Positions 1 to 41,685 of a stretch of 41,685 bases of DNA are shown one piece after another. Source of the DNA: Sphingobacteriales bacterium. GTDB taxonomy: Bacteria > Bacteroidota > Bacteroidia > AKYH767-A > OLB10. Below the pieces are notes generated by a model. It worked only from the letters and a program-made list of their open reading frames with translations, did no database searches and was not told where the DNA came from. The stretch is from positions 1 through 41,685 of the forward strand of contig JAJTFW010000009.1 of NCBI GenBank assembly GCA_021299095.1, in the 5' to 3' direction. The translations under genes were made by a program, and so were the position numbers. Within the stretch, counting starts at the first letter, position 1; every line of letters begins with the position of its first letter.

Positions 1-235
1 TTTTTTGAGTGCGTTAGCCTCAATTCTAAAAGATTATATAATTCATGGGTACTTCGCTGCTTTGTTCCTGCACTTCACCCCACTAATTTAGCTTGAGATA
101 TTCAGTAAAGTAGAAATCAAAATCAAAATCCTATTTTGAATCGGGTGTGAATTGACTTCCCGAAAAAAATATTCAAATAAAGGCACTACCTGTCTGCTAT
201 TCTTCAGGATCAGAAGCCGCTCTTTTGGTAATTGA
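1..235. other. AT-rich gene-free end of window
   Basis: No open reading frame with protein-like character is visible here and no RNA gene was recognised. The stretch lies downstream of the minus-strand psuG stop. A weak inverted repeat (TCGGG near 140, CCCGA near 160, long loop) could be a poor terminator for psuG, but it has no convincing T tail in the correct position. Nothing else is seen. Confidence 0.5.
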
Positions 236-1138
236 TTACAACGCTACCGCCACCTGCGCACCCAGCTTCGCATTATTCTTCACCAGCGCAATATTCGCAT
301 CGAGGCTTTCTCCACCTGTGCGTACGGCCAGGTAGCGCAATAGGAATGGCGTGATCTCTTTCCCCTTCACACCCTGCTGTTCCGCTGCAGTAAGCGCCGC
401 CCGGATATGTTCTTCCATCTGATCGTAAGGAACTTCGTAAGCCGCCGGTACAGGATTTCCAATCAAAACCGCACCTTCCAGTCCCAGATCCCACTTGTGT
501 CGCAACATGGCTGCAATTGCTGGGGCATCATCGAGGCGTAACGGTGATGTATGTCCGCTTTTACGGGAATAAAAACTTGGGAAATCGTCGCTGCCAAAAG
601 TAACTACAGGTACGCCCAGTGTTTCAAGCACCTCCAGGGTGAGTCCGATGTCGAGAATGGATTTAACCCCGGCAGATACAACGGCTACATTGGTCCGTGA
701 CATTTCTGTGAGGTCTGCGCTGATGTCCATGTTGTGTTCTGCGCCCCGGTGTACACCGCCGATACCGCCGGTGACGAACACACGTATTCCGGCCAGAGCG
801 GCAATCCGCATGGTTGCGGCAACTGTAGTTGCCCCATGCAGTCCACGTGAAATCACATACGGAAGATCGCGTAGGCTAACTTTCCAAACCGACTTGCTGT
901 TGCCCAACAGGTCAAGCTGCTGGTTGTCCAACCCCACGTGGATCTTGCCGTCGAGCAAGGCAATTGTTGCAGGAACCGCTCCCTGATCTCGAACAATCTG
1001 TTCTACCTCGCGCGCCGTCTCGACGTTTTTCGGCCAGGGCATGCCATGGGCTATGATGGTAGACTCAAGCGCAACCACCGCCTGACCGGATTGCATGGCC
1101 AGTTGGACTTCTTCAGAGAGGTGTAAAGCAGGATGCAT
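236..1138 (-). CDS. psuG: pseudouridine-5'-phosphate glycosidase
   Basis: This 300-residue protein matches the usual length of PsuG, which cleaves pseudouridine 5'-phosphate to uracil and ribose 5-phosphate in the cytoplasm. Family signatures are visible: VALESTIIAHGMP near residues 22-34, the glycine-rich GGIGGVHRGAE stretch in the middle, followed by DISADL, and the SAGVKSILD segment that contains a conserved lysine. The start is the ATG at 1136-1138, which shares one base with the psuK stop codon (TGATG), so the two genes are almost certainly translationally coupled. Its partner psuK supplies the phosphorylated substrate, giving a complete two-step pseudouridine salvage route. Identification by family resemblance is strong; activity is inferred. 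Confidence 0.95.
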   Translation of the reverse strand: MHPALHLSEEVQLAMQSGQAVVALESTIIAHGMPWPKNVETAREVEQIVRDQGAVPATIALLDGKIHVGLDNQQLDLLGNSKSVWKVSLRDLPYVISRGLHGATTVAATMRIAALAGIRVFVTGGIGGVHRGAEHNMDISADLTEMSRTNVAVVSAGVKSILDIGLTLEVLETLGVPVVTFGSDDFPSFYSRKSGHTSPLRLDDAPAIAAMLRHKWDLGLEGAVLIGNPVPAAYEVPYDQMEEHIRAALTAAEQQGVKGKEITPFLLRYLAVRTGGESLDANIALVKNNAKLGAQVAVAL

Positions 1139-2052
1139 CAGTTCAGGTGTTGTGTAATCAGTTCAACAGATAAATCGGGTCGTACAGCGCCGTTCACTTC
1201 CAGCAAGCATGCGGCTGCAGCGTGTCCGTAGCGCACACAGTCGTGCGGTTCCTTGCCCGACAACCAGGCGTATATCCAGCCCGCCAGTGAGGCATCACCT
1301 GCGCCATTCACATCGAGCACTTGCACCTTAGGTGCCGGTAAGGCCACAATCCGTTCACCATCGGAGAACAAAGAGCCCTCGGCACCACGACTCAGCCAAA
1401 CATGGCGGAAGCCCTGCGCGTGCAAGTGCGTGATTTTTTCTTCCGGTGTTACGTGGTTGTCCTGCTCGAACACAGCCAACTCTTCGCGATTCGGTTTCAC
1501 CAAGAACAAGGCGCCTGGTAAGGCATCTTTCAATCTCCGTGCTTTGGGAATCGATACAGTTTCAACGATTAGCGGTACATCGCAACCGTTACATAGGGAA
1601 ATCAGTTCGCGCAGCGTATTTGTGCTGAGATTGCAATCGGCAACCACCAGGGAAGCATTGCAGATTATTTGGCGGCGTTTATCCAGGAAAGCCGAATTGA
1701 GTAAGCTGTCTGTTTCAGAGGTTACAGCACCGATGGTCAGGTCGCCGGCTGGTGAATTAATGGATGCGAAAGTCCCGGTTGGTACATTACTACGCATGAC
1801 ACTTTCGGTTCCGATGCCTGCGCTGCGGCACTGCTCAAGAAGCCAGTCGCCATCTGAGTCACGGCCCACCACTGTGAGCAATTCGGCGGGGACTCCCAGC
1901 AAAGCGAGGTGATGTGCGATGTTACGCACCACACCGCCCGGACTGCGGGTAATGGTGGCTGGGTTCGACGTATGAAGGATGGGTTCCTGCTCGCAACGCA
2001 ATGTGATATCGACCAGCGATGCACCGATGCAGACAACGGGTTTGTTATTCAT
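1138..2052 (-). CDS. psuK: PfkB-family kinase, probable pseudouridine kinase
   Basis: A 304-residue ribokinase/PfkB-fold sugar kinase. The N-terminal VCIGASLVDI strand, the glycine-rich SPGGVVRNIAHHLALLG nucleoside-binding segment and the C-terminal DVNGAGDAS motif with the catalytic aspartate are all present. PfkB kinases vary in substrate, but the one-base overlap with psuG makes pseudouridine kinase by far the best reading: ATP-dependent 5'-phosphorylation of pseudouridine, followed by PsuG cleavage. The ATG at 2050-2052 lies 33 bases after the fic stop. A GATCTTTG box 14 bases upstream (2067-2074) resembles the -7 element seen at other genes here, so psuKG may be transcribed on its own as well as from the fic promoter. 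Confidence 0.9.
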   Translation of the reverse strand: MNNKPVVCIGASLVDITLRCEQEPILHTSNPATITRSPGGVVRNIAHHLALLGVPAELLTVVGRDSDGDWLLEQCRSAGIGTESVMRSNVPTGTFASINSPAGDLTIGAVTSETDSLLNSAFLDKRRQIICNASLVVADCNLSTNTLRELISLCNGCDVPLIVETVSIPKARRLKDALPGALFLVKPNREELAVFEQDNHVTPEEKITHLHAQGFRHVWLSRGAEGSLFSDGERIVALPAPKVQVLDVNGAGDASLAGWIYAWLSGKEPHDCVRYGHAAAACLLEVNGAVRPDLSVELITQHLN

Positions 2053-2066
2053 ATTGAGGGTGTGCT

Positions 2067-2074
2067 CAAAGATC
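2067..2074 (-). promoter_or_regulatory. possible -7 promoter element of psuK
   Basis: Read on the minus strand this is GATCTTTG, one mismatch from TAnnTTTG, 14 bases before the psuK ATG. No clear -33 TTG was found, and the element lies in the 33-base gap after fic, so it may be fortuitous. Confidence 0.35.
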
Positions 2075-2085
2075 GTATTTAGGAT

Positions 2086-3186
2086 TTACCAATCGCCCAG
2101 CAGCGACATCATGCGGTGGTTGATGAACAGGGATTCTTTCCATTGCACTTCGCGTTGCACAAATCCCGCTTTCACCAGCTCGCGTAAATACTTGGATGCG
2201 GTGATCCGCGATACATCCATGCGTTGCATAACGTGTTCAATACGGCAATAGGGTTGCTCGAACAGCAGGTCGGCCAACTCGCGTGAATACAATTTTGGTG
2301 TAGCCTGCTTCATTTCATCGTGTGTGCGATGAAGAAGTTGATTGATGTCTTGGATCTTCTGGATGGTTTCACGGCTCGACTGCTCTACCGCATCCAGCAT
2401 GTATATGATCCAGGGCTCCCAGTTGCCTTGGGTGCGAACCGCTTGCAGGTGATGGTAATAGTCGTTTTTGTTCCGGACGATATAGCCGCTCATGTACAAC
2501 ACGGGCGCATCAAGCAAACCGTGCAACAACAGAAACAGCAGATTTAGGATACGACCTGTTCGTCCATTGCCATCGTAAAACGGGTGAATGCTTTCGAACT
2601 GGTGATGCAAAACCGCCATGCGAATCAATGGACAAAGACTGTCTTTTGAGTTGTAGTGTTCATCGTAATTCTGAAGCAGGGCGTTCATCACCTCGGTATC
2701 GTCCGGAGGAGTATACACCGGTTCGCCGGTGGCGGCATTCAACAAACGCGTTCCGGGTAATTTTCGGATGCCTGCATCATTCATCTCCATCACTTTCTGG
2801 ATGTCGGCTACAATCCGCATGTGCAGAAATCCTTTGTCCTCGATGAACGATAAACCGTGTTTCACCGCTTCCCGGTAACGCAAAACCTCCCAGGTCGCCG
2901 CATCCGGGTCCTTTCCCTTCAGGTTCAGGGATCTGTACAGTTTGTCGTGGGTGGTAACGATGTTTTCAATGGCCGAACTGGCTTTCGCCTCCCGCAGAAT
3001 CACGGCATTCAGAAGGATATTCGGGTTGCGCAGGGTGTGTGAAATTCCCTTCAGTTCGGCCAATGCGGCCGTGGCCTGCAGTGATTTCCGCAGGGTGTTC
3101 AGCGTTTCAACCGCAGCGCGTTCCACCGGCAATGGAGGTAGGCTGTTGAACGGAACGGTCGGATTAAATCTCAGCCGGGTTTCCAC
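2086..3186 (-). CDS. Fic-family protein, class II, with C-terminal winged helix
   Basis: A 366-residue protein with the canonical Fic active site HPFYDGNGRTGR at residues 201-212 (catalytic His201), which predicts transfer of AMP or another nucleotide moiety to target hydroxyls. An inhibitory-helix motif S-x-x-x-E-N occurs N-terminal to it (Ser70-Glu74-Asn75), the arrangement of class II, self-inhibited Fic proteins. Residues about 300-355 form a winged helix-turn-helix (around VSRITASKYLRELVKAGFV), common in DNA-binding Fic proteins. The start is taken as GTG at 3184-3186, because the sequence from there matches the usual N-terminus (RFNPTVPFNSLPPLP) and a TACCTTTG promoter box lies 18 bases upstream. 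No separate antitoxin gene adjoins it. The target is unknown; binding to the upstream TTATCATG array is an inference. Confidence 0.92.
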   Translation of the reverse strand: METRLRFNPTVPFNSLPPLPVERAAVETLNTLRKSLQATAALAELKGISHTLRNPNILLNAVILREAKASSAIENIVTTHDKLYRSLNLKGKDPDAATWEVLRYREAVKHGLSFIEDKGFLHMRIVADIQKVMEMNDAGIRKLPGTRLLNAATGEPVYTPPDDTEVMNALLQNYDEHYNSKDSLCPLIRMAVLHHQFESIHPFYDGNGRTGRILNLLFLLLHGLLDAPVLYMSGYIVRNKNDYYHHLQAVRTQGNWEPWIIYMLDAVEQSSRETIQKIQDINQLLHRTHDEMKQATPKLYSRELADLLFEQPYCRIEHVMQRMDVSRITASKYLRELVKAGFVQREVQWKESLFINHRMMSLLGDW

Positions 3187-3196
3187 TTCACCTCAT

Positions 3197-3348
3197 TTAT
3201 CATACAAAGGTATTTATATTATTTATGCATGACATCTCTTTTTTCTTAATCAAATGCTAATCAAACGATTATCATGCAAACAAATTATCATAATCAGAAC
3301 ATGATAACCGTCTCATGTAAAGTTATTTATCATGACAGGCTTATCATG
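3197..3348. repeat. cluster of TTATCATG octamers, candidate operator array
   Basis: Exact TTATCATG occurs at 3269-3276, 3327-3334 and 3341-3348. Its reverse complement CATGATAA occurs at 3300-3307, and again outside the cluster at 3523-3530 over the sufA start codon. One-mismatch copies TTATCATA lie at 3197-3204 and 3285-3292. The boxes at 3285 and 3300 form an inverted repeat with 7-base arms around a 9-base centre, and those at 3300 and 3327 form another. Dense repeated boxes in a divergent promoter region are typical of a transcription factor array. The binding protein is not known; the Fic winged helix is the closest candidate. Confidence 0.65.
3205..3212 (-). promoter_or_regulatory. -7 promoter element of fic
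   Basis: Minus-strand TACCTTTG, an exact match to the Bacteroidota TAnnTTTG element, 18 bases before the fic GTG. The expected transcription start falls in or beside the TTATCATA box at 3197-3204, so a protein bound there could block initiation. No clear -33 TTG was found at the usual distance. Confidence 0.7.
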
Positions 3349-3432
3349 TATAGATAAATGGAAAATATATACATGAAATGGGCTGCCGCTCCTGGCCATG
3401 TCGCGGGTTAAGCGTAGGCCCTGGGTAAAAAG

Positions 3433-3501
3433 AGGGCTTGCAAACCGGCGAAATACCAACTTTCTCAGTGTAGAATTGTTCTAAACAAGTCTGCAAGCCC
3501 T
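3433..3501. repeat. 10-base inverted repeat in the suf promoter
   Basis: AGGGCTTGCA at 3433-3442 is repeated as its exact reverse complement TGCAAGCCCT at 3492-3501, with 49 bases between. The right arm lies between the putative -33 TTG (3476-3478) and the -7 box TACTTTTG (3501-3508), touching the first base of the latter. A two-site operator with DNA looping is possible; chance cannot be excluded. Confidence 0.45.
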
Positions 3502-3508
3502 ACTTTTG
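3476..3508 (+). promoter_or_regulatory. putative suf operon promoter
   Basis: TACTTTTG at 3501-3508 matches the Bacteroidota -7 element TAnnTTTG, and a TTG at 3476-3478 is a candidate -33 element at a somewhat long spacing of 22 bases. Transcription would begin near 3515, giving a leader of roughly ten bases before the sufA ATG at 3524. Confidence 0.6.
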
Positions 3509-3523
3509 CACCTGAGAAACATC

Positions 3524-3850
3524 ATGATAACCGTAACCGATAAAGCAAAGGAAAAGGCACTGGAACTGATCCGTGCCGAAAACCGACCGGACGATTCGTT
3601 CATTCGCGTGGGTGTACAGGGCGGAGGATGCTCTGGATTGTCATACCTACTCGAATTTGACCATGTGATGAAAGCCGACGATAAGGTGTTCGAGGACAAG
3701 GGCATCCGGATTGTTTGCGACAAGAAAAGTTTCCTTTACCTGGTGGGTACCCAACTCGATTTTTCGGACGGGCTTAACGGGAAGGGATTTGAGTTTAATA
3801 ACCCCAATGCCACGAGGACCTGCGGTTGCGGCGAGTCCTTTGCTGTTTGA
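3524..3850 (+). CDS. sufA: A-type iron-sulfur carrier, SufA/IscA/HesB family
   Basis: A 108-residue protein of the usual A-type carrier length. The three cluster-ligand cysteines are in place: Cys36 in GGGCSG, and Cys100 and Cys102 in the C-terminal TCGCGESF motif. It accepts iron-sulfur clusters from the SufBCD scaffold and passes them to apo-enzymes in the cytoplasm. The ATG at 3524 is chosen because MITVTDKAKEKA matches the family N-terminus; an earlier in-frame TTG at 3506 overlaps the -7 promoter box and is unlikely. It is the first gene of the suf operon, 36 bases before sufB. A CATGATAA octamer covers the start codon. The exact subfamily (SufA or IscA) cannot be fixed from sequence alone, but context favours SufA. 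Confidence 0.93.
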   Translation: MITVTDKAKEKALELIRAENRPDDSFIRVGVQGGGCSGLSYLLEFDHVMKADDKVFEDKGIRIVCDKKSFLYLVGTQLDFSDGLNGKGFEFNNPNATRTCGCGESFAV

Positions 3851-3886
3851 TTATTCCTGCACCGCGAACAACCTGAACGAAGCGCC

Positions 3887-5332
3887 ATGTCAGATGACCT
3901 GAAGATACTGGATGATGTGACCAACTCCGATTACAAATGGGGGTTTGTCAGTAACATCGAGAGTGAAAATGCGCCCAAGGGGCTCAACGAAGACATTGTC
4001 CGTTATATATCGGCCAAGAAGAATGAGCCGGAGTGGCTGCTGGAATGGAGGCTGAAGGCTTTTCGCCATTGGCAGGGGATGACGGAACCCAAGTGGCCGA
4101 ACGTACAGTACGCTGAAATCGATTTTCAGGATATCATTTATTACTCCGCTCCCAAGAAGAATGTGACGCTGAATAGTCTCGATGAACTGGATCCGGAAAT
4201 CAAGGCCACATTCGATAAGCTGGGTATTTCACTCGATGAGCAAAAGCGCCTTGCCGGTGTAGCCGTTGACGCTGTTATCGACAGTGTATCCGTTAAGACC
4301 ACGTTCCGCGAGACCCTCGCTGAAATGGGCATTATTTTTTGTTCCTTCAGTGAAGCCGTGCATGAGCATCCTGACCTGGTGCGCAAATACCTGGGCTCGG
4401 TGGTTCCCTACACCGATAATTTCTATTCGGCACTAAACAGCGCTGTATTCAGCGATGGTTCGTTTTGCTACATCCCCAAAGGCGTTCGTTGTCCGATGGA
4501 ACTTAGCACCTATTTCCGCATCAACAGCGCAGGAACGGGCCAGTTCGAACGCACCTTGATCATCGCCGACGAGGGTGCATACGTAAGTTATCTCGAAGGT
4601 TGCACCGCTCCGATGCGTGACGAAAACCAATTGCATGCCGCAGTGGTCGAAATCGTATCGCATACCGACGCGAACGTGAAATACAGTACGGTGCAGAATT
4701 GGTATCCCGGTGACAAGGATGGCAAAGGTGGTATCTACAATTTCGTGACGAAACGCGGTATTTGTCTGGGCGACCGTTCACGGATTTCTTGGACTCAGGT
4801 GGAGACGGGTTCGGCAGTGACCTGGAAATATCCGAGCGTGATCCTGAAAGGGGATCATTCCATCGGTGAATTCTACTCAGTTGCTGTAACGAACAACATG
4901 CAGCAGGCCGATACCGGAACCAAAATGATCCACATCGGCCGCAACACGCGCAGCACCATTGTGTCCAAAGGCATTTCCTGCGGCCGCAGCCAGAACTCGT
5001 ATCGCGGATTGGTTCGGATCGGTAAAAAAGCCGAGCATGCGCGTAATTTCTCCCAATGTGATTCGCTGCTGATCGGCGACAAGTGCGGTGCGCATACTTT
5101 CCCCTACCTGGAGGTAGCCAATAAAACAGCACGCGTCGAACATGAAGCAACCACCAGCAAGGTGGGTGAGGACCAGATCTTCTATTGCAACCAACGTGGA
5201 ATCTCTACCGAAGATGCAGTGAACCTGATTGTGAACGGCTATTGCAAGGAGGTCTTCAATCAGCTTCCGATGGAGTTCGCTGTGGAGGCGCAAAAATTGT
5301 TGGCCATTTCCCTCGAGGGCTCGGTCGGCTAA
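3887..5332 (+). CDS. sufB: Fe-S cluster assembly scaffold protein SufB
   Basis: A 481-residue SufB, full length for the family. It shows the characteristic central beta-helix with [17 protein letters not shown], the stretch [22 protein letters not shown], and the C-terminal [20 protein letters not shown] with the conserved cysteine and the following [11 protein letters not shown]. SufB forms the SufBC2D scaffold on which clusters are built with sulfide delivered by SufS-SufE. The ATG at 3887 follows sufA closely. Large ORFs on the opposite strand inside this gene are shadows. Assignment is secure by sequence and operon context. Confidence 0.98.
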
Positions 5333-5395
5333 CGGTATCAAATGGCGTCGGCCTGAGCTGGCGCATTCAATTCAACGCATAAACTACTTGCAATC

Positions 5396-6154
5396 ATGTT
5401 ATCGATAAAAAACCTGCAGGCCTCGGTCGAAGGCAAACAGATTCTGAATGGACTCAACCTGGAAATCGGTCAGGGCGAAGTTCACGCCATCATGGGACCG
5501 AATGGTTCAGGAAAGAGCACATTGGCCTCCGTATTGGCCGGTCGTGAAGATTACGAAGTGACCGGTGGTAGTGTGACTTTTCTGGGTCAGGATTTGCTCG
5601 ACGCTTCTCCCGAGGATCGTGCGCGTGCCGGACTCTTTCTCGCTTTCCAGTATCCGGTGGAGATTCCCGGTGTAAGCAATGCGAATTTCCTGAAAACCGC
5701 AGTGAATGAAGTTCGGAAATCACGGGGTCAGGAGATTCTTGATTCCAAGGATTTTTTGAAACTCATGAACGAAAAGATGAAGCTGGTCGAGATGGACAAA
5801 GCGATGACCCAACGTTCGGTCAACGAAGGATTCAGCGGCGGAGAGAAGAAGCGGAATGAGATTTTTCAGATGGCCATGCTGGAGCCACGGTTGGCTGTAC
5901 TCGATGAAACCGACTCGGGTCTAGATATCGACGCCCTGCGCATCGTATCTCATGGCGTAAATGCCCTGAGATCGAAGGAGCGCTCCTTCGTAGTCATTAC
6001 ACACTACCAGCGTTTATTGGATTACATTGTGCCCGATTTTGTGCACGTCCTCTACAAAGGTCGTATTGTCAAGTCGGGAACCCGCGAATTGGCCCTTGAG
6101 CTTGAGGCCAAGGGATACGACTGGATCAAAGACGAAACGACTGTCAATGCCTGA
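5396..6154 (+). CDS. sufC: Fe-S cluster assembly ATPase SufC
   Basis: A 252-residue ABC-type ATPase without membrane segments. Walker [10 protein letters not shown] sits at residues 34-42 (Lys40). The SufC-specific signature [12 protein letters not shown] and the Walker B region [15 protein letters not shown] follow, and the H-loop appears as [12 protein letters not shown]. SufC dimerises on SufB and SufD and drives shape changes of the scaffold. The gene starts 63 bases after sufB and its last codons overlap the likely sufD start at 6147, consistent with coupled translation. Confidence 0.98.
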
Positions 6155-7493
6155 AGCCATGAGCAAGAACGGTCAGCACCATCCAGCACCCCGACCTTTT
6201 CTCGAAGCAGCCGAAACCTTGGTGCGCCGCGATGAAGGTTCGATGCCGCGGGTAGCCGATATCCGCCGAAAAGCACTTAGCCAATTCGAGCAGTCGGGAA
6301 TCCCCAGCACCCGCCACGAGGAATGGAAATACCTCGATTTGTCGCCCCTTACAACCACTGATTTCCGTACGGCTACGCCCGACGATATCCGTAAGCTCAG
6401 CAAAGCGGATGCGGACGCTCTTCGACACGATGGTGTTGATGCCTGTTTGCTCTTGGTTGAAAACGGAAGCCTGAATCGGGATGCTTCCGACCTGAAGTCT
6501 GTTCCTGCCGGTGTACGCATCGGCTCTTTGGCCGAACTGGGTACGGAGCCGGCGGTGATTGATCATTTGTTCAGTCTCGCTGACACACACACAGAGGCAC
6601 TTGTTGCACTCAACACGATGTTGAGTTATGATCCACTCATCATTCTGGTTGAAGCGAATGCTCAGGTTGAGACCGTTTTGCATGTGGCCTTTGCTGCGGT
6701 TCCTGAATCATCACCATTGAATGTGTGTACCCGATTATTGGTTGTAGCTGCAACCGGCGCATCGTGTACGCTCATCGAATCATACCACACCATCGGCGAG
6801 GGTGCTTCCACCCTGACCAATGCCGTGACTGAAACCGTGGTGGGATCCGGTGCCCGTGTGCATCATATCAAGGTGCAGCATGAGAATTCACTCGCACGAA
6901 ACATATCGTACCACAAGGTTCACATGGCAGGGGATAGCTACCAGCATCTCACAACTTTGACCTTGGGTGGTGCATTGGTGCGAAACACACTGAATCTACG
7001 TCTCGATGGGCAGCAGATCAATACTTATCTGAATGGGCTTTATGTGCTCGATGGCGATCAAGTTGTGGACAACCATACGCTGGTCGATCATGCACAACCC
7101 AACTGCTACAGCAGTGAACTCTATAAGGGAATCATTTCCGGACGTGCACAGGGTATCTTCAACGGGAAGATCTGGGTCAGGCCCGATGCACAGAAAACCA
7201 ATGCCTATCAAAGCAACAAGAATATCCTGTTGAGTGATGAAGCATCCATGAACACCAAGCCACAGCTGGAGATTTATGCCGATGATGTGAAGTGTAGTCA
7301 TGGTGCAACCACCGGACAACTCGACGAAGAGAGTCTCTTTTACCTACGTGCACGTGGTATAGGTGAGGCTACGGCACGTGCCCTTCTCAATCAGGCCTTT
7401 GCTGCTGACGTCATTGCGCAGGTGGAACATCCCGGAATACGTGAAGCCCTGCTTCAAGTGCTCGACAGGAAATTAAGTAATCTGCAGTCTTGA
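6147..7493 (+). CDS. sufD: Fe-S cluster assembly protein SufD
   Basis: SufD pairs with SufB and SufC2 in the scaffold complex. The protein is 448 residues from the ATG at 6147, which overlaps the sufC stop by 8 bases; a second in-frame ATG at 6159, just after the stop, is equally possible and would give 444 residues. Family features include the N-terminal helical part with [12 protein letters not shown], and the C-terminal beta-helix with [47 protein letters not shown] and [11 protein letters not shown]. Reading upstream of 6147 would only re-use sufC sequence in another frame and has no SufD character. Confidence 0.95.
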
Positions 7494-7527
7494 GCCTGCT
7501 ATAACGGTTCCGTACATACGCAATACA

Positions 7528-8763
7528 ATGAACGCCTTCGATCCGGGCCGCATCCGCGCCGATTTTCCGATCCTGTCCGAGCGTCCCTACGGGAAGCCGC
7601 TGATTTATTTCGATAATGCGGCTTCTTCCCAGAAACCCAAGTCGGTCATCGATGCGATAACGGAATACTACTCCCACAGCAACGCCAATATCCACCGTGG
7701 AGTCCATTACCTTTCACAAAAGGCTTCGGAAGCATACGATGCCGTGCGCGTTGCACTGAAGGATTTCCTGAATGCTCCATCGGAGGATGAAATCGTATTC
7801 GTACGTGGAACCACGGAGGCGGTGAATCTGGTTGCCGCGACCTTCGGGCGTACACACGTTCAAGCCGGTGATGAAGTGCTGATTAGTGCCATGGAACACC
7901 ACAGCAACATCGTCCCCTGGCAGATGCTTTGCGAAGAGAAAGGTGCCAAACTTCGGGTGATACCGATTGATGATCATGGACAGCTACGCCTTGATCAGGT
8001 TGACAACCTGATTACAGAACGCACCCGGATTGTTTCCTTGGTTCATGTATCAAATTCCTTGGGAACCATAAATCCGGTGAAAGAGGTGATTCGCCTAGCT
8101 CATGCGAAAGGAGTTCCTGTATTTGTCGATGGAGCACAAAGCACTGCTCATTTCCAGGTCGATGTGCAGGATTTGGATGCCGACTTCTTTGCTTTTAGCG
8201 GACACAAGATTCTGGGTCCAACCGGAATCGGTGTTCTTTATGGTAAACGCGCACTGCTCGAAAGCATGCCACCTTACCAGGGTGGAGGAGAAATGATCCG
8301 CTCGGTGAGTTTTGAGCGGACTACCTACAACGATATTCCCTTGCGGTTCGAAGCCGGAACCCCCAACATCGCCGGAGTGATTGCCTTGGGCGAAGCCCTG
8401 CGGTATTGGGAGTCCATTGATCGCGATACTGCAGTCCAATGGGAAAACACCTTGCTTGCTCATGCCACGGTTGCCTTGCAGGGTATTTCGGGCGTACAGC
8501 TGATTGGAACCGCAGCTGAAAAAGCAAGTGTATTGTCTTTCGTAATTGACGAAGTCAATGCGCTTGACGCAGGCATGTATCTGGATACGAAAGGAATCGC
8601 AGTGCGTACCGGTCACCATTGCACAGAGCCTGTGATGCATCGCTTCGGTATACCGGGTACGATCCGTGCTTCGTTCATGTTTTACAATACGCTAGAGGAG
8701 ATTGATGAATTCGTAAACCACTTGCACGGTGCAATCCGGCTGCTTCGTCCCCTAAACGCCTGA
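7528..8763 (+). CDS. sufS: cysteine desulfurase SufS
   Basis: A 411-residue PLP-dependent class II (SufS-type) cysteine desulfurase. The PLP-binding lysine is Lys227 in FSGHKILGPTG, and the catalytic cysteine is Cys365 in GHHCTEP. The short loop around that cysteine and the RASFMFYNTLEEID ending are typical of SufS rather than IscS. It removes sulfur from cysteine, leaving alanine, and hands the persulfide to SufE, encoded two bases downstream. The ATG at 7528 matches the usual N-terminal pattern ending in RADFPIL. Confidence 0.97.
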   Translation: MNAFDPGRIRADFPILSERPYGKPLIYFDNAASSQKPKSVIDAITEYYSHSNANIHRGVHYLSQKASEAYDAVRVALKDFLNAPSEDEIVFVRGTTEAVNLVAATFGRTHVQAGDEVLISAMEHHSNIVPWQMLCEEKGAKLRVIPIDDHGQLRLDQVDNLITERTRIVSLVHVSNSLGTINPVKEVIRLAHAKGVPVFVDGAQSTAHFQVDVQDLDADFFAFSGHKILGPTGIGVLYGKRALLESMPPYQGGGEMIRSVSFERTTYNDIPLRFEAGTPNIAGVIALGEALRYWESIDRDTAVQWENTLLAHATVALQGISGVQLIGTAAEKASVLSFVIDEVNALDAGMYLDTKGIAVRTGHHCTEPVMHRFGIPGTIRASFMFYNTLEEIDEFVNHLHGAIRLLRPLNA

Positions 8764-8765
8764 GC

Positions 8766-9176
8766 ATGGAAGCCATCGAACAGGAAATCATCGACGATTT
8801 CGCCCTCTTCGACACCTGGGAGGACAAATACCAGTATATCATTGAACTGGGTCAAAAACTGCCAGTCTTCAATCCTGAATTCAAAACCGACGATTACCGA
8901 ATTAAAGGCTGTCAGAGCTCAGTTTGGCTCGATGCCAGTTACAGCGATGGCCGTATTGTTTTTTACGCCGATAGCGATTCTACTTTTGTGAAGGGTGAAA
9001 TCGCTCTGCTAATGAAGGTGTTGTCAGGCCGTACACCCCAGGAAATACTGGATGCGAAACTGGAGTTCATCGATTCCATCGGATTACGTCAGCACATGGC
9101 CGTTACCCGAGCCAACGGACTGAATGCGATGGTGAAGCAGATGAAAGCGTATGCACTAGCACATTCCGCAAATTGA
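8766..9176 (+). CDS. sufE: sulfur acceptor protein SufE
   Basis: A 136-residue SufE-family protein. The sulfur-accepting cysteine is Cys49 in RIKGCQSSVW, the hallmark of the family, and the length is normal. SufE takes persulfide sulfur from SufS and delivers it to SufB. The ATG at 8766 is two bases after the sufS stop, so the two proteins are made together. Confidence 0.96.
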   Translation: MEAIEQEIIDDFALFDTWEDKYQYIIELGQKLPVFNPEFKTDDYRIKGCQSSVWLDASYSDGRIVFYADSDSTFVKGEIALLMKVLSGRTPQEILDAKLEFIDSIGLRQHMAVTRANGLNAMVKQMKAYALAHSAN

Positions 9177-9186
9177 AACACAGCCC

Positions 9187-9519
9187 ATGACCGAGAACGA
9201 TACATTGCCCGAAATCAAATCGCTGCGCGATCGTGTAGTTGACGTGCTAAAGACTTGTTACGATCCTGAGATTCCGGTCGACATCTGGGAATTGGGTCTC
9301 ATTTACGAGATCAACATCAACGACGGGAACGATGTACACATCCGCATGACGCTCACCTCGCCGGCCTGTCCGGTCGCCGAAACCTTGCCTCCTGATGTTG
9401 AGCAGAAAGTGCGTGATATGCCCGATGTAAACAGCGCCAAAGTCGAAATCACGTTTGAGCCACCTTGGGAGAAAAGCATGATGAGCGAAGAAGCCCGGCT
9501 TGAACTCGGGATGTGGTGA
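9187..9519 (+). CDS. sufT: SufT-like MIP18/DUF59 Fe-S maturation protein
   Basis: A 110-residue MIP18-family (DUF59) protein. It begins with the family pattern VLKTCYDPEIPVDIWELGLIY and has the later TLTSPACPVAETLP segment with the conserved cysteine, followed by VEITFEPPW. SufT/PaaD-like proteins assist maturation of particular Fe-S proteins. The position directly after sufE is typical of suf operons in many bacteria. The gene symbol is given by context; the individual client proteins are not known. Confidence 0.9.
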   Translation: MTENDTLPEIKSLRDRVVDVLKTCYDPEIPVDIWELGLIYEININDGNDVHIRMTLTSPACPVAETLPPDVEQKVRDMPDVNSAKVEITFEPPWEKSMMSEEARLELGMW

Positions 9520-9550
9520 TGTACACAATGGAAACCCAAGCTGAACGCTG

Positions 9551-10057
9551 ATGTCGGATATCGTTAACAAGGTCGCTCAAAGCGGATTGGTCACCATCGA
9601 CCTCGAGGACTTGTACCCCGAAGGTGAACGCATACTGTTCGATATTTCACACCTCCTCATTGAAGGCTTATTGTTGCGCGAAAAGGATTTTCGTGAATTT
9701 ATAGCACAACACGACTGGATTGCATATTCAGCAAAGCACGTGGCTTTGTATTGCTCAACAGACGCCATCATACCACGATGGGCCTGGATGCTGCTTACCA
9801 ACGCACTTGCTCCTTTCGCAAAGACCATCGTAGTGGGTGATCTTGAATCGCTCGAATCGCATCTGTACATGGAAGTACTCCGAAGCATTAATTCCGAGGA
9901 GTATCGTGATCAGCGGGTGGTGATCAAGGGTTGCAGCAACAAACCGGTTCCAGCGCAGGCTTATGCCCGCTTGACTGAAATACTACGGCCTGTCGTTAAA
10001 AGCATACTCTACGGAGAGCCCTGCAGTACTGTACCGGTGTACAAGCGGAGTTCCTGA
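9551..10057 (+). CDS. DUF2480 family protein
   Basis: A 168-residue soluble protein that I recognise as the DUF2480 family of Bacteroidota; its function is not established. It starts with VNKVAQSGLVTIDLEDLYPEG and contains WIAYSAKHVALYCSTDAIIPRWAWMLL split across conserved hydrophobic segments, with no signal peptide or membrane helix. Near the C-terminus VVIKGCSNKPVP carries a cysteine. It follows sufT by 31 bases in the same direction and is likely co-transcribed, which suggests a link to iron-sulfur metabolism. That link is an inference from position only. Confidence 0.85.
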   Translation: MSDIVNKVAQSGLVTIDLEDLYPEGERILFDISHLLIEGLLLREKDFREFIAQHDWIAYSAKHVALYCSTDAIIPRWAWMLLTNALAPFAKTIVVGDLESLESHLYMEVLRSINSEEYRDQRVVIKGCSNKPVPAQAYARLTEILRPVVKSILYGEPCSTVPVYKRSS

Positions 10058-10076
10058 AGCCACTTCCCTGATTTCG

Positions 10077-10084
10077 TACATTCG
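10077..10084 (+). promoter_or_regulatory. possible -7 promoter element of the polyprenyl synthase gene
   Basis: TACATTCG is a TTCG variant of TAnnTTTG, 23 bases before the ATG at 10108. The same TTCG variant precedes the membrane pyrophosphatase and propeller genes in this window. No clear -33 was identified. Confidence 0.35.
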
Positions 10085-10107
10085 CCCGGTTCACCCCACA
10101 CGCTATA

Positions 10108-11085
10108 ATGGCATCACAACTCGATCAGATCCGCACCCCTATTCGGGCTGAAATGGATGCCTTCGAACCCCGGTTCCGGGAGGCGATGCGTAGTACCGTG
10201 CCGCTGCTGGACCGGATCATGACCTATATCGTGAAACGTAAAGGCAAGCAGATGCGTCCGATGTTTGTCTTTTTTTCATCAGGACTATGCGGCGGTATCA
10301 GCGATAGCAGTTTTCGTGCAGCATCGCTCATCGAACTGCTCCATACAGCCACACTCGTTCACGACGATGTAGTGGACGATAGCAACCTTCGCCGCGGTTT
10401 CTTTTCGATTAATGCACTTTGGAAAAATAAGATTGCAGTTCTTGCCGGTGATTATCTGCTTTCCCGCGGACTCCTGCTCGCCGTAGAGCACCGCGAATTC
10501 GAATTGCTGAGTATCGTTTCCGACGCAGTACGTAAGATGAGCGAAGGCGAGTTACTCCAGATTGAAAAAGCACGTCGGCTGGATATTACCGAAGAGGTCT
10601 ATTTTGAAATCATCTCAGCAAAAACAGCTTCCCTCATTGCATCGTGTTGTGCTACCGGAGCGAGTGCCGCAGGTGCGGACGCTGAAACGGTAACGCGCAT
10701 GCATGATTTCGGTCTTGCGGTGGGAATTGCCTTCCAGATCAAGGACGACCTTCTCGATTTTGACGATTCGGTAAAAACGGGAAAGCCTCGTGGTGGCGAC
10801 ATCAAGGAACACAAACTCACATTGCCGCTTATTCATGCATTGGGAAAGGTGGATGCAGAGCAAAAGCGGTTTATCATCAATACGGTAAAGAATCATTCGG
10901 ATGACGACGCCAGGGTGTCCCGTGTCATGGACCTGATTCAAACATCCGGAGGCATCAACTATGCCCGGCAGCAGATGGAATCCTACCGGAAAAAGGCATT
11001 TACGCTGCTGGAGAACTTTCCCGATTCCCCCTACAAGGAAGGTCTTATCCACCTGGTCCAATTTACGACCGACCGCAGTCATTGA
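10108..11085 (+). CDS. polyprenyl diphosphate synthase (octaprenyl/heptaprenyl type)
   Basis: A 325-residue trans-isoprenyl diphosphate synthase. The first aspartate-rich motif is LVHDDVVDDS and the second is FQIKDDLLDFDD; the GKQMRP segment that binds isopentenyl diphosphate is also present. It condenses isopentenyl diphosphate onto an allylic primer to give a long polyprenyl chain, most likely the menaquinone side chain in this phylum. The exact chain length cannot be read reliably, so no gene symbol is given (ispB is the usual name for the octaprenyl enzyme). It lies 50 bases after the DUF2480 gene. Confidence 0.92.
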   Translation: MASQLDQIRTPIRAEMDAFEPRFREAMRSTVPLLDRIMTYIVKRKGKQMRPMFVFFSSGLCGGISDSSFRAASLIELLHTATLVHDDVVDDSNLRRGFFSINALWKNKIAVLAGDYLLSRGLLLAVEHREFELLSIVSDAVRKMSEGELLQIEKARRLDITEEVYFEIISAKTASLIASCCATGASAAGADAETVTRMHDFGLAVGIAFQIKDDLLDFDDSVKTGKPRGGDIKEHKLTLPLIHALGKVDAEQKRFIINTVKNHSDDDARVSRVMDLIQTSGGINYARQQMESYRKKAFTLLENFPDSPYKEGLIHLVQFTTDRSH

Positions 11086-11134
11086 TTTAACTGTTTTCAG
11101 TGCCTGACAGGTAGTGAAGCCCGATTCCAGCAGT

Positions 11135-11142
11135 TATCTTTA
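11135..11142 (+). promoter_or_regulatory. possible -7 promoter element of dnaG
   Basis: TATCTTTA differs from TAnnTTTG only in the last base and ends 10 bases before the dnaG ATG. It sits in the 67-base gap after the polyprenyl synthase gene. Confidence 0.35.
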
Positions 11143-11152
11143 CGCATAGATC

Positions 11153-13117
11153 ATGATCAGCAATACCACCAAGGAGCAGATTCTGGATTCCGCCCGCATA
11201 GAAGAGGTGGTGGGTGATTTCGTGGTCTTGCGAAAGCGCGGTGCGAATTTGTTGGGACTCTGTCCCTTTCACAACGAACGTACCCCCTCATTCACGGTTT
11301 CTCCCGCGAAGGGGTTTTTCAAGTGTTTCGGATGCGGTAAGGCCGGCGATTCGGCCACCTTTGTCATGGAGCACGAGCACCTCACATTTCCTGAGGCGCT
11401 GCGATGGCTTGCTACAAAGTACAACATCACAATCGAGGAGGAGGCTCCATCTGCCGAACAGGCTGAACAGGACTCCTTGCGCGAGAACCTGTTCACCGTA
11501 ACCGGCTTTGCCCAGGATTTTTTCGAAGACGCACTCTGGAACAGCGATGAAGGACGTTCGGTTGGTCTTTCCTATTTCCGCGAACGTGGTTTCAGTGACC
11601 AAACCATCCGAAAGTTCAAACTCGGTTATGCATTCGAAAAGTGGGATGCATTGACGGCTGCCGCATCAGAACGCGGTTTTCAACCGGAATTGCTGGAGAA
11701 AACCGGACTCACCATAGCTCAGGAAAACCGTCGGTACGATCGGTTCAGGGCGCGCGTGGTTTTCCCGATACACAACCTGACCGGAAGGCCTGTAGGTTTC
11801 GGTGCCAGGATTCTGAAATCCGACCCCAAGAGCCCGAAGTACTTGAACTCTCCCGAAACGGAGATTTACTTCAAGAGTAAAAACCTATATGGTATCGCAC
11901 ATGCCAAGAAGGCGATTATTGCATTGGATGCCTGTTACCTCGTTGAGGGGTATACAGATGTGGTATCCCTGCACCAGGCGGGTGTCGAAAATGTGGTGGC
12001 CTCCAGTGGAACCGCACTCACGGTAGAGCAAATCCGCCTGATTGGACGCTATACCCGGAACATTACGGTGCTGTATGATGGCGACCCCGCAGGGATAAAG
12101 GCCTCCCTGCGTGGCATTGATCTCATTCTGGAAGAAGGAATGAATGTTCGTGTGGTCCTGTTCCCCGATGGCGATGATCCCGATTCATTTTCAAAGCGTG
12201 TGGATCAGGTTGAGCTGAAACGCTTCCTGGACGCAGAAGCGGTCGATTTTATCAGTTTTAAAACACGGTTGTTGCTAGGCGATGCCGCGGGAGATCCGAT
12301 TAAACGTGCAGCATTGATACGTGATATCGTTTCGACCATCGCAAAGGTTCCTGATGCCATCACACGTGCTTCGTATATCCGTCATACTGCTGTCCTTATG
12401 GAGATGGCCGAGAACGTATTGCTCGGCGAACTCAATAAGTTATTACGGAGCAAGGCCACAAGTCGCCCTACCGATCCGGGCGCAGTACCTGGGCCATCAC
12501 AAGATGGTGTCGAATCCGGTGGCCCCGAAGATCCGGGTGCCGAAGAGCAGACTGTAGATGAGTTCGATGCCATCACCCAGGAAGAGGAGATTATCCGGAT
12601 CCTGTTGTTGTATGCCGATCATGAAATTATGGTCCCGGATGCTGAAACAGATAGAACCGATGGACCCCAAGTGCGTATCCGTGACTTCATCGTTTCCGAA
12701 TTGCGTTTCGATGATATCCGGTTTATGAATCCGGTATATGCAGGAATCCTCGCGGAGTTTGCGGCGCTATCCGACAACGCGCTTGGGTATGATCAGCAAC
12801 GCTTCTTACAAGTTCTTGATCCGGAGATACGCCAAACAGCTATTAGTCTGATGACACCTACACATCAGCTGGCCGATTGGTCACGCCATAAGATTGATGT
12901 CAAGACCGAAGAACAGCAACTCCACAAGGCTGTGATCGATCCGGTGGCCTACATCAAGAAAAAGCAGATCATCCGTATCAAGGCGAATAAGTTTCTCGAG
13001 CTCAAGACACTTTCGGAAGCAGGTATCTCATCCGACCATTTGCTGGAGGAATTGCGAGAATTGAATAATCTGCAGATGTATTACAACCGATTGACGAATA
13101 CCGTCATTCAGAAGTGA
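11153..13117 (+). CDS. dnaG: DNA primase DnaG
   Basis: A 654-residue bacterial primase that makes RNA primers at the replication fork. The N-terminal CHC2 zinc finger is clear (CPFHNERTPSF followed by FFKCFGCG near residues 41-62). The TOPRIM catalytic core follows, with YLVEGYTDVVSLHQAG and VLYDGDPAGIKAS carrying the acidic metal ligands. A variable linker rich in Pro, Gly and acidic residues (about residues 438-470) precedes the C-terminal helicase-interacting part. The stop overlaps the convergent propeller gene by 10 bases, leaving no room for a terminator. The ATG at 11153 gives the usual start, close to ILDSARIEEVVGDFV. Confidence 0.97.
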   Translation: MISNTTKEQILDSARIEEVVGDFVVLRKRGANLLGLCPFHNERTPSFTVSPAKGFFKCFGCGKAGDSATFVMEHEHLTFPEALRWLATKYNITIEEEAPSAEQAEQDSLRENLFTVTGFAQDFFEDALWNSDEGRSVGLSYFRERGFSDQTIRKFKLGYAFEKWDALTAAASERGFQPELLEKTGLTIAQENRRYDRFRARVVFPIHNLTGRPVGFGARILKSDPKSPKYLNSPETEIYFKSKNLYGIAHAKKAIIALDACYLVEGYTDVVSLHQAGVENVVASSGTALTVEQIRLIGRYTRNITVLYDGDPAGIKASLRGIDLILEEGMNVRVVLFPDGDDPDSFSKRVDQVELKRFLDAEAVDFISFKTRLLLGDAAGDPIKRAALIRDIVSTIAKVPDAITRASYIRHTAVLMEMAENVLLGELNKLLRSKATSRPTDPGAVPGPSQDGVESGGPEDPGAEEQTVDEFDAITQEEEIIRILLLYADHEIMVPDAETDRTDGPQVRIRDFIVSELRFDDIRFMNPVYAGILAEFAALSDNALGYDQQRFLQVLDPEIRQTAISLMTPTHQLADWSRHKIDVKTEEQQLHKAVIDPVAYIKKKQIIRIKANKFLELKTLSEAGISSDHLLEELRELNNLQMYYNRLTNTVIQK

Positions 13118-14346
13118 TTCGGCTGGTGTAGCACTCGTACCGATTTCCAACTACCATCAACGGGGCGAATCAGAAGTAAGCCCGGAGGAAGTCCCGCGAG
13201 ATCTATCAACCCTTGGCTTGTGTTCGTAAAAGAAACAACTCGTCCTTCCGGTAATAGGATTTCCACCTGCACAGCATCGCGTACATCGGTCAATCGGATA
13301 AACCGACCCGATGGATTCGGATAGGCACGGACAGACGCACTTGTTTCTTGCAACACGGCAATTCCAGTTGTGGTCTGCGTATCCAAAATATATAGCCCCG
13401 CAGTCTGCGTGCCAATCCAGATACGTCCAGCACTGTCTCTCGCCAGGCATTGTACCGTAATGTCATCCAGTGGCGAGTTGGTACTGTCGGAGTAGCTGAA
13501 ACTTGAACCGGATTTCCGGATCAGTCCTTTGTTCAAACTGCCAATCCACGCATCCTGCATACTATCGGCCAGTATGCAGGTGAGTCCGCTGGTGGGGATA
13601 TTGGATGAAACCAAATTGTAGGTGAACCAGCCGAAGGGATTCAGTTTTACAATGAGGCCATTTGCAGGTGATACGAATAGTATATTCCCCGCTGCATCTT
13701 GGTCAATCCCTAAAACGGTGTTGTCGGAAATACCGGAGTTTTGGATGGTGAAGGAGGTTAATGTGGTGTCATTGACTACGCGCAGAGCTCCTCCGTTTAC
13801 TGTTCCCGCCCAAAGTTCATTGTTCACGGTGTCGTGGTGCAGGCAGGCAATGTTGTTCGAGCCCAGGACACTGTTCCACATGGTGTAGATAGTCCAGTTG
13901 CCCACGCTATCGATTCGTACGAGTCCGGCAGTTGTACCTAACCACAAGCTACCTGATGGTCCTTTTGAAAGTGACCGAACGTAGTCATCTGGTAAGGATG
14001 AGTTCGATGTGTTCAGATTCGTCCATGCGGTATCGTTGTAGGTATATAAACCCGCACTGAACGTTCCGATGAACTTGGTGTTATCAGTTCCGATGCACAA
14101 GCTCCGGATATCGTTGCTGGCAAGTGGTGAATTGGTGCTATTGAAAACGGTCCATGCGCCATTCGAGAATCGTGCAAGTCCGAAATCGGTGCCAATCCAG
14201 GCAGTTCCATCGGATTCAAAAGCAATGCAACGCACTGACGGAAAGGGTAGCGGGGAATTGGTATCTGTATACTGTGTCCAGTTCTGTGCGAAGCTTGATC
14301 CACCAATGCAAACGGCTAACATGAATATAATTACGGCGCGAAACAT
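13108..14346 (-). CDS. T9SS-exported seven-bladed propeller protein
   Basis: A 412-residue exported protein. A signal peptide (residues 1-20, ending SSFA before Gln21) is followed by seven repeats of about 42-45 residues, beginning near residues 30, 72, 115, 158, 203, 247 and 290. Each has the pattern N-S-x-L/I, then a hydrophobic core, then W-I-G-T or a variant, as in two-component regulator propeller repeats. Seven blades would close one complete propeller. The last ~75 residues (from AYPNPSG at 341) resemble a T9SS type A sorting domain. No kinase or transmembrane part is present, so it is probably a secreted or surface-bound ligand-binding protein. Substrate unknown. The start ATG has a TATTTTCG box 17 bases upstream. 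Confidence 0.87.
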   Translation of the reverse strand: MFRAVIIFMLAVCIGGSSFAQNWTQYTDTNSPLPFPSVRCIAFESDGTAWIGTDFGLARFSNGAWTVFNSTNSPLASNDIRSLCIGTDNTKFIGTFSAGLYTYNDTAWTNLNTSNSSLPDDYVRSLSKGPSGSLWLGTTAGLVRIDSVGNWTIYTMWNSVLGSNNIACLHHDTVNNELWAGTVNGGALRVVNDTTLTSFTIQNSGISDNTVLGIDQDAAGNILFVSPANGLIVKLNPFGWFTYNLVSSNIPTSGLTCILADSMQDAWIGSLNKGLIRKSGSSFSYSDSTNSPLDDITVQCLARDSAGRIWIGTQTAGLYILDTQTTTGIAVLQETSASVRAYPNPSGRFIRLTDVRDAVQVEILLPEGRVVSFTNTSQGLIDLAGLPPGLLLIRPVDGSWKSVRVLHQPNHF

Positions 14347-14362
14347 GGTGTTGGTGTATGGA

Positions 14363-14401
14363 GCGAAAATACAAAGCCGCCCGGTGATTCCGGACGGCCT
14401 T
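14363..14401 (-). terminator. rho-independent terminator after the lysyl-oxidase gene
   Basis: The 9-base arms 14376-14384 and 14390-14398 are complementary except at one position and enclose a 5-base loop. On the minus strand that position is a U-G type wobble, and the hairpin is followed by a T-rich tail (TTTGTATTTTCG). It lies 27 bases after the stop of the 17773-14426 gene. Confidence 0.75.
14364..14371 (-). promoter_or_regulatory. possible -7 promoter element of the propeller gene
   Basis: Minus-strand TATTTTCG, one mismatch from TAnnTTTG, 17 bases before the ATG at 14346. It overlaps the T-rich tail of the terminator of the preceding gene, so termination and re-initiation would occur at the same place. 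Confidence 0.4.
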
Positions 14402-14425
14402 GTGTGTGTTTTATGGAGAATTGGA

Positions 14426-17400
14426 TTATTCTACGATAAGTCTTTTTGATTGTACTTCACCTGCAAGTCTCAGACTTACAATATATACTCCTCGGTGGAA
14501 TTTGCGCAGGTCAATGTTCAGCGTATTGATACCCTGTTCTGCAGTCGTCTGTCCTGAGTAGATCTCCTGACCTATGACGTTGATGATGGTGATCTGAGCA
14601 CTTTCTCCTTCGTTGGCATTGTAACGGAGTTCAACCTGCTCGGTTGCCGGGTTGGGGATGAGGCTGAGTTCCATTGGTAGGCTAGATCCATCGGTTATGC
14701 GCGGACAGGTTGTCAGGGTGATTGACTTCCGCTGGTAGCTGCTGGTTCCGCAGGCATTGGAAGCAGCGACACGTACATAACCGCTGGCAGCACTGAGGGA
14801 GAAGTTGATGCTAACGGATGCACTTCCTTGTCCACTTGCGAATGTAGCTCCACTAGGTGCCGTCCAGTTGTGCGATGTAGCTCCATAAACGGGGGTAACA
14901 GAAAATGCAACCCCAGCTGCACCTTTGCAGATAGTCGATGGACCATTGATTACACCTGGGACACTAACAGCGGCATTCACGGATAACGAACGTGAAGTAC
15001 TGGTACCGCAACCGTTGGTAGCACGCACACTAAGTGTACCCTTGGTGAACGAGGTGCTGAACTGAACCTGAACGGTTGACGTTCCCTGTCCGCTGAGAAT
15101 TGTAGCTCCAGTGGGCATGGTCCAGGTGTAGCCTACTCCGGTAACGGCAGTAACCGAGTACGTGTGTATTCCCCTGCAGACTCCATTGGCAGGACCGATG
15201 ATGGCTGCCGGAGTGGTGGGCGTATTGAGTGTGATGGAACGTGAGAGTGATGCACTCGTTCCGCAGGAGTTGGATGCGTTGACTGCCAACGTGCCACTCG
15301 TGAATCCGGTATTGAAGCGGAGGCTGATGGAATTGGTTCCCGCTCCAGACAGGATTGTGGTATTGGCTGGTATCGACCAGTTGTATGTAGTTGCACCTGT
15401 GACTGTATTACACGTGTATTGTATCACATCGTTGGGGCAGGCCTTCAGGTTTCCGGTGAGTGAAGTTGGTGCAACCGGAGCACCTGTCAATACGGTAACC
15501 GTTGAACACTTTGAACTGCTGGTTCCGCAGGCATTGATGGCCGAAACGCAAACACTTCCTGAAAGTGCGCTTCCTGCGCTCACACTAATGGAGGATCCAC
15601 TCCCACCGGAGGTGATGTTCATGCCTGAGGGCACGCTCCAGCTGTATGAAGTGGCGCCGCTCACAGCGCTAGCCGTATAGGTTGCGGTGAAGGGCGCGCA
15701 GCCGCTCAAATTACCGGAAAATGAAGCCGGTGATGAGGGCGCAGACGCAACTACAACAGTGACCAGCGCCGTATCTGTGCATGCACCTTGGGTTCCAACG
15801 ACGGTATAGGTTGTTGTTTGTGCAGGACTTGCCGTTACAGTGCTACCCGTTGTGGTATTGAGCCCCGTAGCTGGTGACCATACGTAGTCGTTCGCGCCGC
15901 TTGCATTAAGTGTAACACTTCCACCACCGCAAATAGCAGATGGCGTATTGGTTGTCACATTGATGCTGCTGTTCATGGTGACAGCAACGCTGGCCGAATT
16001 TTGACAACCTGTTCCACTCTCCGTTGCAGTAACGGTGTAGGTGCTGTTGCTTTGAGGGAATGCGGTGACGGTTGAACCGCTGGCACTGAATCCTGCAGGA
16101 TTCGAACTCCAGGCATAGCTTACGGTGGTAGGTACAACATTATTCAAGGTCAGTGTCCAGTTTTGGATTGTACCTACATCAGTGTTTGCAAGGTCAATAA
16201 CTTTCAGCAGCCAGGTTCCGTTTACGTTTCCGGTCAGGCTGTTGAATGACCCTTCCGGCTTGAAACTACCCGTGAATGGAGCTGCACCTGAGCTGATGAA
16301 ATTAGCAGCACTTGTGGTAAATACGGTGTTGGTGTAGTTGTCACCGCTTCCACCCCTTCGATTGCTTAGGATAATGCTGTTTTGTGATGGGGAAATCAGA
16401 ACGAGTTGTATGTCGCCCGCATAGGTGTGCGTGATGTTCACCTTTACTGATACCACTGTACTGGAATTGATTGTAGCCGGGTTGATTCCACTTACAGCGA
16501 TAGGGCTGCTAACTCCATTGGCGTTGTTGTCCGGAATGGAGTAGGCGGTTGTGTTGCTGAAAGCAGTTGCCAGGTTAGTGGTACCCCCAGTCGTGGCTGT
16601 GGCACTTAGAGAAACAGCTTCTCCCGGACAAACCGATGTAGGATTTGCAGCAGCCGTTACTGGAATTTGCGAAACCGTAACGGTTGCCGGATTCGAAGTA
16701 GAAACACAGGATGTCCCGCTGTTGACGGTTACACTGTAGGATCCGGATTGCGTTACCGTGATGGATTGCGTGGTGGCTCCGTTTGACCACAGGTAGTTCT
16801 GTGCAGAACTGGCCGTAAGGGAGACACTACCTCCTTGGCAGAACGAAGTAGAGCCGCTCGCCGTAATGACAGGATTACTACCGCCTTGTTGCGTGAGCGT
16901 GATGGGTGTTGCCAATACGTTATTGGTCTCGTCACTTTCAAGGAAATAGTTGTAAGGGTCAAGCTGCACAACAATCCAATAATTCCCATTGCATACACCC
17001 GGAGGAATATTGATCCACATACCGTCAAGCGACTGGTAGTAGATATCCGTGTAACCCGAGGATATCCCTTGTACTGACTGAGAGCATCCGTATGCTCCGC
17101 CGCCGAGCCCATAATTGGGGAAGTTGGAATTGATGAGGGTATTGCCTGCGCTATCTGTGCAATGTCCGTTGTAGGTAGAGCAGGAGCCATAATCCATCAG
17201 GCAGAATGCCAGTTTGGAACCTGTACCAATCACGGGCCAGTTCAGTGGATTGGGATCAGAGGTTGCGGTACGAAGGGTGTATATACCCCAATCGTCAACG
17301 TGCATATGACCATGTGACGGGTGGTAGGTCATTGTTCCGGCCACTCGGTCGGTGTACGACATCGTGTTTCCGTTTTTACGGTACACGCGTTGATTGAGAA

Positions 17401-17773
17401 TCGTCTTTAAGGGTTGTCCGTTGGGACAAGTAAATGTCGACGAAACGTTGTAGAATGTATCCGTGCCACAGATTGCAGTCGGGGTGGAGCGCACTTCCAG
17501 CGGACCCAATCCGACATTGGGACTAGAAACCGAAAGCCTGAGTCGTCCGTCGTTTCCGTTGCAAGATGGATTACATACCTGCGGATACTCGAGGTATCCG
17601 CTCGAGCCATTCACAAGCATGGGAGGCCTGGCCACCTTGATATCCGGCAGCAGGTCACATTGGGTTGTGCCGTTTTGACAAACGCAGGATGTGGCATTGG
17701 TAGTAGTACATTGGGCCAATACTGCTGCAGGCATTAACATCACGAAGATCAGCGCACGTAGGAGTAGTTTCAT
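14426..17773 (-). CDS. T9SS-exported multidomain protein with lysyl oxidase domain
   Basis: This 1115-residue exported protein starts at the ATG 17771-17773 (an upstream in-frame TTG only lengthens the signal peptide). The signal peptide is residues 1-20. Residues ~43-292 form a lysyl oxidase domain: copper-site histidines 151, 154, 156 and 158 in YHPSHGHMHVDDW, Lys187 in SKLAFCLMD, and Tyr245 in TDIYYQSLDGMWINI align with human LOX Lys320 and Tyr355, which form the lysyl tyrosylquinone cofactor; GNYWIVV and ESDETNN follow as in LOX. An Ig/PKD-like domain (~300-370), a proprotein-convertase P domain (~405-545), further PKD-like domains, and four ~83-residue repeats with a CGTS motif (~681-1020) follow. 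A T9SS sorting domain ends the protein (~1037-1115). Predicted role: copper-dependent oxidation of amines or lysines outside the cell; substrate unknown. Confidence 0.9.
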   Translation of the reverse strand: MKLLLRALIFVMLMPAAVLAQCTTTNATSCVCQNGTTQCDLLPDIKVARPPMLVNGSSGYLEYPQVCNPSCNGNDGRLRLSVSSPNVGLGPLEVRSTPTAICGTDTFYNVSSTFTCPNGQPLKTILNQRVYRKNGNTMSYTDRVAGTMTYHPSHGHMHVDDWGIYTLRTATSDPNPLNWPVIGTGSKLAFCLMDYGSCSTYNGHCTDSAGNTLINSNFPNYGLGGGAYGCSQSVQGISSGYTDIYYQSLDGMWINIPPGVCNGNYWIVVQLDPYNYFLESDETNNVLATPITLTQQGGSNPVITASGSTSFCQGGSVSLTASSAQNYLWSNGATTQSITVTQSGSYSVTVNSGTSCVSTSNPATVTVSQIPVTAAANPTSVCPGEAVSLSATATTGGTTNLATAFSNTTAYSIPDNNANGVSSPIAVSGINPATINSSTVVSVKVNITHTYAGDIQLVLISPSQNSIILSNRRGGSGDNYTNTVFTTSAANFISSGAAPFTGSFKPEGSFNSLTGNVNGTWLLKVIDLANTDVGTIQNWTLTLNNVVPTTVSYAWSSNPAGFSASGSTVTAFPQSNSTYTVTATESGTGCQNSASVAVTMNSSINVTTNTPSAICGGGSVTLNASGANDYVWSPATGLNTTTGSTVTASPAQTTTYTVVGTQGACTDTALVTVVVASAPSSPASFSGNLSGCAPFTATYTASAVSGATSYSWSVPSGMNITSGGSGSSISVSAGSALSGSVCVSAINACGTSSSKCSTVTVLTGAPVAPTSLTGNLKACPNDVIQYTCNTVTGATTYNWSIPANTTILSGAGTNSISLRFNTGFTSGTLAVNASNSCGTSASLSRSITLNTPTTPAAIIGPANGVCRGIHTYSVTAVTGVGYTWTMPTGATILSGQGTSTVQVQFSTSFTKGTLSVRATNGCGTSTSRSLSVNAAVSVPGVINGPSTICKGAAGVAFSVTPVYGATSHNWTAPSGATFASGQGSASVSINFSLSAASGYVRVAASNACGTSSYQRKSITLTTCPRITDGSSLPMELSLIPNPATEQVELRYNANEGESAQITIINVIGQEIYSGQTTAEQGINTLNIDLRKFHRGVYIVSLRLAGEVQSKRLIVE

Positions 17774-17935
17774 GGAGAAATAAAGCTTCAATATGTTGTT
17801 TTTGGTTCAACGCAATTTACATCAAAAACGAAGCGAATGCAACATTTTTATGTCCACAGAAAATTCAATGTATACCCCCATTATTGAGCATTCTATTGAT
17901 GATATTTTCGACTTTATACCCAAAAAAGAAACAAA

Positions 17936-19090
17936 TCACCTCAAGAGCCTGTCCAAAATGGCTGAAAACTTACGCTGGTATTCCCGCCAGGCCTCGCCTG
18001 TAGCTGGACCCGAAAAGCCTGCGTGGACATACACCACCTGTCCATCCCAGTTGGTTATAATGGTTGTGGGGTAGGAGATAAACTCCTGCATGCCCGGAAA
18101 TACCTCCTTGAGTCGCGTCTTATCCGCCTGTCCGGCATAGAGGACAGCGTAGTGAAGACCGAGCCGGTTAATGGTTCGCTTCAATCCAGGCATTGCTTTA
18201 CTGAAATCTGCACTGCGTTCAAATGCGAACCCGATCACTTCCAATCCCTCTTCCCTGCGAGCGGTGTAGACACTATCCAGAAACACGGATTCATCCATGC
18301 AGTTCGGACACCATGTGCCCATGATCTGATGGATGATGACCTTTTTTCGGTACCGCGTGTCCGTGTGTGAAACCAGGTTGCTGTCGCAGTCCGGCAGTTG
18401 AAAGCCAACCCCTCCTTCAAAACGGGTGATAGAGGAGGGATCCCGGAGTGCGATGGCATCGTTTCGCTTGGCATGGAACGGAGCCTGGTAGTTGTTGCCC
18501 GAAAAGAACACTCCGCGTAAACTCTCTCCATCAATCTTGGCCATATACAGCCACGCGTGGCTTCCATCGAACACGCTCAACTTTAGTGAGTCACCAAGTA
18601 GTTGGCCCTCGAGGAAACGGTGGTCACCGGTTTCCGTCATGAATGTACCGTAAACCTGATTTTCAGGTCCACGTCGAAAAAGTCCGATGGCCAGCGATGA
18701 ATCGCTTTGTCCAGCATCAAACCAGGTTTCCCATTTGCCCGACAACGGATCTATTTCAGGAGTTACTGAAGATCCCTGGAAGCGGTTCTTGATACCTTTT
18801 TCAGCATGGAAAGGGATGCTCGTTGGCGTTTTCCTGCCACGGTTGATCCAGACTCCGTCCAGCGTTGTAGCCCCGGCTTTGAACCGAAGCTCTGAGTCAT
18901 ACAGGGGGAGGCGAACGAAAATTGAATCTCCTGCGGAAGTGATCTCATCGCATACAATACGTTCTTCCGCATTCTGAATGATTACCACTTGCTTTCCCTT
19001 TCTGTCTTCAATGCTGAAGTGGAAAGGAAGTACAACTCCGGGCAATTGAAGTATGCCCAGCCAAAGTCCGATGAGTGCAGAGGTATTCAT
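17936..19090 (-). CDS. exported TlpA-like thioredoxin-fold protein
   Basis: A 384-residue protein with a hydrophobic N-terminus (signal peptide or anchor, ~1-22), a long beta-rich N-terminal region of unknown type (~25-225) and a C-terminal thioredoxin-like domain. The redox motif is WCPNC (residues 260-264) in IMGTWCPNCMDE, and a probable cis-proline lies in ISYPTTIIT, as in TlpA/ResA. It probably exchanges thiols and disulfides in the periplasm; the partner is unknown. Its start overlaps the stop of the lipoprotein gene by 4 bases (ATGA), placing it last in a three-gene operon behind the TMTC-like protein. The ORF ends before the long AT-rich leader of the lysyl oxidase gene. Confidence 0.8.
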   Translation of the reverse strand: MNTSALIGLWLGILQLPGVVLPFHFSIEDRKGKQVVIIQNAEERIVCDEITSAGDSIFVRLPLYDSELRFKAGATTLDGVWINRGRKTPTSIPFHAEKGIKNRFQGSSVTPEIDPLSGKWETWFDAGQSDSSLAIGLFRRGPENQVYGTFMTETGDHRFLEGQLLGDSLKLSVFDGSHAWLYMAKIDGESLRGVFFSGNNYQAPFHAKRNDAIALRDPSSITRFEGGVGFQLPDCDSNLVSHTDTRYRKKVIIHQIMGTWCPNCMDESVFLDSVYTARREEGLEVIGFAFERSADFSKAMPGLKRTINRLGLHYAVLYAGQADKTRLKEVFPGMQEFISYPTTIITNWDGQVVYVHAGFSGPATGEAWREYQRKFSAILDRLLR

Positions 19091-19638
19091 GGGGTTGAAT
19101 TTTTTCCGAAGCGTCCTTCAACAACAGTTGTTTCTGTATTTCCGAACCGCGTTTTCTGTACAATGGTAAACGAGTATCCACTCCGGCTGTTGTAGTGCAT
19201 GGTTTTCTGAAGCGTGAACCAGAGGTTGCTTCGTTCTGTCCTAGCCGTAATCATTGTGTCTCGTTTGGAGAATGAGCAGATAAGTTCCCTGAGCGCGATT
19301 CCCGGATCTGTGGCGTGGTATTGCAGACTAATCCTGTTTGTCTTTTGTACGGTATCACAGTCAAAAGCTCCGTTCCACGAGTTTTGGTTGAACTTCAAGT
19401 CGAGCAAGGGAGCAAGTTCCTGGGTCCAATCTGGATCATTGAGGTGTCTTGTTTCCCGTTTACCATTAATGGTAATTGTCTTTCGTAATCCGGTGTGATC
19501 CGCATTCAAACTAAGGGTCTGATTCTGCATAAAGGATTCATATGCGAAGCGTGAATCATCCAGCGTTGATGGTGTACGCTCGCACGAAGTCATCACTACA
19601 ATGCAGGCAAGGAAAAGGATGGGTCTTAAACAGATCAT
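19087..19638 (-). CDS. hypothetical lipoprotein
   Basis: A 183-residue protein with a lipoprotein signal peptide ending in VVMTSC, so it should be lipid-anchored at Cys19. The rest is mostly polar, beta-rich and without a family I recognise. It overlaps both neighbours by 4 bases: its start lies over the end of the TPR membrane protein gene, and its stop over the start of the TlpA-like gene. The three are therefore co-translated. Function unknown; co-occurrence suggests an envelope role with the other two. Confidence 0.75.
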   Translation of the reverse strand: MICLRPILFLACIVVMTSCERTPSTLDDSRFAYESFMQNQTLSLNADHTGLRKTITINGKRETRHLNDPDWTQELAPLLDLKFNQNSWNGAFDCDTVQKTNRISLQYHATDPGIALRELICSFSKRDTMITARTERSNLWFTLQKTMHYNSRSGYSFTIVQKTRFGNTETTVVEGRFGKNSTP

Positions 19639-21737
19639 GGTGTATTGGCGCGTCCAGCACGTTCAAGATAGATGCGTGCCTGAGCCGTATCGCCCATAGT
19701 ATTAAGGGTAACGCCGATATTGATGAGGGCTTTGGTATTTCCGGGATCTGCCTCTGCGGCTTTTTTGAAATAAACCAATGCACTGTCTGGTCGGTTCAGT
19801 AAGATATGGCAGTTACCCGAGTTGTTGAGCGCATCCGTATAGTTCGGCTTTACGTCCAGCGCTTTTCGGTAATAAATCAGCGCAGAGGTGTAGTTACTCT
19901 GTTTGGCAAAGGTGTTCCCTTTATTGTAGAGGGCTTTCTCTGAACGTGTATCAATTCGCAAGGCAGTGTCAAGTGCAGCGTGTGATTCTGTGAACATTCC
20001 TGCATCACTCAGGTACAGTCCATAGTTGTTCCACACGTCGACATCGCCAGGTGAAAGTTTGCAGGCTTCCCGGAGGTCTGCAATCGCTTTGTCGAACTGC
20101 CCGTTCATTCCGTAGGCGAGTCCGATGGCGTTGAGATGTTCCGCATCGGTAAAGGCTTTGTATGACCTTGCTTGCTCCAGTGCACGAACCGCTTCTGCTG
20201 CATTGTTTTTTTCCTTGTAGGCTAGTCCTAAGTGATACCAGGCTTCATTATAATTCGGAAGGATGGTGACACCTCGTGAAAGTTCGGCAATTGCACGGTC
20301 AAGGTAGTTTGTTTTTGCAACCGACCCCTCGGGTTCCTTAAGGGCTTTTTCAATGAGGTAGGCACTGCCTAAGGCATAGCGTATGCGCGCACTGTTAGGC
20401 GATACCTTCACATCGTGTTCCAGCAGAGTCAGGTTGTCTTTCCAATCCGTATTTCTGCTGATCGTCCGCGCGCTCAGGAGTAACAATGCTGGCAGGACCA
20501 AAGCCAAAAACAGCGGTTGGCGCAGGCTTGACGCCTGCAAGGGCTGCGATCGCTCACCTTTAGGCAGAAGATTGCCGAACCCGATAGCCAACACAATAGC
20601 CAATCCGACCGATGGTGTAAAGGTGAATCGCTCCGCCATGGTTGCCTCAATCAGCATGAACACATTGGATACAAGCGCAATGGTGCCGAGGTAAAACAGG
20701 ATTCCGAAGGCCATGGGATGTTTTCGGTTGAAAGTCCGGATTACAAACCAGCACGCAGCAACGCATATCAATAGACTGAGTAATGCCCCCGGATGACTGA
20801 AACTCACGGTGGGGATGGTATTGTAGGAATAATCAAATGCGAGGTTTTTCGGAAAGAGAAACAAAAGGAGGTATTTACCATTGGTCAGCAGGGCCGTGGC
20901 AAGCTGTTCACCAGCGGATTTCGCACCAACCATCGAATTGTTGATGAGCATGAGCTCGAATCCTCCTCCGATTTCACCCAATACAGCCAGACGTAGTGCA
21001 AAGAATCCAATCAGTACCAGTACGAAGGGGATACAGGTGCGAAGCAAGCTGGCCGGTGATTTCCCTCTGAAAAACCAAAGGCTTAGTGGGTAGACACCAA
21101 GCCAGGTCACTGAATTTTCTTTTGCAAGCAGTGCTAGCGCAAAAGTAAGGGAAGCAAAAACCAGGCTAGCCTTATGTCCTTGGTCCGTATAGCGAATCAA
21201 CATCAACAATCCAGCGATACCAAAGAGGAATGCGAGGAGTTCATCGCTACTCTTGATGTTTGCGACAACTTCGGTATGCAGGGGGTGCACCAACCAGATT
21301 AACGTTGCAGTTAACGGTACCAGAGGATGTAGGCTGCTAAGCAGTCGAAACAGGACGAGGTATAGGCATGCCGCCGACAATGCGTACAGGAGGATGTTAA
21401 TCAGGTGTCCGGGTAGGGGGTTGTCCGGAAAAAACTCCCACTCCAATGCGAAAAGTGCCACCGAAAGGGGACGATATAATCCTTCTTGGCGGTCCCAAAA
21501 ACCGGCTCGGTATGCTTCACTGAAAATGTCATCGATGCCTTGGATGCCCTGTTTGGTGAAGCGGTTGTTGCCGATCACGGTACCATCGTCGATGGTGAAT
21601 TCATGGCCGAGCGTGTTGATATACAACAATGCGGCAATTAGGGCGCAGAACAGGGCGACGTATGATGTCGGTATGCCTTTGGTGGCTCCGGGTTTGGCGG
21701 CAGTCATGGGTTCATCCAAAGGTAAATGCTCCATCAT
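19635..21737 (-). CDS. TMTC-like GT-C glycosyltransferase with C-terminal TPR repeats
   Basis: A 700-residue membrane protein. The N-terminal ~420 residues hold about ten hydrophobic segments and features of the TMTC/PMT-like GT-C glycosyltransferases: a luminal-type Asp-Asp at 50-51 (FTIDDGTVI), LYRPLS at 88-92, and HPLHTEVVANIKSSDEL at 151-167. From about residue 430 on there are several tetratricopeptide repeats (for example YNEAWYHLGLAYKEKNN and VDVWNNYGLYLSDAGM). Such proteins transfer a sugar from a lipid carrier to proteins on the outer face of the membrane. The substrate is not known; glycosylation is inferred from fold resemblance. It heads an operon with the lipoprotein and the TlpA-like gene. 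The first ATG (21737) is followed immediately by a second ATG, either of which could start it. Confidence 0.8.
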   Translation of the reverse strand: MMEHLPLDEPMTAAKPGATKGIPTSYVALFCALIAALLYINTLGHEFTIDDGTVIGNNRFTKQGIQGIDDIFSEAYRAGFWDRQEGLYRPLSVALFALEWEFFPDNPLPGHLINILLYALSAACLYLVLFRLLSSLHPLVPLTATLIWLVHPLHTEVVANIKSSDELLAFLFGIAGLLMLIRYTDQGHKASLVFASLTFALALLAKENSVTWLGVYPLSLWFFRGKSPASLLRTCIPFVLVLIGFFALRLAVLGEIGGGFELMLINNSMVGAKSAGEQLATALLTNGKYLLLFLFPKNLAFDYSYNTIPTVSFSHPGALLSLLICVAACWFVIRTFNRKHPMAFGILFYLGTIALVSNVFMLIEATMAERFTFTPSVGLAIVLAIGFGNLLPKGERSQPLQASSLRQPLFLALVLPALLLLSARTISRNTDWKDNLTLLEHDVKVSPNSARIRYALGSAYLIEKALKEPEGSVAKTNYLDRAIAELSRGVTILPNYNEAWYHLGLAYKEKNNAAEAVRALEQARSYKAFTDAEHLNAIGLAYGMNGQFDKAIADLREACKLSPGDVDVWNNYGLYLSDAGMFTESHAALDTALRIDTRSEKALYNKGNTFAKQSNYTSALIYYRKALDVKPNYTDALNNSGNCHILLNRPDSALVYFKKAAEADPGNTKALINIGVTLNTMGDTAQARIYLERAGRANTP

Positions 21738-21750
21738 TGCGAGCCGGTGG

Positions 21751-21781
21751 AAAATGAAAAAGGGCCGCTTTTAGCAGCCCT
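21751..21781 (-). terminator. hppA: rho-independent terminator after the pyrophosphatase gene
   Basis: Arms AGGGCCGC (21761-21768) and GCAGCCCT (21774-21781) surround a 5-base loop. On the minus strand the single unmatched position becomes a G-U wobble, and the hairpin is followed by TTTTTCATTTT. It lies 24 bases past the hppA stop. Confidence 0.85.
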
Positions 21782-21804
21782 CTTGGTTTTTGCATTCAGT
21801 GGGT

Positions 21805-24243
21805 TCAGTGACCGTGGTCTCCGCAGCCTTCCGATTTCATACCTGCACAATTGTCACCTGATTCGGCGCAAACCTTCATGCATTCTTCGGCCTTGATGTA
21901 GCATTTTCCACCCTCCATCTTGACACAGTCGCTGCTGTCGCAGAGACCTTCAGACATCCATTGTGCACAGGTTGCTGAGTCAACGATGCAGTTTCCGTCA
22001 GCGTCCATCTGGCAGCCGTTACCGGCTTCCATGTGGCATTCCATTTTCGGCATGCCCGCACAGCAATCGTCCGATGCCGCTGCTCCGTGTCCGCCGTCGA
22101 GCGCGATCAGCGGAGCAATGGTTAAACCAACCAGCGAGGAAAGTTTGATGAGGATGTTCATCGATGGACCTGAGGTATCCTTGAATGGATCGCCCACGGT
22201 ATCACCAACGACGGCAGCCTTGTGTGGCTCAGATTTCTTGTAGAAGGTTTCACCATTGATATCAACCCCTTTCTCGAATGATTTTTTCGCATTATCCCAG
22301 GCTCCACCGGCGTTGTTCTGGAAAATAGCCCACAACACACCGCTCACGGTAACACCTGCCATATATGCTCCGAGGGCTTCAGGGCCCATCACGATTCCGA
22401 TGACAATCGGGCTTACGATGGTAATGATACCCGGAAGCATCATCTCGCGAAGAGCGGCCTTGGTGGAAATTTCTACGCAACGTCCGTAGTCGGGAGTTCC
22501 GGTACCTTCCATGATACCTGGAATTTCGCGGAATTGTCGGCGGACTTCATTGACCATTTCCATGGCAGCTTTACCGACAGAATTCATGGCCAGCGCAGAA
22601 AATACAACCGGTACCATACCTCCAATAAAGAGGGCCGCCAGAACCTTGGCATCAAAAATATTGATGCCCTGGATTCCGGTAAAGGTGACGTATGCTGCAA
22701 AGAGAGCAAGAGCGGTGAGGGCTGCAGAAGCAATGGCGAAGCCTTTTCCGATGGCTGCAGTCGTGTTACCGACAGAGTCCAGTACGTCGGTCTTCTCACG
22801 GACATCAGATGGCAGTTCGCTCATTTCGGCGATACCGCCTGCGTTATCTGCAATAGGACCAAAGGCGTCGATAGCCAGTTGCATAGCGGTGGTGGCCATC
22901 ATGGCGGTAGCCGCAATACCGACACCATAAAAACCTGCGAGAGCGTAAGCTCCCCAAATGGCTCCGGCGAAGAGTATCACCGGCAGCGCAGTCGATAGCA
23001 TTCCGGTACCCAAACCGGCGATGATATTGGTGGCTGCACCCGTAGCGGATTTTTGTACAATCGACATCACGGGCTTCTTGCCAAGACCCGTGTAGAATTC
23101 TGTGATGTAGGAGATGGCACCGCCTACGAACATTCCGATGACCACCGCATAGAACACGTTCATGGCTGATGGGTTCATAATCTGGAATTCACCGGCATTG
23201 AACGATTTCATGGTCAGTTCGGCAGGAAGCATCCAGTGAATCAGGAAGTAGGAAGCTACGAGCGCGATGATAATCGATACCCAGTTGCCGCGGTTGAGCG
23301 CTGACTGAACCGTATCGGTGTTTGCTGTTGCGTTGTCTTTTACGCTCACCAGCCAGGATCCGATGATTGAAGCGATGATGCCTACACCCGCAATGGTCAG
23401 CGGAAGCAGTATGGGTCCGATACCACCGAATATGTCGTTGATACCATTCATGTCGCGGATAACGTAGTTACCCAAAACCATTGAAGCAAGTACGGTGGCC
23501 ACATATGAACCGAACAGATCGGCACCCATACCGGCAACGTCACCGACGTTATCACCCACGTTGTCAGCAATAGTAGCCGGGTTACGGGGATCGTCCTCCG
23601 GGATGCCAGCTTCGACTTTTCCGACCAGATCGGCTCCTACATCAGCGGCCTTGGTATAGATACCGCCGCCAACACGTGCAAACAGGGCGATGGATTCTGC
23701 ACCCACCGAGAAACCGGCCAGTACTTCCAAAACCTGTGTCATGTCATCGGGGCCACTCATGATACCACCCATGAAGAATTTGTAGAACAGAATGAATAGC
23801 ATGCTCAAGCCGAGTACGGCCAGTCCGGCTACGCCCAATCCCATCACCAAACCACCGGAGAACGATACGTTCAGCGCTTTGGAGAGTGAAGTACGCGCCG
23901 CCTGTGTGGTGCGTACATTCGCCTTGGTAGCGATCCGCATTCCGATGAATCCGGCCAGGGCGCTGAAGATGCAGCCCACGATGAACGAGGCGACGATCAG
24001 CAAGTGTGAGGTTTCGACAAGCTGGCTGAGAATTCCCAGGCCGATGCTGGCAATAACCATGAAAATGGAGAGAATCCGGTATTCGGATTTGAGGAAGGCC
24101 ATGGCGCCTTCGGCAATGGATTTAGCAATGCCTTGCATTTTGGCATCGCCTGCATCCTGACTGTTTACCCAGCGAGCCTTTACAAACATGTAGGCCAATC
24201 CGAGAAGACCCATCGCCGGTACCACGTACACGAAATTTTCCAT
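21805..24243 (-). CDS. hppA: K+-dependent membrane pyrophosphatase with Cys-rich tail
   Basis: An 812-residue membrane-integral pyrophosphatase that couples pyrophosphate hydrolysis to ion pumping. It has the family core with FARVGGGIYTKAADVGADLVG (residues 188-208), EDDPRNPATIADNVGDNVGD (216-235) and SVGNTTAAIGKG (490-501). Ala496 and Gly499 fit the K+-dependent class. The pump Glu of helix 6 is absent (DLFGSYVA at 242-249), while Glu183 in GAESIALFAR lies at the helix-5 position (5.43). I recall this arrangement from Flavobacterium-type H+-pumping enzymes. An extra C-terminal tail (~718-812) carries 13 cysteines. The start is the ATG at 24241-24243, because the preceding in-frame sequence has no family character and holds the -7 box. 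Confidence 0.95.
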   Translation of the reverse strand: MENFVYVVPAMGLLGLAYMFVKARWVNSQDAGDAKMQGIAKSIAEGAMAFLKSEYRILSIFMVIASIGLGILSQLVETSHLLIVASFIVGCIFSALAGFIGMRIATKANVRTTQAARTSLSKALNVSFSGGLVMGLGVAGLAVLGLSMLFILFYKFFMGGIMSGPDDMTQVLEVLAGFSVGAESIALFARVGGGIYTKAADVGADLVGKVEAGIPEDDPRNPATIADNVGDNVGDVAGMGADLFGSYVATVLASMVLGNYVIRDMNGINDIFGGIGPILLPLTIAGVGIIASIIGSWLVSVKDNATANTDTVQSALNRGNWVSIIIALVASYFLIHWMLPAELTMKSFNAGEFQIMNPSAMNVFYAVVIGMFVGGAISYITEFYTGLGKKPVMSIVQKSATGAATNIIAGLGTGMLSTALPVILFAGAIWGAYALAGFYGVGIAATAMMATTAMQLAIDAFGPIADNAGGIAEMSELPSDVREKTDVLDSVGNTTAAIGKGFAIASAALTALALFAAYVTFTGIQGINIFDAKVLAALFIGGMVPVVFSALAMNSVGKAAMEMVNEVRRQFREIPGIMEGTGTPDYGRCVEISTKAALREMMLPGIITIVSPIVIGIVMGPEALGAYMAGVTVSGVLWAIFQNNAGGAWDNAKKSFEKGVDINGETFYKKSEPHKAAVVGDTVGDPFKDTSGPSMNILIKLSSLVGLTIAPLIALDGGHGAAASDDCCAGMPKMECHMEAGNGCQMDADGNCIVDSATCAQWMSEGLCDSSDCVKMEGGKCYIKAEECMKVCAESGDNCAGMKSEGCGDHGH

Positions 24244-24263
24244 AGGGGTTTTATTAGGGCCTG

Positions 24264-24294
24264 CGAAGGTAGCAGTTTTCCGATTAGTGGGCAA
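24264..24294 (-). promoter_or_regulatory. hppA: putative hppA promoter
   Basis: On the minus strand a TTG (24292-24294) is followed after 20 bases by TACCTTCG (24271-24264), one mismatch from TAnnTTTG, and then by 20 bases to the hppA ATG. The spacing fits the Bacteroidota promoter pattern. Confidence 0.5.
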
Positions 24295-24332
24295 GTGTAT
24301 TGCAAATCAATGCGTTGTAAGTAGTCAACCCC

Positions 24333-24364
24333 TTGACTTACCCCCTCTGGTAAGTGTACCTTTG
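24333..24364 (+). promoter_or_regulatory. putative promoter of the exported conserved protein gene
   Basis: TTG at 24333-24335, 21 bases, then TACCTTTG at 24357-24364. This fits the -33/-7 consensus well. Only 4 bases separate the -7 element from the GTG at 24369, so the mRNA would be leaderless or nearly so. Confidence 0.65.
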
Positions 24365-24368
24365 TAAG

Positions 24369-25382
24369 GTGAAAGCCTTTTGGCTCGTTTTTGCCTTTTT
24401 CCTAGTTGTCGCACCCGCTGAAGCCCGGAAGCGCAAAACGGCTCAGTACTTATATGTGCCGGTCGATTTCGCTGTTGTAAATGGTTCGTACGAGGACTCC
24501 AAGGTATATCTGCGAAAAGGCGACCGTACTGTCGGCTCTTTTGATGGCCGCCGGAATCTGACACTGCGTCTTGAATACAACGGTGAATACCGAATCGATT
24601 TCACCAAGCCCGGATTCATCACCAAGAGTATCATTTTGAACACCACTGTGCCGGAAAAGCGCCGTAAGCGCGGATTTGACGAATACAAAATCGGCGTGAG
24701 GCTTTTCAAGCAGTATCCCGGCGTGAACGTGGTCATTTTTAATCAGCCGGTGGCCGTGATCACATACCAGCGCGAAATAGACGATTTCGGTTATTCGACC
24801 GATTACACCAAGTCAATCCTATCGGAGATTGAGCGGGCAGAGGCCTTGCTGGATGTGAAAGCGATGATCGAGCGTGGGTATCCCTACATCGGCATTGAAG
24901 ATGTAACCGACGATTGGCCCAAAAAAGTTCCCGCCGAGTATGGTGAGTCGGCCTGGATTCTTCCCGAATGGGGCGTAAGTGAAAAAGATGGATATGATGG
25001 TGGCCGAGAAGTAGCCACCAAGGGCGCCGATGGGAAGGGCCGTGACTGGAAAAAGCGAGAACCCGCATTTGAAATGGAATCTGCCGGGACACGCAGTTTC
25101 TCAATGAACAGCGATGCTCCATCCGGTGAAATGGTCGTTGCAGGAAACCAGGATATCGCACCGATTACTGTTGTTGTAACTCCCGATCTGATCAAGACTA
25201 TCGAAGTAGTTAAGGAACTCAACCGGGTTATCACCATCACGGTCATCCAGCGTGGAACCCAGGTCCGCGAACTCCGAAAAGTCCGCTATGACTGGGGTGT
25301 GACCTATCACTTCCTGAACGGAAACAATCCGATTTCACAGCACCTGTACGAATACCTTATCCAGGAAATGGATACGCAATGA
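24369..25382 (+). CDS. exported conserved protein, function unknown
   Basis: A 337-residue exported protein starting at GTG 24369, with a signal peptide ~1-18 (ending PAEA). An N-terminal region (~20-150) resembles conserved Bacteroidota periplasmic proteins in which a tyrosine-rich beta domain is followed by GVRLFKQYPGVNVVIFNQPVA and DYTKSI. A polar, glycine- and charge-rich middle (~190-255) leads to a short C-terminal domain containing VVTPDLIKTIEVVKELNRVITI and ending in HLYEYLIQEMDTQ. I do not recognise a function. The earlier in-frame TTG at 24354 is inside the promoter and is not used here. It ends two bases from the convergent LytTR gene. Confidence 0.7.
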   Translation: MKAFWLVFAFFLVVAPAEARKRKTAQYLYVPVDFAVVNGSYEDSKVYLRKGDRTVGSFDGRRNLTLRLEYNGEYRIDFTKPGFITKSIILNTTVPEKRRKRGFDEYKIGVRLFKQYPGVNVVIFNQPVAVITYQREIDDFGYSTDYTKSILSEIERAEALLDVKAMIERGYPYIGIEDVTDDWPKKVPAEYGESAWILPEWGVSEKDGYDGGREVATKGADGKGRDWKKREPAFEMESAGTRSFSMNSDAPSGEMVVAGNQDIAPITVVVTPDLIKTIEVVKELNRVITITVIQRGTQVRELRKVRYDWGVTYHFLNGNNPISQHLYEYLIQEMDTQ

Positions 25383-25384
25383 GG

Positions 25385-26236
25385 TCATTTGGATAGCCTC
25401 ACCGCCAGCTCGTCGTTCAATTGTGGCGATACATGTACGCGTAAGGTGCCATTGGCAAGTAAGATGCTGTACCCTGCCGCATCGGCTACCAGGTCCGTTA
25501 CGCAATCCATATTGACCATCCAGGCTCGGCTACAGCGGTAAAAGGCCGTATGTTTTCGCAGCAGATCCCGAATGTGTTTCATGTCACAATCGAGAGGTAG
25601 TTCTTGGTGTTTTCCGTGTTCAAACACATGCAGGATGAGTCCGTATTCATCCTGGCTGATCCCCAGCACATGCTCCGGTCTAAAGGTGTGTTGTCCTGTT
25701 TCTTCAAGCGGGAAGGTGATTGTCCCTTCAGGGGTCACATCCAGGCGTTGCCTCCTGTTGAGACGCATACGGACGCCTTCCGCATGCTTACGGTGACTTC
25801 GGTACTTGATGGCTTCGGCAACCAGGGTCAGTATACCCGCACACAATAGGAACACACTCCCTGCCTGTATCCAAAACCACAGTAAAGCACTTCGGTCGCG
25901 TAGCATGTGGAAGGCTACTAGTCCTAATGTAATGAGTAGTATCATGCCACAATTCAGGGCAAGCTCTGAACCGATATTCCAAACAGTCTCTCCGTAGGTA
26001 TTCAGTGATTTTCGATGCACGGCAGCCGTCAGAAAAACGCCGAGCAATGCAATCAAAGGCGGTGCAATCAGATCAATGGTTGTTCGGCCTTCTCCAGTGA
26101 ACTCGGTCAAGTCTCGCACGCGCAAATGGAGGAAAAGGACCAGTGTCGGCATTGCAATCGCGATGAATTTGAATGCCGATCCTTCATAAACCAGCCGTTG
26201 TGCCCTCAACGAAAAAAACCCCCGTGCTTGCTGCAT
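25385..26236 (-). CDS. membrane-bound LytTR-type transcription regulator
   Basis: A 283-residue protein with four predicted membrane helices in the N-terminal half (~25-145) and a LytTR DNA-binding domain in the C-terminal part (~175-283). The latter shows YRCSRAWMVNMDCVTDL and NGTLRVHVSP, typical of LytTR. There is no receiver domain, so the membrane part may sense the signal or only tether the regulator. Its ATG overlaps the stop of the PorW/SprE gene by one base (TAATG), so the two are translated together. Regulation of envelope or secretion genes is a reasonable inference; targets are unknown. Confidence 0.87.
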   Translation of the reverse strand: MQQARGFFSLRAQRLVYEGSAFKFIAIAMPTLVLFLHLRVRDLTEFTGEGRTTIDLIAPPLIALLGVFLTAAVHRKSLNTYGETVWNIGSELALNCGMILLITLGLVAFHMLRDRSALLWFWIQAGSVFLLCAGILTLVAEAIKYRSHRKHAEGVRMRLNRRQRLDVTPEGTITFPLEETGQHTFRPEHVLGISQDEYGLILHVFEHGKHQELPLDCDMKHIRDLLRKHTAFYRCSRAWMVNMDCVTDLVADAAGYSILLANGTLRVHVSPQLNDELAVRLSK

Positions 26237-28911
26237 TATTCCAGGTATCGCTCGCGGAAAAACTTGGCGTAAGCAGCCATGTCGCGGGTTCGGGTCAATT
26301 CTGACAGGTTGTCTTGTGAAATGGCAAAATACCGTACCAGTTGGGGATCATAGGAATCCAAGAGTCCCGGCTCCGAAAGGATGAGGCGGTAATACCCCAT
26401 CGATTCGTCCTTTGATGCGAATGACATGACGGCGATGTACTGGTTGCTCAGGTCCATTGCTCCGTTACTTACGGTTAGGTTGAGCTCCGGGAAATCGATT
26501 TCATTAAACCTTCGTATCTCTTCCATCAGTCCCTGTGCGTCGATGGCACCTTTGGGATACACTACCACGAAGAAATGCATGCTGGCATTATCGAGTACAA
26601 ACTTTGCCGATTTGGCAAAGGGGTCAACCAGGTTGTTGGTATCAACAGCGGCCGTATCGAGGTTGGTCTTGCTGATGGATTTTCCGTCGATGTAGTCAAG
26701 CAGTTCTTTGGCGCGAATACTGACCGAATCTTTTGGGTATTGTCGGATGACTTCCTCCAGATCGAAGCGGAAGTCGTTCATGGAGCGGGTCCGGCCTACC
26801 GCAAGCGCTTTCAGGAAGGCGAATTTTGGAGCCAATTTGTTGTTGGCCGGGAAACTCTCGTCTGCGTACTGCTTACGTTCTATTACCTGTGCGTATTGCC
26901 GATTTAAGTAGGCTTTGTAAGTATTCTCGTAAAACACCTCAAGCACTTCCGACTTGCGCTGCATGTCACGGAAGAAATTCGGGTTGAGAATCAGTCGTGC
27001 GTAATCGGATTCGGGGTAGTTGTTCAGGATGTAATTCTTGTAGTAATCCGCTTTTGCAGTGTCCTTCAAGATGAGGTATATCCGGTACAGGTTGTAATAG
27101 GAGGGCTGTTTGTATTTGTTCTCCGGAAAACGCTTGTCGAGCGTTTCGAAACTGGAAATACTCTCTTTATAATTGGTCAACTGTTCTTTATAGATGATTC
27201 CGCAGTTGTAATACGCTTCTGTGATTCGTGCATTCGATTCTGCAATGTCTTCCGGACTGGAGGGTAGCATCGACAGGTATGCAGCAGCCCGGGCTTGAGG
27301 GTCCAAGCCGGCAATGGAATCGGCTGCGGCAATTTTTGTGGAGTCGATGGTTTCAGCGGGAGCCTCACCACCTTCGCTGCTTAGTTCCTTTTCACTGCGC
27401 CGCCAGTTATCCTCCAGTTTTCTGTTTCCCCACCGTTTGAGGAATTCGGTTTCACCGAAACTGATGGCCGACTGATTGAAAAAGTACCAGGCGCCTGTCG
27501 TTGAGTTGGGCTGGTTTAATGCCCGTGGTTGCGAACGGAGTTCCCGCTCCTCCTGTATTTGTTGTTCTTCGAGACGCTTCTGTGCCTCTTGCTCTTTTTT
27601 GAGTCGCTCTTTTTCAGCATCCTCTGCTTCGATGATCTTCTTCACTGCGGCTTCGCGCTCCGATGCCGACATGCTTACCAAGCGCTGCAGGCTGTCTTCA
27701 TTGAGGATAATCTTGAGATTGCTGACAAGCCGGTCGAGGCTGTTTCGCCGACTTTGTATGTCGAAGTAATCCGGATAATCCTGCGTCAGGTTGGTAAGCG
27801 CACTGTCGTAGTATGCGGCCGCAGGTAGGTACTCGGGACGTTTTAGGTAAATGTTTCCGAGTTCCAGGTAGCTGAGGGCTTTTTGGGTTTGGTTGCCGGC
27901 TGAAACCTGAATGGACGTATTGAGGAGCTCCATGGCCAACGGCTCGTTCTTTTCCTGTTTGGCCACACCGGCCAGTGCGAAATAAATCTGATCGCGGAAC
28001 TCCTGGTTGTTTTCGTCCTTGAGCATTTTGTTCAGTTCGCGCTTCACAGTGAATGCACCCTCGCTCCCAGAGTCAAAGCAACGGGCCCGGTTGATGCGGG
28101 CATTGAAGGCCATTTCATATGATGGGTTCAACCGTAATACATTCTGATAGGCAGCGAAGGCCTGCTGCAGGGAATCGGATTTTTGCTGGATCTGCCCCAG
28201 GATGAAATAATACCTGGCGCGGTCGTTTTTATTGCGGGTGTTTGATGCTGCAAGCTGCAGGCACTCGGCAGCGCGCGGCAGGTCTTTCTTGATGAGGTGG
28301 TAATGAGCGCGTACGGCATAGAAGTGCCCCTTGTAACGCAATGGAAAATTCTTGTCGGCCTTGAGGTAGTCGATCAGGTATTCGGCATCCGTCGTTTTGC
28401 CTAGTTCCAGGTAGGATCGCGTCAGCCAGATCATGGCTTCAGAGCGGATTTCATCGTTCTTATACTCGGAGCTCATGAACTGGAAGGTTTCGATGGCCGT
28501 CCAGAAGTCGTGCTTATAATATTGGCTTTGCCCCACCACCAGGTAACATTCCGGAATCCAGCGGTTGTGTTCCTTGAGCTGCTTGTCTTTGCGGCCCTTG
28601 GCGGTAATCGAGTGGCGTGTAATGGCGATAGACGCTTTTTTGATGGCCTCGTCAAAATCGGCGAAGAAGCCCTTGGCCTTGTTCAGATCGGCGATTTTGA
28701 AGACGTTGAGGATTCGGTCGTATTTGTCTTCGTGTGCATCGGCCAGCGAGGCGGAGGCCTCCTTCATCCGTTCCCGCGCATTGAAATAGAAATTGTAGTG
28801 CGTGGTGGTTCCGTGGTAGCTACGGCTGAAAAAATTGTTCTTGTTTACGCTGCACGACCACAATCCCGCGCTGAGCAGGGCGAATAGGAGGAGATGGCGG
28901 AGGCGTTTCAC
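26236..28911 (-). CDS. porW: type IX secretion lipoprotein PorW/SprE
   Basis: An 891-residue TPR-rich lipoprotein. The start is the GTG at 28909-28911, because the lipoprotein signal (LLLFALLSAGLWSC, Cys20) follows directly; the longer ORF upstream runs antisense into the M23 gene and is not real. After the cysteine comes the family pattern NKNNFFSRSYHGTTTHYNFYFNARE, which I recognise from SprE (gliding Flavobacterium) and PorW (Porphyromonas), followed by many TPR-like helices, a charged coiled-coil stretch (~430-480, rich in E, K, Q, R) and a C-terminal domain. PorW/SprE is needed for type IX secretion. The two T9SS cargo proteins encoded nearby fit this. Divergent from the M23 gene. Confidence 0.9.
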   Translation of the reverse strand: MKRLRHLLLFALLSAGLWSCSVNKNNFFSRSYHGTTTHYNFYFNARERMKEASASLADAHEDKYDRILNVFKIADLNKAKGFFADFDEAIKKASIAITRHSITAKGRKDKQLKEHNRWIPECYLVVGQSQYYKHDFWTAIETFQFMSSEYKNDEIRSEAMIWLTRSYLELGKTTDAEYLIDYLKADKNFPLRYKGHFYAVRAHYHLIKKDLPRAAECLQLAASNTRNKNDRARYYFILGQIQQKSDSLQQAFAAYQNVLRLNPSYEMAFNARINRARCFDSGSEGAFTVKRELNKMLKDENNQEFRDQIYFALAGVAKQEKNEPLAMELLNTSIQVSAGNQTQKALSYLELGNIYLKRPEYLPAAAYYDSALTNLTQDYPDYFDIQSRRNSLDRLVSNLKIILNEDSLQRLVSMSASEREAAVKKIIEAEDAEKERLKKEQEAQKRLEEQQIQEERELRSQPRALNQPNSTTGAWYFFNQSAISFGETEFLKRWGNRKLEDNWRRSEKELSSEGGEAPAETIDSTKIAAADSIAGLDPQARAAAYLSMLPSSPEDIAESNARITEAYYNCGIIYKEQLTNYKESISSFETLDKRFPENKYKQPSYYNLYRIYLILKDTAKADYYKNYILNNYPESDYARLILNPNFFRDMQRKSEVLEVFYENTYKAYLNRQYAQVIERKQYADESFPANNKLAPKFAFLKALAVGRTRSMNDFRFDLEEVIRQYPKDSVSIRAKELLDYIDGKSISKTNLDTAAVDTNNLVDPFAKSAKFVLDNASMHFFVVVYPKGAIDAQGLMEEIRRFNEIDFPELNLTVSNGAMDLSNQYIAVMSFASKDESMGYYRLILSEPGLLDSYDPQLVRYFAISQDNLSELTRTRDMAAYAKFFRERYLE

Positions 28912-28976
28912 AGTGCCGATGTTCGGGAAATCCGCTCCGTAAACGCAGAAAATCCCCCGCTGTTGTGCGGTACCCG

Positions 28977-28984
28977 CAAAGATA
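28977..28984 (-). promoter_or_regulatory. porW: -7 promoter element of porW
   Basis: Minus-strand TATCTTTG, an exact TAnnTTTG, 65 bases before the porW GTG. No -33 TTG was found at the usual distance. The leader between box and start would be longer than at other genes in this window. Confidence 0.5.
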
Positions 28985-29030
28985 ACCATCCGCCACGCAC
29001 GGACGCTCGGGCAAGGTAGCTGGCAATTCC

Positions 29031-29038
29031 GATATTTG
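29031..29038 (+). promoter_or_regulatory. -7 promoter element of the M23 peptidase gene
   Basis: GATATTTG, one mismatch from TAnnTTTG, ends 6 bases before the ATG at 29045. The in-frame TTG at 29036 lies within this box and is therefore not taken as the start. Confidence 0.45.
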
Positions 29039-29044
29039 TCCGAG

Positions 29045-29917
29045 ATGTCCGCCCCGCGCAAGAAACGCTCCCGGCTGGTCCGCAACCTCAGAAACAAGTT
29101 CCGCCTCGTGGTCATGAACGACCAGACTCTGGAGGAGAAGTTTTCGTTGCGGCTCACCCCGATGAATATCCTGGTTTTCGGGGGGACTGCCGTCCTTACC
29201 CTGATTACCGTAACGCTGTATCTGATTGCCTTTACGCCCCTGCGTGAATACATTCCCGGATATACCGATGTGCGTGTGCGCAGGAACCTGGTGCAGATGG
29301 CTATCCGCGCCGACTCGCTAGAGCAGCAGATGGCCGCCCGCGAATCGTATTTATCCGGCCTGCTCAATGTGCTGGAGGGTAAGGCCGATTCGTTGCCGGG
29401 TCAGCGCCCCGCTACTGTAGCTGTAACCGATTCTTCGAGGCGTTTACCCAAATCGGTAGAGGATAGTATTTTGAGGCTGGAGATGGAGGCCGCTGACCGT
29501 TTTGAACTGACGGAACAGGAAAGCCGGCCGTTTGCGGCGGGTATCGGAACCACGGCTTTCTTTTCTCCGCTTAAGGGAACGGTCACCACTCGCTTCGATA
29601 CGCGGCAGAAGCATTACGGAATCGATATCGTTGCAGGATCCAACGAGGTAATCAAATCGGTTCTCGATGGAACTGTGATTCTGTCGAATTTCACTTCAGA
29701 AACCGGTTATGTCATCGGTATCCAGCATGCCAACAACATCTGTTCGTTCTACAAGCACAACTCGGCCTTGCTGAAAACAACAGGTGAGCGTGTGCGTGCC
29801 GGTGATGTGGTTGCCATCATCGGTAATTCGGGTGAGCAAAGTTCAGGCCCCCACCTGCATTTCGAGCTGTGGTACAACGGTAGCCCGGTGAATCCCGCCG
29901 AATTCATCAGTTTTTAA
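29045..29917 (+). CDS. membrane-anchored M23 metallopeptidase
   Basis: A 290-residue peptidoglycan peptidase of the M23 (LytM/lysostaphin) family. A basic N-terminus (~1-20) precedes one transmembrane helix (~41-63), followed by a short periplasmic coiled-coil-like segment and the catalytic domain (~165-290). Zinc ligands are complete: His190 and Asp194 in HYGID, and His272 in HLHFE; His238 (YKHNS) and His270 are the likely catalytic histidines. Active endopeptidase cleavage of cell-wall cross-links is therefore plausible, unlike the many degenerate M23 regulators. It is divergent from porW, separated by 133 bases. Confidence 0.93.
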   Translation: MSAPRKKRSRLVRNLRNKFRLVVMNDQTLEEKFSLRLTPMNILVFGGTAVLTLITVTLYLIAFTPLREYIPGYTDVRVRRNLVQMAIRADSLEQQMAARESYLSGLLNVLEGKADSLPGQRPATVAVTDSSRRLPKSVEDSILRLEMEAADRFELTEQESRPFAAGIGTTAFFSPLKGTVTTRFDTRQKHYGIDIVAGSNEVIKSVLDGTVILSNFTSETGYVIGIQHANNICSFYKHNSALLKTTGERVRAGDVVAIIGNSGEQSSGPHLHFELWYNGSPVNPAEFISF

Positions 29918-29962
29918 ACCAGGCAATCCCGGTCCACTTATTCCGTTTCACTCTCACACATC

Positions 29963-29970
29963 TACATTTG
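29963..29970 (+). promoter_or_regulatory. -7 promoter element of the AsmA-like gene
   Basis: TACATTTG, an exact TAnnTTTG, ends 4 bases before the GTG at 29975, again suggesting a leaderless or nearly leaderless mRNA. No clear -33 TTG was seen. Confidence 0.5.
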
Positions 29971-29974
29971 CCCG

Positions 29975-32485
29975 GTGAGCCGTCGCCAGAAGCTGCTCCT
30001 CTTCATCGTCCTGCCTCCGCTATTGCTAGTCATCCTACTGGCATTAGGCGGTTGGGTGTATGGTCCCGAACTACAACGCGCCGCCGTCGATCAGCTCAAT
30101 CGCCGATTGAAGGTTCCGGTTCAGGTTCAGTCCATCGACGTTTCGCTGTGGAGGAAGTTCCCTTATGCCAGTATCCACCTTGAGCAGGTTGTAACAAAGG
30201 GTAGTCCCTGTTCCGGTTATGACGATATTCTATTGGATGCAGGCCATTTGTACCTGCAGTTCAGTTGGTTGGATTTGCTGACGGGTCACACCAGGCTGCG
30301 TCGGCTTGATATCGAAGATGCACGATGTCATGTTCACGAAGACAGAACGGGAAGGACAAATACCGATATTTTCAGGGATAGCAACTCGGATTCAGATCCA
30401 TTTTCAGTTGAGTTGAGCGAAATAAGGATCCGCAATTCGGCTTTCGAATATGCATCCGATCAATCCCGGAATGATATCGCCTGGCATATCCGAACATTGG
30501 ATGCAAAGGGTCGATTCAGCCAGGCGGAGTTCACGCTTGGTTTCACCTCGGAACTCAGAAGTGAACGCTGTGTGCTGGGTGCAGCCGATTATCTCCCCGG
30601 GAAGGATATCTCCTTAGTAGCATCTCTCAACGTCAATCGTGAAACGAACACGCTGCAATTCGAGCGTTTCGAGGGTGCACTCGAAGGATTGTCTTTAGAA
30701 GCCAGCGGCGAGATCGGTTTTACGGATACCGATACCCGTTATGATTTGAACATCGAAGCCCGAAACGCTGACTTGCGAGGACTCTTGGCTGTCTTGCCCG
30801 GGAGCGGGCAAAGCCGATGGAAGGATTTTTCCTGCTCAGGAAAAATCGATTTGAACCTCTTGGTGAAGGGCATTTCGGGCAAGGAAAGTGTACCTCGTGT
30901 TGTGGCTCGATTTGGAACACGTTCGGCTGGCATGCGTCCTCCCGATAGCCCTGTGGCTTTGGAAGGGCTCAGTTTTACAGGAACCTTTTCGAACCGTGAT
31001 GCATCGGGTAAAGGAACGGAATCCCTGGTGGTGACGGATTTGCGTGCGGTGCTGGCAGGTCAGCCTGTTCGTGCTTCATTCAGTTTGCGCGACTTCAATC
31101 AACCGCGGCTCGATCTTCAATTGAAAGCCCGGTTGAACCTCGAAGCGCTTGCACGGTTTTATTCTCCCGATACGGTTGAGTCGATGCAGGGCGAGCTTGA
31201 TGTGGATGCGCGCTTGCAGGGTCAGACCGGTCAACGGAACGGCTGGGTTTCTGCCGGTACTGTAAAGGTTCGAGATGTGGCTTTTCGCCTCAAAGGCAGT
31301 CCGGTCGATTACAACAGCTTCAGTGGCGACATCTCGCTTTCAGGTGAGCGTTTAACGGTACGCAATCTGGGTGGTCGTGCTGATGGAAGTGATTTCCGTT
31401 TCGACGGGTATTTCGATCATGTTTATGCTGCGATTCTCTCTTCTGAAGAGGAGGTGAGTGGACAGGCGAAACTCGTTGCGCGAAACCTCGATTTGAATGA
31501 GTTGCTCGAAGAGAAGGGGCCTCGTAGCGCAGCCGATACGGTGTATCGGATCGACCTAAGCGATCGCTTGCGGATCAACCTCGATCTTGATGTTGGTATC
31601 CTGACCTTCCGGAAGTTTCAGGCCTGGCAGGTGCGAGGTCGTATGCGTATTGCCGACAAAGTACTGATCGGAGAGGGAATCAATTTCAAGGCATTCGACG
31701 GGCACCTCACAATTGATGGAAGTATGAATGCCGCATCACGTGATAGCCTGCTCATTGCGTGTGACGTGGATGTACGATCCATTGATGTGACGGAGTTGTT
31801 CGTTCAGATGGGCAATTTTGGTCAGACTGTGATGACCGATCGTAATGTGAAAGGGAAACTCACAGCCGATATCCGTTTTGCATCCACCTGGGGTAAGGAC
31901 CTGGGATGCAACTACGATCGGATCTATGCTCAAAGCACTTTGCGGATTGACGAGGGAGAACTGAACAATTTCGAACCCCTTCTTGCCGTTTCGCGGTATG
32001 TAAAAGGGGCAGATCTGAATCATGTTCGCTTCAATACATTGCAAAACACCATTGAAATCCGGCAACGTAAAATTCTGATTCCGGCAATGCAAATACAATC
32101 GTCCGCGCTTGACCTTACAGCCTCAGGTTCACATGGGTTCGACAATATGGTCGATTATGCGCTCGAGTTGTACCTCTCCCAACTCATCAACCGAAAGGTA
32201 CGTGAGCGAAATACGGAGTTCGGTACCATTGAGGACGATGGAAATGGTGGGATGCGCCTCTTCCTCACCATGCGCGGTCCACTCGATAATCCAACCATCA
32301 AATTCAACCGGAAAGGTGTTGAGCAGAAAATCGTCAATGAAATCCGCGACGAGAAAAAAGTGTTGAAGCAAGTGTTGAAGGAAGAATTCGGGTGGTTCCG
32401 CCGCGACTCGACCCTGAAGGAGTCCGATAAGCGCAAGGATCCGCCCAAACGGCAGGAACTGGAACTCGATCTGGATCCGGAGTGA
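29975..32485 (+). CDS. AsmA-family protein
   Basis: An 836-residue protein that begins with one hydrophobic helix (~6-28) after a basic start, followed by a long beta-rich periplasmic region with repeated DFNQPRLDLQLKA-like strands. The N-terminal ALGGWVYGPELQRAAVDQLN...VQVQSIDVSLWRKFP part is characteristic of AsmA, and the C-terminal portion matches the AsmA C-terminal region (DLTASGSHGFDNMVDYALEL). AsmA-like proteins are thought to bridge the envelope and move phospholipids towards the outer membrane. The start GTG at 29975 is fixed by the basic-hydrophobic N-terminus. Its stop overlaps the first GTG of the histidine kinase gene. Confidence 0.85.
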   Translation: MSRRQKLLLFIVLPPLLLVILLALGGWVYGPELQRAAVDQLNRRLKVPVQVQSIDVSLWRKFPYASIHLEQVVTKGSPCSGYDDILLDAGHLYLQFSWLDLLTGHTRLRRLDIEDARCHVHEDRTGRTNTDIFRDSNSDSDPFSVELSEIRIRNSAFEYASDQSRNDIAWHIRTLDAKGRFSQAEFTLGFTSELRSERCVLGAADYLPGKDISLVASLNVNRETNTLQFERFEGALEGLSLEASGEIGFTDTDTRYDLNIEARNADLRGLLAVLPGSGQSRWKDFSCSGKIDLNLLVKGISGKESVPRVVARFGTRSAGMRPPDSPVALEGLSFTGTFSNRDASGKGTESLVVTDLRAVLAGQPVRASFSLRDFNQPRLDLQLKARLNLEALARFYSPDTVESMQGELDVDARLQGQTGQRNGWVSAGTVKVRDVAFRLKGSPVDYNSFSGDISLSGERLTVRNLGGRADGSDFRFDGYFDHVYAAILSSEEEVSGQAKLVARNLDLNELLEEKGPRSAADTVYRIDLSDRLRINLDLDVGILTFRKFQAWQVRGRMRIADKVLIGEGINFKAFDGHLTIDGSMNAASRDSLLIACDVDVRSIDVTELFVQMGNFGQTVMTDRNVKGKLTADIRFASTWGKDLGCNYDRIYAQSTLRIDEGELNNFEPLLAVSRYVKGADLNHVRFNTLQNTIEIRQRKILIPAMQIQSSALDLTASGSHGFDNMVDYALELYLSQLINRKVRERNTEFGTIEDDGNGGMRLFLTMRGPLDNPTIKFNRKGVEQKIVNEIRDEKKVLKQVLKEEFGWFRRDSTLKESDKRKDPPKRQELELDLDPE

Positions 32486-32517
32486 TTCAATCCATTACTT
32501 TTATCCTGCTCCAACCC

Positions 32518-33672
32518 GTGAATATCTACACACGCAAACAACGGCTCAAACTGGCACTTCTGCTGGCTGCCATGCTCATCGGCATCGGTTCGTTGATGTA
32601 CACCAACCGGCTTGTGCAGGAGCTTTCAACCGAAGAGAAAAAGAAGGTTGAACTCTGGGCTGAAGCAACGCGTCAGGTATCCGACATCGACTCTGAACCC
32701 GGCGATATCGGTTTTGCACTATCGGTGTTGACCGATAATACGACCGTTCCGGTCATCCTTACCGACGAATTCGAGCACATCATTTCCACCCGAAACCTCG
32801 ATTCACTGCAGTCTACCGACAGCCTGTATTTGAAGAATGAACTAAGTGAAATGAAAGCGCAGCATGCGCCCATTGAAATACGTTTTGCAGGCGATCAGCG
32901 CAATTTCATTTATTACAAGGACTCCATCATCCTCACCCGCCTGAGGTATTATCCGTATTTCCAGCTGGGCGTAATCGCATTGTTCCTGATGGTCAGTTAC
33001 CTGGCCTTTTCTTCTTCGCGCAAGGCGGAAGAGAATCAGGTTTGGGTTGGTATGGCGAAAGAAACCGCACACCAGCTGGGTACTCCGCTATCGTCGCTGA
33101 TGGCTTGGATCGAGTACCTGCGGTCACAGCCATCACCCGATGAAAACCTGGTTGAAATTGAAAAGGATGTGGCCAGGTTGAATACCATTACCGAGCGTTT
33201 TTCCAAAATCGGTTCTGCCCCTGCACTGCGCAAAGAGAATCTGACTGCGGTGCTCGATAATGCGATGACCTATATCCGTAACCGTTCTTCTTCCCGTATT
33301 CGGTTTAGTCTCGAAAATCAGCAGGCTTACGATGTGGAGGTGCCACTCAATGTACCGCTCTTTGAATGGGTGGTCGAAAATCTGTTCAAGAATGCAATTG
33401 ATGCCATGGATGGTGAGGGAGCTATCTCTGTGCGTATCGCAGATCAAAGCCAGTTTGTGTATGTCGATGTGAGCGATACAGGAAAGGGAATCGCTAAATC
33501 AAAGTACAAGACCGTATTCAAGCCGGGTTACACCAGCAAGAGCCGAGGTTGGGGTCTGGGCCTTTCGCTCTCGAAGCGCATTGTGGAGGAATATCACGGC
33601 GGTCAGATTTTTGTGCGCAATTCTGAACCGGGAAAGGGAACGACCTTCCGCATCGTCTTGCGTAAATCCTGA
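32518..33672 (+). CDS. membrane sensor histidine kinase
   Basis: A 384-residue histidine kinase with two transmembrane helices (~10-28 and ~147-164) flanking a short extracytoplasmic sensor domain. The phosphoacceptor is His185 in KETAHQLGTPLSSL, and the ATPase part has FEWVVENLFKNAIDAM (N box), DVSDTGKGIAKS (G1) and GWGLGLSLSKRIVEEYHGG (G2). The start is taken as GTG 32518, which begins directly with a basic segment and the first helix; a GTG at 32482 overlaps the AsmA stop (GTGA) and gives a 396-residue form. No response regulator gene is adjacent. Confidence 0.9.
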   Translation: MNIYTRKQRLKLALLLAAMLIGIGSLMYTNRLVQELSTEEKKKVELWAEATRQVSDIDSEPGDIGFALSVLTDNTTVPVILTDEFEHIISTRNLDSLQSTDSLYLKNELSEMKAQHAPIEIRFAGDQRNFIYYKDSIILTRLRYYPYFQLGVIALFLMVSYLAFSSSRKAEENQVWVGMAKETAHQLGTPLSSLMAWIEYLRSQPSPDENLVEIEKDVARLNTITERFSKIGSAPALRKENLTAVLDNAMTYIRNRSSSRIRFSLENQQAYDVEVPLNVPLFEWVVENLFKNAIDAMDGEGAISVRIADQSQFVYVDVSDTGKGIAKSKYKTVFKPGYTSKSRGWGLGLSLSKRIVEEYHGGQIFVRNSEPGKGTTFRIVLRKS

Positions 33673-33691
33673 TTTCCATCCGGCTTTTACC

Positions 33692-33699
33692 GAACTTTG
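33692..33699 (+). promoter_or_regulatory. possible -7 promoter element of hemW
   Basis: GAACTTTG, one mismatch from TAnnTTTG, ends 4 bases before the hemW ATG at 33704. Confidence 0.35.
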
Positions 33700-33703
33700 T
33701 TCC

Positions 33704-34837
33704 ATGGCCGGAATCTACTTGCACATCCCGTTTTGCCGTAAAGCCTGTCACTACTGCGATTTTCATTTCAGCACATCGCTCGAAAAACGTGAGCAGGTGC
33801 TACAGATGATGCAGCGTGAACTTGAACAGCGCAGTGGTTTTTTCAAGGGAGTCGCTGTCAGTAGTGTGTATTTCGGCGGTGGAACTCCTTCGCTGTTGAG
33901 TGGAGCCGAATTAGGGCAGTTGATGGAGTTGGTGCGAAAGAACTATGCTATCCAGAACGATGCTGAAGTGACCCTGGAGGCGAATCCCGATGATCTGAAT
34001 CCTGAATACCTCGCTATGCTCTCGCAAAGCGGAGTTAATCGACTGAGCATTGGTGTTCAGTCTTTCCGTTCCGAAGATCTTGCAGCGATGAATCGTGCAC
34101 ATTCCGCTGAGCAGGCATTGTCCTGCATTTCAGATGCTGGGGATGCTGGTTTCTCGAACATATCCATTGACTTGATGTTCGGTTGGCCCGGATTATCAAT
34201 GGAAGCTTGGAAGGATAATGTGAAGCAGGCATTGGACTTACCGATCACTCACCTGAGTTGTTACGGATTGACGGTCGAGGAGCGCACAGCACTTACCAGA
34301 AAAATTGCAGCCGGAGAAATCGAAACACCCGATGATGCCCTGGCGGCTGAGCAATACCTCTGGTTGCTCGAGTCTGCCGAAACGTCCGGGATTCCCTGGT
34401 ATGAAATTTCGAACTTCTGCCGCGAAGGGTTTGCGTCAAGACACAACACTTCGTACTGGACTTCCGAACCATACCTTGGTATCGGTCCTTCGGCACACTC
34501 CTTCAACGGGGTCGAACGCAGCTGGAATGTGAGTAGCAACTCAGCGTACGTCCAGGGTTGGGAACGGGGCTTTCGAGCTGCTGAAACCGAAACGGCAAGT
34601 GAGCCGGAACGTATCAATGAATACATCCTGACCGGCCTTCGTATGCGAAGGGGTCTTGATCTTTCAACGCTAAAGTCCGCCTTTGGACCAATAGTTCATG
34701 ACGGGGTGCTTAAGCGTGCAGGCGAATACATTGATTCAGGCGCATTGCTGCACCATCAAAGTCGTTTGGCGTTCACGACACGTGGGTTGCTTTTCGCCGA
34801 CCGCATTACTGCCGAACTCTTCTCCGATCCCGTATGA
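33704..34837 (+). CDS. hemW: radical SAM heme chaperone HemW
   Basis: A 377-residue radical SAM protein of the HemW/HemN-like family. Cluster cysteines 11, 15 and 18 are in FCRKACHYCDF, followed by the family segments YFGGGTPSLL, LEANPDD, NRLSIGVQSF and SIDLMFGWPG. HemW lacks coproporphyrinogen oxidase activity and is a heme chaperone for respiratory enzymes in other bacteria. The start is the ATG at 33704 because MAGIYLHIPFC is the family N-terminus; the longer ORF from 33581 re-uses histidine kinase sequence. It heads a tightly overlapping five-gene set. Confidence 0.92.
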   Translation: MAGIYLHIPFCRKACHYCDFHFSTSLEKREQVLQMMQRELEQRSGFFKGVAVSSVYFGGGTPSLLSGAELGQLMELVRKNYAIQNDAEVTLEANPDDLNPEYLAMLSQSGVNRLSIGVQSFRSEDLAAMNRAHSAEQALSCISDAGDAGFSNISIDLMFGWPGLSMEAWKDNVKQALDLPITHLSCYGLTVEERTALTRKIAAGEIETPDDALAAEQYLWLLESAETSGIPWYEISNFCREGFASRHNTSYWTSEPYLGIGPSAHSFNGVERSWNVSSNSAYVQGWERGFRAAETETASEPERINEYILTGLRMRRGLDLSTLKSAFGPIVHDGVLKRAGEYIDSGALLHHQSRLAFTTRGLLFADRITAELFSDPV

Positions 34838-35586
34838 TCATCGAACTCAATCATAAAGGGCAAGCCTACAGTACGGATCTTTCCCGACCATTCGACATCA
34901 GCATTCCGCTGCAAGCCGGTCCAAACCATGTGAGAGCCTGGTATCTGGATCCACTACGGATCGAACCTGTGCGTATGGGTGATTGGGTCGGATCCGTTGA
35001 AGCGGGCGCCGCGGTGAATTTCTTCAACATCCAATTCAATCCGCATGGACATGGTACACATACCGAAACGCTGGGGCATATCGCCAGCGGTAACTACCCG
35101 GTGTGTGAGCTTTTTCGTGATTTTTTTTGTTTTGCGCGCGTAGTAAGTATTGTTCCGGAACAACAGGGTGATGATAGGGTTATCACGCTTCAACAGCTTC
35201 AGCTGATCGAATCGGAAGATGCGCTGATCATCCGTACACTGCCCAATACCACAGAAAAATGCACTAGGAATTATTCTAATTCAAATCCTGCCTACATGGA
35301 AGCTGCTGCAGCTGCTTTTCTCCGTGATGCTGGCGTGAAACACTTGCTCATCGATTTACCCTCTGTGGACCGGGAGGAAGACCAGGGTCGATTGCTGGCT
35401 CACCGTGCATTCTGGAACTGGCCCGATGCGCCGCGTACCGCTTGCACAATTTCTGAACTCGTGTATGTTGGAGATGAAATCGAAGATGGACTTTGGTTTA
35501 TGAATCTGCAGGTCGCGCCATTCCATAATGATGCAGCTCCTTCGCGCCCCTTGCTGTTCCGCTTGCAAGCTAACACGGGATTATAA
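34834..35586 (+). CDS. cyclase/kynurenine formamidase-like protein
   Basis: A 250-residue protein of the cyclase (arylformamidase-like) family. The metal-binding signature appears as HGHGTHTETLGHI, and a second conserved region is VKHLLIDLPSVDR. Family members hydrolyse formamides such as N-formylkynurenine or act on other cyclic amides; the substrate here is not known. The ATG overlaps the hemW stop (ATGA), so it is translated with hemW. No tryptophan-catabolism genes are near, which weakens a kynurenine role. Confidence 0.85.
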   Translation: MIIELNHKGQAYSTDLSRPFDISIPLQAGPNHVRAWYLDPLRIEPVRMGDWVGSVEAGAAVNFFNIQFNPHGHGTHTETLGHIASGNYPVCELFRDFFCFARVVSIVPEQQGDDRVITLQQLQLIESEDALIIRTLPNTTEKCTRNYSNSNPAYMEAAAAAFLRDAGVKHLLIDLPSVDREEDQGRLLAHRAFWNWPDAPRTACTISELVYVGDEIEDGLWFMNLQVAPFHNDAAPSRPLLFRLQANTGL

Positions 35587-36141
35587 ATGCGTATGATATA
35601 TAGCATTCACACCATGGGACGTGTTCTGGTTTTACTGGCCCTGGTAATCGTTTCTTCCTGTACAGATTCAACAGAACGAATCGTGGAGAAGACGCTTGTC
35701 CTGGATAAGAATAGCAACGTTGAAGCCGATACCAATCTTGCGATTGTTGACAGCCTGTATGCTGGCATTGCCAGGGGCGATTCAGCATTAGTTGTGCACT
35801 TGTTTCATTCCGAGGGGCGATTGCTCGGGTCCGATCCGGAGGAAGACTGGAACCTGCAGGGAATTCAGGCTTACATGAGTGAGCGATCGGCGAAGAAGGG
35901 TGCTCCGGCGCGAATTGAAGTTGTGGAACGCCGCGTCACTATTCGCAACGCGTACATGCTAGTTACCGACCGCTTGCGCATCAGTACGGTTTCTTTTCCA
36001 TTCCGATGCATTACCTTGGTTGATACCGATGAGCAGGGCCGTAAGATCCATATGTCGGAGTTTTCTGCCCTGATTCGAAACGACGACTTGGGTACGCTCG
36101 ATTCACTGCTTAACCAGCGAAATGGATCACCCGTCCGATGA
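35587..36141 (+). CDS. hypothetical lipoprotein, possible NTF2-like fold
   Basis: A 184-residue protein with a lipoprotein signal (LALVIVSSC), starting directly after the cyclase stop; an in-frame ATG at 35614 (Met10) is a second possible start. After a short linker, residues ~50-175 have the spacing of a DUF4440/NTF2-like small fold (VDSLYAGIARGDSALVVHLFHSEGRL near the start and TLVDTDEQGRKIHMSEFSALI near the end). Function unknown. Its stop overlaps the ArsC-like start by 4 bases. Confidence 0.7.
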   Translation: MRMIYSIHTMGRVLVLLALVIVSSCTDSTERIVEKTLVLDKNSNVEADTNLAIVDSLYAGIARGDSALVVHLFHSEGRLLGSDPEEDWNLQGIQAYMSERSAKKGAPARIEVVERRVTIRNAYMLVTDRLRISTVSFPFRCITLVDTDEQGRKIHMSEFSALIRNDDLGTLDSLLNQRNGSPVR

Positions 36142-36488
36142 AGAAGATTTATCACCTCGCCACCTGCGACACCAATCGCCGCATTCTTTCCACGCTCAAC
36201 CTATCTTCCGATGTCGAGCTGCAGGAAATCAAAACCAATCCAATTACACCCGAGCAACTCGACTACTTGTGTAAGTTGTCTGGATCCTATGCCGCACTCT
36301 TCAGTAAAACAGCGCGTAAATACCGTCTGATGGGATTGCATGAGCGTGATTTGAGCGAGTCCGATTATCGAAAATTGCTTTTGGAGGAATATACATTCTT
36401 AAAGCGCCCCGTGGTTATTGCCGGTGACCGCATTTTTATCGGAAATGCAGCCGCGGTGGTCGAAGCTGCCGCAAACGCCTTGAGATGA
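36138..36488 (+). CDS. ArsC/Spx-family thioredoxin-fold protein
   Basis: A 116-residue member of the arsenate reductase-like (ArsC/YffB/Spx) family. There is a single N-terminal cysteine, Cys10 in LATCDTNRR, without a CxxC pair, and the FLKRPVVIAGDRIFIGN segment typical of the family follows. No arsenic-resistance genes are near, so a YffB-like thiol role is more likely than arsenate reduction. ATGA overlaps join it to both neighbours. Confidence 0.85.
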   Translation: MKKIYHLATCDTNRRILSTLNLSSDVELQEIKTNPITPEQLDYLCKLSGSYAALFSKTARKYRLMGLHERDLSESDYRKLLLEEYTFLKRPVVIAGDRIFIGNAAAVVEAAANALR

Positions 36489-37387
36489 ACCGGAATCTGG
36501 CGGCGCATTTGGCGGTCCTGATAGCCAATATCATTTACGGAGCGAATTATTCGATTGCCAAATCGGTCATGCCTGAATTTATCCGGCCCTTCGGCTTCAT
36601 CGTGATTCGCGTGGTGGTGAGTGCATTTCTGTTCTCAATCGTCGCCTTCCTGTTTCGACGAGAGCGCATCGAGAAACGTGATCTGTTTCGGCTTTTCCTT
36701 TGCGCTGTTTTTGGTGTTGCTGTAAATCAACTCTTGTTTTTCAAAGGCTTATCACTGACCAGTCCCATCAATTCTGGACTGATCATGGTTACGAATCCCC
36801 TTTTTGTTCTCTTGCTCTCTTCCTGGTACTTGAGAGAGCGCATCACCCTGCGAAAAGCGATTGGCGTACTCGCCGGACTCACCGGTGCAACCTTGCTGAT
36901 ACAGTTCGGGCACCTTGCTGCTTCGGGTTCAGGTAATCCGCTTGGCGACCTTTGCATTCTGATCAATTCATGCTCTTATGCCGTGTATCTGGTCATGGTC
37001 ATTCCGCTGATGCGTAAGTATCATCCACTGACCATCATGGCGGTGGTTTTTGCATTTGGAAGTCTACTGGTATTGCCCTTTGGGTGGAGTGAATTTCAGG
37101 CGATCAACTGGAACACCTTTACGTCTGAAATCTGGTGGTCGACCGTTTTTGTCGTTATTGGAACGACATTTTTCGCCTATCTGTTTAACACCCTTGCGCT
37201 TCAAGAACTTTCTCCCGGAATTGTTAGCGTGTATATTTACTTGCAGCCCCTGTTGGCTGTAGGATTTTCCATCCTCCTTGGCAAAGACACTCCGCACCTG
37301 TTACACCTCATCTGTGGAATACTGATTCTTGCCGGCGTACGATTGACAACTGCACAAGCGGCAGTAAATCAATCACAGAAGCCCTAA
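36485..37387 (+). CDS. EamA/DMT-family transporter
   Basis: A 300-residue inner-membrane protein with ten predicted helices in two EamA repeats. The first repeat has ANIIYGANYSIAKSVMPEFIRP, RVVVSAFLF and TSPINSGLIMVTNPLFVLLLS; the second has ALQELSPGIVSVYIYLQPLLAV. It probably exports or takes up a small metabolite; substrate unknown. Last gene of the hemW set, overlapping the ArsC-like gene by 4 bases. Confidence 0.9.
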   Translation: MNRNLAAHLAVLIANIIYGANYSIAKSVMPEFIRPFGFIVIRVVVSAFLFSIVAFLFRRERIEKRDLFRLFLCAVFGVAVNQLLFFKGLSLTSPINSGLIMVTNPLFVLLLSSWYLRERITLRKAIGVLAGLTGATLLIQFGHLAASGSGNPLGDLCILINSCSYAVYLVMVIPLMRKYHPLTIMAVVFAFGSLLVLPFGWSEFQAINWNTFTSEIWWSTVFVVIGTTFFAYLFNTLALQELSPGIVSVYIYLQPLLAVGFSILLGKDTPHLLHLICGILILAGVRLTTAQAAVNQSQKP

Positions 37388-37409
37388 GGTCCCGCTAAGC
37401 CCTTTCGCA

Positions 37410-37417
37410 TACCTTTG
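37410..37417 (+). promoter_or_regulatory. -7 promoter element of the yicC-gmk-nadD operon
   Basis: TACCTTTG, an exact TAnnTTTG, ends 17 bases before the yicC ATG at 37435. No clear -33 TTG was found at the usual distance. Confidence 0.55.
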
Positions 37418-37434
37418 TCCCTTATTAAATCACT

Positions 37435-38307
37435 ATGGTACGATCGATGACCGGTTACGGAAATGCCAAGGGCCAGGTCGGCGGGCAGTCTGTCTCTGTC
37501 GAAATCCGTTCACTCAACAGCAAGTTTCTTGAGCTGAACCTTCGCCTTCCACTGAATTTTCGTGACCGCGAACTGGAATTGCGAGCCGATCTCGGCAAGC
37601 AGATCGAACGTGGGAAAGCAGATCTTGTCGTTACGATCGAGAATAACGATTTGGCGCGTAGGAGCAGTATCAACCGCGACATCTTCGATGCCTATTTCAA
37701 TGAGTTGTCATCCATTGGCAAAGAATATCACCTCAGTGATGTCAACCTATTCGACATCATTCTGAAGATGCCTGCTGTGATGAATACAGACCGGACAGAG
37801 GCCGACACAGCGCAATGGACCGAGCTTCAGTCGCTCATTGCTTCCGCAGTGGGCAAGTTCAATGCGTTCCGCGACAACGAAGGCCGTACTTTGCAGACCG
37901 ATCTTTCATCCCGAATCAGTACCATTCTTCAGGCTGTTGTACGCCTGGAAGAATCAGAACATACGCGTGTGGCATCGGTTCGTGCAAGGCTCGAACGTGG
38001 ATTGCTCGAAGTGCAGGACCAGGCCAGCATCGACCGAAACCGCTTTGAACAGGAGCTTATCTATTACATCGAAAAACTCGACATTTCGGAGGAGAAAGTC
38101 CGGTTGCGTAGCCACATCGACTATTTCCGCACGGCTATGGATAGTCCGGAGGCGAATGGTAAAAAGCTCGGTTTCATTGCTCAGGAAATCGGTCGGGAAA
38201 TCAATACCATCGGTTCCAAAGCGAATGATGCTTCGATACAACGTATCGTAGTTGAAATGAAAGATGAGCTTGAAAAAATAAAGGAACAGCTCGCCAACAT
38301 CCTGTGA
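37435..38307 (+). CDS. yicC: YicC-family endoribonuclease
   Basis: A 290-residue YicC-family protein, full length. It starts with MVRSMTGYGNA and has the family C-terminal part with KKLGFIAQEIGREINTIGSKAND and the terminal IVVEMKDELEKIKEQLANIL. YicC-like proteins act as endoribonucleases in RNA turnover. The stop overlaps the gmk GTG (GTGA), a linkage (yicC-gmk) that recurs in many bacteria. Confidence 0.95.
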   Translation: MVRSMTGYGNAKGQVGGQSVSVEIRSLNSKFLELNLRLPLNFRDRELELRADLGKQIERGKADLVVTIENNDLARRSSINRDIFDAYFNELSSIGKEYHLSDVNLFDIILKMPAVMNTDRTEADTAQWTELQSLIASAVGKFNAFRDNEGRTLQTDLSSRISTILQAVVRLEESEHTRVASVRARLERGLLEVQDQASIDRNRFEQELIYYIEKLDISEEKVRLRSHIDYFRTAMDSPEANGKKLGFIAQEIGREINTIGSKANDASIQRIVVEMKDELEKIKEQLANIL

Positions 38308-38915
38308 AAACGAATCCGAGTTTCAGTCACCGGCTGGTGCTGTTTTGCGGACCTAGCGGAAGCGGTAAAACCACCATCGTGCACCACCTCATGAAGGTGT
38401 TTCCTTCCATGCGGTTCAGTATTTCTGCTACGACACGACCACGTCGCGACAATGAAGTAAATGGTCGCGATTATTTTTTTCTGACCGAATCGGACTTTCG
38501 TTCCCGGCTTGGTAATGGTGATTTTCTCGAGTCTGAAGAAGTCTATCCAGGGCGGTTTTATGGAACGTTAAAGGAGGAGGTCGATCGAATTCTTGATGAT
38601 GGAAATATTGCCCTCTTCGATGTGGATGTCGTTGGCGGTCTTCAGATCAAGAAGCATTTCGGACCGCGGCTCTTGGATGTGTTTGTAATGCCGCCTTCGA
38701 TTGATGAGTTGCATCGCCGTTTGGTGACGCGTGCTACCGAGACCGAAGATTCGCTCATGCGCAGACTCGGTAAAGCGGAGAAGGAGATGCAATCGGCATT
38801 TCGTTTCAGCCATGTGATTGTTAACTCGGATCTTGATAAGGCACAAGCGGAAGCCGAGCAGCTCGTCCGCCAGTTTCTTGCGGATGAAATTCCTGATCCC
38901 GAGGAAGCCGAATAA
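38304..38915 (+). CDS. gmk: guanylate kinase
   Basis: A 203-residue guanylate kinase that converts GMP and ATP to GDP and ADP. The P-loop is FCGPSGSGKTTIVHHL, followed by the GMP-binding segment SATTRPRRDNEVNGRDYFF and the FLESEEVYPGRFYGT region. The start is GTG 38304, overlapping the yicC stop, because the next in-frame start would remove the P-loop. The tail after residue ~190 is short and acidic. Confidence 0.96.
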   Translation: MKTNPSFSHRLVLFCGPSGSGKTTIVHHLMKVFPSMRFSISATTRPRRDNEVNGRDYFFLTESDFRSRLGNGDFLESEEVYPGRFYGTLKEEVDRILDDGNIALFDVDVVGGLQIKKHFGPRLLDVFVMPPSIDELHRRLVTRATETEDSLMRRLGKAEKEMQSAFRFSHVIVNSDLDKAQAEAEQLVRQFLADEIPDPEEAE

Positions 38916-38929
38916 CAGATACAAACGCC

Positions 38930-39505
38930 ATGCATATCGGGCTCTACTTCGGTTCGTTCAATCCTGTCCACAACGGGCACATGGTAATTGCCGGTTACAT
39001 GGCCGAGTTTGCCGGTTTGGATCAGGTATGGATGGTTGTTACACCGCACAATCCACTGAAGCCATTGGGTAGTCTGCTGCCAGATCATCATCGACTTCGG
39101 CTGGTAGAGAATGCAATCGGCGATTATCGTCGTTTGCGGGTCTCGCGCATTGAATTCGATTTGCCCAAGCCGTCCTATACGGTTGTTACTCTCGCCCATT
39201 TACAGGAGCAGTACCCCGGGCACCGCTTTTCGCTGATCATGGGCGCTGATAGCCTTGAAAGTTTATCTCGCTGGAAGGATTATGCAGTCATCCTGGAACA
39301 TCATGGTATCCTGGTTTATCCACGACCCGGTCACGATGGAGGGGAATTCCGAAATCATCCTTCGGTACGCATGATCGATGCACCGCTCATGGAGATATCC
39401 GCCAGTTTCATCCGGAATGCGATTCGCGATGGTAAGGATGTACGGTATATGTTGCCCGAAAGCGTGATGCAGTACATCGATGAGATGAACTTCTATAAGA
39501 AATAG
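38930..39505 (+). CDS. nadD: nicotinate-nucleotide adenylyltransferase
   Basis: A 191-residue nucleotidyltransferase that adenylates nicotinate mononucleotide in NAD synthesis. The N-terminal GLYFGSFNPVHNGHMVIAGY carries the HxGH-type motif, and EISASFIRNAIRDGKDVRYMLP near the end is the ISSTxIR-type motif. It lies 14 bases after gmk in the same operon, and ends 12 bases from the convergent purQ stop. Confidence 0.95.
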   Translation: MHIGLYFGSFNPVHNGHMVIAGYMAEFAGLDQVWMVVTPHNPLKPLGSLLPDHHRLRLVENAIGDYRRLRVSRIEFDLPKPSYTVVTLAHLQEQYPGHRFSLIMGADSLESLSRWKDYAVILEHHGILVYPRPGHDGGEFRNHPSVRMIDAPLMEISASFIRNAIRDGKDVRYMLPESVMQYIDEMNFYKK

Positions 39506-39517
39506 GGATTCGCAGGC

Positions 39518-40210
39518 TTAGGCCAGTACGGTATTCAGAATCGAATCGAAAATCAATTTTCCGTCTGTATTCCCAAGTAGGGATGAACTACAGCGCTCCG
39601 GGTGCGGCATCATTCCGAATACATTGCGTCCCTTGTTGCAGATTCCTGCAATATTGTCTAGGGCCCCATTGGGGTTTGCTGCATCAGTGACTTCGCCCTG
39701 TTCATCACAGTAGCGGAATAGGATCTGACGGTTATCCTGCAAGGATGTCAGTGTTTCTGCGTCACAATGGAAGCGCCCCTCGCCGTGTGCGATGGGAATG
39801 GTGAGACGTTGTCCGACCTTGAGCTTGGAGGTGATGAACGATTCGTCCGTCTCGCAGCGCAGGCTGACGTTTTTGCAAATGAACTGGTGGTTCCGGTTGT
39901 GAAGTAAAGCACCGGGTAACAGGCGTGATTCGGTCAGAATTTGGAATCCGTTGCAAATTCCGAACACGAAACCTCCCTTGTCGGCGAATTCGATTACCTC
40001 CTGCATGATAGGCGAGAAGCGGGCGATGGCACCGCTACGCAGATAGTCACCATAGGAAAACCCGCCCGGCAACAGGATGAAATCGCAACCGCGAAGGGAG
40101 TGGTCTTTGTGCCAAAGTGGTTCGCAGGGCTTACCCATGATGTCTCGTACCACATGAATCAGATCCTGGTCGCAATTGGAGCCTGGGAAGATGACAACGC
40201 CGAATTTCAT
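39518..40210 (-). CDS. purQ: phosphoribosylformylglycinamidine synthase subunit PurQ
   Basis: A 230-residue glutaminase subunit of FGAM synthase, the small form used with a separate PurL. The catalytic cysteine is Cys86 in [10 protein letters not shown], and the His/Glu of the triad lie in [10 protein letters not shown]. It releases ammonia from glutamine for the fourth step of purine synthesis. purL is not in the window. ATG at 40208-40210 with a -7 box 17 bases upstream. Confidence 0.95.
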
Positions 40211-40227
40211 GCCTTAAGGGGTTGGTG

Positions 40228-40235
40228 CAAAGGTA
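40228..40235 (-). promoter_or_regulatory. purQ: -7 promoter element of purQ
   Basis: Minus-strand TACCTTTG, an exact TAnnTTTG, 17 bases before the purQ ATG. No -33 TTG was found at the usual distance. Confidence 0.55.
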
Positions 40236-40270
40236 ATCCGATGAAGTCAGCCCTGCATCACCAATCCCTT

Positions 40271-40278
40271 TATTTTTG
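40271..40278 (+). promoter_or_regulatory. -7 promoter element of the beta-barrel-like gene
   Basis: TATTTTTG, an exact TAnnTTTG, ends 5 bases before the ATG at 40284. It lies back to back with the purQ promoter. Confidence 0.55.
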
Positions 40279-40283
40279 AATGC

Positions 40284-40949
40284 ATGAATCGGTTCCTTCA
40301 CCACTTTCTGGTCGCAATAATGCTACTCTTGGTAGTTCAGCCTGTAACCGCTCAGGACGAGCCCCGGATTCAACTTCGTGCCGGCGGCGGATTTGCAGTT
40401 TATGGTACACGAAGCACCCTTACGTATTCATTTTCAAATGGTGTAAGATTCACCTCGACTGAAGAGGATGCAGCAGCAACGCTTCACCTCCCGATCGAGG
40501 TGCGTTATGCCTTCAACAAGCGATTTAATGCCGGTCTTGACCTCAAATTCGGTTCCTATCTGTACGAACCCGACAGTGCAGAAGGAAAAAGCAACGGATT
40601 TGCAGTGATTGGTCTAACGGCAGAATATAGTCTCATCGCCCGGGAGCAGTTCAGGTGGTATGTTTCAATTGGGCTCAATACGGCGCGATTGCAGCTACGT
40701 GAAACCAATACGCTCACCCAGGTAATTTCTGAAGCCGATTACGGAGGAGGAGGGTACCGGCTCGCCACCGGGACACTCGTTTTTTTCACCTCCCGCCTGG
40801 GTTTGAATGTTCACCTCGGACTGGATAGCCACAACTTCAAGTTGGACGCTTTCCGGATCGATGGGCAGGCGCAAAACCTGAACGGATTCACTGGCACACT
40901 GGAAACGGGCGGCCTCGATGGTGGGATCGGGCTGGTGGTGCGGCTTTAA
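40284..40949 (+). CDS. exported beta-rich protein, possible outer-membrane beta-barrel
   Basis: A 221-residue protein with a signal peptide (~1-23, ending TAQ before Asp-Glu). The mature part is rich in alternating hydrophobic residues, Tyr, Gly and short turns (RAGGGFAVYGTRSTLTYSF, FNAGLDLKFGSYLY, WYVSIGLNTARLQL), the pattern of a small eight-stranded outer-membrane barrel. It ends in GGIGLVVRL, a plausible last strand, though it lacks a terminal aromatic residue. Function unknown. It converges on metF with one base between the stops. Confidence 0.7.
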   Translation: MNRFLHHFLVAIMLLLVVQPVTAQDEPRIQLRAGGGFAVYGTRSTLTYSFSNGVRFTSTEEDAAATLHLPIEVRYAFNKRFNAGLDLKFGSYLYEPDSAEGKSNGFAVIGLTAEYSLIAREQFRWYVSIGLNTARLQLRETNTLTQVISEADYGGGGYRLATGTLVFFTSRLGLNVHLGLDSHNFKLDAFRIDGQAQNLNGFTGTLETGGLDGGIGLVVRL

Positions 40950-40950
40950 A

Positions 40951-41685
40951 TCAGAAGACGTTTTTTGCCACCCGCCTGCAGGTATCGGAATTACCCATGG
41001 TGTAAAAATGGATGCAGGGAACTCCGGCTGCCTTCAGTTCACGGCATTGGGTGATGGCCCATTCTATGCCCGCTTCTTTGATAGCTTCATCGGACTTGCA
41101 CGCTTCCACCGCATCTTCAAGGTCATGTGGAATATCGATGTGAAACACGCTGGGTAAAACACTCAACTGCTTTCTGCCCGTCATTACCTTGATTCCGGGG
41201 ATAATCGGAACGGTGATGCCCATCGCACGGCAGGCTTCTACGAAGGCGAAAAACTTGCTGTTGTCAAAAAACATCTGTGTCACGATGTAGTCTGCTCCGG
41301 CATCCACCTTGGCTTTGAGGTATTTCAAATCGGTGCGGAGGCTAGGGGATTCAAAATGTTTTTCGGGGTAACCGGCAACGCCGATGCAGAAATCGGTGGG
41401 AGCTACACCTTGCAGTTCATCGTCAATGTAATGGCCGCTGTTCATCGACACAACCTGCTTGAGCAGATCGATTGCGTAGGCGTTTCCATCCGGCTCCGGA
41501 ACAAATTTTCCCTCGCTTTTAATGGAATCACCCCGCAGTACCAGCACATTGTCTATTCCCAAAAACGAAAGGTCGATTAGGGCGTTTTCCGTTTCATCAC
41601 GCGTGAAGCCACCGCAAATGATGTGTGGTACGGCATCGATTCCGTACTTGGTCATGATAGCCGCACAGATCCCTACGGTTCCAGG
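40951..41685 (-). CDS. metF: methylenetetrahydrofolate reductase, 5' end beyond window
   Basis: The reading frame is open to the right edge. The visible part of about 244 residues starts within PGTVGICAAI and continues MTKYGIDAVPHIICGGFTRDE, NVLVLRGD, GVAGYPEKHFESP, DYIVTQMFFDN and IPIIPGIKVMTG, all characteristic of MetF, which reduces methylenetetrahydrofolate to methyltetrahydrofolate for methionine synthesis. The ATG at 41655 is an internal methionine, not the start. The protein lacks about its first fifth here. Confidence 0.95.
   Translation of the reverse strand, partial: PGTVGICAAIMTKYGIDAVPHIICGGFTRDETENALIDLSFLGIDNVLVLRGDSIKSEGKFVPEPDGNAYAIDLLKQVVSMNSGHYIDDELQGVAPTDFCIGVAGYPEKHFESPSLRTDLKYLKAKVDAGADYIVTQMFFDNSKFFAFVEACRAMGITVPIIPGIKVMTGRKQLSVLPSVFHIDIPHDLEDAVEACKSDEAIKEAGIEWAITQCRELKAAGVPCIHFYTMGNSDTCRRVAKNVF

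Follow-up and report, generated by a model that had tools for sequence, protein, structure and literature searches.

A divergent, T9SS-exported branch of the lysyl oxidase superfamily in Bacteroidota and its recurrent beta-propeller neighbour

Lysyl oxidases and the protein encoded in the window

Human lysyl oxidase (LOX) cross-links collagen. LOX domains are also distributed among Bacteroidetes, Actinobacteria, Proteobacteria and other groups, with the characteristic Lys and Tyr conserved (Grau-Bove et al. 2015, PMC4448552). The prokaryotic proteins in that survey have a LOX-only architecture in all but three sequences, and the bacterial ones lack the first His of the copper motif (PMC4448552). 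The archaeal LOX of Haloterrigena turkmenica is an active amine oxidase that is blocked by 3-aminopropionitrile (PMC6452851). Prokaryotic LOX genes are known, and their job is not (PMC4448552, PMC6452851). Even for human LOXL2, represented by 5ZE3, the only solved LOX-family structure that we found, the mechanism by which the lysyl tyrosylquinone (LTQ) cofactor is made has been described as still elusive (PMC9694262).

The window analyzed here is a 41,685-nucleotide stretch of contig JAJTFW010000009.1 from an uncultured Sphingobacteriales bacterium. An open reading frame on its minus strand spans 14426-17791 if a TTG start is taken, and contains an internal ATG at 17773. The ATG is more plausibly the start than the TTG at 17791, as it opens a signal-peptide-like stretch (MKLLLRALIFVMLMPAAVLA, 17714-17773, minus strand, read by eye). 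The resulting protein of 1115 aa (14426-17773, minus strand), delimited from the open reading frame list and Pfam/NCBIfam domains, carries all of the following features on the same strand. A lysyl-oxidase-like domain at aa 25-300 (16874-17701) was placed by PF01186, by hhalign alignment to canonical LOX and by comparison of an AF2 model with LOXL2. It is followed by a proprotein-convertase P-domain at aa 440-543 (16145-16456; P_proprotein, PF01483, 57.4 bits), four stretches of PKD_6/Ig-like repeats at about aa 576-1010 (14744-16048; PF19408, 227 bits), and a T9SS type A sorting domain (Por_Secre_tail) at aa 1040-1114 (14432-14656), for which both PF18962 (45.2 bits) and TIGR04183 (41.7 bits) exceed their cut-offs. 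Among PDB entries, the PKD_6-type repeats best match GhpA, a grappling-hook protein of Aureispira (E 6.9e-30). In a profile search the genome was found to encode the T9SS machinery (SprA, 2632 bits), together with about 100 T9SS sorting tails. The protein is large and exported, and probably surface-displayed. The Pfam and NCBIfam matches and SprA bear out a preliminary description of this DNA, which had reported a LOX domain combined with a P domain, PKD-like repeats and a T9SS sorting domain.

Within the LOX-like domain, the motif HPSHGHMH (17300-17323) contributes H151, H154, H156 and H158 to a predicted copper site, with H154/H156/H158 corresponding to LOXL2 H626/H628/H630. K187 (17213-17215) and Y245 (17039-17041), the predicted LTQ precursors, are the equivalents of LOXL2 K653 and Y689, or LOX K320 and Y355. 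Numbered from the ATG at 17773, these residue positions and the Lys-Tyr separation of 58 residues are exactly those of the preliminary description, and the 35 that it gives for human LOX agrees with the published K320/Y355 (PMC4448552).

Relationship to lysyl oxidase and two classes in Bacteroidia

The Pfam Lysyl_oxidase profile (PF01186) matched the window protein at 34.6 bits (cut-off 20.4) with an alignment spanning only aa 227-295, so that the basis for assigning the His and Lys residues is profile-profile alignment and a PDB profile match, not Pfam. A phmmer search of the PDB with the single window sequence gave a marginal LOXL2 match (E 0.13). Used as a profile against the PDB, an alignment of 19 homologues from the window's branch, hereafter class B (alignment A1, PF01186 found in 19/19), matched LOXL2 at E 4.9e-5, pairing a G.K..FCL segment (weakly) and then a QGI..G..D.Y segment in the same order. 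When A1 was compared by hhalign with canonical class A LOX from the same bacteria (alignment A2), the probability was 97.9 and the E value 3.6e-13, with the His triad, Lys and Tyr collinear and the extra Lys-to-Tyr residues of class B placed as an insertion. This collinearity, along with the FCL and QGI..G..D.Y contexts common to LOXL2, upholds the earlier claims of LOX-like residue order and local sequence and of an insertion between Lys and Tyr.

The preliminary description had also proposed structural prediction and superposition on human LOX/LOXL2. An AF2 model of the window LOX domain (pLDDT 85.6, pTM 0.83) indeed matched LOXL2 5ZE3, with a Foldseek E value of 2e-7 and, in VIA, a Z score of 14.7, with 173 residues superposed at an rmsd of 3.3 and 24% identity. 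LOXL2 is the sole strong PDB match, the next entry being the CARDB domain 3idu with a Z of 6.8. That second match, together with weak, sub-threshold scores for CARDB itself (PF07705, 17-20 bits), might be taken to mean that the domain merely resembles a CARDB/Ig-like C-terminal fold and has no relationship to LOX. However, the LOX profile scores above its cut-off, and the His triad, Lys and Tyr are collinear with canonical LOX; given also the ranking of the structural matches (Z 14.7 for LOXL2 versus 6.8 for CARDB), we rejected this explanation as extremely improbable. Overall, homology of the window domain to LOX is secure, and the predicted model has the LOX fold. Absence of the C625, C685 and C695 equivalents led us to file the domain as a divergent branch of the lysyl oxidase superfamily rather than as an animal-type LOX.

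The window's genome encodes a second LOX, the canonical class A protein L001 (C91:5145-5594), which has a T9SS tail and matches most of the profile at 105 bits. As judged by alignment, class A retains the LOXL2 cysteines C625, C657, C663, C673, C685 and C695 and lacks the first His; in class B the first His is present, and C625, C685 and C695 have no equivalents. Class B is present in 27 of 42 genomes of the window's order. A survey such as the preliminary description had suggested for T9SS-tagged LOX domains located class B in 73 of 395 sampled Bacteroidia genomes, with a T9SS tail in most members and variable accessory modules (Ig_7, fn3, PKD, P-domain, dockerin-like). PF01186 was matched in only 4 of 395 genomes of a phylum-wide draw, indicating that LOX distribution is patchy. 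The highest count was observed in a genome of the same order (G041), with about 19 class-B matches nearly all on separate contigs. No class-B LOX domain was carried by the plasmid records. That bacterial LOX-like domains were already known, as noted at the outset, is documented by the Bacteroidetes LOX published in 2015 (PMC4448552). Class B is a divergent, multi-domain, T9SS-exported LOX branch and a new variant beside these, widespread and little described.

Gene neighbourhoods of class-B LOX

A survey of 84 class-B LOX genes revealed three recurring genomic contexts. In type I, the context of the window, a Reg_prop propeller gene of about 410 aa adjoins the LOX gene in 26 loci, a count in which related genomes are non-independent draws. 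The two genes lie on the same strand in 26/26 loci with gaps of 0-225 bp and one of 751; LOX comes first in 19 and the propeller in 7, these 7 all coming from one family. The window's own Reg_prop beta-propeller protein (412 aa, 13108-14346, minus strand; PF07494, 67.9 bits) is encoded 79 bp downstream of LOX. The pairing is not attributable to chance, since Reg_prop genes number only about four in the window's genome and a Reg_prop neighbour was seen at none of the 20 class A loci. On the class-B tree, the type I label requires 10 changes. The repeated pairing of class-B LOX with a Reg_prop gene is new here. In a literature search that mostly did not reach subscription papers, we found no paper on the LOX-propeller or other pairings described here, and none linking LOX to T9SS, MauG-type genes or DUF5777. 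We also considered the propeller as a lysine-rich substrate of the oxidase, which is unsupported given a Lys content ranging from 0.2 to 5%, and no lysine-rich substrate gene was found near the window LOX.

Directly upstream of the window LOX, at a distance of 162 bp, is a gene for a Redoxin/TlpA-like protein with a WCPNC motif (17936-19090, minus strand; PF08534). A gene of this kind lies directly upstream and on the same strand in a subset of the type I loci, namely L100, L127, L131, L153, L155 and L163 and further loci of the same family. The gene run upstream of LOX, with overlapping gene ends, includes a TMTC-like (O-mannosyltransferase-like) TPR protein (19635-21737, minus strand), also encoded near LOX in L127, L155, L161 and L094 and possibly involved in glycosylation of exported proteins. 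A membrane pyrophosphatase-like gene (21805-24294, minus strand, labelled by eye) is extended at its C-terminus by about 100 aa rich in Cys and Met; this extension recurs in variable form in L053 and L070 and is possibly metal-binding.

Type II loci combine LOX with a NapH/MauN-like 4Fe-4S/TPR protein, a cytochrome c, a DUF5777 barrel and a second cytochrome-like lipoprotein; a choice-of-anchor V T9SS protein often precedes this set. Some loci of one type II family possess MbnP and MbnH (MauG-family) genes, and a multicopper oxidase also occurs there. Type III is characterized by a shorter LOX form of about 610 aa, in some cases adjoining an SBBP-type propeller. MbnP and/or MbnH, a MauG-family diheme enzyme, are encoded at or beside LOX in class B (L106, L109, L147, L148) and in class A (L183, L184, L187); proximity to two separate LOX classes makes a copper-supply or cofactor link possible. 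As genome-level LOX markers, MbnP and DUF5777 were discarded. They are common across Bacteroidia, MbnP in 294/390 genomes and DUF5777 in 179/198, so solely their adjacency to LOX is informative.

Active-site conservation, proposed function and comparison with known systems

Alignment of 83 class-B domains revealed invariant K187, C191, C198, C205, N220, G240, D243 and Y245, and the conservation of K187 and Y245 in 83/83 places the observation of LOX residues far above chance. Cys30, Cys32 and Cys39 and an upstream LxPD stretch are near-invariant as well; these lie beyond the boundary at 17647 given in the preliminary description, which must be corrected to an earlier start. All four of H151, H154, H156 and H158 are kept in 68/68 class-B domains with an intact triad, a set that left out one outlier with Gln at the first His, and the other propeller-linked domains retain each of these residues, K187 and Y245 in 26/26. 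At the level of sequence, the invariance of these four His throughout the branch to which the window protein belongs is good evidence for metal use, and their strict conservation is a better indicator of LTQ than the presence of Lys and Tyr.

The type II domains illustrate why Lys and Tyr carry less weight. The His triad is lost in 14 of 22, with replacements as diverse as GSY, GTY, SSS, NNQ, QSH and others, and systematic loss alongside it is confined to M148 and the four His. Lys187, Tyr245 and the cysteines are retained. One copper-less member was modelled and again came out as LOX (pLDDT 75, Z 12.2 to 5ZE3). When the His columns are left out of the tree, copper-site loss requires three changes, and a sign test of loss against the Fe-S/cytochrome context was not significant, with only 2-3 independent events. 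The copper-ligand-less genes L102, L103, L104, L128, L146, L150, L151, L158, L162, L165, L168 and L170 all lie beside or near the NapH/MauN-like Fe-S/TPR gene. LTQ in LOXL2 requires every one of H626, H628 and H630 (PMC9694262), so the copper-less sisters would use Lys and Tyr structurally or differently; invariance of K187 and Y245 in 14 such relatives points to a copper-independent role there, and conservation of the pair alone is no proof of LTQ. The preliminary description had offered Lys and Tyr as LTQ evidence: both are present, but as evidence they are weaker than it assumed. Its proposal that a model placing the two residues far apart would refute the assignment is unsound, because they are 16.6 Å apart in the LOXL2 precursor 5ZE3 (PMC9694262).

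The cysteines of the window domain also depart from those of LOXL2, where C573-C625, C579-C695, C657-C673 and C663-C685 are paired (PMC9180022). This framework is not reproduced: S153, Y241 and G251 align with Cys625, Cys685 and Cys695, while C657, C663 and probably C673 are retained. The residue preceding Lys is S186 versus H652 in LOXL2, and an H652Q mutant of LOXL2 forms less than half of the LTQ (PMC9694262). The missing cysteine equivalents and pre-Lys His, and the invariance of K187 and Y245 in the 14 copper-ligand-less relatives, count against amine oxidase activity. An alternative is a metal-binding, non-catalytic adhesin module derived from LOX, in which K187 and Y245 are structural: persistence of Lys and Tyr without copper ligands is what such a role predicts, several LOXL2 disulfide cysteines are absent, and the PKD/P/Ig context is adhesin-like, with PKD repeats resembling those of GhpA. 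However, decay strikes exactly the His ligands and M148, elsewhere invariant (68/68), which suggests metal use, and the LOX model of the copper-less member (Z 12.2) implies that metal is seemingly unneeded for folding. We regard the adhesin module as rather unlikely. Less probable still is the idea that the Lys-Tyr pair of this branch can work without copper, its cofactor or cross-link being made or used there by a dedicated electron-transfer system, with the copper-bearing, propeller-paired window form then one of two alternative chemistries at one site. The Fe-S/TPR, cytochrome c and DUF5777 neighbours and the exact loss of copper ligands, with Lys, Tyr and all cysteines kept, may be read in this way, by analogy with MauG, which makes tryptophan tryptophylquinone.

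Overall, we judge it reasonably probable from the sequence evidence that the window protein is a T9SS-exported, surface or secreted copper amine oxidase of a divergent Bacteroidota branch of the LOX superfamily. Copper amine oxidase activity is itself likely, and a plausible use, by analogy, would be to cross-link proteins of the surface or matrix. The protein would cross the inner membrane via Sec, and in the periplasm its CPNC thioredoxin-like neighbour may help to set disulfides or copper; the T9SS would then carry it out, with the tail cleaved or anchored. Copper on H154/H156/H158 and O2 would turn Y245 and K187 into LTQ, and this quinone would oxidize primary amines to aldehydes, releasing H2O2 and NH3. 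The Reg_prop propeller most likely binds or presents substrate, or complexes with the oxidase at the surface. An active enzyme might instead serve small-amine oxidation or H2O2 production (nutrition, detoxification, signalling) rather than protein cross-linking. The archaeal HTU-LOX oxidizes numerous primary amines, with taurine, glycine and aminoglycosides among them (PMC6452851), a breadth that leaves room for either activity here, and the neighbourhood has no obvious protein substrate; the large modular stalk, T9SS tail and conserved propeller nevertheless fit surface or matrix action better than amine nutrition, and we hold the small-amine role to be possible but unlikely.

The proposed surface oxidase suggests that animals may not be the only organisms to apply LOX-type oxidative chemistry to extracellular material. 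T9SS export, a modular stalk and a conserved propeller partner make this LOX branch a concrete, testable surface system, and the sister branch without copper ligands amounts to a natural experiment on the purpose of the LTQ-precursor residues.

Compared with known systems, the window protein shares with human LOXL2/LOX (5ZE3) the fold (Z 14.7), an H-x2-H-x-H-x-H motif, equivalent K and Y residues, the FCL and QGI..G..D.Y contexts, and C657, C663 and probably C673. It differs in having 24% identity over aligned residues, a Lys-Tyr separation of 58 versus 35-36, no C625, C685, C695 or pre-Lys His, and Ig/PKD/P-domain modules with a T9SS tail in place of an SRCR or propeptide. Class A L001 of the same genome resembles the window protein in its T9SS tail, His triad, Lys and Tyr; in contrast, its match spans most of the Pfam profile (105 bits), it has LOXL2-like cysteines but not the first His, and neither it nor its 20 relatives were seen with an adjacent propeller gene. 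The Haloterrigena turkmenica enzyme, compared by its description (PMC6452851), is a prokaryotic homologue but is archaeal and of simpler architecture. Finally, class B is set apart from the LOX of Grau-Bove et al. 2015, as that paper describes them, by its multi-domain architecture and its first His.
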